The notes under the pieces: generated by a model
Seen by the model: the letters and a program-made list of their open reading frames with translations, nothing else
What the model was told of the DNA's origin: nothing
Databases searched by the model: none
Program-made: the position numbers and the translations under genes
In this document: in pieces, positions 1-64,000 of the stretch
Numbering within the stretch: the first letter of the stretch is position 1
Layout: every line of letters starts with the position of its first letter
NCBI RefSeq assembly: GCF_002563635.1
Contig: NZ_PDIZ01000001.1
Coordinates: forward strand, 558,001 to 622,000
DNA length: 64,000 bases
Source: Bacillus sp. es.036
GTDB lineage: Bacteria; Bacillota; Bacilli; Bacillales; Guptibacillaceae
Direction: 5' to 3'

Positions 1-72
1 GAAAATCCTTTTCTAAGCAGGAAAAAAAGACAATTAAAAGATGAAATGAAAGTTAGTTAGAGGAGTGGCAGT

Positions 73-570
73 ATGGCAGCAGAAATTAGTAGCCCAAATC
101 TTACATTATCAAAGGACGTCGTCAAAGTATGGACGATTAATGAAATCATTGGGAACAGTATAGGATTTCTTGTATTAGGTACACTTTTTTACCTCGACCA
201 TCGTTTCTTATGGTGGGAATGGGTCGGATGGCTTCTTCTAGCGGTTTTGGTTATCTCAATCATAACGGCAATTTGGGATGTTTTTATCCACCCGAAACTT
301 AAATATAAGCACTGGCAATATGAAATAGACGAAGAATACCTGAAACTGCGGCACGGGGCGATTAATGAAACACATCAGCTTGTGCCGATGAGCAAAATTC
401 AATCCGTTGCTACAAAACAGGGTCCGATTTTAAGACGCTATCAGTTATATGCTTTAAGCATTGAAACGATGGGCTCCTCCCATCTCATTCCTGCCTTACC
501 GAAAGAAGAAGCCTTTCAACTACGTGATACCATTGCACGCTACGCTAAGGTCACAGAGGAGGGAGAATGA
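73..570 (+). CDS. PH domain-containing membrane protein, YdbS-like
   Basis: This 165-residue protein has two hydrophobic segments (about residues 28-42 and 49-68). A C-terminal bacterial pleckstrin-homology-like domain (bPH2, about 80-160) follows, with the typical stretch LRHGAINETHQLVPMSKIQS. Length and arrangement match Bacillus YdbS. The ATG at 73 follows an AGAGGAG ribosome site at about 60-66. The stop overlaps the next start by four bases (ATGA), so the two genes are translationally coupled. YdbS and YdbT homologues occur as pairs. Their molecular role is not established; in Bacillus they have been linked to resistance to some antimicrobial peptides. The family call is firm and the function is open. 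Confidence 0.85.
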   Translation: MAAEISSPNLTLSKDVVKVWTINEIIGNSIGFLVLGTLFYLDHRFLWWEWVGWLLLAVLVISIITAIWDVFIHPKLKYKHWQYEIDEEYLKLRHGAINETHQLVPMSKIQSVATKQGPILRRYQLYALSIETMGSSHLIPALPKEEAFQLRDTIARYAKVTEEGE

Positions 571-2039
571 TGGGGTATCACAGATATTCCCTCTGGATCA
601 TTGCTTTTGACATTTGGAAGCTTGGAAAGAGTGCGATCTTCTTTCTCGTGTACTTTTTCCTTATTAAAAGAGGATCGGATTCTTTGATCTTTGTCTATGG
701 TCGTCCAGCTGTTCTTCTTCTTCTCGGACTTTCGATCATTCGCATTGGTTTAAAGTGGTTTACCCATAAGTACAGTTTGGATAATGATGCCTTTCATATA
801 AAAGAAGGGATTTTTACCAAATCTAAACGAACCATTCCATTTACCAAAATTGAAAACATCAATGAACATACGTCATTTTTCCATCGCCTAACTGGGACCA
901 CCTCCATTATTTTTGAAACAGGAATGAAGGGAGACGAGGCGGCGGTTGAATTTGACATTGTTTCTCGCGCTAAGGCAAACGAGCTGAAGGAACGTGTGGC
1001 TACAGTAAAAGAAACAGAAGAATCTGATGCAGCATTAGAAACAAAGGAGAAAGCAGAAAGGGAAGTGCATTTTAGAGCTAGGAAAAAGGATCTCTTGAAA
1101 GCTTCTTTTACTTCCTTAAGCTTTCTTTTCTTTCTTCCTTTGATTGCTAGTTTTTATTTCAAACTAGATGACATTTTTGGAGTCGAAGACGCGGAAGGAT
1201 TGTTTGTTTTTCTATTACAGTCAGGCTGGCTCATTGCGACGATCGTCTTCCTGGTTATTCTCGTATCCATTGTATTTGGTATTAGTCGAACGTTTCTAAA
1301 GTATGGAGGTTTTGAAATTGCAACGGATTCGGATCGCATCTACATACAAAAAGGGGTGCTGGATGCTACGAAGTTTTCGATATTAAAACATCGCGTTCAG
1401 GCAATAGAAATTCGCCAAACAGTGCTCAAGCGCTTATTGGGTCTTGCGGAGGTAAAGTTAACGAGTGTTGGTGAAGCGCGATCTGATGAAGAAAAGCTTG
1501 AAAGTAATTCTTTGTACCCGTTTTTACCTGTCCATCAAGCCTATGAAATGATTGAAGAGATCTTGCCATCCTATCAGGTAACGAAGGAGATGGATCGACT
1601 GCCACATGCCTCCCTGTTCATTCGACTAATAAGACCAAGCTTCATATGGATAATTGGAACAGGAGTGCTGTGGTATTTTCAGCCTGATGTATTAACTATT
1701 CCATGGTGGATCCTTTCAGCGGTACTCCTTCTTTTTGTAAGTGTGATCCGGTATTTGGATTACAAGCATACAAAATACACATTAAATGCGTCTTTTGTTC
1801 AATTTAAAACTGGAGGGTTATCTACCTCGTTGTTTGTAACAAAGCGGAGCAAAGTAATTGAAATTAGCATAAAGCGCGGCTTTGTCCAAAAGTGGTTCGG
1901 AGTGGCTTCCGTTGGTATCGTGAACCGTTCAAAACCTGTTCATCATTCAGGGGTTGAAGATGTTCCACAGGAACTAGCAGGTGCTTTTTATCAGTGGTAT
2001 CTAGGAAGAGGGAAAGAAGTGCAATTAATCAAGAGATAG
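567..2039 (+). CDS. PH domain-containing membrane protein, YdbT-like
   Basis: This 490-residue protein is the size of Bacillus YdbT (about 490). It alternates pairs of membrane helices (about residues 12-60, 180-240 and 345-395) with three bacterial PH-like domains. Each domain carries the recurring pattern of an IxxGxF segment followed by IPxxKI(E/Q) (for example IKEGIFTKSKRTIPFTKIENI near 85-105 and IQKGVLDATKFSILKHRVQAI near 262-282). It overlaps the upstream YdbS-like gene by four bases and follows a GAGGGAGA ribosome site. The two proteins probably form one membrane complex. The domain architecture is clear and no enzymatic motif is visible. Confidence 0.85.
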   Translation: MMGYHRYSLWIIAFDIWKLGKSAIFFLVYFFLIKRGSDSLIFVYGRPAVLLLLGLSIIRIGLKWFTHKYSLDNDAFHIKEGIFTKSKRTIPFTKIENINEHTSFFHRLTGTTSIIFETGMKGDEAAVEFDIVSRAKANELKERVATVKETEESDAALETKEKAEREVHFRARKKDLLKASFTSLSFLFFLPLIASFYFKLDDIFGVEDAEGLFVFLLQSGWLIATIVFLVILVSIVFGISRTFLKYGGFEIATDSDRIYIQKGVLDATKFSILKHRVQAIEIRQTVLKRLLGLAEVKLTSVGEARSDEEKLESNSLYPFLPVHQAYEMIEEILPSYQVTKEMDRLPHASLFIRLIRPSFIWIIGTGVLWYFQPDVLTIPWWILSAVLLLFVSVIRYLDYKHTKYTLNASFVQFKTGGLSTSLFVTKRSKVIEISIKRGFVQKWFGVASVGIVNRSKPVHHSGVEDVPQELAGAFYQWYLGRGKEVQLIKR

Positions 2040-2214
2040 TAAAGAGGAAGAAAAATGCTTATTGCATGAGTTTTTTAGTGCCAAACGTAAATTTCGTAGA
2101 CTTATATCATCATGTAAAGATGGGTGGAAGATCTCGTGAATAGGAGAATCATTATCTTTCTTATTAGGGCATTTAGCCTTGCTTCCAAAATTGTAAAAGG
2201 TAAAGGAGTTTATC

Positions 2215-2907
2215 ATGTTAGCGATTGGTATAAGAGAGTTTCAAAATCTATTTAAAAGCATTCGATCGATTATTATTATCTTGTTTATTTTTAGTGTAAC
2301 GCTTGGTATTGCAAAATTAATAAGCAATTATAAAGAAGTATTTAGTGAGGTTGGTTTAGACGGGGATATTTATATGGGCGGTTTAGTATTACTTATTATA
2401 GCGGCCGGACCATTATTTGTTGCTAGCCTTTCTCACAGTGCTATTAACCAGGAAATTCATTCAAGAACGATCCGTTTTCTTGCTACAAAGGTTTCTAGGG
2501 AGAAGATCGTTCTTGGTAAATTCCTTGGAATAGCCCTGTATTGGGTGGTGTGTATTTTAGTTGCTTCGCTATTAATCCTTCCTTTTACAAAAGGGTTTTA
2601 TTTCAATCAGTTTATGGAGTCGCTTATTTTCATCCTTTATTTTGTAGGACTTGCTATATTTCTTTCAACTTTGATTACGAAGCCTGGGATGACCATGTTC
2701 CTCGGAATTATTCTTGCGATCCTGTTGCCCATCATTGGCTTATGGAGTCTTGGATCAGAAAACCTCATCATTGATCTATTAAGCTATTTAACACCTTATT
2801 ATTATTATTATAGTCTAGGTGAACATATCTACACGTACGTTGTGTTGATCTTCCCTATACTGTTCGTATTAGGAAGTCTACTACTGATTAGAAAGAAGGA
2901 TTTTTAA
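2215..2907 (+). CDS. ABC transporter permease (ABC-2 type)
   Basis: This 230-residue polytopic membrane protein has about six hydrophobic segments (near residues 16-34, 58-76, 105-125, 140-158, 163-182 and 205-224). It carries the ABC-2 permease pattern, with a polar loop SRTIRFLATKVSREKIVLGKFLG just before the third helix. The ATG follows AAAGGAG at 2203-2209. Its stop overlaps the start of the ATPase gene (TAATG), so the two subunits are coupled. It probably forms the transmembrane part of an exporter of the NatAB/Ecs kind. The substrate cannot be read from the sequence. Confidence 0.85.
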   Translation: MLAIGIREFQNLFKSIRSIIIILFIFSVTLGIAKLISNYKEVFSEVGLDGDIYMGGLVLLIIAAGPLFVASLSHSAINQEIHSRTIRFLATKVSREKIVLGKFLGIALYWVVCILVASLLILPFTKGFYFNQFMESLIFILYFVGLAIFLSTLITKPGMTMFLGIILAILLPIIGLWSLGSENLIIDLLSYLTPYYYYYSLGEHIYTYVVLIFPILFVLGSLLLIRKKDF

Positions 2908-3824
2908 TGTATGCAATTGAAACAGAAGGATTAACAAAAATCTATGCCAAGAAGAAAGTAGTCAATGAGATTGATCTAAAAGTAGAACAAGGTAGCGTCT
3001 TTGGGTTTTTAGGAAAAAACGGAGCAGGTAAATCGACCTTTATTAACATGCTAGCGGGGTTAATCCATCCAAGTTCTGGCTCGTTTAAGATTCTAGGAGA
3101 GCAGTCTCATCAGAACCAAAAAATGGGTGTTCTACCAGACTACTCAACGTTTTATGATGATTTAACAGCTTTCCAACACCTAAAGTACTTTAGTAGACTT
3201 TTGAATGTAAAACTACCAAAACCGGAAATTCTTGACCTTTTACAACGAGTAGAATTAGAAGAAGCAGCACACGTAAAGGCAAAGAAATTTTCGTTTGGTA
3301 TGAAAAAGAAGCTGGGAATTGCACAAGCTTTAATCAATGAACCGGATATCCTCTTTCTTGATGAACCTACATCAGGAGTGGATGCGAACGCCGTATTAAC
3401 CATTCATCGCTTAATTCAAGACATTTCTAAGAAAGGAACAACCATCTTCTTAACCTCTCATAATTTAGATGAAGTTGAAAAGCTGTGCGATGATATTGCG
3501 ATCATGAACCAGGGTGTTATTACAGCTAAGGGAAGTATGCAGCAATTGAGAGCTAGGTATCAAAATAAATTGATCGTGTTTATCAAGCATTCGCGTTTGA
3601 ACGAAAAACAAATGAGTTCACTAAGACCTCAATTAGATGAACTAGCTAATAGGGTTGAATGGGATCAGGAATTAACGACTGTCACAGTAGATGGTGAATG
3701 GCTAATTCCAGAAATTAATCGAAGCTTTTTGCATGCGAATGTGGATGTGTTTCGGATAGAGGTGGATGAACCATCACTTGAAGAAATCTTTATAAAAATA
3801 GGTGGAAACCAACGTTCAGCCTGA
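2907..3824 (+). CDS. ABC transporter ATP-binding protein
   Basis: This 305-residue ATPase has a Walker A motif GKNGAGKS (residues 36-43), a signature-like FSFGMKKKLG (the canonical LSGGQ is degenerate, as is common in this subfamily), Walker B ILFLDEP followed by the D-loop TSGVDA, and the H-loop TSHNLDEVE. About 85 residues after the ATPase core form the C-terminal extension usual in NatA-type exporter ATPases. It overlaps the permease stop by one base and should energise that protein. The order permease then ATPase is less common than the reverse. Substrate unknown. Confidence 0.9.
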   Translation: MYAIETEGLTKIYAKKKVVNEIDLKVEQGSVFGFLGKNGAGKSTFINMLAGLIHPSSGSFKILGEQSHQNQKMGVLPDYSTFYDDLTAFQHLKYFSRLLNVKLPKPEILDLLQRVELEEAAHVKAKKFSFGMKKKLGIAQALINEPDILFLDEPTSGVDANAVLTIHRLIQDISKKGTTIFLTSHNLDEVEKLCDDIAIMNQGVITAKGSMQQLRARYQNKLIVFIKHSRLNEKQMSSLRPQLDELANRVEWDQELTTVTVDGEWLIPEINRSFLHANVDVFRIEVDEPSLEEIFIKIGGNQRSA

Positions 3825-3845
3825 CTGGATAGGGAGAAGACGAAG

Positions 3846-4577
3846 ATGAAAGAATTAATTGCCTATCGTTTTACAGAGTTTATTGATGCACCAATTGACC
3901 TCGTTTACGAATGCTTACATAAAGACGAGCATGTTCTAAATTGGAATACAATGATTGTTGAGCATATTTATGAAGGGCGAGAGGATGAAATGGGAGCAGG
4001 TTCTCGCTTTAAATCAAAGCAAAGGATTGGGAAGAAAGAGTACACGTTTGAGACGGAAGTGCTTGTTCACGAGCCTCCACATAGAATCGCTATGAAAACG
4101 ACAACGAAAGAGGGAATAAATTTTACGCGGTATGAGTTGATTGAAGGTGATGGAGGAACCCAATTATCGATCGAAGCAAGCTTAATTCCTAAAAACGTTG
4201 TGTATTTTCTAGCAGGAAAGTTGACGCTTTGGATGAGTAAATTTGTCTTTGATGAACAATACTTAGCGTTTATTCAATATGTGTACGATCGGCAATCCAA
4301 TATACATCAAGGCCTCGAGGTCATCTGCCATGAAGAACAGACAGGTCAAGAGTTTCTCGCTATCGCTTATCTGAATGAAGGACACTTATGGGATGTTTAC
4401 TTTAGTGTAGAGGACGAAGAGTTGTGCGAGAGATTACTTGCAAAGGGCTATGATGGAGCCTGTGATTCAGAAGTTTATCTTTTTGAAGCGATTCACTATG
4501 TTGATGCGGAAGAAAAGTTTATCGAATGGGTAGAAGAGGTGTATCTCCCATTGAAAAGCCCCTCGTCACCCGAATAA
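3846..4577 (+). CDS. SRPBCC (START-like) fold protein with extra C-terminal domain
   Basis: The first 145 or so residues of this 243-residue protein look like a polyketide cyclase/START-like ligand-binding domain: FTEFIDAPIDLVYECLHKDEHVLNWN, then a beta-rich stretch ending RYELIEGDGGTQLSIEASLIP. The last 95 residues are acidic and contain no motif I recognise. The gene starts 21 bases after the ABC ATPase stop behind AGGGAGAAGACGAAG, so it may be the third gene of that operon. The small-molecule partner is unknown. Confidence is good for the N-terminal fold and low for function. Confidence 0.7.
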   Translation: MKELIAYRFTEFIDAPIDLVYECLHKDEHVLNWNTMIVEHIYEGREDEMGAGSRFKSKQRIGKKEYTFETEVLVHEPPHRIAMKTTTKEGINFTRYELIEGDGGTQLSIEASLIPKNVVYFLAGKLTLWMSKFVFDEQYLAFIQYVYDRQSNIHQGLEVICHEEQTGQEFLAIAYLNEGHLWDVYFSVEDEELCERLLAKGYDGACDSEVYLFEAIHYVDAEEKFIEWVEEVYLPLKSPSSPE

Positions 4578-4647
4578 AAAGAAGGACAACTTTTTTAATA
4601 AGTGCGGAATTTCGTTTGAGTAGTGGCATTTTTAAATTATTAAACAT

Positions 4648-4703
4648 CTATGCTGCCATTTTAGGGGCCTTGCTACACCAGAGCTGGTGTTGCGATAGCA
4701 TAG
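4648..4703 (+). ncRNA. Possible structured RNA element in the leader of the MBL-fold gene
   Basis: A closing stem CTATGCT (4648-4654) pairs with AGCATAG (4697-4703). It encloses a perfect 7-bp hairpin ACACCAG-AG-CTGGTGT (4675-4690) and a possible short GCC/GGC stem (4655-4669), giving a three-way-junction shape. It lies about 68 bases upstream of the ATG at 4772. No T-tract follows it, so it is not an ordinary terminator. It matches no riboswitch class that I know. It could be a cis-regulatory element or a dispersed repeat. Confidence 0.35.
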
Positions 4704-4771
4704 GATTTTCTTATGAATGGTATGATAAGTGGAATATTAATTGGAATAGATAGAATAATGGAGGTACCCTC

Positions 4772-5626
4772 ATGCAACAAATAAAACAAATCGGTGATCG
4801 TTTTTACTACCAAACACCAGTATCCGAAACAGACCGACCGATTCTAGGGATGGTAGTTGGGGATGAAAAGTCGTTAATGATTGACGCAGGAAATTCAGAA
4901 GCTCATGCACGTTATTTTCTAGAGGAACTTTCAGATCGGGGGCTTAAAAGACCTGATATGGTAGCACTTACCCACTGGCATTGGGATCATATATTTGGGT
5001 TATCCGCGCTCAGAGATACGGTTTCGATTTCTTCTTTTCAAACGAAAGAAGAAATGGCTAAGCTTATTCCCTTATCATGGTCTGATGCAGATCTTGATCA
5101 GCGTGTAGAAGAAGGAACGGAAATTGAATTTTGTGCAACCGCCATCAAAAAGGAATTCGTGAATCATCGTCATATTACGATTACTCTTCCGGATCTAACC
5201 TTTGAGGACAAACTGGAAATCGATCTTGGCGGCGTGACGTGTGTCCTTCAACATGTTGGCGGAGACCATGCGGCTGACTCGGTGGTCGTCTACATAAAAG
5301 AAGAAAAAATTCTATTTTTAGGCGATTGCTTTTATCCTGATATTTTTTCTAGTAAAACCAACTATACGGTGAGGACGACAAACCAACTGCTTGATGTACT
5401 AGAAGGCTTTGAGGGCGAATGGGTGATTTTATCACACGGAGAAGCGATTCCGATTGAAGAGTTTAAGAAAGAAGTAAAGCTTTTGCGAACAGTTTCTTCC
5501 ATTACGGAAGCGTGTAGGGGGAATCAGCAAGAAATGCAACGTTCTTTCAAAGGTATCGTTGGCAGAGAGTTGAACGAAGAAGAACGTGAAGTGATTCAAG
5601 AGTTTGCAAACGGGTATAGCCTGTAA
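4772..5626 (+). CDS. MBL-fold metallo-hydrolase
   Basis: This 284-residue protein carries the metallo-beta-lactamase signature HWHWDH (H68, H70, D72, H73). Later come the expected metal ligands in GGDHAADS, the LFLGDC aspartate and the final LSHGE histidine, so a dinuclear zinc site is likely complete. The ATG follows ATGGAGG at 4759-4765. Members of this branch include thioesterase-like, glyoxalase-II-like and quinolone-signal-response-type hydrolases. Substrate is not predictable here. A small structured element precedes it at 4648-4703. Confidence 0.8.
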   Translation: MQQIKQIGDRFYYQTPVSETDRPILGMVVGDEKSLMIDAGNSEAHARYFLEELSDRGLKRPDMVALTHWHWDHIFGLSALRDTVSISSFQTKEEMAKLIPLSWSDADLDQRVEEGTEIEFCATAIKKEFVNHRHITITLPDLTFEDKLEIDLGGVTCVLQHVGGDHAADSVVVYIKEEKILFLGDCFYPDIFSSKTNYTVRTTNQLLDVLEGFEGEWVILSHGEAIPIEEFKKEVKLLRTVSSITEACRGNQQEMQRSFKGIVGRELNEEEREVIQEFANGYSL

Positions 5627-5705
5627 AAGGGTTTTTCTGGAAGGGGTTAAGGGGAAGAGTTATACTAGGTGATGGGTTAGAGGAAGTGTCATTAAAGGAG
5701 GCAGT

Positions 5706-5957
5706 ATGAAAAGTTTTAAAAAGCTGATCTATGGATGGTTTTATATCGTGAGCCCGCTTTTATATGTGATAGGCAGCGTATTATGGAAAGTTTATCTCTC
5801 AAATCTTCCGCTCTCAGAAAGTGTAACGGACACGCTTTCTATTCTCGGAATCTACTATTTCTTCATGAGTATTTTCTGGTTTTTCACTATGAACCGGGTG
5901 GAACAGGTGTCTCAAGAGATGACACATGATCAGCAACAAAAAGAGGGCTCAACTTGA
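5706..5957 (+). CDS. Small two-helix membrane protein
   Basis: This 83-residue protein has two hydrophobic segments (about residues 10-28 and 45-62) and a polar Q/E-rich C-terminus. The start follows AAAGGAGGCAGT. Its stop overlaps the TTG start of the next membrane protein by four bases, so they are coupled. I do not recognise a family. It may be a subunit of a two-component membrane assembly with its neighbour. Confidence 0.6.
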   Translation: MKSFKKLIYGWFYIVSPLLYVIGSVLWKVYLSNLPLSESVTDTLSILGIYYFFMSIFWFFTMNRVEQVSQEMTHDQQQKEGST

Positions 5958-6319
5958 AAGATTTCAACTTGCTTACATATAAAGAAGTCACAATCCGATA
6001 TGCGGTGCTGACGATTTTGCTGTCGCTTACAATCTTTGTGGTACCGTACTATTTACCGATATGGACTTATCTTGTTTGTATGGTTATTGCCATCACTAGC
6101 GTTGGGAGAACCCTTGTGAAATGGCTGCGTGGTGAGGTGAGAAAAACGTCTCTTAAGGGAGAGGTCATACGAACCTGTACAGTTTCTTTTATGGCTATTC
6201 TCTTACTAGTAACCCCGCTTCCTTATTCGATTGGGGTAAAACTGGGGATTGTTATCTTTCTATTGATTGTGAATATGTTTGAAATTATGAAGTTAAAAAA
6301 TAAGCATCAACGTTCATGA
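5954..6319 (+). CDS. Small polytopic membrane protein
   Basis: This 121-residue protein has four predicted membrane segments (about 15-30, 34-52, 72-86 and 92-110) and a basic C-terminus (LKNKHQRS). Translation probably starts at the TTG that overlaps the stop of the preceding small membrane gene (TTGA), which implies coupling. No domain family is recognised. Because the two ORFs are coupled and both are membrane proteins, a joint complex is the simplest inference. Confidence 0.55.
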   Translation: MKDFNLLTYKEVTIRYAVLTILLSLTIFVVPYYLPIWTYLVCMVIAITSVGRTLVKWLRGEVRKTSLKGEVIRTCTVSFMAILLLVTPLPYSIGVKLGIVIFLLIVNMFEIMKLKNKHQRS

Positions 6320-6414
6320 AAATAGACCTAAATCATTTGACTCATTTTTCTTAATGAATGTTTGCGATCATCACGTTTCATTTAATTGAATGGTGATAAT
6401 TTTCTAATAATACA

Positions 6415-6443
6415 TTGACATTTTGTTAAACAAAAGATATTAT
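6415..6443 (+). promoter_or_regulatory. Sigma-A promoter of the S-box leader
   Basis: TTGACA at 6415-6420 is followed by a 17-base spacer and TATTAT at 6438-6443, close to the sigma-A consensus. The predicted transcript would start near 6450, about 30 bases before the SAM riboswitch, and read through it into cysJI. Confidence 0.8.
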
Positions 6444-6481
6444 TTGAAACAATCATTGTTATCAAAACTTTATAGCAACAT

Positions 6482-6593
6482 TTCTTATCAAGAGAGGTGG
6501 AGGGACTGGCCCTTTGAAGCCTCGGCAACCGATGAGTTGAATAATCAACTCATACTGTGCCAAATCCAGCAGGTGTATCCTGAAAGATAAGAA
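6482..6593 (+). promoter_or_regulatory. SAM-I (S-box) riboswitch
   Basis: The P1 strands TTCTTATC (6482-6489) and GATAAGAA (6586-6593) enclose the S-box core. The core reads AGAGAGGTGGAGGGACTGG, then GCCTCGGCAACC, the variable P3 hairpin GATGAGTTGA/TCAACTCAT, then GTGCCAAATCC and AGCAGG. All conserved S-box blocks are present and in order. An intrinsic terminator follows at 6613-6649, so the usual transcription-off mode with S-adenosylmethionine is expected. The regulated genes are cysJ and cysI, sulfite reduction. Confidence 0.95.
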
Positions 6594-6612
6594 GATTGGC
6601 ATCGTTCTCACA

Positions 6613-6649
6613 AACCTTTCTTCTTATGCTTAAAGAAGAGAGGTTTTTT
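6613..6649 (+). terminator. Riboswitch-controlled intrinsic terminator
   Basis: AACCTTTCTTCTT (6613-6625) pairs with AAGAAGAGAGGTT (6633-6645) with one G-T wobble, followed by a run of T. It lies 20 bases after the S-box P1 stem and about 100 bases before cysJ, the normal spacing of an S-box expression platform. Confidence 0.9.
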
Positions 6650-6751
6650 ATGTGTATCTTAGAAGAGAGGAGCATGCTTCGTATTCATACGGTTTTAAAT
6701 CCGGGTAAACAACTTGTATTACATTGAATTAACTATGCGAGGTGGATTGTA

Positions 6752-8563
6752 TTGCATTTACAGGTTATGAATAGTCCTTTTGATCAAGAACAAACGGAAC
6801 TTTTAAATCGTCTATTACCAACACTAAATGAAACGCAGAAAATTTGGCTGAGCGGGTATCTTTCTGTTCCGGGAGTGGCAGAAACAGCGGCAACAACTGA
6901 AGCTCCCTCAGCTGAAGAAGCGTTCTCAAAGAATGAACCAAAAACGCGTGAAATTACGATTCTCTATGGCTCTCATACGGGAAATGGTCAGTCTCTAGCA
7001 GAATCTTTTTTTGAGCGGCTTGATCACGAAAAGTACAACGTTACGCTCTCATCCCTCGATGATTTTAAACCAAAGTCACTTAAGAAAGTAGAAGACCTTT
7101 TATTGATTACAAGCACGCATGGAGATGGAGATCCTCCTGATAATGCGCTAAGCTTTTACGACTTTATCCAAAGTAAGCGAGCTCCTGAATTAGGAGAAAT
7201 TAGATTTTCTGTCCTATCACTTGGAGATAGCTCGTATGAATTTTTCTGTCAAACTGGGAAAGATTTTGATAGACGTCTGGAAGAATTAGGAGCTACTAGA
7301 ATTTATCCTCGTGTCGATTGTGATTTGGATTTTGAAGAACCTGCGGAAGAATGGTTTGAAGGTGTCATGAGTCTGCTGTCTGATGCCCCGTCCAAGAGTG
7401 AAGCGTCACCTTCTAAGGAAGCTAGTGAAACGAATCTTTCGTACTCAAGAACGAATCCGTTTAAAGCAGAGATCTTAGAAAATATTAATTTAAACGGACG
7501 AGGATCGAATAAAGAAACGCGTCATCTTGAGCTTGATCTTGAAGGATCCAATCTCGTATACGAACCAGGCGACAGTCTGGGGATTTATCCAGAAAATGAT
7601 ACCACGCTTGTGCTTCAACTGATTGAAGAAATGAGTTGGGACCGAGACAGCCATGTGGTCATAAACAAGCAGGGAGACGTGCAGTCTCTTCAGGAAGCTT
7701 TGACGAAGACGTATGAGATTACAAGTCTAACAAAACCATTGCTTAAGAAGATTGCGGAGCTTACGGAGAGCGCAGAGCTTCTCCGCATGGTGAATGCCGA
7801 GGGAGAAGAGCTTAAGACCTACATTTACGGAAGAGATCTTATTGATTTGGTGAAAGATTACGGACCGTGGGAAATCGCTGCAGAGGATTTTGTGAAGATA
7901 CTGCGTAAAATACCAGTCCGTCTTTACTCTATTGCAAGCAGTCCGAAAGCGAGCGAAGACGAAGTTCATCTTACAATTGGGGCGCTACGATATGACGCAC
8001 ACGGTCGCGCTCGCACTGGCGTCTGTTCGGGACAGTGCGCTGAACGGTCACAGCCAGGTGATCAACTTCCAGTCTTTGTACAGCGGAACGAGAATTTTAG
8101 ACTGCCAAACAATCCCGATACACCTGTCATCATGATCGGGGCAGGTACGGGAGTGGCGCCGTATCGTGCATTTTTACAGGAACGAGAAGAAATTGGCGCA
8201 GGTGGCGATACGTGGTTGTTCTTTGGTGAACAGCATTTTGTCACCGACTTTCTTTACCAGGTTGAATGGCAAAAGTGGTTAAAAGATGGTGTGCTGACTC
8301 GCATGGATGTCGCTTTTTCTCGTGATACGGATGAAAAAGTGTATGTTCAACACCGCATGCGCGAGCAAAGTAAAGAACTATACGAGTGGATCCAAAAGGG
8401 AGCACACATATACGTATGTGGTGATGAGAAATATATGGCAAAAGATGTTCATATTGCCCTCGTTAACATACTTGAGAAGCAGGGTGGATTGAGCGAATCT
8501 GAAGCTGAAGCCTACTTATCGGATCTCCGTAACGAGAAACGCTACCAGCGAGATGTGTACTAA
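6752..8563 (+). CDS. cysJ: Sulfite reductase [NADPH] flavoprotein alpha-component
   Basis: CysJ passes electrons from NADPH through FAD and FMN to the CysI hemoprotein for six-electron reduction of sulfite to sulfide. The 603 residues show a flavodoxin domain ([12 protein letters not shown] near 69, [29 protein letters not shown]), an FAD domain with [10 protein letters not shown] and GVCSGQCAE, and a ferredoxin-reductase NADPH domain ([36 protein letters not shown]). It ends with the family's KRYQRDVY. The TTG at 6752 has GAGGTGG at the right distance; an ATG at 6767 is an alternative. It is controlled by the upstream SAM riboswitch and is followed by cysI. Confidence 0.95.
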
Positions 8564-8585
8564 CCGTGATGGAAGGAGTTTGATT

Positions 8586-10295
8586 ATGACGAATAAACCG
8601 GTAACGAAAGATGGAAAACCGAGTGAAATGGAAAAAATCAAAGATGAAAGCCGCTATTTACGGGGTTCTCTTGTGGAAAGTTTTGCAGATCCGATTACAG
8701 CCTCCATTCCCGATGCGGATACAAAGTTATTAAAGTTCCATGGAAGTTATATGCAGGACGATCGCGATATTCGTCAGGAGCGGAAGCAGCAGAAACTTGA
8801 ACCAGCTTATCAGTTTATGGTTCGCGTCCGGTTACCTGGGGGTGTTGCGACTCCGGAGCAGTGGTTAGTGATGGATGATCTGGCGAATGAATATGGAAAC
8901 GGTACGTTAAAGCTTACGACGCGTCAAACATTTCAAATGCATGGGATTTTAAAATGGAATATGAAGAAGAGTATTCAGGCAATGGATTCTGTTCTGATGG
9001 ATTCTCTTGCAGCCTGTGGTGACGTGAATCGAAACGTGATGTGTAACGCCAATCCGTATCAATCTGATATTCATGCAGAAGTGCACGGATGGGCACGAAA
9101 ACTAAGCGACGACCTGTTACCGAGAACAAGAGCGTATCATGAAATTTGGTTAGATGAAGAGAAGGTGCTCGATCGTAAAGAAGAAGAGATTGAGCCAATG
9201 TATGGGCCTCATTACTTACCGAGAAAATTTAAGATTGGTGTTGCGGTTCCGCCATCAAACGATGTGGACATTTTCTCGCAAGATCTCGGCTTTATTGCAA
9301 TTCTTGAAGATGGCAAGCTTCAAGGGTTCAATGTTGCCGTAGGCGGTGGAATGGGCATGACGCATGGCGACACAAGTACGTATCCTCAGTTGTCCAGAAT
9401 CATTGGCTTTTGTTCACCTGAAAACATTGTTGATGTGGCCGAGAAGATCATTACGATTCAGCGTGATTATGGCAATCGTTCAGAGCGTAAGAACGCTCGC
9501 TTTAAATATACAATTGATCGAAGAGGACTTGACTGGGTTCGGAACGAATTGAATACTAGACTTGGCTATGAACTAGAAGAAGCTCGTTCTTACCACTTTG
9601 ATCATAATGGCGATCGCTATGGATGGGTCAAAGGGGATGGCAAATGGCACTTAACGCTCTTTATCCAAAATGGGCGTATTGTTGATTTAGAAGATTATCA
9701 AATTATGACCGGACTATGTGAGATTGCGAAAGTTCATACAGGTGATTTTAGGTTAACACCGAATCAGAATCTTATTATTGCAAACGTAGCAGAAGAGAAG
9801 AAAGCGGAAATCGATCAACTAGTCGCTGCATACGGTCTGACAGACGGGAAACAGAATTCAGCCCTACGCCGTAATTCGATGGCCTGTGTTGCCTTCCCGA
9901 CATGCGGTTTAGCAATGGCAGAAGCTGAGCGGTATTTGCCTTCTCTTATTGATAAAATCGAGGAGATTGTGGATGAAGCGGGTCTAAGAGAAGAAGAGAT
10001 TGTGATTCGTATGTCAGGCTGTCCGAATAGCTGTTCACGTCCAACATTAGGCGAGATTGCTTTTATTGGAAAGGCACCTGGTAAGTACAACATGTATATG
10101 GGAGCCGGATTCGTTGGCGACCGATTAAGCAAGCTTTATAAAGAAAACATTGGTGAGGAAGAGATCCTTGCTTCTCTCAAACCGATCCTCTTTAACTATG
10201 CAAAAGAAAAAGAAGAGAATGAGCATTTCGGTGATTATGTGATCCGAGCGGGATATGTTGAAGAAGTGCGATCAGGACTTGATTTTCATAGTTAA
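8586..10295 (+). CDS. cysI: Sulfite reductase [NADPH] hemoprotein beta-component
   Basis: CysI contains the siroheme and 4Fe-4S centre that reduces sulfite to sulfide. The four cluster cysteines are present as CVAFPTC and GCPNSC within the conserved [20 protein letters not shown] region. The N-terminal part carries the substrate-binding [11 protein letters not shown] motif. The ATG at 8586 is preferred because GGAAGGAG lies eight bases upstream and the 569-residue product matches the family. A longer reading frame extends back to 8553 inside cysJ. It sits 22 bases after cysJ and should be cotranscribed from the S-box promoter. Confidence 0.95.
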
Positions 10296-10310
10296 TGCTT
10301 TGACAGAAAG

Positions 10311-10352
10311 AAACCCAAAGATCACGGGTGTGAACTTTGGGTTTCACTGTTT
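10311..10352 (+). terminator. Intrinsic terminator after cysI
   Basis: AAACCCAAAG (10311-10320) pairs perfectly with CTTTGGGTTT (10335-10344), followed by CACTGTTTTTT. It separates cysJI from the threonine-synthase-like gene, though the T-tract is offset by a few bases so read-through is possible. Confidence 0.7.
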
Positions 10353-10376
10353 TTTACAAAAAACGGAGGTGCAAGT

Positions 10377-11591
10377 ATGACATATAGCATGGTTTCCCAT
10401 TTAACTTGTCCAAAGTGCAAAGAAACATATGATGCCGATTCAATTCAACAGCTCTGTGTTTGTGGGTCGCCACTTCTCGTTGACTATAAGCTTGATGAAG
10501 TGAAAAAGCACGTTACAAAGGAAATGATCGCAGGACGGGAGCAGTCACTGTGGCGGTACCATGAGTTGCTTCCAGTAAAAGATGTAGCGAATAAAGTCAG
10601 TTTTGAAGAAGGAATGACGCCGATCTTGCCACTTCCTTCTCTTGGTAAGGAAATGGCGATTCCATATTTGTACATAAAAGATGAAGGCATGGTTCCAACT
10701 GGTTCATTTAAAGCGAGAGGTGCGGCGGTTGGGGTTTCAAAGGCAAAAGAGCTTGGTGTTCGGAACTTAGCGATGCCGACGAATGGTAATGCAGGAGCTG
10801 CCTGGTCGCTTTACGCTGCAAAGGCAGGATTAGAAGCTCATATTGTGATGCCAGTTGACGCTCCTGAAATTACGAGAAAAGAAGTTAGTATTTCTGGAGC
10901 CCATCTGCATCTTGTGAACGGTTTGATTAGTGACGCAGGGAAAATCGTAGGTGATCTCGTGAAAGAGCAGGGATTTTATGATGCTTCTACGCTTAAAGAA
11001 CCTTATCGAATTGAAGGTAAAAAGACGATGGGGTATGAAATAGCGGAACAGCTGAATTGGGAACTTCCTGATGTGATTCTTTATCCGACAGGGGGAGGCG
11101 TTGGCCTGATCGGCATTTATAAAGCGCTTCTTGAGCTTCAGAAGCTTGGTTGGATCAAAGAAGAGAAGCTTCCGAGATTAGTTGCTGTTCAATCAGATGG
11201 GTGTGCTCCGATTGTGAAAGCGTTCGATGAAGGGAAAACAGAATCAGAGTTCTGGGAGAATTCAACCACACATGCGTTTGGGATTAATGTCCCAAAAGCC
11301 ATTGGTGATTTTCTTGTTCTGGACGCGATCTACCAAACGAATGGTTGTGCCATTTCCGTTTCTGAAGAAGAGATTCGTGAATCGCAAAGGGAAGTAGCGA
11401 CTCTAGAAGGGCAATTTGTGTGTCCGGAAGGAGCCGCTACGTTTGCAGCAGCCAAAACACTCAAAGAACGCGGTTGGATAAAAGAAGAGGAACAGGTCGT
11501 TTGTTTGAATACGGGGCTCGGGATAAAATATCCGGATGCATTTGATGTAAATGCGAAAACGATGGAGCCTCATGAAAGAATTGGTTATTAA
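10377..11591 (+). CDS. Threonine synthase family PLP enzyme
   Basis: This 404-residue enzyme is a fold-type II PLP protein of the threonine synthase family. The PLP lysine lies in TGSFKARG (K112), the phosphate-binding loop is in TGGGVGL, and PTNGNAGAAWSLYAAKAG is the cofactor asparagine region. The N-terminus has a zinc-ribbon-like set of cysteines, CPKC (11-14) and CVC (27-29), seen in one threonine synthase subgroup. It is not next to hom or thrB but directly downstream of cysJI. A role in sulfur chemistry, such as a cysteate-synthase-like use of sulfite, is a speculation from context. Ribosome site ACGGAGGTG precedes the ATG. Confidence 0.8.
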   Translation: MTYSMVSHLTCPKCKETYDADSIQQLCVCGSPLLVDYKLDEVKKHVTKEMIAGREQSLWRYHELLPVKDVANKVSFEEGMTPILPLPSLGKEMAIPYLYIKDEGMVPTGSFKARGAAVGVSKAKELGVRNLAMPTNGNAGAAWSLYAAKAGLEAHIVMPVDAPEITRKEVSISGAHLHLVNGLISDAGKIVGDLVKEQGFYDASTLKEPYRIEGKKTMGYEIAEQLNWELPDVILYPTGGGVGLIGIYKALLELQKLGWIKEEKLPRLVAVQSDGCAPIVKAFDEGKTESEFWENSTTHAFGINVPKAIGDFLVLDAIYQTNGCAISVSEEEIRESQREVATLEGQFVCPEGAATFAAAKTLKERGWIKEEEQVVCLNTGLGIKYPDAFDVNAKTMEPHERIGY

Positions 11592-11597
11592 CTAAAT

Positions 11598-11635
11598 GGG
11601 CCCCACGCTTAGTATAATGATTAAGCGTGGGGCCC
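11598..11635. terminator. Bidirectional hairpin between convergent genes
   Basis: A perfect 14-bp stem (GGGCCCCACGCTTA at 11598-11611, complement at 11622-11635) lies between the threonine-synthase-like gene and the convergent MEDS gene. It has only weak T-tracts but a very GC-rich stem, and probably serves both strands. Confidence 0.75.
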
Positions 11636-11639
11636 TCTA

Positions 11640-12197
11640 TTAGCCAAGGTATTGTTTTGAAGTCATAAATTGATCATCCATTAATACATACGGATGAGTT
11701 TCCATTAAAATGGTAACAAGGTAATCAGGCATCCTTTCACCATCATAAGCACAGATGAGTGGAAAAGACAGGTCGTTAACAGCACTATCAACGATTTTTT
11801 CAAAGTCTCCGATCAGATGAAGGGGTTCTTCCATTGAAGCCCATTCAACGTGTGCCCACGAACGAAAGGACAGGCTGTTTTCGACATACGGAGCTACGGT
11901 CTTTGTGAAATAGTCATGAATGGCTGGGGGATGGTAGCTTCCACTTGAAAAGTAAAAATCAAAGCTATTTACTCGGTGAACATAGTTCAATTGTTGTTCG
12001 GTTAGCTTGGGTTGTAGTTCTTTTAAAATCATTGGGTAAAGACGGTCGTTTTCAATAAGAATCGTATACTCTTCGTTCGCTATTCCTTGTTCAATGAATT
12101 CGCAAACCTGCTCAAGGTAACGCTTAATCCCCTGATAGGCATAAAGCACATGAACGCACTTTTTCTCTATGAACAGTTGGTTCATTTGGCTTTTCAA
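11640..12197 (-). CDS. MEDS domain-containing protein
   Basis: This 185-residue protein resembles the MEDS (DcmR-type sensory) domain, with CVHVLYAYQG near the N-terminus and LICAYDGERMPD near residue 150. The start is a TTG at 12195-12197 with GGGGAG seven bases upstream; a nearby ATG five codons in lacks that spacing. In other bacteria this domain accompanies sensor kinases or anti-sigma regulators. Here it stands alone, convergent with the threonine-synthase-like gene and divergent from a HEAT-like gene. The function is unknown beyond probable signalling. Confidence 0.7.
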   Translation of the reverse strand: MKSQMNQLFIEKKCVHVLYAYQGIKRYLEQVCEFIEQGIANEEYTILIENDRLYPMILKELQPKLTEQQLNYVHRVNSFDFYFSSGSYHPPAIHDYFTKTVAPYVENSLSFRSWAHVEWASMEEPLHLIGDFEKIVDSAVNDLSFPLICAYDGERMPDYLVTILMETHPYVLMDDQFMTSKQYLG

Positions 12198-12293
12198 GTG
12201 ATCACTCCCCGAAAATCGTTTATGTATAGTTTACTACAACTGCCAGAAGATTAACATGAGGTTTGATTATTGTGGATAATGAGGGGGACATGT

Positions 12294-12839
12294 ATGCATA
12301 CAGAAATCAAAAAACATTTCAAACGATTAGAGACAGAAGATAAAACTGTTCAGTATGAAGCGTTTCTAGCGTTGTTAAAGGAAACAAAATCCGAAGTAAC
12401 ATGGGCTTATGAGGTATGGGATGAATTAGTGGAAGGGCTATCATCAACAAACAATCACACGCGCTCACGGTGTGCTCAACTGCTTTCACAGCTTGCGATA
12501 AGTGATCCCGAGAAGCGTATTCTTGTTGATTTCCCAAAATTATGGGCGGTCACAAAAGATCCGAAATTTGTAACGGCTAGGCATAGTCTTCAATCGATTT
12601 GGAGAGTTGGCTTAGCTGGAGAGGAACAGAAAGAAATGGTGATGGATCATCTTGCTGTTCGTTTTGAACAATGTTACCAAGAGAAGAACAGTACGTTGAT
12701 TCGTTCGGACATCCTGCAAAGTCTTCGTTATTTATATGAAGAAGTAAAGGAACAAGAAATAAAAGAGCGTGCACTTCAGTTAATTGAGTTTGTTGATGAT
12801 CCAAAATACCAAAAAAAGTACCGTGCTATATGGAAGTAA
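12294..12839 (+). CDS. HEAT-repeat-like helical protein
   Basis: This 181-residue, strongly helical protein has repeating amphipathic helices (for example WAYEVWDELVEGLSS, TRSRCAQLLSQLAIS, ARHSLQSIWRVGLAG, IRSDILQSLRYLYEE) that look like HEAT/ARM-type repeats. The ATG at 12294 is chosen because GAGGGGG (12280-12286) is correctly spaced; the open frame extends back to a TTG at 12270. No catalytic motif is visible. Such proteins usually act as protein-binding scaffolds; its partner is unknown. Confidence 0.65.
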   Translation: MHTEIKKHFKRLETEDKTVQYEAFLALLKETKSEVTWAYEVWDELVEGLSSTNNHTRSRCAQLLSQLAISDPEKRILVDFPKLWAVTKDPKFVTARHSLQSIWRVGLAGEEQKEMVMDHLAVRFEQCYQEKNSTLIRSDILQSLRYLYEEVKEQEIKERALQLIEFVDDPKYQKKYRAIWK

Positions 12840-12848
12840 GCATATGCT

Positions 12849-12889
12849 AAAAAAGCCAGCTACCGCCTAATAGCAGAAGCTGGCTTTTC
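12849..12889. terminator. Bidirectional terminator
   Basis: AAAAAAGCCAGCT (from 12849) pairs with AGCTGGCTTTT (12878-12888), with A-tract and T-tract on the two sides. It serves the HEAT-like gene and the convergent M50-like gene. Confidence 0.85.
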
Positions 12890-13369
12890 TTAATCAATTG
12901 GGTCAGCTGACTTTCCGTAGCGAAGCACATCAAATACAGCCATCCCGTCACTCGGTCTTCCATCATCATTGCGAAAAGGCATAAGAGAGAAGAAAATGAA
13001 GTAGATGGAGAAATATGTGAATTGATAGAAAAAGAGCGTAACAGGAATCGTATTTGACGTGATCAAATAGTTTATAATTAAAATAACGATTAAATTAAAC
13101 AAACTACCGCTTAAATAAATGGCGATGTGTGCCCAGGTTTTATTATATTTCAACTCCTCGTACTGACACCAACCTTCCATAAAGTACTTTCTTCGAATTT
13201 CCAGTGGTCCTATATGAAAAAGCGTGCGTCCTGTACCGATACAAAATTTCACTTTGCCTCCAAACAGTCTGGCTACAAGCACGTGACCAGCCTCATGGAC
13301 GAGTGTGACGATTGGTAGGATAACAAAGAAATTCACTAGAAACATTGGGATATCATTTAACGTAAACAT
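12890..13369 (-). CDS. M50-family-like intramembrane metallopeptidase
   Basis: This 159-residue membrane protein carries HEAGH (H25, E26, H29) inside its first hydrophobic segment, the HExxH zinc site of site-2-protease-type M50 peptidases. Near the C-terminus FRNDDGRPSDG resembles the second metal-binding motif (NPDG-type). Three to four hydrophobic segments are present. It is much shorter than SpoIVFB or RseP and has no PDZ domain. The ribosome site AGGTAAGAC precedes the ATG. The substrate is unknown. Confidence 0.7.
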   Translation of the reverse strand: MFTLNDIPMFLVNFFVILPIVTLVHEAGHVLVARLFGGKVKFCIGTGRTLFHIGPLEIRRKYFMEGWCQYEELKYNKTWAHIAIYLSGSLFNLIVILIINYLITSNTIPVTLFFYQFTYFSIYFIFFSLMPFRNDDGRPSDGMAVFDVLRYGKSADPID

Positions 13370-13586
13370 TGTCTTACCTCCAAAAGGTGATGGGTATTCT
13401 ATAAGAAAGACCGTTCCCGAATGAGAGGATTCCTAACGTTTTTTCCGTAAGTAACATGAAACGGTAATAAACGAAATCATCTCGATACATTTTTGGTTTA
13501 ATGTGGTGAAATTCACATGATTAAAAAGGAAATCATGATGGAAGAGCGTAAAAGGAAAGAGAGACCTTACTAAGGAGGCTTCCTAC

Positions 13587-14012
13587 ATGTACGAATTAAA
13601 AACGAAAGAAACGGACAACAGTGTCATCGAATTTATTGAAAGTATCGACCATCCGAAAAAGCGAGAAGATGGGTACCGGTTGTTAGATCTATTTACTGAA
13701 ACAACGGGGTATGAACCGAAAATGTGGGGACCTAGCATTATTGGTTTCGGTTCGTATCATTATAAATACGCGACGGGACATGAAGGTGATGCGCCACTCG
13801 TAGGATTTTCACCAAGGAAAGCAAAAATTAGCTTATATCTCGCTCAAGGTGAACCGGAACGCGAGAACGCACTTAAACGATTGGGTAAGCATAAGACAGG
13901 GAAGGCGTGCGTTTACGTGAACAAGTTAGACGATATTGATCTTGATGTTTTGAAAGAGATGATTCGACAGTCAGTTGATTACTTGAAAGAGTTATATCCT
14001 GAGCGTTCTTAA
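13587..14012 (+). CDS. DUF1801 domain-containing protein
   Basis: This 141-residue soluble protein has the DUF1801/YdhG-like pattern: WGPSIIGFGSYHYKY followed by GFSPRKAKISLYL and a C-terminal KGKACVYVNKLDDID-like segment. The start follows AAGGAGGC. The family is widespread and small; its biochemical role is unsettled, although related proteins have been discussed as iron-chaperone-like. It is monocistronic, ending in a terminator at 14060-14092. Confidence 0.8.
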   Translation: MYELKTKETDNSVIEFIESIDHPKKREDGYRLLDLFTETTGYEPKMWGPSIIGFGSYHYKYATGHEGDAPLVGFSPRKAKISLYLAQGEPERENALKRLGKHKTGKACVYVNKLDDIDLDVLKEMIRQSVDYLKELYPERS

Positions 14013-14059
14013 AGAACATTAAATCGTTCGTGCACATCATAATAACCCTCTAAAGAAAG

Positions 14060-14092
14060 AAAGCGGTCAGGCATTGATAGCCTGACCGCTTT
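14060..14092. terminator. Bidirectional terminator
   Basis: AAAGCGGTCAGGC (14060-14072) pairs perfectly with GCCTGACCGCTTT (14080-14092). It lies between the DUF1801 gene and the convergent lipoprotein gene. Confidence 0.85.
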
Positions 14093-14106
14093 AAATAGAT
14101 AGAGAA

Positions 14107-15357
14107 TCATTGAACGGTCATCGTTTGAAGCGCAACCGCTTTAATAGCGCCTTCTTTCGAATCGGACACAAAGGAGAGTTTATTTTCACCAGCATAATAA
14201 ACATGAAGGTATTCAGAATCCAATTCGTTAAACACCACTTCGTCAGGCTCTCCGAATTGACAAACGACTTCAGCGTAAGGGACAGCTGGGCCCTCCGAAA
14301 GCGCATTGTATCTTAGATTACTTACTTTCTCATCGGCAGTTAAGTAAGAGTAGCTGTCATCATAAAAACCTGGGGTTCCTTCATAAAGTGCTTCATCAAA
14401 CGTCATGGAAGGCTTCAGTTTTTTTAAGGCTTCTTCCGACATACCAAGAATAATTGACGCATCTTTTAAGTGGCCCTGTTCGGCAAACTGCAAAAGTTCA
14501 GAATGAAAAGGGGCCTTGTCACAAGAAGCGGTTTCGTTAGTGTTTGTAGGCTTTTCGTTTGAAAGAGCATATTCCCCGTTAAAACCGACAGCTGCATCAT
14601 GATAATTTAAGCACGTATCCTCAATAAATGAAATCACATCATCTGATAGCACAAACGTTCCTGAACAGGCGGGATCTTCTGAATCCTCGAACGTTGCTTC
14701 ATTACCGTTAATTGTGGCAGTACCTTTTAGTTCACCGACCTGATCGCCGTTACGAACATCGAAGGTGAACTCAAAAGATTCCTTTGTTACATTTGATAGC
14801 GTAAGGGTGCCTTGGTCAAAAGTTGGGTTGATATAAAGTGCTTCTTGCCAGTTCGCTTCTTCTGCTGTTGTTTTTTCTTCAGTTGGGGAAGAGGAGTTAC
14901 CGACTTCGATTTTTGTATAAACACCTGTAAACGAAACCGGGTTTTCATTTAAGTTCTCACAAGCTTCGCTCGTATCGATCGTTAATCGATCTTCTTTCCA
15001 GCCGAAAGAAACTTTGCATTCTGCGTTTTCAGTGTGTGTAAAAGAGGCCATTTCTCCGTTAACCTGAGCGATCCCTGACAATTCACCAACGTTTTGACCA
15101 TCGTAGGCTTGGAGCATAAACGTGAAGGAATCCGCTTTTGGATCGGTTATATCAAGTCCACCAAGAATTTCGCCATCTTTTTCCCATTTGTAGGTGCCTT
15201 CCTGAAAAAGAACTTCTGTTGCAGTCTCCGTCGAAGACTTGTCCACCGCTTCTTTTTCTGCTTCTACTTTTTCTGAGGAGTCTGAGGTGGTAAGGAAATT
15301 ACAAGCCGACACAGTAAGTAACAAGACGAATAAAAACACCATACGGAGCGTTTTCAT
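14107..15357 (-). CDS. Lipoprotein with duplicated beta-type module
   Basis: The 416-residue precursor starts with a lipoprotein signal (MKTLRMVFLFVLLLTVSAC, lipid-modified C19). Two homologous modules of about 90 residues follow (about 52-148 and 170-265). Each has a repeated plan: D/N-x-x-(V)GEL-G-A-VNG/INGNEA-F, then a Cys pair (C..SFGW...C and C..TFVL...C) that could form a disulfide. The C-terminal 130 residues form a separate domain beginning SCDKAPFHSELLQFAEQG, similar in style to small outer-face domains of Bacillus lipoproteins. I do not recognise the function. It is single-gene and convergent with the DUF1801 gene. Confidence 0.7.
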   Translation of the reverse strand: MKTLRMVFLFVLLLTVSACNFLTTSDSSEKVEAEKEAVDKSSTETATEVLFQEGTYKWEKDGEILGGLDITDPKADSFTFMLQAYDGQNVGELSGIAQVNGEMASFTHTENAECKVSFGWKEDRLTIDTSEACENLNENPVSFTGVYTKIEVGNSSSPTEEKTTAEEANWQEALYINPTFDQGTLTLSNVTKESFEFTFDVRNGDQVGELKGTATINGNEATFEDSEDPACSGTFVLSDDVISFIEDTCLNYHDAAVGFNGEYALSNEKPTNTNETASCDKAPFHSELLQFAEQGHLKDASIILGMSEEALKKLKPSMTFDEALYEGTPGFYDDSYSYLTADEKVSNLRYNALSEGPAVPYAEVVCQFGEPDEVVFNELDSEYLHVYYAGENKLSFVSDSKEGAIKAVALQTMTVQ

Positions 15358-15870
15358 ACGATTCCTCCCTATTAAAGTAAGTTGATGTCATTATTATACA
15401 TAAGCTTCTCTGAAAGAAAGGGATATTGGTGTCGAGACATAAAAAAATCTCTTGTCTACTTTAAGCGAATACTTGTGTAAACTAGTTGGCCATTTCCGGG
15501 GAAATGAGTGGAAGAAGTCGAACGCTTTTCTTAAATGGATACGAGGAGGAAGATTGTGTTGAAAACCGGTTGGATCTTCTTAGGAAAGAATCTGTTATTC
15601 ATATAAAGCAGGGATAAAAAAGTAGTGAACAGCTTAAAGACAAACGGACTTCAAAATCTAGCGAATGGTATGAAATATGATAAGCTAGTAAAACAATGGT
15701 GGAAAAGGAGTTGAGTAACTCTGGATTTTATTTCGAATAATGTCATATGGCTAGGCATTGGATGTATTGCCATAGCTTTGTTACTTGCGAAGTTTACAAA
15801 AAAGAAGTGAGATGTTTAGGAGTAATAGAATGAAGGGACAGACAATCATCTGTCCCCTATAATTCCAATA
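15358..15870. other. Gene-poor stretch with remnants of small ORFs
   Basis: No gene of normal size is visible. A strong GAGGAGGAAGATT site precedes a GTG (about 15556) that opens only a 16-codon peptide. A second frame (GTG at 15625 to TGA at 15808) is interrupted by TGA at 15712. Its downstream half encodes a single hydrophobic helix ending in KFTKKK. A hairpin with complementary GGGACAGA/TCTGTCCC arms lies at about 15834-15856. These look like decayed or non-canonical micro-ORFs. Confidence 0.4.
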
Positions 15871-15903
15871 GTGCCCCTAAATAAAAAAAGGAGTGAAGAA
15901 CAT

Positions 15904-16137
15904 ATGGGAAAATGTACAATCGATCACTCTCACAGAGATGTGATAACAAAGCTTGAGAATCAGTCACCGTATATGCCAGAAAATGTTGTGCAAGAAATCC
16001 ATCGATTTTTACAGCAAACGATTAAGCAAGCAACGTTAAATGAACTTTTTCATCTTCTGAAAAAATATGATCTGTCCTCAGAGGAAGAAAAGGAAATGCG
16101 AAATGCTGAACTTCGAAAAATAGTGCTTTCAAACTAG
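15904..16137 (+). CDS. Small Bacillaceae-specific protein
   Basis: This 77-residue soluble protein begins MGKCTIDHSHRDVITKLENQ and contains the segment YMPENVVQEIHRFL and FHLLKKYDL. I recognise this only as a conserved hypothetical of Bacillus and relatives. The ATG at 15904 is chosen because AAAGGAG lies upstream at 15887-15893 with a 10-base gap; a GTG at 15871 gives 11 more residues without a ribosome site. No function is known. Confidence 0.6.
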   Translation: MGKCTIDHSHRDVITKLENQSPYMPENVVQEIHRFLQQTIKQATLNELFHLLKKYDLSSEEEKEMRNAELRKIVLSN

Positions 16138-16275
16138 TTGGAACAAGAACGAAGACAAGTTCTTCTTATTATTTATCTCATGACGCCGCTTATACAAAGA
16201 ATAAGAACAATAGGCTTTGCCGTTATTTAAATACGAAAAATGCACAGAAAAATTTATAGAGAAAGAAGTTTTTTA

Positions 16276-17472
16276 ATGACCACTAAATTATTCTATGAAG
16301 ATCCATACATAACGAACTTTACTGCTCATAAATGGGAACAATTCACGGATGATGCCAATCGCTCCTACATTATTCTCGATCAAACGGCGTTTTACCCAAC
16401 TGGTGGCGGTCAGCCGTATGATACTGGAACGCTAAATGGCGTGCAGGTTCACGACGTAGAAGAAGTGGAAGGCGAAGTACGTCACTATATTGATGGCACG
16501 CTGTACGGAGAGCAGGTTAAAGGAGAAATTAGCTGGACAAGACGCTTTGATCACATGCAGCAGCATGCAGGACAGCACATTCTTTCAGCAGCTTTTGAAG
16601 ATCGGCTCGGGTTTTGCACAGTCAGCTTTCATCTTGGTCAGGAAATTTGCACGATTGATTTAGATGTTGCTCAACTGAGCGAAGAAGATGCCGCAGTAGC
16701 AGAAGCGTTTGCAAATGATGTCATCCAACAAAACCTGCCGATTGAAACGAAGTGGGTAAACGAAGAAGAATTGGCGAAGTATTCGCTTCGCAAGCAGCTC
16801 GCTGTTTCAGAAAATATCCGACTCGTGATGATTCCAAACGTTGATTATAGCGGTTGTGGTGGAACGCACCCTTCTTCGACTGGCCAGGTACGGGCCATTT
16901 CACTATTAAAAATCGAAAAGCAGAAAAAACAAACCCGCGTTCATTTTGTTTGTGGGCAACGTGTAACGAATGAACTGCGAACAAAACAAGCTGTTGTACA
17001 AGGGCTAACGAATGTATTGAGCGTTCCGGAATCCAAGCTTGTTGATGCAGCTGAACGCGTACTTCTTCAATCAAAAGAATATGAAAAAACAATTGATGAG
17101 TTAAATGAAAAGCTCTTTTCATTTGAGGCGAAAGAATTGTTACAATCAGCCGAAATGATCCATGATCAAAAAGTCGTTCAAATGATTTCGTCTCAATATG
17201 GCATGAAAGATTTACAAAAGTTAGCGAAAATGATCCTGAAGGAAGATTCAGAGGTTGTTGTCTTTTTCATTGGCGAAAGCGATCAGAAGCTTCAGATCGT
17301 GTGTGGTAGAGGAGAAAAAATCGATCAAGATATGAATCTTACCTTAAAAAAAGTACTCCCTTTCATTAATGGAAAGGGTGGAGGAAAGAAAGACTTTGCA
17401 CAGGGTGGAGGAGACACCATTCGCTCGGCAGAAGAAGTGTTAATTGAACTAGTAAAGGCCACATTTCAATAA
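16276..17472 (+). CDS. Alanyl-tRNA editing protein, AlaX-L type
   Basis: A freestanding homologue of the alanyl-tRNA synthetase editing domain, expected to hydrolyse Ser-tRNA(Ala). The zinc site is complete: HMQQHAGQH (HxxxH) and CGGTH. The N-terminal TAFYPTGGGQPYDTG is the family signature. The C-terminal DHHA1-like domain ends GKGGGKKDFAQGGG, so this is the long AlaX-L form (398 residues). The ATG at 16276 matches the family start; the frame extends back to 16240 without a ribosome site. It is monocistronic. Confidence 0.9.
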   Translation: MTTKLFYEDPYITNFTAHKWEQFTDDANRSYIILDQTAFYPTGGGQPYDTGTLNGVQVHDVEEVEGEVRHYIDGTLYGEQVKGEISWTRRFDHMQQHAGQHILSAAFEDRLGFCTVSFHLGQEICTIDLDVAQLSEEDAAVAEAFANDVIQQNLPIETKWVNEEELAKYSLRKQLAVSENIRLVMIPNVDYSGCGGTHPSSTGQVRAISLLKIEKQKKQTRVHFVCGQRVTNELRTKQAVVQGLTNVLSVPESKLVDAAERVLLQSKEYEKTIDELNEKLFSFEAKELLQSAEMIHDQKVVQMISSQYGMKDLQKLAKMILKEDSEVVVFFIGESDQKLQIVCGRGEKIDQDMNLTLKKVLPFINGKGGGKKDFAQGGGDTIRSAEEVLIELVKATFQ

Positions 17473-17477
17473 TAAAG

Positions 17478-17508
17478 GAGCGCGCTGAGGTCTCAGTGCG
17501 CTTTTTTA
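17478..17508 (+). terminator. Intrinsic terminator after the AlaX gene
   Basis: GAGCGCGCTGAG pairs imperfectly with CTCAGTGCGCT and is followed by TTTTTT, ending the editing-protein gene. Confidence 0.8.
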
Positions 17509-17533
17509 TAGTTGGAAATAAAATGAAAATAAC

Positions 17534-17623
17534 CCTTGCCTTACAAGGTAGTGGTCGATATACTGTAAGCATACCTTGTTTTACAAGATAGTTTAACCAT
17601 TCTTATAACTCTTGCATAACAAG
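17534..17623 (+). promoter_or_regulatory. padR promoter with three CTTG/CAAG operator-like palindromes
   Basis: A promoter TTGCCT (17536-17541), 17-base spacer, TATACT (17559-17564) precedes the PadR gene. Three similar inverted repeats follow one another: CCTTGCCTTACAAGG (17534-17548), CCTTGTTTTACAAGA (17574-17588) and CTTGCATAACAAG (17611-17623). The first covers the -35 element and the others lie downstream. Autoregulation by the encoded PadR protein is the likely purpose. Confidence 0.6.
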
Positions 17624-17654
17624 TGTTGTGAGATTTAAGGAAAAGGTGAAGGAC

Positions 17655-17978
17655 ATGCAAACGACGCAAATGTTAAAAGGCATTATTGATGGCTGTATTT
17701 TATCAATCATTAATGAAGGAGAGGTTTATGGCTACGAGCTTGCCTCAAAGCTTGATTCGTACGGGTTTGAGTCGTTTAGTGAAGGAACGATTTATCCAAT
17801 TCTCATTCGCTTACAGAAAGATCAGCTGATTCAATCTACTTTAAAAAAATCGACAGCTGGTCCAAAACGAAAGTATTATTTATTAACGGAAAAAGGAGTG
17901 GAAGAGTTAGCGGGTTTTCAAAAGCGATGGGATCATTTAAGTTCAACGGTGAATCAAATTTTACACAAGGGGGAGTAA
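17655..17978 (+). CDS. PadR family transcriptional regulator
   Basis: This 107-residue winged-helix protein begins MQTTQMLKGIIDGCILSIINEGEVYGYEL. It contains the PadR hallmark EGTIYPILIRLQKDQLI and GPKRKYYLLTEKG. The ATG at 17655 follows AAGGTGAAGG and gives the normal family start; a GTG at 17628 would add nine residues. It is four bases upstream of a HAAS-domain membrane protein, a standard PadR partner. Three operator-like palindromes lie in its promoter region. Confidence 0.9.
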   Translation: MQTTQMLKGIIDGCILSIINEGEVYGYELASKLDSYGFESFSEGTIYPILIRLQKDQLIQSTLKKSTAGPKRKYYLLTEKGVEELAGFQKRWDHLSSTVNQILHKGE

Positions 17979-17982
17979 AAAG

Positions 17983-18729
17983 ATGACGAAAGAAAACGAG
18001 AAATTCATTCAAGAGATGCGCGTTTACCTGATTACGAAAGGAGTGGATGAAGAGGAAATTGATAGCTTTCTTATGGAAGCGGAAGATCATCTAACTGAAG
18101 GAGAGAAAGAGGGAAAGACAGCAGCTGATATGTTTGGGAAATCACCAAAAGCGTATGCGAAAGAGCTTATTGCTTCGATGGAGCAGTCGCCAAAGGACAA
18201 TCGAAAGCTTATTGCGCGATTAATCGCTGGTGTATTTGGAATCTTTTTAGTTTCCCAGTTCATCGATGGAAATACTGCTTTCTCGTTAATTGAACTGATT
18301 GGCTATCCCTTTTCGACGGTTCTCTGGTTGATCGCACTAATCAGTGCGCTGCGGCTTAGTTCATTTCACAATGGTGTGAAAAGTTTTATGATTGTATATG
18401 GCATAACGATGATTCCGATACTTTTTACAGTAGGGGTAACGATTTTTCATATGGAGTACGGAACAGACATTTTATTTCTCAGTCAACCAGTTGTTTTTAC
18501 AATAGGAGGCATCATTATTCTAGGTTTAATTGCGAACTTTACCTCTCTTATAGGAATCTTATCAAGCCTGGTATTAATGGCCATCCTTTTTGGAAGTCAG
18601 TTCCTTATTCGTCTGTTTCAGTTAGAAGGTTTCGGATGGGAAATAGGCGCCTATGCTGTTAGTGTGATTGGACTTCTTTTGATGATGAACTTTCAGAAGC
18701 AAGTACCGAAACCATTTATGAAAGGCTAG
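17983..18729 (+). CDS. HAAS-domain membrane protein
   Basis: The N-terminal 70 residues of this 248-residue protein form a HAAS-type helical domain (DEEEIDSFLMEAEDHLTEGEKEGKTAADMFGKSPKAYAKEL), widespread next to PadR regulators. Six or so hydrophobic helices follow from residue 72 onward. It starts four bases after the padR stop behind GGGGGAGTAAAAAG. It probably senses or transmits membrane state to the PadR protein; the ligand is unknown. Confidence 0.85.
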   Translation: MTKENEKFIQEMRVYLITKGVDEEEIDSFLMEAEDHLTEGEKEGKTAADMFGKSPKAYAKELIASMEQSPKDNRKLIARLIAGVFGIFLVSQFIDGNTAFSLIELIGYPFSTVLWLIALISALRLSSFHNGVKSFMIVYGITMIPILFTVGVTIFHMEYGTDILFLSQPVVFTIGGIIILGLIANFTSLIGILSSLVLMAILFGSQFLIRLFQLEGFGWEIGAYAVSVIGLLLMMNFQKQVPKPFMKG

Positions 18730-18758
18730 ATTAAGTGACTCCGATGTTAAAAGAGGCT

Positions 18759-19724
18759 TTACTTAACTACCTCTACAGGTAATCGGGTCATCATGTTTAC
18801 ACGAAAACTATGCAAAATAATGCCAGTGATAATAAGCATCATACCGATCCATGCGATCGTATTTGGGAGTGGACTAGATAGAAAGACTCCCTCACCAGCG
18901 AGAACAAACAAGACTTGCGTTGATTGCGTCGCTTCAACGGAGGCAAGCTTCGATTGATTGCGTCTCACACGATCCGTTGCGATGAAGAATAGGGTTGTCG
19001 CGATAACTCCTGAACAGACGGCTACAATAAAGGATTGAATCACCTGTCCACTAGAAGGAAGACCAACGTTTGGAATGGCAAATAGACAGATCGCGATCCA
19101 AAAAGGCAGACTGGCAAACGTCATGCCAAATACACGCTGAAACGTATCCAGACGTCCGTCGCAAATCTCCATCATTTTTCGATTTCCAAGCGGATAGGCA
19201 AATGAGGCAAGTAGGACAGGAAGAATGCCAATGAAAACTTCATTCCATGAAAGATCGCTCGCTTTTTGCCATTGAATGAGAATAACGCCAGCGAGAATGA
19301 TGGTGGATATGAGAAGCGCCTTCGTTTGGATTCGCTGGCGTTTTTTTATTGGACCAAGTGTCGCTTGTAGGGTTGAATAAAAGAGTGGTGCAACGAGAAT
19401 ACCGGCTACAATTGTGATTTGCCACGTGCCAGCAACAAGCCACCCTGCTCCATATGATGCTGCGTAGGTTAATGGCGCATAAAATAAGACAAATCCAACA
19501 AAACTCCAGCTGAACCATTGAATGGGGTGCTTCTTCATTTCAATAAGAACTTGTTTCATGTTCCGTCTAACGAGTACAATAATAAGAAGAAAAGGAACCA
19601 TGAAGAGGAAGCGAAGGGAAGCGCTCCACATCCAGCTACCGCCTGCTAATTCCATTGATCGATTCAGTATAAATGTGACTGCGAAAAACATAGAGGCGAG
19701 AATGCCGAGCGCTATTTCCTTCAT
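18759..19724 (-). CDS. DMT-superfamily transporter (multidrug resistance efflux type)
   Basis: This 321-residue protein with about ten membrane helices has the repeated five-helix arrangement of EamA/DMT transporters (for example ILNRSMELAGGSWMWSASLRFLFMVPF near the start and SVEATQSTQVLFVLAGEGVFL near the end). The ATG at 19724 is preferred over the GTG at 19733 because AGGAAG is then eight bases away. It is divergent from an XRE-cupin regulator, which likely controls it. Substrate unknown. Confidence 0.8.
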   Translation of the reverse strand: MKEIALGILASMFFAVTFILNRSMELAGGSWMWSASLRFLFMVPFLLIIVLVRRNMKQVLIEMKKHPIQWFSWSFVGFVLFYAPLTYAASYGAGWLVAGTWQITIVAGILVAPLFYSTLQATLGPIKKRQRIQTKALLISTIILAGVILIQWQKASDLSWNEVFIGILPVLLASFAYPLGNRKMMEICDGRLDTFQRVFGMTFASLPFWIAICLFAIPNVGLPSSGQVIQSFIVAVCSGVIATTLFFIATDRVRRNQSKLASVEATQSTQVLFVLAGEGVFLSSPLPNTIAWIGMMLIITGIILHSFRVNMMTRLPVEVVK

Positions 19725-19830
19725 CCTTATCACTTCCTATAAGTGAATTATAATTAACTATTGATATATTATAATATACTAAACGAATAAGTGAAGAAGT
19801 ACAAGAAAAAATTGTAGAGAGGACTATTTT

Positions 19831-20421
19831 GTGAGCGATCAAAAAGAAACCAATGCACAAAAGCTTGCTCAGCAAGTTGGCGCAACGTTAAGAAGTATTC
19901 GAAAAGAACGAGAAATGAGTTTGCAGGATCTTGCTGAAGTAACGGATGTTAGTAAACTGACGTTAGGGAAAATAGAAAGAGGAGAAGCGAATCCTTCTTT
20001 AACAGTCATATGGAAAATAGCGAATGGCCTTTCCATTCCGATCTCCAGTCTACTTGCAGAAAAAGAAGAAGTCGTTATTTCGAGAAAAAACGAAGGAAAT
20101 AAGGTGTTGAGCTCAAATGAAGATTTGACACTCGAACCGATGTTTACGAACAGTGGCTATGGTTCTCTTGAAACACATCGTGCTTTTCTAAAACCAGGTG
20201 GTCAGTATTATGCAGAGGCGCACCAAGAGGGTGTGGTCGAATATGTGACTGTCATGGAAGGAAAGGCTACCGTTCAAGTTCTGGAGGAAACATATGAATT
20301 AAACATGTATGATTCAATTAAATTTAAGGCGGATCAGCGACATGGTTATCTCAATCCTAACCTCGATCCAGCCGTGCTTCATTTCGTCATGATCTATCCT
20401 AATGCTAAGCAACAACCATAG
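19831..20421 (+). CDS. XRE-family regulator with cupin domain
   Basis: Residues 18-75 form an XRE helix-turn-helix (REMSLQDLAEVTDVSKLTLGKIERGEANPSLTVIWKIA). Residues 115-190 form a cupin barrel (VVEYVTVMEGKATVQVLEETYELNMYDSIKFKADQRHGYLNP). The 196-residue size is typical. GTG start after AGAGAGGACTATTTT. It is divergently transcribed from the DMT transporter at 18759-19724 across a 106-base AT-rich gap, so it most likely regulates that gene in response to a small ligand bound by the cupin. Confidence 0.9.
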   Translation: MSDQKETNAQKLAQQVGATLRSIRKEREMSLQDLAEVTDVSKLTLGKIERGEANPSLTVIWKIANGLSIPISSLLAEKEEVVISRKNEGNKVLSSNEDLTLEPMFTNSGYGSLETHRAFLKPGGQYYAEAHQEGVVEYVTVMEGKATVQVLEETYELNMYDSIKFKADQRHGYLNPNLDPAVLHFVMIYPNAKQQP

Positions 20422-20453
20422 AAAAAAGCCACAGAACTGTGGCTTTTTTCTTC
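20422..20453. terminator. Bidirectional terminator
   Basis: GAAAAAAGCCACAG pairs with CTGTGGCTTTTTTC around an AA loop, with T-tracts on both strands, between convergent genes. Confidence 0.9.
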
Positions 20454-20456
20454 TCA

Positions 20457-21908
20457 TTATTTATTATAAACGGCTAAACGATCAATGAGTTGTGAACTCT
20501 CTTGGTTCACACCGGTTACTTTCACATCGACCTCGTTTTGTCTGAATTTCATAATCACTTTATCAACAGCACCAACCCCTGAGTCATCCCAGACGTGAGC
20601 ATCAGATAAGTCGATTTCGACAGCTTTGATGCCTTCTTCTTTGTAATCAAAGCTATTCACAAAGTCAGTAACAGATGCGAAGAAAAGCTGACCATGAATG
20701 TGATAAATCTTTTTCTCAGTAATTTCGTCAATTTTCTCTTCAACACGTACTTTAGAGATTTTAGAAGCAAAGAATAGGGCACTTAGAATAACCCCAGCAA
20801 GAACACCTTTTGATAGATCATGTGTTGTGACAACTGTAATAACCGTAACAACCATCACGGCTGCGTCTGAACGCGGCATTTTATGAAGGTTTTTCAGTGA
20901 GCCCCAATCAAATGTACCGATTGAAACCATGATCATAACGCCGACAAGGGCTGCCATTGGTATTTTAACGAGTAGATCGTTTAATACTAAAATTAAAATC
21001 ATTAAGAAAACACCAGCGACGAATGTCGATAAGCGTCCTCGTCCACCTGATTTCACGTTAATAACTGATTGTCCGATCATCGCACAACCAGCCATTCCGC
21101 CGAAAAATCCTGCAACTACGTTTGCCATACCCTGACCCTTTGCTTCTTTGTTCTTATTGCTATCCGTGTCTGTTAGATCATCCACGATTTGTGCAGTTAA
21201 GAACGTTTCAAGCAAACCAACAACAGCTAAAGCCATTGAATAAGGAAAGATAATCGCAAGCGTTTCAAAGTTCAGTGGGATACTTGGGATCAAAAATAAC
21301 GGTAATGCTTGCGTTAATTCGCCCATATCGCCAACTGTTCGTACGCCACTGTTTAGTGAAATAGCTACGATTGTGATGACAACGATCGCGATAAGTGGTG
21401 ACGGAACAGCTTTTGTGAAGCGTGGGACAATATAAATAATCGCAAGAGCACCTGCTACCATTAGATACATTGGCCAAGATTCACCAACAAAGTGTGGAAG
21501 CTGTGAAGTGAAAATTAAGATAGCCAGTGAGTTAACAAATCCAATCATGACAGAGCGTGGGACAAACTTCATAAAGCGAGCAAGTTTAAATACGCCAAGG
21601 AAGAATTGGATTACCCCTGTTAAGATTGTTGCTGCAAGTAAATATTGTAGCCCGTGATCGGCGACTAGCGTTACCATCAGTAGCGCCATTGCTCCTGTTG
21701 CTGCAGAAATCATTCCTGGTCTACCGCCAACGAATGAAATCACTACGGCGATACAAAAGCTTGCGTATAGTCCAACCATTGGATCGACTCCAGCGATGAT
21801 GGAAAAGGCAATCGCTTCTGGGATTAAGGCAAGTGCGACAACGATGCCTGCTAGGGTATCATTTTTCACATTGCCAAACCAATCTTGTTTAATAGAAGAT
21901 AAGTTCAA
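20457..21908 (-). CDS. SulP family anion transporter with STAS domain
   Basis: This 483-residue protein has the SulP membrane core beginning [36 protein letters not shown] cytoplasmic STAS domain follows (about 390-480, [22 protein letters not shown]). SulP carriers move sulfate, bicarbonate or dicarboxylates, usually with sodium or protons; the substrate here is not fixed. The start is TTG at 21906-21908 with AAGAGGTG six bases upstream. No sulfur riboswitch is visible in its leader, so bicarbonate is as plausible as sulfate. Confidence 0.85.
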
Positions 21909-22264
21909 TGTTGCACCTCTTTCTAAATCTAGTATTGTGATGACTCCTAACTCTCATAGAAGTCGGGTCCGTTTACAACAAGATGAAGTTTAGCACAGAA
22001 TCTATGAAAATGGAAATAGGTATGTAAGCGAGAATCATAGGTGTTATTCTTGTTAATTCTCCTATATACGCTTATTTACACATTAACTTGATTTTGATAA
22101 TTTACTACTAGCACGATAAAAACGAGTGATTGAAGTTCTTTTTAATCTAAATGAACCTAATTTGATATAACCTGTTATAATGAGTTATCGTATTGGTAGA
22201 GTTTTGGTCCATAGTCGAAAGAACTTTGTTAGAATAGGGTGATAGATTGATAAGGAGCGATAAC
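21909..22264. other. Intergenic region between divergent genes
   Basis: An AT-rich region carries the promoters of the SulP gene (minus) and of the small DNA-binding protein (plus). A TATAAT occurs near 22174 but no convincing -35 partner. I see no coding potential or known RNA element. Confidence 0.4.
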
Positions 22265-22462
22265 ATGAGTCAGGATAATGAGCATCATGATATTATGACA
22301 ATCTCTCAAGTGGCGAAATATTTTCAAATTAGTGAGATGACCACATATAAATTAGTTCAGGATGGTAAAATTCCGGCTTTTAAAATTGGTAGTCACTGGC
22401 GTATTCAAAAGTCTGATCTTACTGAATTAATTAAGAAGCTTAAGAACGGTGAGCGGATTTAG
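22265..22462 (+). CDS. Excisionase-type helix-turn-helix protein
   Basis: This 65-residue protein consists almost entirely of a MerR-like/excisionase HTH_17 domain: IMTISQVAKYFQISEMTTYKLVQDGKIPAFKIGSHWRIQKSDLTELIKK. ATG at 22265 follows AAGGAG; a TTG at 22247 is a longer alternative. No integrase or other phage gene is near, so it is more likely a stand-alone chromosomal regulator than a prophage excisionase. Targets unknown. Confidence 0.75.
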   Translation: MSQDNEHHDIMTISQVAKYFQISEMTTYKLVQDGKIPAFKIGSHWRIQKSDLTELIKKLKNGERI

Positions 22463-22473
22463 ACGCGCTAAAC

Positions 22474-22515
22474 GAAGAAAGCCCGATGATCCAAACGGAT
22501 CATCGGGCTTTCTTC
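22474..22515. terminator. Bidirectional terminator
   Basis: A perfect 19-bp stem (22474-22492 with 22497-22515, loop AAAC) lies between the small HTH gene and the convergent sugar transporter gene. Confidence 0.9.
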
Positions 22516-22520
22516 ATTAC

Positions 22521-23864
22521 TTATGAAGCAGAAGCTTCTCCTCTAAGCTCATTTTCAATGTCTTCAAGACTTCGTCCTTTTGTTTCTGGTACATATTTCA
22601 TGACAAATAAGAAGGCAAATACGCCGATTACTGCAAAGATCACAAATACCCATGCTGTTCCGAGCGCACCAAGTAAAACAGGGAAAAACAATGAAACAAT
22701 TAGGTTTGATGCCGATAACAGGAGTGTTGTAAATCCTGTCGCTGCGCCACGTGCTTTATTCGGGAAGAGTTCTGGTAGCATAACCCAAACAACCGGACCC
22801 CAAGTGGCGGAGAAAAAGACGATAAAGAGACCGAGAAAGACAACGGTTAACCAGGCAATTGTCGTGGTCAATTCTGCCGTAAAGAGAATCGTAGCAAGAA
22901 CGGCTAAGCTTAACGACATGCCAACATTGCCGAGGAGTAACAGTTTTTTTCGACCGAGTTTATCAATCGTAGCGATCGCAACAAGCGTCATTAAGACATT
23001 TACGATTCCGATCCCAAGCGTGCCAAGAATGGAAGCTGAATCACCGAGACCAGCTTTCGTGAAAATGGTCGGTGCATAGTAGATCACCGCATTAATACCA
23101 ATTAACTGCTGAAAGATGGCGATCCCACTTCCAACGAGAAGCATCGGTCGAATCCATTTTGATTTAAGAACATCCCACGTGCTTTCTTCCACTTCTTCAA
23201 TCTTCTTCATTTGCTTCATTTCTTCATCAATTTCATCTTGCTTTCGCGTTAAAGCCATGACGTTTCGCGCCTCATCTTCACGATTTCTTTTGATGAGCCA
23301 GCGCGGGCTTTCTGGCATAAAGAGAACGCCAATCATTAAGACGAGTGCTGGAACGGAAGCGAGTCCAAGCATCCAGCGCCACCCCTCAATTGGTGCAAAT
23401 GCATAATTAATGAGGTAAGCAAGCACAATTCCTATCGTAATCATTAACTGATTAAGTGAAGCAAGTGCGCCCCTTGATCTTGTTGGCGCCATTTCTGATA
23501 AGTATACAGGTACTATGGCTGTGGATCCCCCGACAGCAAGTCCAAGAATAACGCGACCTATAATTAAAACGACAGCGTTCGGAGATAGCGCCAATACGAG
23601 TGAACCGATTAAATAAATGAGTGCGATTGCAAAAACAACCCGTCTTCGCCCAAAACGGTCTGAGACATATCCGCTCATGCCAGCCCCTACGATCGCACCA
23701 CCTAATAGCGAGCTAACGACAACCCCTTGTAGAAAATCGGATAAAGGGATGTCTTGTTCAATAAATAATAACGCGCCGGATATGACACCGGTATCATATC
23801 CATACAATAATCCCCCGAGAGCCCCGAAGAAAAAAATCCAACCTTTGCTTATGTTTCTTTTCAT
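22521..23864 (-). CDS. MFS sugar porter
   Basis: This 447-residue, twelve-helix transporter has the sugar-porter signatures GGLLYGYDTGVISGALLF, DRFGRRR, PESPRWLIKRNRE, DKLGRKKLLL and VPETKGRSLEDIE, similar to CsbC/YwtG/AraE of Bacillus. It probably imports a monosaccharide or inositol with protons. The ATG at 23864 follows AAAGGTGGGTACTTCT; the open frame extends to 23933 but the added residues are not conserved in style. It is divergent from the TetR gene, whose operators lie between. Confidence 0.85.
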   Translation of the reverse strand: MKRNISKGWIFFFGALGGLLYGYDTGVISGALLFIEQDIPLSDFLQGVVVSSLLGGAIVGAGMSGYVSDRFGRRRVVFAIALIYLIGSLVLALSPNAVVLIIGRVILGLAVGGSTAIVPVYLSEMAPTRSRGALASLNQLMITIGIVLAYLINYAFAPIEGWRWMLGLASVPALVLMIGVLFMPESPRWLIKRNREDEARNVMALTRKQDEIDEEMKQMKKIEEVEESTWDVLKSKWIRPMLLVGSGIAIFQQLIGINAVIYYAPTIFTKAGLGDSASILGTLGIGIVNVLMTLVAIATIDKLGRKKLLLLGNVGMSLSLAVLATILFTAELTTTIAWLTVVFLGLFIVFFSATWGPVVWVMLPELFPNKARGAATGFTTLLLSASNLIVSLFFPVLLGALGTAWVFVIFAVIGVFAFLFVMKYVPETKGRSLEDIENELRGEASAS

Positions 23865-23976
23865 AGAAGTACCCACCTTTTTCAAAACTTCTTTCTTCCA
23901 AATAACTTCCACTTTTTTGTTGGAAGCAAACATGTCATTTGAAAACGAATGTGTTCAGAAAAGGAAAGCTCTATTC

Positions 23977-24033
23977 TTGACTTGTGACACGGTGTCACAT
24001 ATAGTTGGGGAGGTGATATGACACCGTGTCATA
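23977..24033 (+). promoter_or_regulatory. tetR promoter with two matching operator palindromes
   Basis: TTGACT (23977-23982) and TATAGT (24000-24005) are separated by exactly 17 bases. These 17 bases are the perfect palindrome TGTGACACGGTGTCACA (23983-23999). A second palindrome TATGACACCGTGTCATA lies at 24017-24033, 34 bases centre to centre. The shared core TGACAC-N-GTGTCA is the likely site of the TetR protein encoded at 24057, which would block its own promoter. Confidence 0.8.
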
Positions 24034-24056
24034 ATTTTGTTGGTAGGTGATTTAAT

Positions 24057-24677
24057 GTGCCAAAAGCAACGTTCTATAATTTAAAAGAAGAAAAGCGACA
24101 AATCTTAATTGATGCTGCGAAACAGGAATTTTCAAGAGTTTCTCTTTACGAAGCATCTATATCCAATATCTTAAAAACAGCTGGCATTCCAAGGGGAAGT
24201 TTTTACCAATACTTCGAGGATAAAGAAGATGCGTTTTTTTATTTATTAAATGAACATGCAAAAGAACGTCACGAATGCTTGGTTTCAAACTTAAAAAAGT
24301 TTGAAGGAGATTTGTTTAAAGCGATTAGTGAAATTTTTAGGTCAACACTTGAGCATTCTGAGGATAAAGGGCAAAGGGATTTTATACGAAACGTATTACT
24401 TAACATGAACTACAAAATTGAAAACACGTTTTCACAATATTTATCAGAAGACGTTGCTAATGAGCGGTATGATGATATTTATGATCTTGTTAATGCCGAA
24501 CAGCTAAATGTATCAAACCGAAAAGAAATGTTTCATGTGATGCAAATTCTAACCGCAGTTACCTTTCATAATTTGATTCAAAGTGTTTCGAACAACTTAT
24601 CGGTCTCAGCTGCAATGAAGAAATATGAGACGGAGCTTAAACTATTGCAATCGGGTCTTATGCGATCGTCTTCTTAA
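24057..24677 (+). CDS. TetR/AcrR family regulator, YcnC-like
   Basis: The N-terminal domain of this 206-residue repressor has the TetR helix-turn-helix (ISNILKTAGIPRGSFYQYFEDKEDAFFYLL). The rest is the helical ligand-binding domain. GTG start after TAGGTGA. It is followed 40 bases later by a DHA2 efflux pump, the same arrangement as ycnC-ycnB (lmrB) of B. subtilis. Two operator palindromes (23983-23999, 24017-24033) sit in its promoter, so it probably represses itself and the pump until a drug-like ligand binds. Confidence 0.9.
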   Translation: MPKATFYNLKEEKRQILIDAAKQEFSRVSLYEASISNILKTAGIPRGSFYQYFEDKEDAFFYLLNEHAKERHECLVSNLKKFEGDLFKAISEIFRSTLEHSEDKGQRDFIRNVLLNMNYKIENTFSQYLSEDVANERYDDIYDLVNAEQLNVSNRKEMFHVMQILTAVTFHNLIQSVSNNLSVSAAMKKYETELKLLQSGLMRSSS

Positions 24678-24717
24678 CTAACATCAAGAAAACAAACAGT
24701 GAGAAAGAAGGGAGAAC

Positions 24718-26157
24718 ATGAACGACAATCAACAATCAGGAGAAGGGATTGGCTCCTTTAACAAAGTGCCGCTTTTGATCGTCCTTTTATCCGGAGCTTT
24801 TGCAGCCATTTTAAACCAAACGCTTCTTGCAACAGCTCTGCCTCATATTATGGTCGATCTCGATCTTGAGGCAAGTACAGCTCAGTGGTTAACGTCGATC
24901 TTTATGCTCGTCAATGGCGTGATGATTCCGATTACGGCATTTCTAATAGGGAAGTTCACCACAAGAACACTCTTTTTAACCGCGATGGGATTATTTGCAG
25001 TCGGAACGGCGATTTGTGCAGTGGCACCGAATTTTCCCCTCCTCATGGTCGGACGAATTATTCAGGCTTCTGGAGCGGGGATTATCATTCCCCTCATGCA
25101 AACGATTCTCTTTTTAATCTTTCCCGTGGAAAAACGCGGAACGGCAATGGGAATGTTTGGCCTTGTCATTTCATTTGCACCAGCAATCGGACCGACGTTA
25201 TCCGGTTGGCTCGTTGAACAATATCCGTGGAGAAGTTTGTTTTATGTCATTCTTCCCATTGTGATTATTGATTTTATTATTGCTTATTTGATTTTGAAAA
25301 ACGTGACAGAACAAACGAATCCGAAGCTTGATATTTTATCAATCGTCCTTTCATCATTGGGGTTCGGCGGTTTACTATACGGATTTAGTAGTGCAGGAAC
25401 AAATGGATGGGCCAGTGAACAGGTCGTGATCTCGATGATCATTGGGGCGGTAACGCTATGTTGGTTCATTTTACGTCAGCTAAAATTAAAACAACCCGTG
25501 CTTCAATTTAGAGTGTTTCAATATAAGCTTTTCACATTAACAACAGTTTTGGGTATGGTTGTGTTTATCGCCATGATTGGGGCGGCAACTGTGCTTCCCT
25601 TGCTGATGCAAAATATGCTTGGTTTCACAGCGTTTGAATCAGGTTTAATGCTTTTACCTGGTGCTCTTATAATGGGCTTTATGAACCCTATTACTGGACG
25701 AATTTTTGATAAGTTTGGTGCCAAGTGGCTTGCCATTATTGGGCTGATCATCGTAACGGTGACGACATTTATGTTTACGAACTTAACCCCAGAAACAACG
25801 TTCACTTATCTTGCCATTGTGAATGCGGTAAGAATGTTCGGGGTTGCCATGGTTATGATGCCGGTGACAACAGCTGGACTTAATCAGCTTCCAGCTCATC
25901 TTATTCCACATGGCACAGCCATGAACAATACCATGCGTCAGGTGTCTGGTGCGGTTGGTACAGCACTTCTTGTAACCGTCATGTCTCAAGCGGCACAGCC
26001 ATCGCGTGGTGTGGAAGGTCTTGTTCACGGGGTAAATGTCTCCTTTATCGTTGCGGGGATTTCTGCGATTATTGGGCTTGTGATGGCATTCTTTATCAGG
26101 CAGCCAAAAGCGGATAAAGAACCTGCTGAACGAACCAAAGTAGCGACTGAAAATTAA
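24718..26157 (+). CDS. DHA2-family MFS multidrug efflux transporter
   Basis: This 479-residue protein has 14 predicted helices and the DHA2 features LNQTLLATALPHIMVDLDLEASTAQWLTSIFMLVNG (motif D1-like), the GRIIQASGAGIIIPLM segment and motif C (GMFGLVISFAPAIGPTLSGWLVEQYPWR). It is close in type to LmrB/YcnB of Bacillus, which export lincomycin and other drugs by proton antiport. It is downstream of and probably cotranscribed with the TetR gene, and ends at the terminator at 26228. Confidence 0.9.
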   Translation: MNDNQQSGEGIGSFNKVPLLIVLLSGAFAAILNQTLLATALPHIMVDLDLEASTAQWLTSIFMLVNGVMIPITAFLIGKFTTRTLFLTAMGLFAVGTAICAVAPNFPLLMVGRIIQASGAGIIIPLMQTILFLIFPVEKRGTAMGMFGLVISFAPAIGPTLSGWLVEQYPWRSLFYVILPIVIIDFIIAYLILKNVTEQTNPKLDILSIVLSSLGFGGLLYGFSSAGTNGWASEQVVISMIIGAVTLCWFILRQLKLKQPVLQFRVFQYKLFTLTTVLGMVVFIAMIGAATVLPLLMQNMLGFTAFESGLMLLPGALIMGFMNPITGRIFDKFGAKWLAIIGLIIVTVTTFMFTNLTPETTFTYLAIVNAVRMFGVAMVMMPVTTAGLNQLPAHLIPHGTAMNNTMRQVSGAVGTALLVTVMSQAAQPSRGVEGLVHGVNVSFIVAGISAIIGLVMAFFIRQPKADKEPAERTKVATEN

Positions 26158-26227
26158 CAGAGTGGATCATTAAGAGGATCTCTTTTCTAAAGAGTCGATA
26201 TAGATCTTAAAAAGAAATAACCCTTCA

Positions 26228-26264
26228 AAAACTCTTTCTACACATAAGTAGGAAGAGTTTTTTT
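26228..26264 (+). terminator. Intrinsic terminator
   Basis: ACTCTTTCTAC pairs with GTAGGAAGAGT (one wobble) around ACATAA, followed by seven T. It ends the tetR-efflux operon. Confidence 0.85.
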
Positions 26265-26337
26265 GTAAGAGCGGATGAAACGAATTTCCTACTCATTCGT
26301 AGAAAGAGATAACCTTGGTTAGAAGGAGCGGTATGTG

Positions 26338-26502
26338 ATGAAAAAATCAAAGAATGAAAGCAAGATGGGAGTAGGAATGGGGATTGGAGTAGCGATTGGA
26401 GCAGGAGTAGGGGTTGCGCTTGATAACATTGCAGTAGGTATTGGTGTTGGTATCGCACTAGGAGTGGCTTATGGTTCAAGCAAAGATAAAAACAAGGATT
26501 AG
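26338..26502 (+). CDS. Glycine-zipper-like mini membrane protein
   Basis: This 54-residue ORF follows the strong ribosome site AGAAGGAGCGG at 26321-26331. It reads MKKSKNESKMGVGMGIGV and continues with a glycine/alanine/valine-rich segment of about 30 residues containing GxxxG spacing, then SSKDKNKD. This is the composition of small glycine-zipper membrane proteins. It lies between two terminators as its own unit. Function unknown. Confidence 0.65.
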   Translation: MKKSKNESKMGVGMGIGVAIGAGVGVALDNIAVGIGVGIALGVAYGSSKDKNKD

Positions 26503-26507
26503 CAACA

Positions 26508-26541
26508 AAGCCGCGTAACCTACTTTGAGGTTACACGGCTT
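26508..26541. terminator. Bidirectional terminator
   Basis: AAGCCGCGTAACCT pairs with AGGTTACACGGCTT (one mismatch), followed by GTTTTATTT. It separates the glycine-zipper gene from the convergent MerR gene. Confidence 0.8.
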
Positions 26542-26544
26542 GTT

Positions 26545-27288
26545 TTATTTGTTTCTGTCTACATACACAGTCATGGCATCTCTCATAAAAAGCGCGAGAC
26601 CTTCTCCGTATTGGTCAATGTTTTTCGTGAAGCGCTCATCTTCGATATACATTTGACCAAGTCCTTGAAACGCCTCAAGCGTATAATGATAGCCTATATT
26701 GTTGTTTAGAAAGTCATACCACTCGTGAATGGCATTTTGTGCTTCTTCTGAAGCGGGTGAGCCGTGTCTTAACTTGGCAAGGTTTTGATAAATAGCATGA
26801 AAAGACTGCTCGAGTACATCTTTTTCAACCGAATTTAGGCTTTTTAATTTTTGTGAGGACTGATTAATCGCTTCATCCCCAAATTTTTTCCGAGCTTCCT
26901 GTTCGTACGGGTTTTGAGAAAAATCCAAGCCTTTAAATTTCTCTTGATCTGTCATAGTCCGTTCTCCTTTCACATTCTGAATCGTTTGGTCGATCGTTGC
27001 AATGATCGTTTCCAAACGCTCTTTCTTTTCGACAAGTCGTTCTTTTTGATAGTGCAATGCTTCAAGTTGATTGAAATCAGGCCGTCCTAAAATGTTTTTG
27101 ATTTTCTTAAGTGGGAAATCAAGTGCCTTAAAGAACAAAATTTGCTGTAGCTTTTCAATATCATCGTTCGTATAAAGACGATAGCCGGTTTCTGATGTTG
27201 CAGGCGATAATAGGCCAATTTCGTCGTAGTAATGAAGGGTTCGAATGCTAATACCAGTTAAATTAGCAACTTCTTTCACGTGTTTCAC
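26545..27288 (-). CDS. MerR family regulator with TipAS antibiotic-recognition domain
   Basis: Residues 1-70 form a MerR DNA-binding domain ([36 protein letters not shown]). A coiled coil near 75-105 and a C-terminal TipAS-type all-helical domain (about 125-247, [28 protein letters not shown]) follow, as in B. subtilis Mta. Such proteins bind drugs and activate efflux genes. Start is GTG at 27286-27288 after GGAGGAG; the frame continues upstream to 27348 but through the promoter. Its promoter (27315-27345) has the MerR-type 19-base spacer, indicating autoregulation. Confidence 0.85.
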
Positions 27289-27314
27289 AACAACATCTCC
27301 TCCTTTCCATGTTA

Positions 27315-27345
27315 ACTTTAGAGGATTACGTAACGTAAGAGTCAA
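27315..27345 (-). promoter_or_regulatory. MerR-type promoter with 19-base spacer and palindrome
   Basis: On the minus strand TTGACT (27340-27345) and TAAAGT (27315-27320) are separated by 19 bases. The spacer contains the perfect palindrome TTACGTTACGTAA. This is the classical MerR-activated architecture, directly ahead of the TipAS-type MerR gene. Confidence 0.8.
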
Positions 27346-27508
27346 CATAAAAGATAAACGTCTTTCGTCCTATTTTAAAGATTCCTCCTCGTACTCGATA
27401 TCTTTCTAGCGGAAAAATGTTATTATTTAGGTGAATGTAGTGAATATTTAGAATAAACCGATCCACAATTTTCCCCTTTCGCTATAAGACAACTACAAGG
27501 AGGAGCAT

Positions 27509-28414
27509 ATGCAGGAAATGTCAATGGTTTTAAGAGATGGAAGAAGACTTGGCTATTGGGGTTATGGTGATGAAACAGGGACGCCAATCATGCTTTTTCA
27601 TGGAACGCCAGGATCACGCATCTGGTTTTTAGAAGATGATGAACTGGCAAAAGCAATGGGCATTTACTTAATTTCAATTGATCGACCGGGATACGGACTT
27701 TCGACTTTTCAACATAACAGAACAATTCTCGACTGGGCTGTTGATGTGGAGGAGCTTGCATCCCATCTTGGTTTAAACCGTTTTTCTGTCCTCGGCGTTT
27801 CTGGAGGGGGACCGTTTGCTGCGGCGTGTGCGTTTGCTTTACCTGATCGTATTCATCATACCGCACTAGTTTCTTCAGCTACGCCTTTTCGAAAGGGGAA
27901 AGCGCCGAAGGGAATGGCAAAAGAAAACCGTATTGCCTTTTTTCTCACAAAGTACTTTCCATGGGTAATTAGGAAAGCCAACCTAGCTCAAAAGAAAATG
28001 ATAGAGAAAAATCCAGCGAAATACAAGTCATCCATATTAACTGCCTCACACCGTCATCTCTCCGAGTGGGATCGCGAATTGCTAAAAGAAGAACCACTTG
28101 TGGAAACAAGCTACTATCATGCAAAAGAAGCTTATCGACAAGGTGTAGAAGGTGTGTTGTATGAAACGCAGCTTTTATCGAAGGAGTGGGGCTTTGAGAT
28201 TAGTGAGATTCGAAGTCCACTTCGAATTTGGCATGGAGAAAAAGATACGCTCTCACCAGTGAGCGAAATTCGTAAGCTGGCAGCACAGAGTTCATCAACT
28301 GAAATTACTGTAATTGATGAAGCAGGTCATTTTTTAACTGAAAATGAAGATCTTTGGGCTGATATGTTAGGCTATTTAAAAGGTAGCAGTAATGGCGTTT
28401 ACGTAAACGCTTAA
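27509..28414 (+). CDS. Alpha/beta-fold hydrolase
   Basis: This 301-residue protein has the alpha/beta hydrolase pattern: oxyanion region LFHGTPGSR, nucleophile elbow GVSGGGP (S98), acid in [10 protein letters not shown] and catalytic histidine in EAGHFL. ATG follows CAAGGAGGA. The substrate (ester, epoxide or lactone) cannot be told. The next gene, an acetyltransferase, starts 17 bases later, so they may be cotranscribed. A perfect 16-base palindrome overlaps its last codons. Confidence 0.85.
28395..28410. promoter_or_regulatory. Perfect 16-bp palindrome ahead of the acetyltransferase gene
   Basis: GCGTTTACGTAAACGC is a perfect palindrome at the end of the hydrolase gene, 22 bases before the next start. 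It could be an operator or simply a coding coincidence. No promoter was found beside it. Confidence 0.3.
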
Positions 28415-28431
28415 ACGATGGAGATGATGAA

Positions 28432-28992
28432 TTGAAAACAGAAAGAGAAAAAATGGTGAGCGGGGAGCTTTACCGTCCAGACGATCGTGAGCTTCTAGGG
28501 GATCGCCTTCATGCAAGACAGATAACAAGATTATACAATCAAACCATTGAAACAGATTTAGAAGAAAGAACGAGGTTGTTGAAGACCTTTCTTGGTTCAA
28601 CGAAACAGAACGTATACATTGAACCCACGTTTAAATGTGATTACGGTTACAACATACATGTGGGAGAGAACTTTTTCGCGAATTTCGACTGTGTGTTTCT
28701 CGATATTTGTGAGATTCGATTTGGAGACAACTGTATGTTAGCTCCAGGTGTACATATTTACGCAGCTACACATCCCCTAGATCCGACTGAACGCAATTCA
28801 GGTCAAGAATATGGAAAGCCTGTTTTGATTGGTGACAACGTTTGGATTGGCGGAGGCGCGATCATCAATCCAGGTGTAACGATCGGAAGTAATGCCGTTA
28901 TCGCTTCTGGAGCGGTAGTTGTTAAAGATGTACCGGCAAATGTGGTGGTTGGCGGGAATCCAGCAAGAGTACTTAAACACATAGAGGGCTAA
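28432..28992 (+). CDS. Maltose O-acetyltransferase-like sugar acetyltransferase
   Basis: This 186-residue left-handed beta-helix acetyltransferase begins [21 protein letters not shown], as maltose/galactoside acetyltransferases do. It has the hexapeptide-repeat region ([48 protein letters not shown]) and the catalytic histidine in ATHPLDP. It transfers acetyl from acetyl-CoA to a sugar hydroxyl, probably for detoxification of non-metabolised sugars. TTG start after GGAGATGATGAA. The exact acceptor is unknown. Confidence 0.9.
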
Positions 28993-29078
28993 ACCACTTT
29001 TAAGTGAGAAGCATCTTCTATTTGTCTAGTTACTTATGACCCATTCTCTTATCACAATACCACGTTTAGTTCATCGTC

Positions 29079-29105
29079 TAATGTAACGATGAAAGCGTTA
29101 CATTA
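29079..29105. promoter_or_regulatory. Inverted repeat upstream of the histidine kinase
   Basis: TAATGTAACG (29079-29088) and CGTTACATTA (29096-29105) form a perfect 10-bp inverted repeat with a 7-base spacer. It lies about 50 bases before the kinase start and just upstream of TATACT (near 29112). It could be an operator. The half-site TGTAAC/GTTACA also occurs in the inverted repeat upstream of asparagine synthetase. Confidence 0.45.
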
Positions 29106-29157
29106 AACTGGTATACTTTTAACAAGACCGATACATGTAGAGAGGGGTGAACGAACA

Positions 29158-30291
29158 ATGGCTGTACGCGAGCAACTACTAGACTATCTGGATCAAAACC
29201 TGGAAAGCTATCTTATTAAATGGAAAGCAAAAATTCGAATTGCCGATACGGATGTTCACCGAGATAAAGTAGAGGCGAATGGCATTCTTATGTACCGTCT
29301 AGTGCAGAAAAACATTGAGGAGCCGATTTGTGAGGAAAAAATCATATCGCTAGCTCATAAAGTTGCGATTGAGCGAGCTGAAGCAAACGTGAATATTGGC
29401 GATTTTATTTACAATGTGAATGCAGGCCGAAGCGTTCTTATGAAGCATATGACCTACTCAAATGTCCAATTGAATGACTTGCAAACGATTTTAGATTCTA
29501 TCAATGAACTCTTTGATCTGTTTTCATATCATGCAGTAACAGAATATACGAAGTTAAAAGAAAATGAACTTCAGGAGAAAATTTCTTTTATTGATGAAAC
29601 GCATCAGGAGAAGCTTTCGATTCTAGGTCAGATGTCTTCTAGTTTCGTACACGAATTTAGAAACCCACTTACTGCAATTATGGGGTTTGTAAAGCTGCTA
29701 CAAAAAGAAAATCCCTCATTAAATTATATTGATGTGATAGACCATGAACTTCAGCAGTTAAATTTTCGTATTGCTCAGTTTCTTCATGTCTCGAAGAAGG
29801 AAATCGATAGTGGTCTTGAAGAATGGTTAGAAGTGAATGCGATCTTCGAGTCAATTATAGAATTCATTTATCCTAGCATTGTTGACATAGACGTAGAGAT
29901 TCGAAATGACTTTCCTGAAGGGATTTCTATTTTTGGACAACAGGATAAGTTAAGGCAAGTTTTTCTTAACATTCTCATGAATTCTTTAGATGCTTTGAAG
30001 GCTGAAGGTTATCCAAGATGTATACACATTCATGGTGAACGGTTGCATGGAACAATTCATATTTATATTACGAACAACGGTCCTAAAATCCCAATGGAAA
30101 CATTAGATCGAATATTTGAACCTTTTTATACAACGAAAGAACTTGGCACTGGAATTGGTCTGTATGTTTGTCAGAAGATCATTCAAAATCATAGCGGCAA
30201 TATTAGCTGTCAGTCAGATGAAAACGAAACAACTTTTACGGTAAGCTTACCCTTTCTAGATAAAAGCGATCTGTCGAATGAAACACTTTAA
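29158..30291 (+). CDS. Cytosolic sensor histidine kinase
   Basis: This 377-residue kinase has no membrane segment. Residues 1-130 form a soluble helical sensor resembling the HisK_N domain of Bacillus sporulation-type kinases. The dimerisation helix carries the phospho-accepting H165 in FVHEFRNPLTAIMGF. The ATPase domain has MNSLDAL (N box), TNNGPKI (G1), FEPFYTTKELGTGIGL (F and G2 boxes). No response regulator is adjacent, as is usual for kinases feeding the Spo0F phosphorelay; that role is an inference. ATG follows GAGAGGGGTGAACGAACA. Confidence 0.85.
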   Translation: MAVREQLLDYLDQNLESYLIKWKAKIRIADTDVHRDKVEANGILMYRLVQKNIEEPICEEKIISLAHKVAIERAEANVNIGDFIYNVNAGRSVLMKHMTYSNVQLNDLQTILDSINELFDLFSYHAVTEYTKLKENELQEKISFIDETHQEKLSILGQMSSSFVHEFRNPLTAIMGFVKLLQKENPSLNYIDVIDHELQQLNFRIAQFLHVSKKEIDSGLEEWLEVNAIFESIIEFIYPSIVDIDVEIRNDFPEGISIFGQQDKLRQVFLNILMNSLDALKAEGYPRCIHIHGERLHGTIHIYITNNGPKIPMETLDRIFEPFYTTKELGTGIGLYVCQKIIQNHSGNISCQSDENETTFTVSLPFLDKSDLSNETL

Positions 30292-30402
30292 ATTGCTTTC
30301 CTATTAAGAGGACGATTATAATATGGGCAAGATTCATTTGACTTATTAGCTATGAAATTCCTTTTTAGGGGAAACTGGCTTCAATTTAAGGGGTGAGAAG
30401 TA

Positions 30403-30612
30403 ATGATTACGAAAAATGCAGGTAAGCTAAGTAAGGCTTATTTTAAGTCGTATATGCAACTCGTTATGAGTTCGCGAGATTTTTCTATAGAAAAGGCGAG
30501 GTCATATGCGTTTGAAGAACTTTTTCAAGGTGATGAAATGAAAAACGGTGAGGAAACGTATCAGAAATTTACACAAGCCTATGATGAACTTTCGCAAGAA
30601 GAACCGCGTTAG
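30403..30612 (+). CDS. Small hypothetical protein
   Basis: This 69-residue soluble, helical protein reads MITKNAGKLSKAYFKSYMQL at its start and is rich in E/K/Q later. ATG has the good ribosome site AAGGGGTGAGAAGTA. I do not recognise a family. It lies after the sensor kinase with 111 bases between, possibly independent. Confidence 0.55.
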   Translation: MITKNAGKLSKAYFKSYMQLVMSSRDFSIEKARSYAFEELFQGDEMKNGEETYQKFTQAYDELSQEEPR

Positions 30613-30699
30613 TCGAGGATGAAACATTGAACAGTTGATGAGAGACTCCTAGCAGTCTCTTTTTTCATTGCTGTTTCGGTTAAAGAGAGGGGCGTTATC

Positions 30700-30798
30700 T
30701 TGTTTGGATGGGAGTATGTGCCCGATTGGTTTCCATGGTTTGCTGTAGTAGTGGTCATTTTGTTTATCGCTTTAAGCGAATGGTGGATTAGAAGATAA
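30700..30798 (+). CDS. Single-helix micro-protein
   Basis: This 32-residue ORF starts at TTG (30700) behind AAAGAGAGGGG. It encodes an N-terminal amphipathic stretch (FGWEYVPDWFPW), one hydrophobic helix (FAVVVVILFIAL) and SEWWIRR. It is followed immediately by an intrinsic terminator (30799-30835), which supports expression as a short transcript. No family is recognised. Confidence 0.5.
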   Translation: MFGWEYVPDWFPWFAVVVVILFIALSEWWIRR

Positions 30799-30835
30799 AA
30801 AACAGGTCAGGATTATATTCCTGACCTGTTTTTTC
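30799..30835 (+). terminator. Intrinsic terminator
   Basis: AAAAACAGGTCAGG pairs with CCTGACCTGTTTTTT around an AT-rich loop, right after the micro-protein stop. Confidence 0.85.
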
Positions 30836-30848
30836 GTATGCATTTTTT

Positions 30849-31139
30849 TGAAAGGTTCCAGCGCTTGTCGGACCTACCGGGCGCTTGCGCTTTTCTGATC
30901 TAGCTCCAGCGCCCAGGTCCTCGAGACGCTTCACCTTTCACTCTGAACACAAAGGGCGTGTTCAAATTGAAAGGCTCCAGCGCTTGTCGGACCTAAACGG
31001 GCGCTTGCGCTTTTCTGATCTAGCTCCAGCGCCCAGGTCCTCGAGACGCTTCACCTTTCACTCTGAACACAAAGGGCGTGTTCAAATTGAAAGGCTCCAG
31101 CGCTTGTCGGACCTAAACGGGCGCTTGCGCTTTTCTGTA
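30849..31139. repeat. Tandem 120-bp GC-rich repeat
   Basis: Two and a half copies with a period of exactly 120 bases: a partial copy ends at 30900, a full copy at 30901-31020 and a nearly full copy at 31021-31136. The copies are essentially identical. Each contains short self-complementary blocks (AGCGCCC and GGGCGCT; GGACCT and AGGTCC). It resembles the GCGCTTGCGCTTTTCTG-type intergenic repeats widespread in Bacillaceae. A 103-codon open frame through it is an artefact of the repeat. Confidence 0.85.
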
Positions 31140-31316
31140 TTAAAGCATTTTATATTCTTCGTGTCTTACGACGATGCGTTTTTCTTCGTCTTCTGAGTAT
31201 TCTTCCCATTCAGCCACTATCGTTTTGTTCAATAAGCTAACTACTTTAGCTTTTCGGTTATCGATTTCGACTACACTACCGATTTCAGGGAGAATAATTT
31301 CCTGTTCTTCCTCCAT
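31140..31316 (-). CDS. DUF2187 family protein (YkvS-like)
   Basis: This 58-residue protein begins MEEEQEIILPEIGSVVEIDN and ends KRIVVRHEEYKML, the pattern of the small SH3-like DUF2187/YkvS family. ATG at 31314-31316 follows GAGGGATTTGC; a longer frame reaches 31382 without a ribosome site. Its stop codon sits exactly at the edge of the tandem repeat, so the repeat replaces its natural 3' flank. Function unknown. Confidence 0.7.
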   Translation of the reverse strand: MEEEQEIILPEIGSVVEIDNRKAKVVSLLNKTIVAEWEEYSEDEEKRIVVRHEEYKML

Positions 31317-31540
31317 GCAAATCCCTCTTTTCCATTTAAACTGATTTATATAATAACATAATTCATTTCTTATGCCTAACAATCTGGGAAATTTGGTTCT
31401 TACATTTAAATCAGAAGATAAAAGTGTGCGTAATTGCTTGAATTGAAGCGGAAAGGCAGGTTAGATTGTACGCAGAGCCATTTTTCCTGGTCATAATGGT
31501 AACGTGGTGTGCATATAGTGAAACATAGCCTATTCTCTCC

Positions 31541-31564
31541 CCCCTCCTTGCGAGGGGATTTTTG
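31541..31564 (+). terminator. Orphan terminator-like hairpin
   Basis: CCCCTC-CTTGC-GAGGGG followed by ATTTTT. No gene on the plus strand ends just before it, so it either ends a short unannotated transcript or is incidental. Confidence 0.45.
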
Positions 31565-31669
31565 TGTGTTGGAACAGACTTGGAAAACAGGTATTTTCGC
31601 TCTTTCATGTCTTATAGGTGAGGTGTAAAATAGGAGTAGAAAATGAATACATATTCAGGAGGTTATCAA

Positions 31670-32152
31670 ATGTTCCGTCAAATGGAAGATTTTGTTCATG
31701 TTTGGGAGCGCGAAACGGCGCAAACTGGTAAACTGTTGAGTTATTTAACAGATGAGTCTCTTTCACAAAAGGTTGCACCAGATCATTTTACGCTTGAAAA
31801 GTTAGGGGTTCACTTATCACAGGCAATCACGTTTATGATGTCTAGTGCTGGACTTGATCTAACTCCTTTAGAAGAACGGGAGTCATACGATGCTCATGAA
31901 ATTAAAGCGATATATGAGCAAACGGCTGAAGGTTTTGTCCGTGTGCTACAAGAGCAGTGGAATGATGAAAAATTATTAGAATTAACAACGTTTTTTGGTA
32001 GTGAAACAACTTACGGAAGTATTCTGTATTTATTGCTTCAACATCAAACACACCACCGGGGACAAATGACGGTTCTGATGCGTCAAGCCGGTTTAACCGT
32101 TCCTGGAATGGTAGGACCATCTCGAGAAGAGTGGGCTGCTATGAAAGGGTAA
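31670..32152 (+). CDS. DinB family protein
   Basis: This 160-residue four-helix-bundle protein has the DinB metal-site pattern: His in [13 protein letters not shown] and the C-terminal [18 protein letters not shown]. The family includes bacillithiol-dependent transferases and uncharacterised metal-binding proteins. ATG at 31670 is chosen for AGGAGGTTATCA upstream; an ATG at 31643 is inferior. It ends in a terminator at 32163. Confidence 0.85.
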
Positions 32153-32162
32153 TGAATGCGGA

Positions 32163-32204
32163 ACAGAGGGTTTCTTCAATAAAGAAGAAGGTCTCTGTTT
32201 ATTT
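32163..32204 (+). terminator. Intrinsic terminator after the DinB gene
   Basis: ACAGAGGGTTTCTTC pairs with GAAGAAGGTCTCTGT around AATAAA, followed by TTATTT. Confidence 0.75.
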
Positions 32205-32273
32205 GTTAGAAGAAAAAAGACAATAAATCTCTTTTGCTCACATATACTGCCTGTGAAAAGAGGTGGAAATGTG

Positions 32274-32873
32274 GTGGATGAAAAGCAATCATGTTCTCTT
32301 CCGAACTGTGCACAAACAAACGATCAGGCTCCTTTATTTCGAGCTGAAGCCTATGACCCGATTGAGAAGAAGATTAAAGAAATCGATCTTGCGGACTATA
32401 AAGGAAAATGGGTAATCTTATTTTTCTATACAAGTGATTTTACCTTTGTGTGACCAACAGAACTAGCAGCGGTCGCTGCTATTTATCCAGAGCTTCAAGC
32501 TATGAATACTATTGTTCTTGGAATTAGTACAGATAGCGTGTATGCCCATAAAGTTTTTACCGAGGTGTCACCAGCCGCCTCTAAAGTGAACTATCCTCTT
32601 GTTAGTGATCGGAATCATCGGATTAGCCGAGACTACCGCGTGTTAAATGAAGAAGCGGGTGCAACGTATCGAGGAACAGTTATTATAAATCCAGAAGGCG
32701 TAATCGTTTCAAAGATGATGTATCCTGTCGAGGTGGGAAGAAACGCTTATGAAATTCTTCGTCTCATGCAAGCACTTCAATATAATAAAAAAACGGGAGA
32801 AGCAGTGCCGGCAAATTGGGTGCCAGGTCAACCGGGAATCGTTCGTCGGTCAAAGTATATTGGAAGGGTGTGA
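32274..32873 (+). CDS. Peroxiredoxin with in-frame TGA at the catalytic cysteine (probable selenoprotein)
   Basis: An AhpC/2-Cys-type peroxiredoxin frame of 199 codons is interrupted only by TGA at 32451-32453 (codon 60). The context is DFTFV-TGA-PTEL, where the family has DFTFVCPTE with the peroxidatic cysteine. Downstream the frame is well preserved ([50 protein letters not shown]). A SECIS-like hairpin follows at 32464-32481, so selenocysteine at residue 60 is likely. The proline of PxxxTxxC is T53, and the usual resolving cysteine (VCP) is replaced by AVP; a C7-x4-C12 pair at the N-terminus could substitute. GTG at 32274 follows AGAGGTGG; a GTG at 32253 is possible. Confidence 0.85.
32451..32481 (+). 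promoter_or_regulatory. UGA (Sec) codon with bacterial SECIS-like hairpin
   Basis: After TGA (32451-32453), 17 bases separate the codon from the loop of a perfect 7-bp hairpin: TAGCAGC (32464-32470), loop GGTC (32471-32474), GCTGCTA (32475-32481). Bacterial SECIS elements are short hairpins just after UGA, with the loop about 16-37 bases away and a conserved G/GU in the loop. The E. coli fdhF element also presents GGUC. The match in position, stem and loop is very good. Confidence 0.8.
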
Positions 32874-32874
32874 G

Positions 32875-32907
32875 AGCTTCGGAATCAGTCCGCTGCTCTT
32901 TTTTTTA
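32875..32907 (+). terminator. Probable terminator after the peroxiredoxin gene
   Basis: GAGC-TTCGGA pairs with TCCG-CTGCTC and is followed by a run of eight T. The stem is imperfect but the T-tract is strong. Confidence 0.6.
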
Positions 32908-33083
32908 TGGCTATCAATGAAGGGCACCATTTCGATAGCATGTTAGAAGGTAGGGGAGAAGGGGAAGGATAGTACTGTTGAAGGTTATGGTGTGAAATAC
33001 GCGAAAATAATGGGATGTTTTCCAATTGATCAATCACGTTGGATGTTCTAAAAGAAGTTGTTAGAAGGGTGGGAAGTTTCACT

Positions 33084-33695
33084 ATGAATCCAACGAAACA
33101 AGCTAAAATATTTGATACCCATGCCAAAATGTACGAAAAAAGAAGACAGAAAACAACAATAGATACGAAGTGGAGACACGAGTTATTAGCTAAGGCAGAT
33201 GGAGATATACTTGAGCTATCTGCAGGAACAGGAACGAATTTTCCGATCTATCAAAACATTTCCTCGCTCACAGCCGTCGATTTTAGTTTGGAAATGATTC
33301 GGTATGCGAGGGAGGCTGCAAAGGAAACGACATATCCGTGTACGGTGCTCCATAAGGATGTGGAAAAACTTGAGTTTGAAGAAAATACATTTGATACGGT
33401 TGTATCGACGCTGTCTATGTGTTCTTACCCACACCCGGCCTTTGTGCTAGAGCAAATGGCGAAATGGTGTAAACCAGGCGGACAAGTTTTATTGTTTGAG
33501 CATGGCATTAGCACAAATCCCGTAGTAGGCAAATTACAGAATAAACTAGATCCCTTCTTATCAGAAAGGATAGGCTGTCATGTTGACAGAGATATGTTGG
33601 ATTATGTTAAGCAATCAAGCTTGCATGTGAATCGGATTGAAAGCCACTTATTTGGTATGTTTCATCTTATTTTTGCAACAAAACACGGGGCATAG
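33084..33695 (+). CDS. Class I SAM-dependent methyltransferase
   Basis: This 203-residue protein has the Rossmann methyltransferase motif I ILELSAGTGTNFP, an acidic motif II after VDFSLEMI, and the post-I/IV region FDTVVSTLSMCSYPHP followed by GGQVLLFEHG. It is of the UbiE/Methyltransf_11 kind. ATG at 33084 is taken as the start; the frame continues to a TTG at 33039. No substrate can be named. It lies after the peroxiredoxin gene and a probable terminator. Confidence 0.8.
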   Translation: MNPTKQAKIFDTHAKMYEKRRQKTTIDTKWRHELLAKADGDILELSAGTGTNFPIYQNISSLTAVDFSLEMIRYAREAAKETTYPCTVLHKDVEKLEFEENTFDTVVSTLSMCSYPHPAFVLEQMAKWCKPGGQVLLFEHGISTNPVVGKLQNKLDPFLSERIGCHVDRDMLDYVKQSSLHVNRIESHLFGMFHLIFATKHGA

Positions 33696-33910
33696 CAAAG
33701 GTTGATTTTATCTAAACTTGTCGAATAATGACTTGTTTTGATAAGCGGTTACGATTGGATCAAGATTGTGATTTAATAGAAGAAGTGACGAGCGGACAGT
33801 GAACGAAATAGCTTAAGAAAATGATTCGAATGAAACCTTTTCTATTGTTAAAACGTCTATAGAATGACGCTTTTTGATAACGAAAGTTCGTCGCAAAAAA
33901 TTAGAATAAT

Positions 33911-33964
33911 CGCCCATTGTAACATTCGGATTACTTTTTTGTTACGTTAATGTTACAATGGGCG
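33911..33964 (+). promoter_or_regulatory. asnB promoter with a 16-bp perfect inverted repeat
   Basis: CGCCCATTGTAACATT (33911-33926) and AATGTTACAATGGGCG (33949-33964) are perfect inverted repeats 22 bases apart. A promoter TTACTT (33931-33936), 17 bases, TGTTACAAT (extended -10, TACAAT at 33954-33959) lies within. The right arm covers the -10, so a bound regulator or the RNA hairpin could control asparagine synthetase. Confidence 0.65.
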
Positions 33965-33995
33965 TGTTAATCTAAATGAAAGTGTGGCTATAAAT

Positions 33996-35903
33996 ATGTG
34001 TGGTTTTGTTGGCGTATTACGTACAGAACCAGGAAAAACGGATCATCATAATCATGCTGATTTCAAGAAAAGAAATCAAATTATTACGCATAGAGGTCCC
34101 GATGATGAGGGCTATTATACAGATGAATCAATTTCTCTTGGTTTTAGAAGATTAAGTATTATCGACCTTGAAAGTGGCCATCAGCCTTACCATTATGAAA
34201 ATAAGCGCTATTGGATGGTTTTTAATGGTGAAGTTTATAACTATGTTGAACTTCGTGAACGATTAAAGAAAGAAGGTTATACGTTCCAAACAGAGTCAGA
34301 CACAGAAGTTGTGCTAACTCTTTTTGTTCATAAAGGAGAAAAAGCATTCGCAGAATTAAGGGGAATGTTTTCTATCCTCATTTGGGACAAGCTTGAAAAA
34401 AAACTCGTTGGTGCTCGTGATCCTTTTGGCATTAAGCCGCTTTACTACAAGGAAACAGAAGAAGAAGTGATTTTTGCTTCTGAGAAAAAAAGCATTACGA
34501 TGATTGATCAGTTCGAAGCAGTGAATCCAGCAGCTCTTCAGCATTATTTAAGTTTTCAATATGTGCCAGAACCGCTGACAATGACGGAGGGTATTAAAAA
34601 AGTCGAACCTGGTCATTATTTTGTGAAGAAACATCACGAACCCATGCTATTCAAACGTTATTTCCACGCAACATTCACACCAATAACAGCAGAACGAAAT
34701 TGGGTGAAGGATATTCAAAACGTTCTTTATGATTCCGTTAATATGCATATGCGCAGTGATGTGCCAGTAGGTTCTTTCTTATCTGGAGGGATTGACTCAT
34801 CCATTATCGTTTCCATGGCAAAGAAATTCAATCCGCAAATTAAAACTTTTTCTGTTGGTTTTGAGCGGGAAGGGTACTCTGAAGTTGACGTTGCCAAGGA
34901 AACGGCTGATAAACTTGAGGTTCCTAATTATTCATATATGATTTCTGCTAAAGAATATGTTCAAAAGCTTCCTAAGATTATGTGGCATATGGATGACCCT
35001 CTGGCGGATCCAGCTTGTGTGCCTCTTTATTTCGTGGCACGTGAAGCAAGAAAGCATGTGACGGTTGTTTTATCAGGTGAGGGTGCTGATGAGCTCTTTG
35101 GTGGATATAACATTTATCGTGAACCCGATGCGCTTCGTCTCTTCCAGCCAATGCCGGGAGTTATGAAAAAAATGGTGAATCGTGTTGCGAATGTGTTGCC
35201 TGAGGGAGTTCGAGGAAAAAGTTTTCTTGAGAGAGGTTCAACACCACTTTCTGAGCGTTATATCGGAAACGCTAAGATGTTTGAAGAAAACGAAAAGGAA
35301 AAACTTCTCACTACTTACTATCAAAACGAGCATTATCAAAAAATCACTAAGCCATTTTATCAAAATGTGAAGCGAGACAATCCGGTCAATCAGATGCAAT
35401 ACATCGACATTCAAACATGGTTAAGAGGAGATATCCTTCTTAAAGCGGATAAGATGACGATGGCGAATGCGCTTGAATTACGCGTTCCATTTTTAGATAA
35501 AGAAGTGTTTAAAGTGGCACGGGAAATTCCAGTTCATGAGAAAATAGCAGACGGTACGACAAAATCAATTCTCAGGAAAGCAGCTCGTGGCATCGTGCCG
35601 GATCATGTTCTGGATCGAAAGAAACTTGGTTTCCCAGTACCAATTCGCCACTGGTTACGAAATGAATTATATGAATGGGCAAAGCAGTTGATTCATGTAA
35701 GTGAAACGGATTATCTGATTGATAAAACGATTGTGATAAAGCTTCTTCAAGCACATAAAGCTGAAAAAGGGGATTATTCCCGAAAAATATGGACCGTGCT
35801 AATCTTTATGCTCTGGCATCAAATTTTTGTAGAAGGCGTTTATTCGTTTGAAGAACTGCAAAAAGAAGATGAAATTGTAAGCAAAGTAGCAACGTATCGG
35901 TAA
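33996..35903 (+). CDS. asnB: Asparagine synthetase (glutamine-hydrolysing)
   Basis: This protein makes asparagine from aspartate, glutamine and ATP. The N-terminal class II amidotransferase domain starts MCGFVGVL, with the catalytic C2 exposed after removal of Met, which fixes the start at 33996. HRGPDDEG and FNGEVYN follow. The synthetase domain has the ATP loop FLSGGIDSS and VLSGEGADELFGGYN. At 635 residues it is full length. Bacillus species hold several paralogues (asnB, asnO, asnH); this one cannot be assigned among them with certainty. A long inverted repeat lies in its promoter and a terminator follows at 35905. Confidence 0.9.
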   Translation: MCGFVGVLRTEPGKTDHHNHADFKKRNQIITHRGPDDEGYYTDESISLGFRRLSIIDLESGHQPYHYENKRYWMVFNGEVYNYVELRERLKKEGYTFQTESDTEVVLTLFVHKGEKAFAELRGMFSILIWDKLEKKLVGARDPFGIKPLYYKETEEEVIFASEKKSITMIDQFEAVNPAALQHYLSFQYVPEPLTMTEGIKKVEPGHYFVKKHHEPMLFKRYFHATFTPITAERNWVKDIQNVLYDSVNMHMRSDVPVGSFLSGGIDSSIIVSMAKKFNPQIKTFSVGFEREGYSEVDVAKETADKLEVPNYSYMISAKEYVQKLPKIMWHMDDPLADPACVPLYFVAREARKHVTVVLSGEGADELFGGYNIYREPDALRLFQPMPGVMKKMVNRVANVLPEGVRGKSFLERGSTPLSERYIGNAKMFEENEKEKLLTTYYQNEHYQKITKPFYQNVKRDNPVNQMQYIDIQTWLRGDILLKADKMTMANALELRVPFLDKEVFKVAREIPVHEKIADGTTKSILRKAARGIVPDHVLDRKKLGFPVPIRHWLRNELYEWAKQLIHVSETDYLIDKTIVIKLLQAHKAEKGDYSRKIWTVLIFMLWHQIFVEGVYSFEELQKEDEIVSKVATYR

Positions 35904-35904
35904 A

Positions 35905-35939
35905 TAAAAAAGGTGACCCTCTAGAGGGTCACCTTTTTT
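35905..35939. terminator. Bidirectional terminator
   Basis: AAAAAAGGTGACCCT pairs perfectly with AGGGTCACCTTTTTT across CTAG, between asnB and the convergent DUF2254 gene. Confidence 0.9.
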
Positions 35940-35955
35940 GCGTTCACGTCAAAAA

Positions 35956-37338
35956 TTAGGAATGTTTTTCTTCAATTTCAAGAAGGCGTTTTTCGATTGG
36001 TTTATAATCATCTTGATGCCCTGTAAAGTTGGCGAGGTCGTATAGGCGGTTTAACAAGTAATCTCGGTCAAGATCGTAAATGAACTGTTTGGGTATATGA
36101 TCCATCGAATTTTTAGCAAAATCCCAAACAACATCAAGCTTATCTTTACTAATCGACTGGGCAACCATGCTAAGGGCTGCGATAATTTCAGTTATGATCG
36201 GGTAATTGTCTCCTGCATAATGCCTTAAATAGCCAAAGCCACGATATAGATAATAATTAAAATCTTCTGCATCCATGACAACTCTTACTTGTTGTTCATG
36301 ATCGGCAAGATAAGGGGTAAATGTAATGTCTCGCTCGACTTCTAGAAGGAGATCGGCCATTTGGTGGATGACGGTAATGGTTGTTTGAGGGTCGTCATTC
36401 CCTAATGATTTCACCCCGATTTCTGCGAGTTTCGTCATTCCCATCTTTAAATCTTGAATTTCTGTTTCTTTATAGCCCTGCTCAATGTGCTGGCAGTACT
36501 TTTCGACGTTTACTCGCTCTGCACCAGTTCCCCAGTAAGAGAAGAAGCGGTTCCCTTTTAATACGTAATCTCCTACTTTATTATGAAGTTTAATAATAAT
36601 TTGATCTTTTTGAGCTTCATCAATCATTGTTTTAAAGTCAATAAGCTGGATGTATCCTGAGTCGGGAGCAGTAATAAGCGTTTCGGTTTCTCGTTCTTTC
36701 TCCATCAGATCGCCGGGGTTTTCACAGCGAAATTGCTCAAGATCATTTCTAAGTGTTTCGCGCACAATCGAGATCGATTCTTCTTTCATGTTTGTAGCGA
36801 TATTATGTACTTGCATCCAACTTGTTGCATGGTTGATAAAGAAAATAAACGTTATAACCGTAACAAATGCTAGGAAAACGGTCGTGCCAGGGATAGCAAC
36901 AAAATATTCATCTTCTTTACTTGTAATAAATAAGAAAACAACAAGGACATAAACAAAGCTTCCGTGGAAAATACCGATAAAGTGCTGAGTGGTTCGATCA
37001 GCTACGAAATTAAGTAGCATTCGAGGTGAAAATTGTCCGCTAAATGTTGTCAGAACAACGAGTAAGGAGTTAAGCGTAAAGGCGCTTAGCGTTAAAATCC
37101 CACCAATAAGGGCACTAATGAGTAGCCTGGTAGGTTGTGCAGTCGTTCGGATCATATTGGGCGTGTACTGTGAGAGTTCGAGAACTAAATCTAAATATAA
37201 CGTGGCCGCTACAAAAACAAAGGCACCTAAAATATATAAGCCTGGCATATACCAGAGCGTTGCCTGAAGTTCATGTTTACGGATTCGCCTTGACATCTCG
37301 AAATACTTCCGTAACTGCCATGGTATTAGTTTCTTCAT
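35956..37338 (-). CDS. DUF2254 membrane protein
   Basis: This 460-residue protein has four hydrophobic helices in the N-terminal 180 residues (about 28-50, 75-105, 117-140 and 150-170). The pattern LISALIGGILTLSAFTLNSLLVVLTTFSGQFSPRML is diagnostic for DUF2254. A long cytoplasmic part of about 280 residues follows. Role unknown. ATG at 37338 is taken; a TTG at 37359 would add seven residues. It is convergent with asnB and single. Confidence 0.85.
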   Translation of the reverse strand: MKKLIPWQLRKYFEMSRRIRKHELQATLWYMPGLYILGAFVFVAATLYLDLVLELSQYTPNMIRTTAQPTRLLISALIGGILTLSAFTLNSLLVVLTTFSGQFSPRMLLNFVADRTTQHFIGIFHGSFVYVLVVFLFITSKEDEYFVAIPGTTVFLAFVTVITFIFFINHATSWMQVHNIATNMKEESISIVRETLRNDLEQFRCENPGDLMEKERETETLITAPDSGYIQLIDFKTMIDEAQKDQIIIKLHNKVGDYVLKGNRFFSYWGTGAERVNVEKYCQHIEQGYKETEIQDLKMGMTKLAEIGVKSLGNDDPQTTITVIHQMADLLLEVERDITFTPYLADHEQQVRVVMDAEDFNYYLYRGFGYLRHYAGDNYPIITEIIAALSMVAQSISKDKLDVVWDFAKNSMDHIPKQFIYDLDRDYLLNRLYDLANFTGHQDDYKPIEKRLLEIEEKHS

Positions 37339-37561
37339 TATGACTGGGGCTCCCTTCAATTTCTTTCATTAACACTTTAGAATTACCCTCAGTGTGGGTC
37401 GTTAAACCGTGGAGGGAAAAAAAGTATTCTTTTTTTCTATTAATGTAAGGCGGTTAACTAAATTCACACTTTATGAAATAGTTACGAATCAACGTACATG
37501 CATAGGTTATGAAGGCGGGGGAATAATGAATTGATAGAGCATGAAAACGAAGGTGATCAAC

Positions 37562-38032
37562 ATGATGTTCGAAAAAGTAATCCTCTGGTTATTAGTTTTT
37601 TTAGGAATTGGTTTATTTTTATCTAGTCTTCGAAAGCCCCCATTAAAAGAATGGCTTCTCTTTTTTTTACTTACAGCGTATTTTTCTTCTATTATTGGAG
37701 TTATTGTTGTCGAAGAAGGGATGCTTTCTTATCCTGTTAACTTGTTTAATCGACATTTTGACTCTAGCCTTACATATGAATATGTATTATTTCCGGTATT
37801 AGGCATTTATTATTATCAGTCGACACTTCGTTCAGGATGGGTTGGTTATTTTGGGAAGGCAGCCATTTATTCGGCGATTATTACGATCTTGGAATTTTTT
37901 CTTGAAAAATATACAGATCTTATTCACTATGAGAGCTGGACTTGGTGGTATACGTTTTTGAGTACACTGTTATTGTTGGTGATTATTAGGGTGATTGTAA
38001 AATATTTACCTGGTGTCGAACAGCAGAGATAA
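37562..38032 (+). CDS. CBO0543 family membrane protein
   Basis: This 156-residue protein with four or five hydrophobic segments has the aromatic-rich loops PVNLFNRHFDSSLTYEYVLFPVLGIYYYQ and HYESWTWWYTFLS, typical of the CBO0543 family of Firmicutes. ATG at 37562 follows GAAGGTGATCAAC; the frame extends to 37541. A paralogue with the same layout is encoded at 42218-42709. No function is known. Confidence 0.7.
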   Translation: MMFEKVILWLLVFLGIGLFLSSLRKPPLKEWLLFFLLTAYFSSIIGVIVVEEGMLSYPVNLFNRHFDSSLTYEYVLFPVLGIYYYQSTLRSGWVGYFGKAAIYSAIITILEFFLEKYTDLIHYESWTWWYTFLSTLLLLVIIRVIVKYLPGVEQQR

Positions 38033-38095
38033 CGCATGATTTTTACAATAGGAATGAATACTATCTTCAGAGTCCATTGAATGGAGGTAGTCGAG

Positions 38096-38416
38096 TTGTT
38101 ACAAAAACTAATCTTTTTATTAAGTGTAACGGTGCTTTTCCTTGTCCCGATTAACGTTCATGCAGAAGCTCCTTCTTATGCAAAATGGGGAAAAATGGCG
38201 ATTGAGGAAACGACGAAAAAATATCCAGATCAACAAGTGACAGACTATAGGTACGATGGGAAAGTATTTATCTCTGATGTAAGAGAACAGTATGATTTCG
38301 AATTTACGTTAAAGCAAAACGGACAGTCGAGAGAGATTCGCGTGTATGTGCTCGTGAACCCTCAAAAAGATAAGCTGATCGATGTGAAATATGATGAGAT
38401 CGAAGAATTTCAATAA
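38096..38416 (+). CDS. Secreted DUF3889 protein
   Basis: This 106-residue precursor has a signal peptide (KLIFLLSVTVLFLVPINVHAEA, cleavage probably after HAE/A) and a mature DUF3889 domain beginning PSYAKWGKMAIEETTKKYP. TTG at 38096 is chosen because GGAGG at 38083-38087 serves it; an ATG at 38081 overlaps that site. Function unknown; probably acts outside the membrane. Terminator at 38427. Confidence 0.75.
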   Translation: MLQKLIFLLSVTVLFLVPINVHAEAPSYAKWGKMAIEETTKKYPDQQVTDYRYDGKVFISDVREQYDFEFTLKQNGQSREIRVYVLVNPQKDKLIDVKYDEIEEFQ

Positions 38417-38426
38417 GCCACGTTGT

Positions 38427-38455
38427 AAAAGCCAGTTGTGATAACTGGCTTTTTG
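38427..38455 (+). terminator. Intrinsic terminator
   Basis: AAAAGCCAGTT pairs with AACTGGCTTTT around a GTGAT loop, followed by TTGTTGTT. Confidence 0.85.
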
Positions 38456-38550
38456 TTGTTGGCGCTGTAAAAGAAGGATTTTAGTGTGTTAAATCGAATA
38501 ATAGTAGCTAGAGATAAAGAGCGATTTTGCAAAATAAGGAGAGGAAGAGC

Positions 38551-38853
38551 GTGAACATTATTAAACGTAAGGCAGATGTAGAAGCATTGCTAAAGGATTT
38601 CGATCAACTAGCTGAATTTGATCAGGTTGGTCAAAAGCATTATATGGTTTTTGAGGATACTGAAAGAAATGGCCTTTGTACACTCATGAAATATAAAAAT
38701 TCGTCGTTTTCTATTCATTGTAAAGGAGCATCGTATTGCGATGAAGAGGAGCGTTTTTTGGAATCTGAAGAACTAATTCACTATTTATGGAAGCGCCGAA
38801 AAGCCGTTAATGCGGTGCTCCGTGATTCAATGAAGGAAAAGATTGAAGCTTAG
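38551..38853 (+). CDS. Hypothetical protein
   Basis: This 100-residue soluble protein reads NIIKRKADVEALLKDFDQ at the start and contains the pattern NSSFSIHCKGASYCDEEERF. GTG at 38551 follows AAGGAGAGG; a TTG at 38527 gives eight more residues. No family recognised. Confidence 0.55.
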   Translation: MNIIKRKADVEALLKDFDQLAEFDQVGQKHYMVFEDTERNGLCTLMKYKNSSFSIHCKGASYCDEEERFLESEELIHYLWKRRKAVNAVLRDSMKEKIEA

Positions 38854-38984
38854 AACAAATGAATTGAATTTTACTCTTTGTGTAATTGATTCCTTATAAG
38901 ATTAAGCAAGAGTACTGAAGAGTTTCTGAGATTCGTGTAGACTGTAAAGGGAAACAGAATGCAGTTAAGAATTGAGGGACTCTT

Positions 38985-39899
38985 GTGTTAGGTGTTTTTA
39001 TTGAGATTATCGTGCCCGTGTTTATTCTAATTGGGATTGGCGTAGTGCTTCATCGTATTTTTCAATTTGATTTATACACGCTTGCAAAAGTAAACATTTA
39101 TTTTATCGTGCCTGGATTTATTTTTCTAAAGCTGTACGAAACAGCTTTTTCTTTATCATTATTTCTCTCCGTACTTACGTTTTTTAGTATTTTAATTGTG
39201 GTTTTATACTTTGTGTCTCATTTAATCAGTCGATTATTTGGCTACAGTCGAAGCGTACGTGCTTCGTTTACAAACAGTATACTGTTTTATAATTCAGGGA
39301 ACTATGGCGTCCCTGTAAATGATCTCGTTTTTAAACAAGACCCCTTTACGATGTCGATTCAAGTCATTATCTTAACGTTCCAGAACATTCTTACGTTCTC
39401 ATGGGGGATTTTTGCATTGAAAACGGTCGAAGGAAGCAAGGTAAGCGCGCTTCTTGGTTATTTTAAAATGCCGGTTTTATATGCGATGTTACTTGGGATC
39501 GGGTTCAATTTACTAGATGTCACTGTTCCTGAATTTGTCCTCATACCAGCAGATTACATTGCGGATTCGATGATCGCGATCGCGTTATTGACACTTGGCG
39601 CTCAAGTTGCTCAACTACGTTTATCGAAGAATTTATCTGTTGTGTATGTGAGCTTGATCATCCGTCTTTTACTTGGACCACTCATTGCCCTCGGCATTAT
39701 TTTTGTATTAAGGATCGATGGTGTGACAGCGCAGGCCTTGTTTATTTCATCCGCGATGCCAACAGCTGTGAATAGTGCGATTATTGCGCAAGAATATGAG
39801 AATGAGCCCGAGCTTTCTGCACAAATTGTTTTGGCCTCCACCGTATTCAGTATGATTACGGTTACCGCGGTTATTTCCCTTGGTCGTTTGTTATTTTAA
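38985..39899 (+). CDS. AEC (auxin efflux carrier) family transporter
   Basis: This 304-residue, ten-helix transporter has the AEC plan of two five-helix halves with an unwound Asn/Pro segment (YNSGNYGVPVNDLVF in the first half, SSAMPTAVNSAIIAQEY in the second). Bacterial members carry malate, malonate or amino acid derivatives; the substrate is not predictable. GTG start behind TTGAGGGACTCTT. The structured RNA described at 39969 lies just downstream. Confidence 0.8.
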   Translation: MLGVFIEIIVPVFILIGIGVVLHRIFQFDLYTLAKVNIYFIVPGFIFLKLYETAFSLSLFLSVLTFFSILIVVLYFVSHLISRLFGYSRSVRASFTNSILFYNSGNYGVPVNDLVFKQDPFTMSIQVIILTFQNILTFSWGIFALKTVEGSKVSALLGYFKMPVLYAMLLGIGFNLLDVTVPEFVLIPADYIADSMIAIALLTLGAQVAQLRLSKNLSVVYVSLIIRLLLGPLIALGIIFVLRIDGVTAQALFISSAMPTAVNSAIIAQEYENEPELSAQIVLASTVFSMITVTAVISLGRLLF

Positions 39900-39933
39900 C
39901 GGAAGAGGGACGCTGAATTGGAAATCAGAACCA

Positions 39934-39962
39934 TTGATTTTGTTTGATGGAAGGTGTAGAGT
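39934..39962 (+). promoter_or_regulatory. Possible promoter of the structured RNA
   Basis: TTGATT (39934-39939), 17-base spacer, TAGAGT (39957-39962). The predicted start would be about 39969, exactly where the closing stem of the structured RNA begins. Confidence 0.45.
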
Positions 39963-39968
39963 ATAAGC

Positions 39969-40249
39969 ATAAGCAATACCCATTTCCTGCAACGCACGTT
40001 AACAACGGTTGTCTCAAACCGATGCTAGTTTTCCGGGAACTCTACATCCAGTTGCTGATAACAAGCCGGCCTTCTGAGCGGGACGTTAAAGGTAGCTGTG
40101 CGGGTACCCACCTGCTTTTACGCGGGCTTTGAGACACTTATAGTGACGACGGAGCGGGTTTGGGTTTAAACTTGCTTATGTGAGTACATAGAGTGATGAA
40201 CGTTCATAGATGAAAGGCATGGAAGCAAATTGCTTCCATGCCTTTTTTA
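39969..40249 (+). ncRNA. Structured non-coding RNA, 6S-like architecture
   Basis: A long-range stem ATAAGCAA (39969-39976) with TTGCTTAT (40172-40179), extended by ACCCA/TGGGT, closes the molecule. Inside lie unpaired strands (about 39983-40010 and 40136-40165, the latter with a CACT/AGTG mini-hairpin). A second long-range stem GTCTCAAA (40011-40018) with TTTGAGAC (40128-40135) then leads to a terminal domain. Closing stem, large bubble and terminal stem is the plan of 6S RNA (ssrS). A strong terminator follows at 40213-40249 and no plus-strand gene is downstream. The 6S identity is a guess; a structured RNA is well supported. Confidence 0.6.
40213..40249 (+). terminator. Strong intrinsic terminator
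   Basis: AAAGGCATGGAAGCA pairs perfectly with TGCTTCCATGCCTTT around AAT, followed by T-tract. It ends the structured RNA transcript; no coding gene ends before it within 310 bases. Confidence 0.85.
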
Positions 40250-40320
40250 GTGTGCAGAGCACCTGTTCGACACATTTCGAGCTAAAACGGGTGGTGACAG
40301 GCACTGCCCGCACTCCCCAC

Positions 40321-41349
40321 CTAAGTGAAGTACTCCAATTTCGCATCTGGGAAGAACTTATTGATGTATCCTCCTAATGTGTCTTTCATATCCTGCTGCT
40401 GATCTTTTTGATAGACGTACTTGCCGATGCCGTATTTTCCCCATTTGTACATCCGGTCTTCTTCTTCCATTTCAAGTTTTGTCATCGGGTAATTTTTTTG
40501 AATAACCCGCTTCGCCGGTTTTGTGAACCGGTGCTGAATGAGTTCAAATGTTAAATCTCTCGTTGCGCTTTTAGGAAGCTTTGCTTCAAGTTTCTCAAAC
40601 AAAGTTAGATAGCCTTGCTTCCAATCATCATACAAGTAAATAGGTGCGATGATAAATCCAAGTGGATAACCAGCTTCAGCGACTTTCGCTGCTGCTTCAA
40701 TCCGTTCATCCAGTCGCGATGTACCCGGTTCAAGAAACTTAATCACATAATCGGCATTCATACTAAAGCGAAAGCGCGTCCTTCCTTGATGGTCCGCATC
40801 GAGAAGGTGATCAACGTGTGCGAACTTTGTTACGAAGCGTAGGCGTCCGTAATCTGATTTTCCGAAGTATTCAATCGCGTGTTTCAATGTATGTGTTAAA
40901 TGATCAATGCCAACGATGTCAGACGTACAGGACGCTTCAAACCGAGTTGGTTCTGGCGCTCTCTCCTGCATATATTTCTCGGCTGCATCGAATATGTCAT
41001 CCGTATTCACGTACGTTCGGATATAGGGCTTGCTTCCCATTGTGGTTTGAAGATAACAATAATGACAGTGGCCCATACAACCAGTCGCAAACGGAATCGC
41101 ATATTCAGCAGAAGGTTTGGAAGTATCAAACTTTAACGTTTTTCTTACACCAACAACAAGCGTTGATTTTGCAACGCGGTACTGCTGGAAATGATTATCT
41201 CCCGGAAGGTTCCTTACTTGATTGTGTGAGGTTGTTTCCCTAATTTCAATATCCATTTTAGAGAACTTCTCGTGCAGTTCCCGTCCAAGAGGATATTCTA
41301 ACGCTCTTGGTTCCATGTAGACAAGCTGAGGCACAAATGGTTTAACCAA
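40321..41349 (-). CDS. splB: Spore photoproduct lyase
   Basis: SplB is a radical-SAM enzyme that repairs spore photoproduct (5-thyminyl-5,6-dihydrothymine) in DNA during germination. The 342-residue length equals B. subtilis SplB. The 4Fe-4S motif CMGHCHYC has cysteines at 91, 95 and 98. The conserved hydrogen-donor cysteine C141 lies in EASCTSDIVG. It follows splA with an 11-base gap, so the two form an operon. Its presence indicates a spore-forming host. Confidence 0.95.
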   Translation of the reverse strand: MVKPFVPQLVYMEPRALEYPLGRELHEKFSKMDIEIRETTSHNQVRNLPGDNHFQQYRVAKSTLVVGVRKTLKFDTSKPSAEYAIPFATGCMGHCHYCYLQTTMGSKPYIRTYVNTDDIFDAAEKYMQERAPEPTRFEASCTSDIVGIDHLTHTLKHAIEYFGKSDYGRLRFVTKFAHVDHLLDADHQGRTRFRFSMNADYVIKFLEPGTSRLDERIEAAAKVAEAGYPLGFIIAPIYLYDDWKQGYLTLFEKLEAKLPKSATRDLTFELIQHRFTKPAKRVIQKNYPMTKLEMEEEDRMYKWGKYGIGKYVYQKDQQQDMKDTLGGYINKFFPDAKLEYFT

Positions 41350-41360
41350 TGAAAGACCTC

Positions 41361-41621
41361 CTATTCGATCGATCCGAAATATGTGGCATAAGCCTGTTCT
41401 GCTTCCGCTTCTGAATGATAAATCGCAATCTCAGAATCAAGTGGGTAGTAAGTTTCATATAAGAACAAGGCAAGCTTACCAGGTTGATCAGGATCGTTCA
41501 CAACAGCAGCTTCCTGGATGTTTGCAACATTGTAAGTATGCGGATTACGATACATAACGTAAACGACGTCACCCGCTTGATATCCTTGTCCTGAATCATA
41601 CGTTGAATCATGTAAATCCAT
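41361..41621 (-). CDS. splA: SplA, regulator of spore photoproduct lyase
   Basis: This 86-residue protein has YQAGDVVYVMYRNPHTYNVANIQEA, the TRAP-like SplA signature. It is immediately upstream of splB in the same orientation, as in B. subtilis, where SplA limits splAB expression during sporulation. ATG at 41619-41621 follows AAAGGAGTGATAAG. Confidence 0.9.
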   Translation of the reverse strand: MDLHDSTYDSGQGYQAGDVVYVMYRNPHTYNVANIQEAAVVNDPDQPGKLALFLYETYYPLDSEIAIYHSEAEAEQAYATYFGSIE

Positions 41622-41768
41622 CTTATCACTCCTTTACGTTCTTCTTCCTCATTGTTCCACAAGAGTGAGGATTCCTTTCTGGTAAATAACGCCTGTTTTA
41701 GTCATAAAGCGCTTAAAGAGTGCATACGTTGTTCTGTTGACTTATTTTTAGGGGAGGTGCGTGAAGGA

Positions 41769-41969
41769 GTGTTAAAGTGGATTAAAATCTTGGTGCCTTC
41801 ACATAGTGTGACAGACAGGATCTTTGCTCGGTTCAAACTGTACAGGAAATTGAGAGGTGGCACATGGCAAAAGGTATCTGATCGAGTAGCTCCTAAGAAA
41901 AGCGTTTGGGTTAGAAAGGAGGTTAATGCTGAGGATTATTATGTATGGAAAACAGAGGTCCATGAATAG
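41769..41969 (+). CDS. Small basic hypothetical protein
   Basis: This 66-residue protein begins MLKWIKILVPSHSVTDRIFA and is rich in K/R and tryptophan. GTG at 41769 is chosen because GGGGAGGTG (41751-41759) precedes it; the frame stays open back to 41652 but without a ribosome site. I recognise no family. It may be an orphan or a short remnant. Confidence 0.4.
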   Translation: MLKWIKILVPSHSVTDRIFARFKLYRKLRGGTWQKVSDRVAPKKSVWVRKEVNAEDYYVWKTEVHE

Positions 41970-42023
41970 GGTCGGATTTTAACGCCCATATTATTAAATA
42001 AATTCTCGACAAGTATTGACAAA

Positions 42024-42049
42024 TAGCGGGTGGTGTCAGGCACCCGCTA
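42024..42049. repeat. Hairpin containing the GGTGTCAGGCACC element
   Basis: TAGCGGGTG (42024-42032) pairs perfectly with CACCCGCTA (42041-42049). The core GGTGTCAGGCACC is of a kind common as dispersed elements in Bacillaceae intergenic DNA. A related sequence (GGTGACAGGCACT) occurs near 40292. No T-tract, so not an efficient terminator. Confidence 0.6.
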
Positions 42050-42217
42050 GAATAAATCAATGGAAAAGCCCTATACTATTTGTATATATATGTAAAAACG
42101 TATTCTAAAAAGAAAAGTACTAAAAACAGTTATGGAGTTGGAAAAAATTGTAGGTCATACTACGTATAAAAATCGGAAGATAAATCCCTTTAACCGTTCG
42201 GAAGTAGGAGATAAGTA

Positions 42218-42709
42218 ATGAACATTGGTATCGTTATTCTACTAGCGTTACTTGCCTTATGGAAAGCTGATTGGAAAAATTGGGAGAAATACTACCCAAC
42301 TATGCTATATATCGCATTAGCCGCATCTGCATATGAAATCATTGCTTATGAGAAATTTCATTTGTGGGATTTTAAAGAGAGTATCATTCTGACTAAAGTA
42401 ATGGTTCATTTTATACATAATTTAATCATAAACCCTCTCGTTGTCTTGCTCTTTTTATCGAATTATCCTTCTAGTGGAAGTGAAATTATCTACAATGCAA
42501 AATGGGTTGTAGGATTTTGGAGTGTTGAATGTTTGGTATCAACTACCGATGCAATTACATATCATAATGGATGGAATTTGGGTTGGTCCTTATTATTTCT
42601 TATCGTTATGTTTCCAATGGTTCGTCTTCATCACCTTAACAAAAGCCTCGCACTGCCTTTATCTATCGGAATTTCAATACTCCTTTTACTTCTATTTGAT
42701 TACATATAA
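42218..42709 (+). CDS. CBO0543 family membrane protein
   Basis: This 163-residue protein with five hydrophobic segments has the CBO0543-like layout: a short first helix, WKNWEKYYPTMLYIA, AYEKFHLWDFKES and a YHNGWNLGWS loop. It is a probable paralogue of the protein at 37562-38032, though divergent. ATG follows GTAGGAGATAAGTA. A terminator-like hairpin lies at 42780-42817. Function unknown. Confidence 0.65.
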   Translation: MNIGIVILLALLALWKADWKNWEKYYPTMLYIALAASAYEIIAYEKFHLWDFKESIILTKVMVHFIHNLIINPLVVLLFLSNYPSSGSEIIYNAKWVVGFWSVECLVSTTDAITYHNGWNLGWSLLFLIVMFPMVRLHHLNKSLALPLSIGISILLLLLFDYI

Positions 42710-42779
42710 TAAAGCATTCATTGGATAAGAGACACTAGTTGGCTAAACGAAAGTGGTTAAAAGATAAATTAATTTAATA

Positions 42780-42817
42780 AAGACAGTCATCAATATGCAG
42801 GTATTGTTGACTGTCTT
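42780..42817 (+). terminator. Intrinsic terminator
   Basis: AAGACAGTCATCAATA pairs imperfectly with GGTATTGTTGACTGTCTTTT. It ends the CBO0543-like gene. Confidence 0.7.
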
Positions 42818-43061
42818 TTCCTATGAATGCTTTTTCGAATCTTTTTTATTATGTTTATCGCACTTCCATTGTTGCAATGGTGGATCAGAAGGAAGGTTCG
42901 ATTGAATCAATAAAATTTTTCTAGCCTTATATGGAAAATCAACAGAAGCTTTGACGAAAATTGATTCTCCTACATATAAAGAACAATGAACGCAAATCCG
43001 ATGATAACGTTTATAGGATAAGCATCATTGAACATTATGACAAGAGGAGGAATCAACCAGG
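42818..43061. other. Intergenic stretch ahead of the HD hydrolase
   Basis: It holds a 28-codon open frame (42827-42913) encoding one hydrophobic helix that ends QWWIRRKVRLNQ, reminiscent of the SEWWIRR end of the micro-protein at 30700. It lacks a ribosome site, so it is not called as a gene. The ribosome site of the HD gene (AGAGGAGGAATCAACCAGG) lies at its end. Confidence 0.35.
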
Positions 43062-43619
43062 ATGAATGCTTTTCAAATGATCACTTTTATTAAAGAACTT
43101 GAACGACTGAAGGATACAACCCGGACGGCATACATGAGAAGCGGCAGAAGAGAGAGTGTGGCAGAACATTCCTGGCGCCTCGCGATGTTTGCTTTTGCCT
43201 TAAGTGACGAATTTCCTGAGCTCGATCACTTTCGTGTTTTATGTATGTGTCTTGTGCACGATCTTGGGGAGGCGTATGACGGTGATATTTCTGCAACGAT
43301 TCAGGTTAATCAACAAGAAAAGATTCGAAAAGAGGAGGAAGCGGTGCAACGTCTCACTTCCGCTCTTGGTAGAAAACAGAGTGGCGCTATTCTTTCGCTA
43401 TGTCAGGAGTATAATCGCGGCGAAACGAAAGAATCTCTGTTTGTCAAAGCTCTAGATAAAATGGAGACGATCATTCAGCATACTCAGGGAACAAATCCAC
43501 CTGGATTTGATTATGAGTTTAATCTTACTTATGGGAAAGAGTATGCAGAATATGATGAAATGATAAAGGCAATACGTGATGAAATTGATAAAGAAACGTT
43601 AAAAAAAATGAATGAATGA
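43062..43619 (+). CDS. HD-domain phosphohydrolase
   Basis: This 185-residue protein has the HD superfamily ligands: RRESVAEHSWRLAMFAFAL (first His), CLVHDLGEAYDGDI (HD) and the distal Asp in ALDKMETI. The closest type is the YfbR/HDDC2-like 5'-nucleotidase group. ATG follows AGAGGAGGA. It is 28 bases upstream of a histidine phosphatase gene, so a two-gene phosphohydrolase operon is likely. Confidence 0.85.
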   Translation: MNAFQMITFIKELERLKDTTRTAYMRSGRRESVAEHSWRLAMFAFALSDEFPELDHFRVLCMCLVHDLGEAYDGDISATIQVNQQEKIRKEEEAVQRLTSALGRKQSGAILSLCQEYNRGETKESLFVKALDKMETIIQHTQGTNPPGFDYEFNLTYGKEYAEYDEMIKAIRDEIDKETLKKMNE

Positions 43620-43647
43620 AAATGCGTAAAAGGTAAGGTGTAAGAAG

Positions 43648-44190
43648 GTGGAAATTAGATTAATTCGACATGGAAAATCCTCATGCGATTTTTCAAAGCG
43701 TATAACGAGTTGGGATTACCGAGAATGGGTGATCAAATATGGAGAAGCAGGAATCTGCGATGAAGCACCTGCAAACGTACAACGGGCATTAAGAGACGCT
43801 TCTATCGTATTTACAAGTGATTTCAAACGCGCTATCGACTCTGCCCAATCAGCGGTTGCGATCCAAAGTGATTCAATCTATCGGGAACTCGAACTTCCTC
43901 ATTACCATGTTAAGTTGCTCAAGCTAAACCCTCGCACATGGAGAGTTTTCTATCGATTTCTCTGGCTGATGGGATTTTCCAAGAAAGTAGAAAATAAAAA
44001 ACGAGCGACGAAGCGGGCAAAAACGGCCGCTCAGCAATTAGAAGATAGCGCACGGAAACACGGTACCGTCATGTTAGTGGGACATGGATTTTTTAACCGC
44101 TATATAGGAAATACCTTAACAAAACGTGGCTGGACATTAGAAGGGAACAAAGGCACAGCAAACTGGACAATCCATACGTATACCAAATGA
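43648..44190 (+). CDS. Histidine phosphatase family protein
   Basis: This 180-residue protein has the catalytic RHG near its start (IRLIRHGKSS, H8) and the second histidine in VMLVGHGFFNRYIG. Between them a basic region (KKVENKKRATKRAKTAAQQ) is unusual for such a short phosphatase. GTG start behind AAGGTGTAAGAAG. It probably forms an operon with the HD hydrolase gene. The substrate is unknown. Confidence 0.8.
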   Translation: MEIRLIRHGKSSCDFSKRITSWDYREWVIKYGEAGICDEAPANVQRALRDASIVFTSDFKRAIDSAQSAVAIQSDSIYRELELPHYHVKLLKLNPRTWRVFYRFLWLMGFSKKVENKKRATKRAKTAAQQLEDSARKHGTVMLVGHGFFNRYIGNTLTKRGWTLEGNKGTANWTIHTYTK

Positions 44191-44724
44191 AATACACAGA
44201 TGGGCTTGTTTCACCACAAGGTGGTGAACGAATCGGACTGATACGTTCCAAAAAAATAATCGAGTGATTTTCCTTAAATCCTTATTATGCTGAAATATTT
44301 TTAGGGGTACGGTGGAAAACAGAATTATTTCATAGAGGTCTTACATCATGATGGTGGCATACGAAGTCATTCTCCTATGAGAGCGGTTACGTGGTTTTCA
44401 TCTTCAGTTAAGTAAAGTGATTTGTTAACAATGCATGTGTGGGACGAATTTTGCTTTTACTAAAAAGATATTCAAGAAAGCATATTTTAGGAAGAACCTT
44501 GATGTTATCGCAGCAAAGCATAAAGGAAGAAGCTGGGGGTTATTTAGCTGATCGCTTGTGAAATGAAGGGGTTGTCAAAAATAAAAAAGTAGGTAAAATG
44601 GACGCAAGGTTAAAGAAATGGAGTGTTTGGCATCATAGAAAAACATGCCAAACATATCATGGAAGTATAGAAAACAAACTGTTCCACAGAGGAACCATTA
44701 CATGCTTAGAAAGGGGAAAAAATC
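44191..44724. other. Long intergenic region
   Basis: No coding frame is convincing. A hairpin TTCACCAC-AA-GTGGTGAA lies just after the phosphatase gene (near 44211). Another, GTTTGGCAT (44625-44633) with ATGCCAAAC (44645-44653), lies about 70 bases before the next start. Neither has a T-tract. The second could act on the downstream carrier-protein gene. Confidence 0.35.
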
Positions 44725-44970
44725 ATGAATCGTTCAGTGGTCTGTCCATGTGAGGGTGTTATTGAGAAGATCTTTGTTCATCATTCATCCCGCGTTTATG
44801 AGTGGGAGCCAATGTTTGTCATCCGAAACGGGCAGGGCAATACCGAGAAAATTACGCTTGGAGTAAGCGGAGAAATTTCTGAACTTCATGTGAAAGAGAA
44901 TGATCGTGTGACAGGCGGATACATTCTTGCGTCAATGAAAGAAGATGACTTTGTAACAGGAAGCGATTAA
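44725..44970 (+). CDS. Biotinyl/lipoyl-like domain protein
   Basis: This 81-residue protein is a single hammerhead domain: VVCPCEGVIEKIFVHHSSRVYEWEPMFVI, then GVSGEISELHVKENDRVTGGYILASM. It has the barrel-sandwich pattern of biotin/lipoyl carriers but no lysine in a MKM-type turn, so it is probably not biotinylated. It has two cysteines near the N-terminus (C8, C10 region). AAAGGGG ribosome site. The function is unknown. Confidence 0.65.
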   Translation: MNRSVVCPCEGVIEKIFVHHSSRVYEWEPMFVIRNGQGNTEKITLGVSGEISELHVKENDRVTGGYILASMKEDDFVTGSD

Positions 44971-45016
44971 TAATCGGTCTTTGCCGAACACATTTATAAA
45001 TAAGATTGACACGAAC

Positions 45017-45060
45017 TGGTGCAAGCATGACGGGCTACCGTAGTGCTTGTGCCTCTTTTA
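45017..45060 (+). terminator. Intrinsic terminator
   Basis: GGTGCAAGCA pairs with TGCTTGTGCC around an inner ACGG/CCGT hairpin, followed by TCTTTTATTTT. Confidence 0.75.
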
Positions 45061-45207
45061 TTTTGTGAGTTAAACATTTCTCGCTTTTTGCTTACAAAAG
45101 TTTCTTGTCAGAATCTAACGAATATGTCTTGCAGGATCCATTGATTTTTAGTAAAGTACACATATATTACACCCGAGATGGACAAATGTTTTTGTATGGA
45201 GGACACT

Positions 45208-46398
45208 ATGAAGAAAATTGGACTATTGCCACGTATTCTTATTGCTATTGCACTTGGTATTGTTATTGGAGCTTATCTTCCTGAAGCGGTTGTACGTATT
45301 TTCGCGACGTTTAATGGGATTTTCGGAAACTTTCTTGGTTTCGCGATTCCATTAATCATTATTGGCTTTATTGCACCTGGAATAGGTGAAATTGGGAAAG
45401 GCGCGGGAAAGTTGATCGGGATCACAACTACGGTTGCTTATCTTTCTACTTTTTTGGCTGGTTTGCTTGCCTTCTTCGCCGCACGAAATCTTTATCCCCT
45501 TTTTCTTGAAACGGGCGGAGCTGCCTCAGAAATGGCAAACCCTGAAGAGTCATTGTTAAAACCTTTTTTCGAAGTTGAAATTCCGCCTATTATGGGTGTG
45601 ATGACAGCGCTCGTACTGGCGTTTACACTAGGACTTGGAATGGCCGCCATGAAGGGAAAGATGTTAAAAGGCGTTATGGTTGAGTTTCGAACCATTATTG
45701 AGAAAGTGATTCGTTTTGTCATCATTCCATTATTACCGCTTCATATTCTTGGTATTTTTGCTAACATGACGAGTGCTGGACAAGTTCAGACGATCTTAAG
45801 CGTATTTGCAAAAGTGTTTGTCATGATCATACTCCTTCACCTGACAATGCTTTTAATCCAATATAGTGTGACAGGTGCTGCTACGTCACGTAATCCGTTG
45901 AAGCTTCTTAAAGGGATGATGCCAGCGTACTTTACAGCGCTTGGTACTCAGTCTTCTGCGTCTACGATTCCTGTAACATTAAGGCAAACGAAAAAGAACG
46001 GTGTACGTGAGAAAATAGCTGACTTCAGCGTTCCACTTCTTGCAACGATTCACCTTTCAGGAAGTACAATTACAATCGTTTCTTGTGCGATGGCAGTCAT
46101 GATGTTGAATGGACAAGATCCAACGTTTGCATCAATTATTCCATTTATCCTTATGCTAGGGGTAACGATGATTGCTGCACCAGGCGTACCGGGCGGTGCT
46201 GTGATGGCGGCGATTGGATTGCTTGAGACAATGCTAGGATTTGATCCAACAATGGTATCGCTTATGATCGCGTTATATCTTGCACAGGATAGCTTCGGTA
46301 CAGCTTGTAATGTGACAGGTGATGGTGCTCTGTCAGGCCTCGTTGATCGATTAACGAGAGAGAAAGCACCAGCAAAAAGTACGGTTAAAGCTGGATAA
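45208..46398 (+). CDS. Dicarboxylate/amino acid:cation symporter (DAACS family)
   Basis: This 396-residue transporter has the GltPh-like plan of eight helices with two re-entrant hairpins. HP1 is near the serine-rich LGTQSSASTIPVTL (residues about 255-268), and the helix 7 segment is HLSGSTITIVSCAM. HP2 carries APGVPGGAVM. The usual NMDGT motif of helix 7 is replaced here by LSGST, so the substrate may differ from glutamate. ATG at 45208 follows GGAGG. Probably a sodium- or proton-coupled importer of a small carboxylate or amino acid. Confidence 0.8.
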   Translation: MKKIGLLPRILIAIALGIVIGAYLPEAVVRIFATFNGIFGNFLGFAIPLIIIGFIAPGIGEIGKGAGKLIGITTTVAYLSTFLAGLLAFFAARNLYPLFLETGGAASEMANPEESLLKPFFEVEIPPIMGVMTALVLAFTLGLGMAAMKGKMLKGVMVEFRTIIEKVIRFVIIPLLPLHILGIFANMTSAGQVQTILSVFAKVFVMIILLHLTMLLIQYSVTGAATSRNPLKLLKGMMPAYFTALGTQSSASTIPVTLRQTKKNGVREKIADFSVPLLATIHLSGSTITIVSCAMAVMMLNGQDPTFASIIPFILMLGVTMIAAPGVPGGAVMAAIGLLETMLGFDPTMVSLMIALYLAQDSFGTACNVTGDGALSGLVDRLTREKAPAKSTVKAG

Positions 46399-46520
46399 AG
46401 AACTGGATAGGCACTCGCTTGTCCTTTTTGTATGCAAAGCGCTCGCCTCTTTATTCTCCGATGGAAAAAGGGTTTCATACGCTTATTCCCGAATTGATTG
46501 GAGTTGAGGAGGAGAGATCG

Positions 46521-47276
46521 ATGAATAACACAATTTTAAACCAGAACAAACAAAGCTGGGACAAAGTAGCGCATCATTTTAATGGAATTGATGCGCTACC
46601 TCACTATGGTCCTTATGCACAAACAGAGGAAGAACTTCATTTATTTGATGAAGTGGCAAATGCGAAAGTACTCGAGATTGGCTATGGTAGTGGCCATTCA
46701 CTTCGGTATATGGCTAAAAGAGGAGCTGCTGAACTTTGGGGAATTGATTTGTCTGAAGAACAAAGAAGAACGGCAGAAAGTACGCTAGCCGGTTTGTCAG
46801 CTAAGTTATTTTGTGCGCCGATGGAACAAGAGATCGATTTACCAAAAAACTATTTTGATCACGTTTTTTCGATCTATGCGATTGGCTGGACAACGGATTT
46901 AACGCGTACGTTTGAGCTTGTTTATTCCTATTTGAAAAAGGGAGGAAGTTTTATTTTTAGCTGGGATCATCCTCTTTATGTTCATGTAACGAGTGAGAAT
47001 GGTGAGATTTCGTTGAACGGTTCTTATCAGCAGGAAGGCCTGCATACGTTTGAAGATTTTAAAGGGGAAGGCGTTCGGATGACAATCCATAAGCGGAAAA
47101 TGGCCACGTATATCAATAAGTTAATCCAGGTAGGTTTTGCCATTCAAGAGGTCATTGAAAGTGATGTTTCAAACCTGTATAACGAAGAGAAGGAGGCTAT
47201 CTCTGACCGGTATTATTCTCTTTATAAAGCGAGAAAGTTTCCAACTACGATGATTATCAAGGCGGTGAAAGAATGA
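46521..47276 (+). CDS. Class I SAM-dependent methyltransferase
   Basis: This 251-residue protein has motif I VLEIGYGSGHSLRYMA and LWGIDLSEEQ (motif II) with the later KKGGSFIFSWDHPLYVH. It resembles the small-molecule methyltransferases of the Methyltransf_11/25 group. ATG at 46521 follows GAGGAGGAGAGATCG; the frame stays open upstream to 46419. No substrate can be assigned. It lies 122 bases after the symporter gene. Confidence 0.8.
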   Translation: MNNTILNQNKQSWDKVAHHFNGIDALPHYGPYAQTEEELHLFDEVANAKVLEIGYGSGHSLRYMAKRGAAELWGIDLSEEQRRTAESTLAGLSAKLFCAPMEQEIDLPKNYFDHVFSIYAIGWTTDLTRTFELVYSYLKKGGSFIFSWDHPLYVHVTSENGEISLNGSYQQEGLHTFEDFKGEGVRMTIHKRKMATYINKLIQVGFAIQEVIESDVSNLYNEEKEAISDRYYSLYKARKFPTTMIIKAVKE

Positions 47277-47372
47277 ATTGAAAAGAATAATTTGGAAGAA
47301 AACGTAACTTTCATGATTTTAGATCGTAACTTTAAAAGAGTGTCAGTTAATCTTTTAAGGAAGTGATCCGAT

Positions 47373-47819
47373 TTGATCGTTAAATTTCTCGCAAGCTTTA
47401 GCTTTCTAGTTATGGCTGTTCTGTTTGCTGGGGTACTGAGCAAGGTTTCTTCGGTTGTTGAAACACGCTTTTTAAGTAAGCTAAGTGCTCGAGAGCAGAG
47501 AATCTTTTTAATAGGAGGGACGGTTTTTTTAGAATCGTGCCTTGTCATGCTACTAGCTAAAGCAAATGAATGGTCTTACATCGATTCTTTGTTTGTTGCG
47601 AGTCTATTATTATTAGCGCTTATCTGGTTACCTGCTTACTTTAGACCCTATCAGGAGAATGCCAGTCGTACAATCGGTAGATTTCATAGAGGACTTCACT
47701 CAGGTGAAATCGATATACATAAGAGTGGATCGCGGCACCCTTTTTTTATCGGGACGTTGATTTTTTGTACAGTGGGATTACTTACTGTTTTTGCATACTA
47801 TTTTTCGTATGTGACGTAA
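47373..47819 (+). CDS. Hypothetical membrane protein
   Basis: This 148-residue protein has four hydrophobic segments (about 8-25, 45-63, 68-88 and 122-145) with a polar loop at 90-120. TTG start after AAGGAAGTGATCCGA. I do not recognise the family. The next gene follows 45 bases later, so they may be cotranscribed. Confidence 0.55.
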   Translation: MIVKFLASFSFLVMAVLFAGVLSKVSSVVETRFLSKLSAREQRIFLIGGTVFLESCLVMLLAKANEWSYIDSLFVASLLLLALIWLPAYFRPYQENASRTIGRFHRGLHSGEIDIHKSGSRHPFFIGTLIFCTVGLLTVFAYYFSYVT

Positions 47820-47864
47820 AAGGGAATTGAGTCAATGTAATAAAGCTATATGAGGAGTTGACCA

Positions 47865-48632
47865 TTGTTGAAATATTCCCTATGCATTGGAGCCTACCCA
47901 GGTGAGGATGTGATCACTCACCTGGAAAAAGTGAAGGATCATGGATTTCATGGGCTAGAATATTATGATTGGACGGAATTAAATCTGGAGCAAGTGGCTA
48001 AGGCCCAGAGTCAAATTGGCGTTGGAATTACGGCAACTTGTACGCGTTTTTTTAATTTAGTTAATCCGAAACTGCGAGAATCATATCTTCAAGGATTATC
48101 AGAAACGATTGAAGCGTGTAAAAAACTTGGAACGCCGTCGATCATTACCCAAACGGGAAACGTGATGGTCGATACGCCCATTAGCCTACAGCAAGAAGCG
48201 ATGGTTGAAACACTTAAAAGAAGTGCGGAACTATGTGAAAAGGCTGATGTTGTCCTTGAAGTTGAACCGTTAAATGGGCTTGTTGATCATGAAGGTCATT
48301 TTCTACAATATTCAGATCAGGCAGTGTCGATTGTCGATCAAGTGAATAGTCCACATGTAAAACTATTATTTGACGTGTATCATCAGCAAATTACGGAAGG
48401 AAATGTTACCCGTAACGCAACAAATTTTTGTAACCGAATCAATCATTATCATATTGCTGATAATCCTGGACGTCATGAGCCGGGTACAGGTGAGTTGAAT
48501 TTTAGGAACATCTTAAAAGCGATTAAGAAGACAGGCTTTGAGGGGTTTATTGGGCTCGAGTGCAACTACACAATTCCAACAGATCAAGCAATCGATTCGT
48601 TTAAGAAGACAATTTTACAGTCTGTTGAATAA
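47865..48632 (+). CDS. Hydroxypyruvate isomerase-like TIM-barrel protein
   Basis: This 255-residue xylose-isomerase-like TIM barrel has metal ligands in LEVEPLN (Glu), LLFDVYHQQITEGN (Asp and His), HYHIADNPGRHEPGTGELN (His) and IGLECNY (Glu). This set is typical of hydroxypyruvate isomerase (Hyi) and related sugar phosphate epimerases. TTG start behind TGAGGAGTTGACCA. No glyoxylate or inositol gene is adjacent, so the pathway is open. It ends in a terminator shared with the rhodopsin gene. Confidence 0.85.
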   Translation: MLKYSLCIGAYPGEDVITHLEKVKDHGFHGLEYYDWTELNLEQVAKAQSQIGVGITATCTRFFNLVNPKLRESYLQGLSETIEACKKLGTPSIITQTGNVMVDTPISLQQEAMVETLKRSAELCEKADVVLEVEPLNGLVDHEGHFLQYSDQAVSIVDQVNSPHVKLLFDVYHQQITEGNVTRNATNFCNRINHYHIADNPGRHEPGTGELNFRNILKAIKKTGFEGFIGLECNYTIPTDQAIDSFKKTILQSVE

Positions 48633-48640
48633 GCTACATG

Positions 48641-48688
48641 AAAAAGAGCGAGAAAGACGCGTTTGAAATACGTCATTCTCGCTCTTTC
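48641..48688. terminator. Bidirectional terminator
   Basis: AAAGAGCGAGAAAGACG pairs with CGTCATTCTCGCTCTTT, T-tract on the plus side, between the isomerase-like gene and the convergent rhodopsin gene. Confidence 0.85.
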
Positions 48689-48695
48689 TTTGACA

Positions 48696-49376
48696 CTATC
48701 CTTTTATTTTTCGAAGACCATGAAGATCCAAAATGCCAAAGCCAACTTTTGAGAAGATTGGAAGAACGATAAACGCTAGTGTATCAATGATGCCTTTCGT
48801 TAGACCTACTCCTGATGCGCCAAAGAACCATGCCAACGGATAAAGCACCCAAAAAGATGTTAAATAAATGGCCATTCGCTTATAGTGCTTGGCAAGTTGG
48901 TCGCTTTCATGTGCCATTCTCTTAAGAGGGCCCCATATAATTCTTAATATGATTGCAAGGGCAACAAGCCCTAGACTATACCAGATGTATTTTAGCGAAT
49001 CAGGTGAAAAATCGGCGATCAGTCCAGTTAAAATCATGAATACGTCAGCTATAATCAGAGAAGCGATCAGTGTGCGGTTGATTTTCCTTTGGTAGAACAT
49101 CGCGGTTAAGGCAAGTGATAATAGTAACAGGGGAGTAGAGACCACCCAATCTAAGTATCGTGCAAAGTAAATCGTTTTCTCTGGTCTTTCTAATAGCCCC
49201 TGACCTAATGCAATGGATAAATAAGCGACTCCAGACCATCCTGTAATGACGATAGCGATCACATATTCATACAAAGGTACGCCCTTTGGTTTTCGGCTTA
49301 GGAAATAAAAATAAATGGCGCTTGAGATCATCACGATAAAATAAAAAATATGTAACGATATATCGATTGAATTCAT
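48696..49376 (-). CDS. Microbial rhodopsin, xenorhodopsin / Anabaena-sensory-rhodopsin type
   Basis: A seven-helix retinal protein of 226 residues. Helix C reads RYLDWVVSTPLLLLSLAL, with D76 at the bacteriorhodopsin D85 position, S80 at T89 and S87 at D96. Helix G reads FIVLPIFSKVGFGILDL, with the retinal Schiff-base K210, P206 at D212 and D217 seven residues after the lysine. The Pro in place of D212 and the Ser at D96 are hallmarks of Anabaena sensory rhodopsin and of xenorhodopsins, the light-driven inward proton pumps. No soluble transducer gene is adjacent. ATG at 49374-49376 follows GTGAGGTGAAAC. Retinal synthesis genes are not in this window. Confidence 0.9.
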   Translation of the reverse strand: MNSIDISLHIFYFIVMISSAIYFYFLSRKPKGVPLYEYVIAIVITGWSGVAYLSIALGQGLLERPEKTIYFARYLDWVVSTPLLLLSLALTAMFYQRKINRTLIASLIIADVFMILTGLIADFSPDSLKYIWYSLGLVALAIILRIIWGPLKRMAHESDQLAKHYKRMAIYLTSFWVLYPLAWFFGASGVGLTKGIIDTLAFIVLPIFSKVGFGILDLHGLRKIKG

Positions 49377-49535
49377 GTTTCACCTCACTAGCAAGTTGTG
49401 TTACCCAGTATTGACATTGCATAAGGATTTATTCAGATTAGTAGAGGCGCTCGTATAGCAATGTAAGGCAAACAGCTAGACGAATCATTAAGAACCTTTT
49501 AAAATGTGGGTAATGAACGGTAAAGGAGTTTCCAT

Positions 49536-50162
49536 ATGAATTTTGTGGCGTTAGATTTTGAAACAGCAAATTCTTCACGAGGAAGCGTTTGCTCGATTGG
49601 TCTTGTTGAATATGAAGATGGTCAGTTGATTCGAGAATATTATCGTTTAGTGAAGCCGAAACAAAATGTTTTCTCTGGCATCAATATTAGCATTCACGGG
49701 ATTACAGAAGAAGATGTTGAAGATGCACCTGAATTTGATATTCTGTGGCGAGAGGAAATTCGTGAGTTAGTTGAGGGGAAATTCCTCATTGCTCATAATG
49801 CGCAATTTGATATGAGCGTGCTACGTGCTGTTCTTGACCAATATGGTCTCCCATATCCAATGCTTGCGTATAACTGCACTGTGAATCTATCAAAAAAGAC
49901 ATGGGTGTTACCCAAGTATAAATTAAATGTTGTCTCCGATTATCTTGGAATTCAACTTGACCATCACCATGCGCTAGATGATGCAAGAGCTTCTGCTCAG
50001 ATTTTCTTAAAAGTGGCAGAGACGTTAGATACGGCAGATATCAATGAACTTATCGCAAGAACTGGTACAGCAAACGGCGTTTTATTTGATAGCGGCTATG
50101 AACCTGCCAAATTAAATAAGAAAAACTCAAAAAACACAAAGAAAACCCCTGCGCCACGTTGA
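49536..50162 (+). CDS. DEDD-type exonuclease (DnaQ-like)
   Basis: This 208-residue 3'-5' exonuclease domain has motif I VALDFETA (D7, E9), motif II IAHNAQFDMSVL and motif III HHALDDARASAQI (His and Asp), the DEDDh set. The C-terminal 40 residues are basic and low-complexity. It resembles the stand-alone exonuclease of the polymerase III epsilon family. ATG follows AAAGGAG. A TTGACA near 49411 may belong to its promoter. The exact substrate (DNA or RNA) is not known. Confidence 0.85.
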   Translation: MNFVALDFETANSSRGSVCSIGLVEYEDGQLIREYYRLVKPKQNVFSGINISIHGITEEDVEDAPEFDILWREEIRELVEGKFLIAHNAQFDMSVLRAVLDQYGLPYPMLAYNCTVNLSKKTWVLPKYKLNVVSDYLGIQLDHHHALDDARASAQIFLKVAETLDTADINELIARTGTANGVLFDSGYEPAKLNKKNSKNTKKTPAPR

Positions 50163-50182
50163 ATTTTGGTGAGGGGTTTTCG
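50143..50182. terminator. Terminator overlapping the exonuclease gene end
   Basis: AAAACCCCT...GCGCCAC pairs with GTGAGGGGTTTT with an internal loop. It overlaps the last codons and stop of the exonuclease gene, and is shared with the convergent rex gene. Confidence 0.65.
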
Positions 50183-50191
50183 TGCATCTTA

Positions 50192-50821
50192 TTAAAAGAA
50201 ATGAATCAGGAAAGAGAGTGTATCCAGTTCACGTGCTAAATCAATTTGTTGAAGGTGAACGTTAGCTGGGAGCTTAAGGTAGGCAGATGAGAAATTCATA
50301 ATACCAAGTATTCCGGTTTCAGATAGCTTTTCAGAAACCATTTGCGCTGAAGCGGCGGGAATAGCTAGAATGGCTACCGTTACACTAGCGGTTAAACGTT
50401 CATTCATTTCATCGATATGATAGACCGGTACACCTGCAATGGTTTTGCCAACGACTTTTGGGTTATTATCAAACGCCATTTTAATTTTAGGTGACGATTT
50501 CCGTAAGTGATTATAGTGAAGAAGCGCTGTGCCCAGTCGACCTGCGCCAATTAAAGCTGCTTCAGGCTCAGTCTTTTCGTTTACAATCAAGTGAAGGTGA
50601 TTCACAAGTTTTTTAACTTCGTACGCTGCCCCTTTTCGACCTGGGGCTTTTATCTTAGAAAAATCTCTCCTCACAAGATCCGATTTAAAATTAAGCGCAT
50701 GACCAATCTCAACTGAGGAGATCGATTTTTGCCCTGATTTCTTTACGCTCTTTAAATAAGAAAGGTAGAGAGGAAGACGCTTTATGGTTGCATTTGGAAG
50801 TTTATTCTCTTCCTTTTTCAT
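50192..50821 (-). CDS. rex: Redox-sensing transcriptional repressor Rex
   Basis: This 209-residue protein has an N-terminal winged helix (SISSVEIGHALNFKSDLVRRDFSKI) and a Rossmann domain with the NAD(H) loop LIGAGRLGTALLHYN, AFDNNP and the C-terminal swapped helix IDLARELDTLSFLIHFF. Rex releases DNA when the NADH/NAD+ ratio rises. The DNA-binding part differs at several positions from B. subtilis Rex (for example the GALGKKG turn reads KAPGRKG), so this could be a paralogue rather than the housekeeping Rex. ATG follows GGAGGTAATCGT. Confidence 0.85.
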   Translation of the reverse strand: MKKEENKLPNATIKRLPLYLSYLKSVKKSGQKSISSVEIGHALNFKSDLVRRDFSKIKAPGRKGAAYEVKKLVNHLHLIVNEKTEPEAALIGAGRLGTALLHYNHLRKSSPKIKMAFDNNPKVVGKTIAGVPVYHIDEMNERLTASVTVAILAIPAASAQMVSEKLSETGILGIMNFSSAYLKLPANVHLQQIDLARELDTLSFLIHFF

Positions 50822-50970
50822 ACGATTACCTCCGTCAAACTATATCCGCTTTCTTCTCTATTATAATCTTAATCTAGCAAAGTGCAATTTGGAAAATAAT
50901 CCAAAAGAACTAGTGAGGAGATAGGTTCCTGTAAAATTCCCAAACGATGGAATTCATATAGAGTCAACAG

Positions 50971-51001
50971 AAAAAGAACCGGTCATTAGGCCGGTTCTTT
51001 C
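50971..51001. terminator. Terminator after the peroxiredoxin gene
   Basis: AAAAAGAACCGG pairs with CCGGTTCTTT around TCATTAGG. It lies downstream of the minus-strand peroxiredoxin and reads with a T-tract in that direction. Confidence 0.8.
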
Positions 51002-51007
51002 AAACGA

Positions 51008-51670
51008 TTATTGATTTAAATCTTTTTTGCATAAATACCAATCAATACATTCAAGACCTTCTTCGTTTTCCCTCTTTTTCATATCTTCCTGTGTTTTAGG
51101 AGGAGAAACAAGGACCTGATCTCCTGGTTCCCAATTGGCCGGTGTCGGAGCACCGTGCTCATCCGTTGTTTTTAACGCCTTTACTAATCTCATAATTTCA
51201 TGCATGTTGCGACCGGTCGTAAGAGGATAGTAGATGACAGCTCGGACAACTTGTTTATCATCAACTACGAAGACTGCACGACTCGTTTCCGTTTGACTTT
51301 CTTCCGGCATGATCATGCCGTAGCGCGTCGCCACTTTTCGATCGAGATCAGCAATAACCGGAAATTCAATTTCGGTATCAAAATTCTTCTCAATGTTTCG
51401 AACCCATGCTAAATGTGAGGAAACGCTATCGACACTAAGGCCGATTAACTCAACATCAAGCTTTCGTAACTCAGGATAAATTTCCTGAAAAGCCACAAAT
51501 TCTGTCGTACATACCGGCGTGAAGTCAGCGGGATGCGAAAACAACACAAACCATTTTCCTTTGTAATCATCGAGTGAAAGTTGCCCGTGTGTCGTGTTGG
51601 CAGTAAAGTCAGGGGCTGGTGACCCGATTCGTGGTAGCTGATAAGCTGTTTCTGTTTGTGGTTCTGACAT
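51008..51670 (-). CDS. 1-Cys (Prx6-type) peroxiredoxin
   Basis: This 220-residue peroxiredoxin has the active site P47-ADF-T51-PV-C54 (HPADFTPVCTTEF), the family's SRAVFVVDD and the long C-terminal region with ATPANWEPGD, typical of Prx6/AhpE-like enzymes that reduce hydroperoxides. It has an extra CxxxxxC (ECIDWYLC) near the end. It is a cysteine-containing counterpart to the TGA-interrupted peroxiredoxin at 32274. ATG follows GGAGGATGTTTCAAT. Confidence 0.9.
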   Translation of the reverse strand: MSEPQTETAYQLPRIGSPAPDFTANTTHGQLSLDDYKGKWFVLFSHPADFTPVCTTEFVAFQEIYPELRKLDVELIGLSVDSVSSHLAWVRNIEKNFDTEIEFPVIADLDRKVATRYGMIMPEESQTETSRAVFVVDDKQVVRAVIYYPLTTGRNMHEIMRLVKALKTTDEHGAPTPANWEPGDQVLVSPPKTQEDMKKRENEEGLECIDWYLCKKDLNQ

Positions 51671-51840
51671 ATTGAAACATCCTCCTTCTATTCGAATCTA
51701 TGGTTGGTTTTCCCTCCTATTTTTTAAATAAACTGTCTTTTTTGTGACGAATATTGTTGAGATAACTTATGGAAAAGAAAGAAAATGATAGAATGAAAGA
51801 GAGGAAAAGAATTCCAAAGATAGGAGAGAGGAGAAATCGT

Positions 51841-52689
51841 ATGCAAATTGAATTTCTTGGTACCGGTGGGGCCATGGCGATCCCCCGGCCACTATGTCAG
51901 TGCGCAGTTTGCGTAGAAGCGAGAGCGAAAGGTGTCCCTTACAGTCGATCGGGTCCTAGTGTTTTTGTTCACGGTCCTAACGTATTAATTGATACGCCTG
52001 AAGATAGCTATATGCAGTTAAATCGCTCGCAGATTTCGAGGATAGACGGCGTATTTTATTCGCATTGGCACCCTGATCATGTTATGGGGAGGCGGGTGCT
52101 AGAATCAGTAAATGCGGATTGGGTCAACCATCCCCCAGAAGGAACAACAACGGACGTTTATTTGCCGGAGCAAGTGGCGATTGACTTTCAAACAAGATTA
52201 GGTAGTGGTGAACATCTTGCTTTTTTTGATCAACAAAAATACATAGCGCTTCATAAGCTGAACGATGGGGAGAAAGTAACCATTAATGGCGTATCAATTA
52301 CTCCGTTTCGCTTATCTGAGGATTATGTTTATGCGTTCCTGTTTGAAGGGGAAGGCAAACGGATATTGATTGCTCCAGATGAACTTTATGGTTGGGAGCC
52401 AGAGGAACTTGGTGAATTGGATGTAGCGGTATTGCCGACTGGCATCTGCGAATTTCATCCTTTAACAGGAGAGCGACAAATCAGTGAAGATCATCCTGTT
52501 TTGAAAGAAGAAGCAACATTTCGTCAAACACTATCTATTATTGAAAAGTTACAGGTGAAAGAAGTGTATTTAACACACTTGGAAGAACCTGATCAATTGA
52601 GCTATGACGACCTCAAAAAGGTGGAAGAAACGCTTCTGCATGATAAAAACATTTTATTTGCGTATGACACCTTAACAATTAATCTATAG
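51841..52689 (+). CDS. MBL-fold hydrolase, PhnP-like
   Basis: This 282-residue protein begins MQIEFLGTGGAMAIPRPLCQCAVC, with the structural-zinc cysteines C19, C21 and C24 typical of PhnP-type phosphodiesterases. SHWHPDH (H75, H77, D79, H80) supplies the catalytic metal site and LTHLEE the later one. Likely substrates are cyclic phosphate diesters, but no phn operon is adjacent. ATG at 51841 follows GGAGAGAGGAG; the frame extends to 51769. Confidence 0.8.
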   Translation: MQIEFLGTGGAMAIPRPLCQCAVCVEARAKGVPYSRSGPSVFVHGPNVLIDTPEDSYMQLNRSQISRIDGVFYSHWHPDHVMGRRVLESVNADWVNHPPEGTTTDVYLPEQVAIDFQTRLGSGEHLAFFDQQKYIALHKLNDGEKVTINGVSITPFRLSEDYVYAFLFEGEGKRILIAPDELYGWEPEELGELDVAVLPTGICEFHPLTGERQISEDHPVLKEEATFRQTLSIIEKLQVKEVYLTHLEEPDQLSYDDLKKVEETLLHDKNILFAYDTLTINL

Positions 52690-52756
52690 GAAGACACGGT
52701 TTAAAAATCCGTACTTTAGGGAAAGATTTTTTTAGATATAGAAACGAGGTGAGCGT

Positions 52757-53011
52757 ATGGAACTGTCATTTGGGCTTATTCTTAATATTGTCATAGCAAT
52801 TTATTTATTTGTGGATGCAAAAAAACGGGATAAAAGTTCTTTTTTCTGGGCGATTATCGGGTTAATTTTTGGACCAATCGTTCTTGGAATCTACTTTATT
52901 CAAACAGGTAGAAAAGGCATTGGTTGGCTTATTATCATTCTTGCCCTTATTTGGTTTATTATTGCCATTGTGTTAGGTATATTGGCAGGGATCATTGGTC
53001 TCTTATTTTAG
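52757..53011 (+). CDS. Small membrane protein
   Basis: This 84-residue protein has three hydrophobic segments (about 4-18, 28-48 and 54-82), with the loop DAKKRDKSSFFWA between the first two. Similar small proteins occur in many bacilli; I cannot name the family. ATG follows ACGAGGTGAGCGT. A terminator follows at 53018. Confidence 0.6.
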   Translation: MELSFGLILNIVIAIYLFVDAKKRDKSSFFWAIIGLIFGPIVLGIYFIQTGRKGIGWLIIILALIWFIIAIVLGILAGIIGLLF

Positions 53012-53017
53012 GATTAA

Positions 53018-53044
53018 ACCTGAAGCGTACGCTTCAGGTTTTTC
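53018..53044 (+). terminator. Intrinsic terminator
   Basis: AACCTGAAGCG pairs with CGCTTCAGGTT around TA, followed by TTTCT. Confidence 0.85.
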
Positions 53045-53182
53045 TATGGGTTTAAGACTTCATGGAATGTGGAAGAGTATTGAGATACTATTAAAACAAA
53101 TGAGCGCTTGAGGTGAATGTGTCAAATTGACGAATGAGGGGATCTCACATTCATAGATAAGTAATGACTCAAGGGGGAAGCA

Positions 53183-53392
53183 ATGGATGAAGAAGCAAAA
53201 GTGATAGATTGGATCACTTCCGAAGTCGAAGTAGAAACATGCACCATGCAAGATTATCCGGTGTACCATTCGGGTAAACGAGTCATCGATCGAAGCGGAG
53301 ATTATCTTATTGTCTACTTTCATCCGTTGCTTGAAAAAGTGGTTTATACGTTTAAAGGGATTGAAGATTGTTTTTTCATTGCTCATCGTTAA
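53183..53392 (+). CDS. Small acidic hypothetical protein
   Basis: This 69-residue protein reads MDEEAKVIDWITSEVEVETC and has a likely beta-rich fold. ATG follows CAAGGGGGAAGCA, a strong ribosome site. No family is recognised. It ends at a bidirectional terminator shared with thiM. Confidence 0.5.
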   Translation: MDEEAKVIDWITSEVEVETCTMQDYPVYHSGKRVIDRSGDYLIVYFHPLLEKVVYTFKGIEDCFFIAHR

Positions 53393-53427
53393 GCAATTTT
53401 GAAATAGGTAAATCGAATTAATATAAA

Positions 53428-53457
53428 AAAGAGGAGCGCAGTTGCGCTCCTCTTTGG
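53428..53457. terminator. Bidirectional terminator
   Basis: AAAGAGGAGCGCA pairs with TGCGCTCCTCTTT around GT, between the hypothetical gene and thiM. Confidence 0.9.
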
Positions 53458-53459
53458 TG

Positions 53460-54260
53460 TTATTTGACGAGGTGGACATTTGCTTCAATGTCTTCTGGTG
53501 TAATAAGCGAAAGTTGATTTAAAAGCGCAATTTGAAAGTCGCCTGGCCGATTTTCAATATGATCGGCGGCTTTTTCACTTGCAACACCATAAAACGCAAG
53601 TACGCCGTATGCAGCTAGCATCGGATCTGACTCCACAGCTGCGAACGCACCGAGAAGAGAGGAGAGAAGGCAGCCAGTACCGGTTACCTTCGTTAAGATC
53701 GGGTGGCCGTTACCAAGTTTAAGTGTCGTTTCGCCATCTGAAACAATGTCGATCGCCCCTGTGAGGATGACCGTACAACCAAACATTTTTGCGGTTTTTC
53801 TTGCTAGCATTTCGCTATTTCCTTCTCCTTCTGTAGCATCAACGCCTTTAATTGACCACTTTTTCCCTGAAATATTTGCAATTTCAGCTCCATTTCCTCT
53901 TAGAAATTGCACATCGACTTCTTTAAGAATATGTCGAGCTGTTGATGTTCGATACGGAGTGGCCCCTGCTCCAACCGGGTCGAGAATAACAGGAATGTTC
54001 ATTTCATTTGCCGCTTTTCCAGCGATAACCATCGCTTCCACCAGTTCTTTTGTTAACGTACCGATATTTAAAACAAGAGCTCCAGAAATCTTGGCCATAT
54101 CAGCGACTTCTTCTTTCGCATAAGCCATAACGGGGCTTGCTCCTGCAGCGAGTAAGCCGTTCGCTGTAAAATTGGTTACGACGGTATTCGTTATATTATG
54201 AACGAGAGGGGATGCCTCTCTTACTTTTGTAATGAGGTCAGCTGCCTGAGATTTTTCCAC
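53460..54260 (-). CDS. thiM: Hydroxyethylthiazole kinase
   Basis: ThiM phosphorylates 4-methyl-5-(2-hydroxyethyl)thiazole in thiamine salvage. The 266-residue protein has [29 protein letters not shown], the [10 protein letters not shown] segment and [16 protein letters not shown] (ribokinase-like catalytic cysteine region). GTG at 54258-54260 is preferred because AAAGGA lies eight bases upstream; an ATG three codons earlier has no spacing. No TPP riboswitch is visible upstream and no other thiamine gene is adjacent. Confidence 0.9.
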
Positions 54261-54369
54261 GGTCAACATCCTTTCTTGCTTGTTATTTCTAATGGTTTTT
54301 CCCTTTTTTTTATTGTAACAATAAGGCGTGTTCGTGAAAATAAAAAGTAAGGAGTTCCTTTTTCCTATA

Positions 54370-54612
54370 TTAAGGTTTTGAGTAACGATTCCAAAACCGT
54401 AAGATCCATGAAAAAGGAAATGGTAATCGGTACCCGGCTTTTTCAAGTTGTTTTAGAAGGTTTATAAATGCACCGCCAACGCGACGCTGTTGTTTTAATT
54501 CTTCTTCATTCGCTTTCACTGTAATGCGATAGCCATCTTGAAGTCCCTCCACTTTCACTTCTTTTGTACCAAGCTTTTCAGTAGTTTCTTTCATCACTTT
54601 CGATTCTTCCAT
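54370..54612 (-). CDS. Small protein downstream of the ABC1 kinase
   Basis: This 80-residue protein has a polar N-terminal half ([20 protein letters not shown]) and a hydrophobic C-terminus with [16 protein letters not shown]. It starts two bases after the stop of the AarF/UbiB-like gene and follows GGAGAAATAAAG, so the two are cotranscribed. I do not recognise a family. It may act with the ABC1 kinase at the membrane. Confidence 0.55.
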
Positions 54613-54614
54613 CT

Positions 54615-56243
54615 TTATTTCTCCTTTTTTAACCAGAGTCGTTTTTCCATTGCACTAACAGTAAAGAGGACGAGTAGAGTAATGCCGCTGGATATGACAG
54701 TAGGAAGGAATAGGGACTGAATCTCAAAAGCAAGACTTACAAAAAAACCAATGAAACTTAACGAAAAGAGAATAAAGGCATAGTGTTTATTCCATAACAT
54801 ACTTTTTGATCGAATTTCTGTTTTCTTCACGTTTTCTTCCCATTGGCGGTGATCGGCGAATTCATCCGAAAGTCGATCAAGTGGATTTTCAATTGAAGAA
54901 ATTCTTGCATAGAACTGCTTCAATAGTTTTTTAGGGTCATAGCCAGCCGATTCCTCGCGATTGATCCACTCTTGAACTATTGGTTTGCCTTCTTCAATTA
55001 GATCAATATTGGGATCCAAAGTGTAAAGAATCCCTACGATGGTTGAAATGGCTCTCCCTAGAAAAGCGAACTCACTCGGTAACTGTATAGGCTGCTTATT
55101 TACGAGCGTTTGTACTTCCTTTAAAACTTGTTCAGCAGTATCTTCATCCATCATCGTTAAATCCTGTTCAATGAATAAGGTCACTAGCGTCTGTATGGCT
55201 TTCTCAATCTGTCTTTTATCAGAGTTAGGAAGAAGAAAGCGCAATTCGTCTAGAGTCTCTGTTACATCGCTGTACTGACTAAGCACGATTCCGGTAATGA
55301 GCTTTCGAATGGAAAGAGCATCCCTTGCTTCAATATGTCCGACCATACCAAAATCGATAAAAACGATCGTCCCGTCTTCTTGAATAAGAAGGTTACCAGA
55401 GTGAGGATCGGCATGAAATTGTCCTTCTTGAAGAAGCTGTTCAAGATATCCCTTTAAAAGCTTGCGAGCTAGCTCTCGTCGATTAATGGCTTTCTTGTCA
55501 ATATAAGAAAGGTTTGTTATACGAGCGCCTTCCATCCATTCCATGACGAGCACTTTTTTCGTTGACCATTCTGGGACGTAATTAGGAACCCGATAGCCTG
55601 GACTATCGCTGTAGCGCTCCTTAAAGTGAAGGCCATTTTTCAATTCTTTCTTAAAATCAAGCTCATCTTCAATCACGTGTCGAACTTCCTCGTAAAGCCT
55701 GCTTAAATCAAGCTGCTTGCCGTACGATGTAAACTTATCCATAAGCCAGAACACGATGCGAAGGGCTTGAAAGTCAGCCCGAATAATCTTGCGAATGTTG
55801 GGGCGGCGTATTTTAATTGCCACTTCTTCGCCCGATTTTAATGTTGCTCTGTACACCTGTCCTATGGAAGCTGATGCAATCGGCCGATCTGAAAGGTTGT
55901 CAATCACATCTTGAACGTCCGCTGCCCATTCTTCTTCAAGAATTTGTTTCGCTTTCTCCCAGGAAAAAGAAGGGACGCGGTCAACGAGATCTTCAATTTC
56001 TTCTAGAAAAACTTTTGGAAGGATATCCGCTCTAGTTGAGAGGAATTGTCCTAGCTTAACGAGCAGTCCTTCAAGCCGAATCGCTTTTTCCTTGTACTCC
56101 TTTGCCTGCTTTTTTAATAGTTTCTGCCAGCGTTCCTGATCCCACGAATGCTTGCTTTTTCTTCGAAAGCGTTCAAGTTGGAGGAAGAACTTAACGGACA
56201 TCCAAACGATCACGCTAATGCGATACAGCGATTGATATTTCAT
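54615..56243 (-). CDS. ABC1/AarF/UbiB family atypical kinase
   Basis: This 542-residue protein has the UbiB-family motifs KLGQFLSTRADILP (KxGQ), PIASASIGQVYRATL (alanine-rich loop), VAIKIRRP (lysine), QFHADPHSGNLLI and FIDFGMVG (catalytic DxxxxN and DFG). Two hydrophobic helices at the C-terminus (about 495-535) anchor it in the membrane. Family members support isoprenoid lipid or quinone metabolism through an atypical ATPase. ATG follows GGAGTAGGAGTCGTCT. It is the first gene of a two-gene unit. Confidence 0.85.
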   Translation of the reverse strand: MKYQSLYRISVIVWMSVKFFLQLERFRRKSKHSWDQERWQKLLKKQAKEYKEKAIRLEGLLVKLGQFLSTRADILPKVFLEEIEDLVDRVPSFSWEKAKQILEEEWAADVQDVIDNLSDRPIASASIGQVYRATLKSGEEVAIKIRRPNIRKIIRADFQALRIVFWLMDKFTSYGKQLDLSRLYEEVRHVIEDELDFKKELKNGLHFKERYSDSPGYRVPNYVPEWSTKKVLVMEWMEGARITNLSYIDKKAINRRELARKLLKGYLEQLLQEGQFHADPHSGNLLIQEDGTIVFIDFGMVGHIEARDALSIRKLITGIVLSQYSDVTETLDELRFLLPNSDKRQIEKAIQTLVTLFIEQDLTMMDEDTAEQVLKEVQTLVNKQPIQLPSEFAFLGRAISTIVGILYTLDPNIDLIEEGKPIVQEWINREESAGYDPKKLLKQFYARISSIENPLDRLSDEFADHRQWEENVKKTEIRSKSMLWNKHYAFILFSLSFIGFFVSLAFEIQSLFLPTVISSGITLLVLFTVSAMEKRLWLKKEK

Positions 56244-56337
56244 AGACGACTCCTACTCCTGAATAAGTTGTTTAGTGTTTAACATAGCCTATTTCCATCG
56301 ATTAGAAACAATTTTTTACGAGTAAGGAGCACATCAA

Positions 56338-56368
56338 AAACCCCTATCACAACTAGCGATAGGGGGTG
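56338..56368 (-). terminator. Intrinsic terminator (minus strand)
   Basis: On the minus strand ACCCCCTATCGC pairs with GATAGGGGT and is followed by TTTTTG, ending the small membrane gene at 56428. Confidence 0.75.
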
Positions 56369-56427
56369 TCCAACAGTATTGTATGTAAATGGGGGTGGAG
56401 ATCGTGTCTCTATTTCTAAACAAGGAG

Positions 56428-56652
56428 TTACTTTAAGCGTTTATTAAGCCACTTTTGAATGAAAAACGCAAGGGCAGCAGAGGTTGCCAGTACAATAATG
56501 GTTACTAAAAAAGAATTTTCCGCACTTGTATAATTGCCTGCGCTAGAGTAGGAGGATTGGTTATGGAAAACAGTGAAAAAAATTCCTGATAAGAGCTGTA
56601 AACAAAAAAATAACACGATAAAACTGCTAACGAATGAGAGGTAATTCTTCAT
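56428..56652 (-). CDS. Small two-helix membrane protein
   Basis: This 74-residue protein has two hydrophobic segments (about 7-28 and 48-65) separated by a serine/tyrosine-rich loop (NQSSYSSAGNYTSAENS). ATG follows AAAGGAACAATACCG. No family is recognised. Confidence 0.5.
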   Translation of the reverse strand: MKNYLSFVSSFIVLFFCLQLLSGIFFTVFHNQSSYSSAGNYTSAENSFLVTIIVLATSAALAFFIQKWLNKRLK

Positions 56653-56846
56653 CGGTATTGTTCCTTTCTATGATCAATAAAGCTAGCTTAAACGGCTTAT
56701 TAATAATACTTCGCGTGTCGTATCGATTACTAGGGGAGAAAAAACAAAGCTACACTTATCCTTGATCGTAAGAACTGTTTCACCTTCCAAAAAGAGGGGA
56801 ATGGTAGAAACAGACTTTGCAATTTCTGTTTAGGGAGGACAAAATC

Positions 56847-57734
56847 GTGAAACGTGCTATGCTCATAATAAATCCATCATCTGGTAAAGAAAAAGCAATG
56901 AATTACGAAGAAGAAGCACTAAACATTTTACAACAAAATCATGTGGACGTTACAGTGAAATATACAGAAAAAGAAGGGGATGCGATCCGTTTTGCTAAAG
57001 CCGCATGCGAGAATCATTTTAACACGCTTGTCGCAATGGGGGGAGACGGAACGATTAATGAAGCCATTAACGGATTAGCAAGTGAGTCGGAGCGCCCTAA
57101 TTTTGGCTTCATTCCTTTAGGGACAGTTAATGATTTCGCAAGAGCGCTCGGCATCTCTATGCAACCGAAAAAGGCGCTAAAAGTTCTAGCACAACAGCAT
57201 ACTAAACCGGTCGATATCGGACGTATTAATGATCAGTACTTTATGAATGTGCTTGCTGTAGGTGCGATTGCAGAAGCCGTATATGACGTGACGCCTGAGC
57301 AAAAATCCAAATTTGGACCGCTTGCTTATTTAATTGAAGGTGGAAAAGCGCTAAAAGATAAAACACCTTTTGACCTGAAAGTGACGTATGATGGAAAACA
57401 ATGGAATGGAGAAGCGTATATCATGCTGATTGCTTTAACGAATTCAGTAGGTGGAATTCAATCGTTCGCCCAGCATGCTGAGGTGAATGATGGGTATTTT
57501 CACATCTTTATTTTAAGAGAATTTTCTCTACCTAAAGTATTTAAAATTATCCCAGATCTTTTTAGTGGAAATTTACAAGACAACGCTCAAGTGGAATATT
57601 TCCCCGCCTCTAAATTAAAAGTAGAGTCAGATCATGAACTTGTCGTCAATATTGATGGGGATGAAGGTGTCAATCTTCCATTTGAAGCTGAAGTGATGCA
57701 CAACGAATTACATATTTTTGTTCCTGAAGAGTAG
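56847..57734 (+). CDS. Diacylglycerol kinase-family lipid kinase (BmrU/YegS-like)
   Basis: This 295-residue protein begins KRAMLIINPSSGKEKA and contains VAMGGDGTINEAINGL, the nucleotide-binding motif of the DAG kinase catalytic family, and GFIPLGTVNDFARAL (GTxNDFA). It phosphorylates a lipid such as diacylglycerol. GTG at 56847 follows AGGGAGGACAAAATC; the open frame extends back to 56817. A terminator overlaps its stop. Confidence 0.9.
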   Translation: MKRAMLIINPSSGKEKAMNYEEEALNILQQNHVDVTVKYTEKEGDAIRFAKAACENHFNTLVAMGGDGTINEAINGLASESERPNFGFIPLGTVNDFARALGISMQPKKALKVLAQQHTKPVDIGRINDQYFMNVLAVGAIAEAVYDVTPEQKSKFGPLAYLIEGGKALKDKTPFDLKVTYDGKQWNGEAYIMLIALTNSVGGIQSFAQHAEVNDGYFHIFILREFSLPKVFKIIPDLFSGNLQDNAQVEYFPASKLKVESDHELVVNIDGDEGVNLPFEAEVMHNELHIFVPEE

Positions 57735-57752
57735 GACGCCTACTCTTTTTTC
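57730..57752 (+). terminator. Intrinsic terminator
   Basis: AGAGTAGG pairs with CCTACTCT around ACG, followed by TTTTTC. The stem includes the stop codon of the lipid kinase gene. Confidence 0.85.
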
Positions 57753-57858
57753 ACGTTGACTGGATCGAATACCTAGTGCATCTCGAAATGTCCTGCTTCT
57801 TATTCTCATTTTTCATGAATAGGCTAGTTGTGATGAAAACTGGGATGAGGTGAAAAGC

Positions 57859-58806
57859 ATGGGACAAAAAGTATTGTTTTTTGGAGACGTTGGGATTGAT
57901 GACACGATTGCTCTGTTGTTTGCTTATTTATCAGAAGGTATAGAGGTGATTGGTATAGTAGCCTGTTACGGTAATGTATCGAAAAAGCAAACAACGCGGA
58001 ATGTGCGTTACTTACTTCAAGAAGTGGGCCGAACAGATATCCCAGTAATGGGTGGTGCGGAAAAGCCAATGACAGGTGAAGTGCCAACATATTATCCGAA
58101 TGTTCACGGTCCCGAAGGTTTAGGTCCGATTAGCCCGCCACCAAATGAAGCTGAGCCATTAGAAAATTTCTTTGAAGTTATCACTCTCATTGAAAAATAT
58201 AGTGAAGATCTGGTTATTGTTAACGTGGGCAGAATGACTTCGCTTGCTACGCTGTTGCTTCTCTATCCAGATACGATGAAAATGATTCAATCTTTCTATA
58301 TTATGGGTGGAGCATTTAATGTACCAGGGAACGTCACTCCGAGTGCAGAAGCGAATTTTTATGCGGATCCCGTTGCAGCGAATATCGTCATGAAGTATGC
58401 AGAGAATGTTTTCTTATTTCCCCTAAACGTAACTCAGCACGCTATTGTAACACCAGGAATGGTCAATTATATTGAAGCAATCAGTAAGCCTCCTTTTCTT
58501 AAACCGCTTCTAGATTATTATTACGAGGAATTTTATCAAAAGATGGTTCCGGATATTGAAGGAAGTCCCGTTCACGATGCGCTCACTATAATGAGCGTGG
58601 AAAATAATAGCATCTGTACTTTTTACCGTACGCCAGTTGCAGTAGAAATTACTGGAGAGGCGCGGGGGCTTAGCATCGGTGATTTTAGAAAATCCTTTGA
58701 ACAAGCAGAATTTGATAATAGGCCGGCTCATCATGTGGCGATCGAACTGAATTATTTTATGTTTTATAAATTATTTATGGAAACCATGACGGGAGAGACA
58801 TTTTAG
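57859..58806 (+). CDS. Nucleoside hydrolase
   Basis: This 315-residue member of the inosine-uridine nucleoside hydrolase family has the calcium and catalytic aspartates at D10, D14 and D15 (GDVGIDD), an asparagine region in EANFYADPVAAN and the late HDALTI motif (Asp). The usual first Asp of DxDxGxDD is F here, a position not needed for the calcium site. It cleaves N-glycosidic bonds of ribonucleosides. ATG at 57859 follows GGGATGAGG; a GTG at 57850 is possible. Confidence 0.85.
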   Translation: MGQKVLFFGDVGIDDTIALLFAYLSEGIEVIGIVACYGNVSKKQTTRNVRYLLQEVGRTDIPVMGGAEKPMTGEVPTYYPNVHGPEGLGPISPPPNEAEPLENFFEVITLIEKYSEDLVIVNVGRMTSLATLLLLYPDTMKMIQSFYIMGGAFNVPGNVTPSAEANFYADPVAANIVMKYAENVFLFPLNVTQHAIVTPGMVNYIEAISKPPFLKPLLDYYYEEFYQKMVPDIEGSPVHDALTIMSVENNSICTFYRTPVAVEITGEARGLSIGDFRKSFEQAEFDNRPAHHVAIELNYFMFYKLFMETMTGETF

Positions 58807-58999
58807 AAAGTGAAACCTTTTCTTGTCATTTTTCGTAAAGAGAGTAAAATCGATAAGAAAACACCATTTTTTAGCTACCTAGTGACAAATTGACTTTAAT
58901 TAAGTATAGAGGTTGGTTCCCCTTATACAAGACATCTGTTGCGAATAGATTAAAATATAGAAACGTAACAAATGTAAGAAGTGAAGAGGGTGCTTGTGC

Positions 59000-59608
59000 T
59001 TGAACGACATTGAGAGAATCATGATTAATATCAGAATAGAAGGGACAAGTGTTCTTCATAAACCAGATGACTTAACGATCATCGGTAGAGGAAGAAGTGC
59101 AGTTGTTTTTAAGATCCCGGATGAGCAAAAAGTTCTTAAAGTTTTTTATCCTGATTTTGTTCATCTTGCAAGACTTGAAGCATCGATTTATCAAGAGTTA
59201 AACAATAATGATGACTACCCTTCTTTCTATGAAGGAGGAGAGGGGTATGTCGTATTAGAATATTTAGAAGGACTGACCTTTTACGAATGTTTAATTCAAG
59301 GAATCGTGATTACAGAGGAAATGATTGCAAAAGTTGATCATGCTCTTAACTACGCGCGTAAGAAAGGGCTAAATCCTTCAGATACGCATCTCCAGAACGT
59401 TATGCTACTATCGAATGGGGAAGTTCGCGTCATTGATGTCGTTCGCTTTCGTCAAAGCAAGGTGTGTACACACTGGGAAGATCTTAAGGTAGCCTATGAC
59501 CGCCTTTATTCATCTCGTTTCTTTCCGAAAAAATATCCAGTGTGGTTCGTGGAGATGATTATTCGCCTTTATCGTAAAGGCTTTATTCGATTGAAAAAAA
59601 GGAAGTGA
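59000..59608 (+). CDS. Atypical serine/threonine protein kinase-like protein (YrzF-like)
   Basis: This 202-residue protein has a kinase-like core: IGRGRSAVVFKI (glycine loop), VLKVFY (lysine), LEYLEGLTFYE (hinge), then GLNPSDTHLQNVML in place of HRDLKxxN and RVIDVVRF in place of DFG. The catalytic Asp, the metal Asn and an Asp at the DFG position are therefore kept. B. subtilis YrzF is similar. TTG at 59000 follows GAGGGTG; a TTG at 58994 and an ATG at 59021 are alternatives. The AI-2E-type transporter gene starts seven bases after its stop. Confidence 0.75.
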   Translation: MNDIERIMINIRIEGTSVLHKPDDLTIIGRGRSAVVFKIPDEQKVLKVFYPDFVHLARLEASIYQELNNNDDYPSFYEGGEGYVVLEYLEGLTFYECLIQGIVITEEMIAKVDHALNYARKKGLNPSDTHLQNVMLLSNGEVRVIDVVRFRQSKVCTHWEDLKVAYDRLYSSRFFPKKYPVWFVEMIIRLYRKGFIRLKKRK

Positions 59609-59615
59609 AGACACA

Positions 59616-60716
59616 GTGCAACAATCGCGCTTATTTCGATTTTTTATTTGGCTTCTTCTTATTTTTACAGTGATTTGGGTTGGCAGTAAAATTGAATTTA
59701 TTTTTCGTCCCCTTGTCATCCTAGTAACAACATTAGCGTTTCCAATTATTGCAGCAGGAGTGTTTTATTACATTCTACGCCCTGTCATTGCTCTATTAGA
59801 AAAATGGAAAATACCAAGGCCACTCGGTATTCTTCTCGTTTATCTGGCGCTAGCTGGTGGTGTAACGGGACTTGTTATTAGTATTGGTCCTGTACTTGTT
59901 GAGCAATTTAATAGTCTTGTGAAGGGTGCCCCAACGCTTGTGAATGATTTGCAATCCGCGATTAACGACTGGCAGAGGAATCCGTACATAGCTAGAATTC
60001 TTCAAAGTGAAATGATCGACATACAGGGATTGACCGATCGCATTTCTGGTTCAATTGGAGAAATTAGCTCTTCTTTTGGAAATTACATTTTTTCAATCCT
60101 AAATGTTGTCACGAATGTGCTCGTTGGGATTGTTCTTCTTCCATTCATTTTGTTCTTTATGCTGAAAGATGGAAAAAAGCTGATGCCATCCTTACTTCGA
60201 GTCGTTCCTAAAGCCCACCGGAAAGAGGGAGCGAAAATACTAGAAGATATGGATGACGCGCTAAGCGGATTTATCCAGGGACAGCTGATCGTAAGTGTCT
60301 TTATCGGAACGTTTGTTTATATTTGGTATGTCATCATTGATCTTGACTATGCCTTAATTCTCGCGATGATTGCTCTCTTCCTTAACGTTGTCCCATTTAT
60401 CGGTCCGATTATCGGAACAGCACCGGGCGTCATCGTCGGACTGATCCAATCACCGTTAACAGCCCTATGGGTTGTCCTTGGTGTCATTGTGATTCAACAA
60501 ATTGAAAGTAATCTTGTCTCACCGCTTGTGATGGGGCGTAAGCTGGATATTCATCCCTTAACGATCATCTTGCTCCTATTGGTGGCCAGTAGTCTTGCAG
60601 GGTTTCTCGGGCTTATTCTCGCCATCCCAACGTACGCAGTGCTAAAAGTAATCTTTACTCATACGTATCGGTTAATTAAGCTGCAGCAGCGAGGCAAGCA
60701 TTCAACAAACGAATAG
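59616..60716 (+). CDS. AI-2E family transporter-like membrane protein
   Basis: This 366-residue protein has the AI-2E/PerM plan. Hydrophobic pairs lie near the N-terminus (8-60) and 72-100. A long extracellular segment follows (100-150). The signature helices are IGTFVYIWYVIIDLDYALILAMIALFLNVVPFIGPIIGTAPGVIVGL and IIQQIESNLVSPLVMGRKLDIHPLTIILLLL. GTG start behind GGAAGTGAAGACACA. It is seven bases after the kinase-like gene, as an operon. The transported substrate is not known; bacillar members are not linked to autoinducer-2. Confidence 0.85.
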   Translation: MQQSRLFRFFIWLLLIFTVIWVGSKIEFIFRPLVILVTTLAFPIIAAGVFYYILRPVIALLEKWKIPRPLGILLVYLALAGGVTGLVISIGPVLVEQFNSLVKGAPTLVNDLQSAINDWQRNPYIARILQSEMIDIQGLTDRISGSIGEISSSFGNYIFSILNVVTNVLVGIVLLPFILFFMLKDGKKLMPSLLRVVPKAHRKEGAKILEDMDDALSGFIQGQLIVSVFIGTFVYIWYVIIDLDYALILAMIALFLNVVPFIGPIIGTAPGVIVGLIQSPLTALWVVLGVIVIQQIESNLVSPLVMGRKLDIHPLTIILLLLVASSLAGFLGLILAIPTYAVLKVIFTHTYRLIKLQQRGKHSTNE

Positions 60717-60717
60717 T

Positions 60718-60752
60718 AAAAAGACAGGTTCTCTAAGCGAACCTGTCTTTTT
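60718..60752. terminator. Bidirectional terminator
   Basis: AAAAAGACAGGTTC pairs with GAACCTGTCTTTTT around TCTAAGC, between convergent genes. Confidence 0.9.
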
Positions 60753-60753
60753 A

Positions 60754-61554
60754 CTATTCAATGACGCGTATCGTTACATCTTTGCGACCCCAGTTAAGGG
60801 CGTTTTGTTGGTTTGGAATAAAAACATCAATTCGATTGTGATCGATGTCACCGCCGATGTCAGCTGCAATTGCAGTTCCATATCCTTCCACCTCGACAAT
60901 TGAGCCTAGTGGGATTTGATCTGGATCAACAGCAATCACTTTCGCATCAGGGTATTTTTCTAAATCAATGCCCATCTTAGTAACGCCAGAGCAACCGGTG
61001 CAGTTGGCCGTATAAGCTGTACTTTCAACAGTCATTTCTTTTCCAGCCGCCGAGTCAGGTGATGCCATTTGATCTAACGCTCTTCGTGTCGCTGGTCCAG
61101 CAATTCCATCAGCCGCTAGCCCTTTGTTACGCTGAAACTGTTCGACAGTAGCGACCGTTCCTGAACCGTAAATACCATCGACTTGTCCTTCATAGCCAGC
61201 TTGTTGAAGCTGACTTTGTATATGTATGACCTGTTTTCCAATATCGCCTCTTCTAAGTACTTGAACCGCTTTGTTTGTTTCTGAGCCGGCAAGAACATCC
61301 ACTTGCAAATTTCGGCTTTCTTGAAACGCAGCAACGGCATTTTCCGTAATACTACCAAAATAACCTGTAGCTGTATGGTAAGGAAACATTCCTTTCGTCA
61401 TTAAATAGTCTTGTAGTTCTTTCACATCTTCCCCAGAATTCCCATTTTGCATCGTTCGATCTCCTAATGCCGCTGAAGCAAAGGATGGTGTGGCTACAAA
61501 AATAGCGCTTACGATTAGTAGCGCTGCCACGATTCTCATTTTTTGAATCATCAT
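60754..61554 (-). CDS. Secreted cell-wall protein with peptidoglycan-binding and 3D domains
   Basis: The 266-residue precursor has a signal peptide (IVAALLIVSAIFVATPSFASA). Two PG-binding repeats follow: GNSGEDVKELQDYL...GYFGSITENAVAAFQ (about 38-80) and RGDIGKQVIHIQSQL...GIYGSGTVATVEQFQ (about 105-155). A C-terminal 3D domain ends DIGGDIDHNRIDVFIPN (the three-aspartate catalytic set). Such proteins (YocH-like) are lytic transglycosylase-type cell-wall hydrolases. ATG follows AAGGAGGAGAA. Confidence 0.85.
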   Translation of the reverse strand: MMIQKMRIVAALLIVSAIFVATPSFASAALGDRTMQNGNSGEDVKELQDYLMTKGMFPYHTATGYFGSITENAVAAFQESRNLQVDVLAGSETNKAVQVLRRGDIGKQVIHIQSQLQQAGYEGQVDGIYGSGTVATVEQFQRNKGLAADGIAGPATRRALDQMASPDSAAGKEMTVESTAYTANCTGCSGVTKMGIDLEKYPDAKVIAVDPDQIPLGSIVEVEGYGTAIAADIGGDIDHNRIDVFIPNQQNALNWGRKDVTIRVIE

Positions 61555-61789
61555 TTCTCCTCCTTAAATGATTTTACTTTACAAGTGAAACCATTCGGCT
61601 AGAAGAAAGGATATTCGACGTTTTATCAACAATATACGACATTTTGATTAGAAAAAGACCAGATAATGGAATGGTTGAACGATGAAAAGAGACTTAATTG
61701 GAATTGATCGTTGACTCTTACACATAAGAAAAGGAAAATGGAATGAGCATCGAAAAGAACGGGCTTGTAAGAAAGGGGAAACGCGTGTT

Positions 61790-62053
61790 GTGAAAGATCT
61801 TGACCGAAAGTGGATTCATTTAATTAACATCATCCTAGGAGTAATTATCGTTCCATATTCTATTCTTGAATTCGTCGCAGTCCTTAAGTTAGCTGACAAT
61901 AATGACTATTTATTAGTCCCTATTGGGCTACTCGCACTCTGGCTAATCCTGTATCTTGTTCAGTTAAAAAAGATGAAAACCCTCCTTGTTATGGGCGCTG
62001 TTTTTCTAAATGTGTTCTACTTATTTTTTGTTATCCCGCAATTGCTATATTAG
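61790..62053 (+). CDS. Small membrane protein
   Basis: This 87-residue protein has three hydrophobic segments (about 10-32, 39-56 and 62-84) and begins VKDLDRKWIHLINI. GTG start at 61790 after AAAGGGGAAACGCGTG. No family recognised. Confidence 0.55.
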   Translation: MKDLDRKWIHLINIILGVIIVPYSILEFVAVLKLADNNDYLLVPIGLLALWLILYLVQLKKMKTLLVMGAVFLNVFYLFFVIPQLLY

Positions 62054-62164
62054 AAAACTTTCTGGATCTTCAATAAGATGAATACTTTTATGAAAAGCGG
62101 GTATTGTACTAAAGTGGTCAAAGAGACTAACAAAGTACTTAGAAGATAAAGGAGAGGAATTCAA

Positions 62165-62827
62165 ATGACTAAAGTATTAATGGTCGTAACAAATCATACA
62201 GAAATCGATTCAGAACACAAAACAGGGTTATGGCTTGAAGAGTTCGCTGTCCCTTATAACATCTTCAAGGAAAAAGGGTATGATATTAAAGTAACTTCGA
62301 TCCAGGGTGGCGAAGTTGAACTTGATCCAAATAGTATTCCAGAGGAAGATCCGAAAGAGTGGGAAGATGCACAGAACCAACTTAAGAATACAACAAAGGT
62401 AACGAAAGAAGATGCGAATAACTTTGATGTTGTGTTCCTACCAGGTGGTCACGGTACGATGTTTGACTTCCCAAATAGTGAAGTCCTACAGCATATTCTT
62501 CAGGAACAAGCTGAAGCTAATAAAATTATCGGCTCTGTTTGCCATGGTCCTGCTGGACTAGTAAACGTTACGTATAAAGACGGTACTCCTCTTGTAAAAG
62601 GGAAGAAAGTAAGTGCCTTTACTGATTCAGAGGAACGAGAAATGGGACTTGTTGAGCAAATGCCATTCTTGCTTGAATCAAAGCTACGTGAAAAGGGAGC
62701 GAACTTTGAGTTAGCAGATAACTGGTCCGTTTTTTCTGTTCGTGACGGTAACTTGATTACAGGACAAAACCCTCAGTCAAGTGAAAGTGCTGCGAATAAA
62801 ATCATTGAAGCAATTGAAGGAAAATAA
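62165..62827 (+). CDS. DJ-1/PfpI superfamily protein (type 1 glutamine amidotransferase-like)
   Basis: This 220-residue protein has the nucleophile elbow IGSVCHGPAGLV with C126 and the adjacent H127, a glutamate in the KEDANNFDVVFLPGGHGTMFDFP region, and the start KVLMVVTNHTEID. It is in the Hsp31/YhbO-like group, which act as glyoxalase-type or protein-repair enzymes. ATG follows AAAGGAGAGGAATTCAA. It is monocistronic. Confidence 0.85.
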   Translation: MTKVLMVVTNHTEIDSEHKTGLWLEEFAVPYNIFKEKGYDIKVTSIQGGEVELDPNSIPEEDPKEWEDAQNQLKNTTKVTKEDANNFDVVFLPGGHGTMFDFPNSEVLQHILQEQAEANKIIGSVCHGPAGLVNVTYKDGTPLVKGKKVSAFTDSEEREMGLVEQMPFLLESKLREKGANFELADNWSVFSVRDGNLITGQNPQSSESAANKIIEAIEGK

Positions 62828-62875
62828 AAATATTCTTATCGTAATAAAGCGAAATGCTTTGAATGAATAAGGATT

Positions 62876-62912
62876 GAAAAGGAGTGGGCCTGTTCTGGTT
62901 CGCTCCTTTTCT
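62876..62912 (+). terminator. Intrinsic terminator
   Basis: AAAAGGAGTGGGCC pairs, with wobbles, with GGTTCGCTCCTTTTC around TGTTCT. Confidence 0.7.
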
Positions 62913-62962
62913 ATGTTTGTTCTTTTTTCTAAAGAGGAACAGAGCAAGCATATGTAGAATGA

Positions 62963-63262
62963 ATGAAGAAGAGGATGATGAGTTTGAAATTAATTTTATC
63001 TCACCCTTTTGTTAAGGTGACACGAAAAATAGAACGGAACGAGCAGAAAACACTTGAGCAGGAGCACGACTTAAAATTATATGAAGATCGTATTATCGTT
63101 GGGCAGGATCAATTTGCGATACAAGATGTGTTTGATATGTCGTATCGTTTTCAATCAACCCTTTATGGCTTTTTGTACCTTCATACCAATCGTGGTGTGG
63201 TTACGTTTATTATTAAAAAGGATCCAACGGTTTTTATTAATGAATACCGAAAGCTCATATAA
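62963..63262 (+). CDS. Small PH-like hypothetical protein
   Basis: This protein of up to 99 residues has LKLYEDRIIVGQDQFAIQDVFDMSYRFQ followed by GFLYLHTNRGVVTFII and ends ERRKLI-like (NEYRKLI), the pattern of bacterial PH-like beta domains. The start is uncertain: ATG at 62963, 62975 or 62978, or TTG at 62984, of which the last has AGAGG at eight bases. Function unknown. Confidence 0.5.
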   Translation: MKKRMMSLKLILSHPFVKVTRKIERNEQKTLEQEHDLKLYEDRIIVGQDQFAIQDVFDMSYRFQSTLYGFLYLHTNRGVVTFIIKKDPTVFINEYRKLI

Positions 63263-63340
63263 GGTATAGGAAGCAAATTGGAAAAATAAATTAACTATAG
63301 CTTTGTTTAATGAAATTGAAACGAGAGAAGGGGGTAGGTT

Positions 63341-64000
63341 ATGATGGGGATCGACAAAAGAGTAGTGCTTTCTAATGGCGTTAAAATGCCTTGTTTAGGC
63401 TACGGAGTTTTTAAGATGAGCGATGAAGAAGTAATTAAAGGTGTTAAGGTTGCTCTGGAAACAGGCTATCGAGGAATTGATACGGCTTCTTATTATGAAA
63501 ATGAAGAAGCGGTTGGAATGGCGATAAAGGATTCGGGCGTTCCGAGGGAGGAAATCTTTCTTACTTCTAAAGTTTGGAATGATGAACAGGGATATAATGC
63601 TACTTTAGCCGCATTTGAGCGGTCGCTTGAGCGCCTTGGCACCGATTATCTCGACCTTTACTTAGTTCATTGGCCCGTACCCCACTTATTCCTTGAAACG
63701 TGGCAGGCTTTAGAAAAGCTCTATCATGAAGGGAAAGTTTGTGCGATTGGCGTTAGCAATTTTGAAACCCATCATCTTGAAGCCATTTCTCGCATCTCAA
63801 CTGTGACACCGGTGCTCAATCAAATTGAGCTACATCCGGAATTAATTCAAGGCGAACTGCGAGATTATTGCCAATCAAAAGGAATCCGAGTTCAAGCATG
63901 GTCTCCGTTAAAGAGGGGTCAGGTGCTAAGTCATTCCGTTATTCAAGCCATCAGCGATCGTTATGGGAAAACCCCTGCTCAGGTTGTGATCAGATGGTGC
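63341..64000 (+). CDS. Aldo/keto reductase (truncated by the window end)
   Basis: An open frame from ATG 63341 (AGGGGG upstream) runs to the last base. It encodes VLSNGVKMPCLGYGVFKM, YRGIDTASYYENEEAVG (catalytic Asp and Tyr), TSKVWND with the catalytic Lys, and YLVHWPVP with the His, all of the aldo/keto reductase family. AIGVSNF and NQIELHPE follow. It reduces aldehydes or ketones with NADPH. The C-terminus lies outside the window. Confidence 0.9.
   Translation, partial: MMGIDKRVVLSNGVKMPCLGYGVFKMSDEEVIKGVKVALETGYRGIDTASYYENEEAVGMAIKDSGVPREEIFLTSKVWNDEQGYNATLAAFERSLERLGTDYLDLYLVHWPVPHLFLETWQALEKLYHEGKVCAIGVSNFETHHLEAISRISTVTPVLNQIELHPELIQGELRDYCQSKGIRVQAWSPLKRGQVLSHSVIQAISDRYGKTPAQVVIRWC

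Follow-up and report, generated by a model that had tools for sequence, protein, structure and literature searches.

A probable selenocysteine peroxiredoxin in Bacillus sp. es.036 and its relatives

The peroxiredoxin gene and its in-frame TGA

The window, i.e., the complete stretch of 64,000 nucleotides of Bacillus sp. es.036 DNA analysed here, contains a gene for an AhpC/TSA protein whose frame holds a single internal stop, a TGA at the codon of the peroxidatic cysteine, in the context DFTFV-TGA-PTEL (Table 1). The domain assignment (PF00578; 121.3 bits, cut-off 26) is in agreement with the original prediction of an AhpC-like frame broken at this codon only. Translation could start at either of two GTG codons, 32274 or 32271, which lie 59 and 60 codons upstream of the TGA, respectively, and both of which follow the probable ribosome-binding site. 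A scan for promoters and terminators returned nothing useful. The best 60 solved-structure matches listed comprise peroxiredoxins, AhpC and proteins named as their relatives. A structure model in which Cys was placed at position 60 reached a mean pLDDT of 85.3, with block means of 68 for residues 51–60 and 44 for residues 1–10; this model played no part in judging the recycling route. Of 94 loci searched with tblastn, 12 gave a match to the adjacent DinB gene and 15 to the adjacent methyltransferase gene (67–100% identity), and, with the neighbours retained in so few loci, no operon argument was drawn.

Table 1. Positions in the window of the predicted selenocysteine (Sec) peroxiredoxin gene and its associated features.
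Feature	Position	Strand	Remarks
Predicted Sec-peroxiredoxin coding sequence	32274..32873	+	199 residues, Sec at 60; terminal TGA included
TGA, predicted to be read as Sec (TxxU motif TFVU)	32451..32453	+	TGA in orthologues; TGT in G190
Probable ribosome-binding site AGAGGTGG	32259..32266	+	same motif 5' of the start in G008, G009 and G010
Candidate SECIS hairpin TAGCAGC-GGTC-GCTGCTA	32464..32481	+	conserved core GCAGC-GGTC-GCTGC at 32466-32479

The TGA is followed by a hairpin with a perfect stem of 7 bp and a GGTC loop, as had been predicted; the distance of 17 nt originally given for the hairpin, however, is that from the TGA to the loop, the stem itself beginning after 10 nt. A 2026 review (PMC13188914) gives as limits for bacterial SECIS elements a loop of 3–9 nt with a G in its first two positions, a stem of 4–16 bp, a UGA-to-loop distance of 16–37 nt and a minimum free energy (MFE) of -7.5 kcal/mol or lower, and the window element (GGUC, 7 bp, 17 nt and -10.6 kcal/mol over a 45-nt stretch) lies within all of these. 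By itself, the hairpin is nevertheless unexceptional (z -1.20), as 26 of 200 shuffled sequences fold at least as well; its significance derives from comparison across genomes and not from the folding of the window copy alone. An Rfam scan of positions 32200–32900 with E values up to 10 yielded three matches, none of which came near its gathering score. A SECIS model (R1) searched against the entire genome recovered the known site with 66.8 bits, along with two weak matches of 20.7 and 16.8 bits at which no selenoprotein frame was seen on the plus strand of either locus.

Two further elements of the window were recorded. A second peroxiredoxin with an ordinary Cys (DFTPVCTTE) is encoded at 51239–51628 on the minus strand, and positions 30848–31137 are taken up by 2.4 tandem copies of a 120-bp unit, with 98% matches, between open reading frames ending near 30612 and 31140.

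Selenocysteine machinery and codon usage among orthologues

The 4.34-Mb genome encodes all that is expected for Sec decoding, i.e., selA, selB, selD and tRNA-Sec, within 20 kb, an outcome for which the original prediction had called. The NCBIfam scores are 565 bits for selA (cut-off 267.9), 361 for selB (242.25) and 411 for selD (125), while the tRNA-Sec, with its UCA anticodon, scores 59.4 bits in Rfam against a gathering score of 47. The selD gene (positions 8043–9059 of this cluster, minus strand) possesses an in-frame TGA of its own (KGG-U-GCK) in all fifteen genomes of the family and serves as a positive control for the recoding of UGA in this setting. Downstream of the selD TGA lies a hairpin, TGACGCAA-GTT-TTGCGTCA, whose closing A-T pair is G-C in locus L193 and A-C in locus L189.

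Elsewhere in the genome (C3:305633–306193), an AhpC/TSA-type frame (L010:2134–2694) contains an in-frame TGA at position 2242 of its locus, in the context HLG-U-PVC (UxxC). NCBIfam relates it to SelL with 94.9 bits, below the cut-off of 120, and the loop of a hairpin, CTTACGC-AGTT-GCGTAAG, lies 25 nt past the TGA; this gene probably encodes a third selenoprotein. The genome's own formate dehydrogenase alpha gene was considered as a further source of a SECIS element and discarded, its frame being open without internal stops. The Sec cluster also holds, at positions 5607–8008 and flanked by selB and selD, a putative PhnD/PhnE/PhnC-like ABC transporter, which possibly has a role in selenium uptake.

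In a sample of 397 genomes of the order, 53 orthologues were read among the matches listed, of which 52, from 15 families and 20 genera, carry TGA at the peroxidatic codon and one (G190) carries TGT. This set excludes a broken copy in G007 and includes the G216 gene in spite of stops ahead of its conserved part. Two other matches, each flagged with one TGA, were rejected as orthologues: that of G283 (44% identity) has TGT at the site, and that of G162 (41% identity) is a true PrxU. All fifteen genomes of the host's own family returned a match, fourteen with exactly one internal TGA and the fifteenth being the broken copy of G007. Named genomes were additionally scanned using patterns that leave out the TGA codon, which returned 317 related loci, and the best 80 of these all have TGA at the site; since these loci are partly the same as those of the order sample, the two sets are not independent. 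The comparison of codons proposed at the outset thus came out in favour of TGA in both sets.

Individual loci show some irregularities. The broken Sec-peroxiredoxin copy in G007 (L026, L066), a member of the same genus, occurs in a genome in which SelA and tRNA-Sec are present. In G012, the frame 5' of the conserved part differs from that of its relatives as if shifted, and in G216 stops precede the conserved part; TGA and hairpin are kept in both.

SelA was detected (E up to 1e-60) in 181 of the 397 genomes, among them all 52 with a TGA orthologue, as compared to 129 of the 345 others (Fisher p 1.8e-20, with phylogeny ignored). On these numbers, the rarity of selenoproteins in Bacillaceae asserted in the original prediction does not apply to this group. 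As the Sec-peroxiredoxin was read in 52 of the 181 SelA genomes, other selenoproteins presumably keep the Sec trait in the rest. A tRNA-Sec above the gathering score was found in 51 of the 52 genomes with a TGA orthologue and in G007, and in none of 20 SelA-negative genomes (20 named of 216); among the 74 genomes scanned, under stricter filters, none scored above the cut-off in G045, where SelA is present, or in G190. The latter genome, which holds the sole TGT orthologue, also gave no SelA match, and the hairpin of its gene is gone, with GCAGCAATGGCCGC in its place. Within the family of G190 the gene occurs in ten of 35 genomes, nine times with TGA and hairpin and once with Cys.

These data bear on an alternative, namely that the UGA is often decoded as another residue, either through Cys carried on tRNA-Sec or through near-cognate read-through, so that the enzyme would often be a Cys-peroxiredoxin. 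The G190 orthologue, which has Cys with the rest of the protein kept, is what such a reading would draw upon. The co-occurrence of the TGA gene with SelA and tRNA-Sec and the conservation of the SECIS element argue against it, and nothing points to loading with Cys; we consider this alternative very improbable.

Conservation of the hairpin and of the protein

For the hairpin, 132 TGA sequences (52 from the order sample and 80 from the named genomes) were aligned and reduced to 100 distinct 45-nt stretches. The inner six pairs are formed in all 600 cells of this alignment; for the outer two pairs, the figure is 177 of 200 cells. Pairs 18-27 and 21-24, which in the window are A32468-T32477 and G32471-C32474 and both of which join third codon positions on either side, are never broken in the 100 sequences: the former occurs as AU (77), GC (16) or GU (7), and the latter as GC (82) or AU (18). 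For pair 21-24, which closes the loop, at least three GC/AU changes are forced by the starred branches of a tree of 59 Sec proteins. The covariation score of 0.259 (shuffle mean 0.168) and the 35 cells with two-sided changes (6.9 in shuffles) were each reached by none of 500 shuffles; two of the five measures were not unusual, the number of pairs with two-sided changes being reached by 65 of 500 shuffles and the number of pair types by 485. When the partner strand was slid by -3, 90% of cells were still paired and the covariation score was 0.100 versus 0.259, and the score dropped in all six slides. The covariation anticipated by the original prediction is therefore present, in the form of two-sided changes at third codon positions.

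Third-position entropy, computed over 106 distinct TGA sequences, amounts to 1.46–1.54 bits at codons 1–2 after the TGA, 0.66–0.79 at codons 5–8 and 0.64 at codon 9, and to 1.75–1.97 bits at the 17 sites scored from codon 26 onwards. As the scan pattern PTELAAVAA spans the hairpin region, conservation there has been selected in part at the protein level, and not at third positions. Beyond the hairpin, the protein itself is under constraint: dN/dS 3' of the TGA is 0.03–0.11 in nine of eleven pairs with the window gene, the other two being saturated, and R133, R156 and W182, among others, are invariant in 51 aligned sequences.

The possibility that the gene is a pseudogene or carries a sequencing error, i.e., that a nonsense mutation arose in an ordinary AhpC gene with a hairpin present by chance, could appeal to the unremarkable folding of the window hairpin and to the broken copy in the same genus. 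It is exceedingly improbable in view of the purifying selection 3' of the TGA and of the hairpin covariation, and a sequencing error is implausible since the same TGA recurs in so many assemblies. That the hairpin serves some other role, such as regulated termination or mRNA stability, with the truncated protein as product, would fit UGA being a stop by default and the hairpin lying inside the coding sequence, yet it is of negligible probability given the protein-level constraint through 139 codons 3' of the TGA and the absence of the hairpin in the single case with TGT for TGA. A reading of TGA as Trp throughout was rejected, as 14 of the 53 orthologues, including the window gene, end in TGA and homologues carry Cys at the site.

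Taken together, the recurrence of TGA, its association with SelA and the compensatory changes in the hairpin indicate that the window gene very probably encodes a true selenocysteine peroxiredoxin in which the in-frame UGA is decoded as Sec, as first proposed, and recoding via SelB is strongly supported by the genomic comparison. Weighing against this reading are the ordinary folding of the window hairpin, the two covariation measures that shuffles also reach, the high pairing that survives the -3 slide, the single Cys orthologue available for contrast, the lack of a tRNA-Sec above the cut-off in G045, the broken copy of G007 and a score of the protein under both the PrxU and the AhpC cut-offs of NCBIfam.

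Relation to known peroxiredoxins and proposed function

Peroxiredoxins with TxxU appear in the selenoprotein lists of PMC9312934 and PMC2398784, the former citing Sohling 2001 for the Sec-peroxiredoxin of E. acidaminophilum; PMC1794560 defines Prx by T/SxxU/C and already credits the Bacillales with three selenoproteins, and the tally of PMC5029168 gives 91 Prx proteins from 78 organisms, which may include the Bacillaceae group. Our literature search found no description of a Bacillaceae Sec-peroxiredoxin group. Sec-peroxiredoxins as such are thus established; the window gene belongs to a distinct, widespread clade among them that lies below the PrxU cut-off, lacks the resolving Cys and is usually without the motif Pro.

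With the known family the window gene shares PF00578, a peroxidatic Sec in TxxU (here TFVU, the UGA aligning with the peroxidatic Cys of homologues) and a SECIS element right after the UGA. The first motif residue is T in 106 and S in one of 107 distinct orthologues; G190 and the AhpC paralogues have Cys at the peroxidatic site. The Pro of PxxxTxxU, termed highly conserved in PMC13188914 but absent from the TxxU definitions consulted, is in contrast Thr53 in the window protein; the E. acidaminophilum Prx was compared by description only. Among distinct orthologues, 23 of 107 have Pro at this position and 84 do not, and the missing Pro is treated here as a departure within the Sec-peroxiredoxin family and not as a defining feature.

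The best NCBIfam match of the window protein is NF040737 (peroxi_PrxU, thioredoxin-dependent peroxiredoxin), with 164.2 bits against a cut-off of 270; two divergent Sec orthologues score 163.1 and 176.2 bits, and the Cys orthologue 139.8. The C-terminal resolving position lacks a Cys in PrxU (two PrxU read) as it does in the window clade, and the PrxU-type genes of G162, G114 and G300 (L166, L167 and L168) each combine a TGA with an equally placed hairpin whose loop is AGTT. They differ in having UATE and in keeping the Pro, which is mostly gone in the window clade, and PrxU and the window group form separate clades (99/97 and 99/96). PrxU scores above the cut-off in two of the 397 genomes, and G114 carries both a PrxU and a window-type gene. 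The G300 gene, which is under the cut-off, displays a two-sided change in its stem, from CAGC/GCTG to CTGC/GCAG.

The typical 2-Cys AhpC family (TIGR03137) matches the window protein with 157.4 bits, below its cut-off of 272. The AhpC paralogue of the same genome has the domain family and the DFTFV-C-PTE active site in common with it, but possesses a C-terminal Cys in CPANW where the window protein has Val. The orthologue WP_225003809.1 of Cytobacillus spongiae (NZ_CP089998.1; 67.7% identical) has the TGA and GCAGCGGTCGCTGC at matching places; its RefSeq coding sequence spans the TGA, and the table name is just 'peroxiredoxin', with the residue at the TGA not given there.

When PrxU and AhpC served as outgroups, the tree placed 59 Sec rows together with the G190 Cys row in a single clade (99/97). 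In none of 200 bootstrap trees does a branch split off the Sec rows with G190 excluded, a result in favour of a Sec-to-Cys change in G190, whose branch is however long and of uncertain placement. The table of PMC1794560, with its column order as extracted, gives no Sec-to-Cys event for Prx.

The three oddities listed in the original prediction, i.e., Thr for the motif Pro, Val where the resolving Cys usually stands and a Cys pair (C7/C12) near the N-terminus, are all present in the window protein. PANW is preceded by V in 90, I in 12, T in 4 and L in 1 of 107 orthologues and by Cys in none, and 90 of 106 distinct proteins have no Cys beyond residue 60. Of these 106, 95 have an equivalent of C12 and no more than 67 have another Cys upstream, their starts not being fixed, so that the N-terminal pair exists without being strictly conserved as a substitute for the resolving Cys.

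In the proposed mechanism, SelA, SelD and tRNA-Sec would generate Sec-tRNA, and SelB would bind the hairpin, whose R-G-U-Y loop begins 17 nt past the UGA, such that Sec is delivered and termination avoided. Sec60, for which peroxidase activity is predicted from the family, would then attack the peroxide, and the oxidised Sec would be reduced by an external thiol or a thioredoxin-like protein, possibly with occasional assistance from the N-terminal Cys that is common in the clade. Because the C-terminal resolving Cys is absent, such external recycling is our best guess. A broader proposal is advanced tentatively and could well prove incorrect: that of a lineage-wide subfamily with an architecture altered by selenium, in which the Pro is free to vary, no resolving Cys is conserved, recycling is by external thiol and, once Sec decoding is lost, Cys reversion and SECIS decay follow, as in G190.

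The gene thus stands as a well-supported selenoprotein that is shared by many Bacillaceae and their close relatives. Its hosts are presumably mostly aerobes and, if so, a selenoprotein predicted to reduce peroxides and present in at least 52 of 397 genomes of one order would be a good test case. According to PMC13188914, aerobic bacteria rarely keep selenoproteins, while PMC5029168 reports many aerobic Sec users. Owing to their covarying third-position pairs, the SECIS elements constitute a clean natural data set on SelB requirements. The hosts of the gene include cultured species, among them Alkalihalophilus pseudofirmus OF4.
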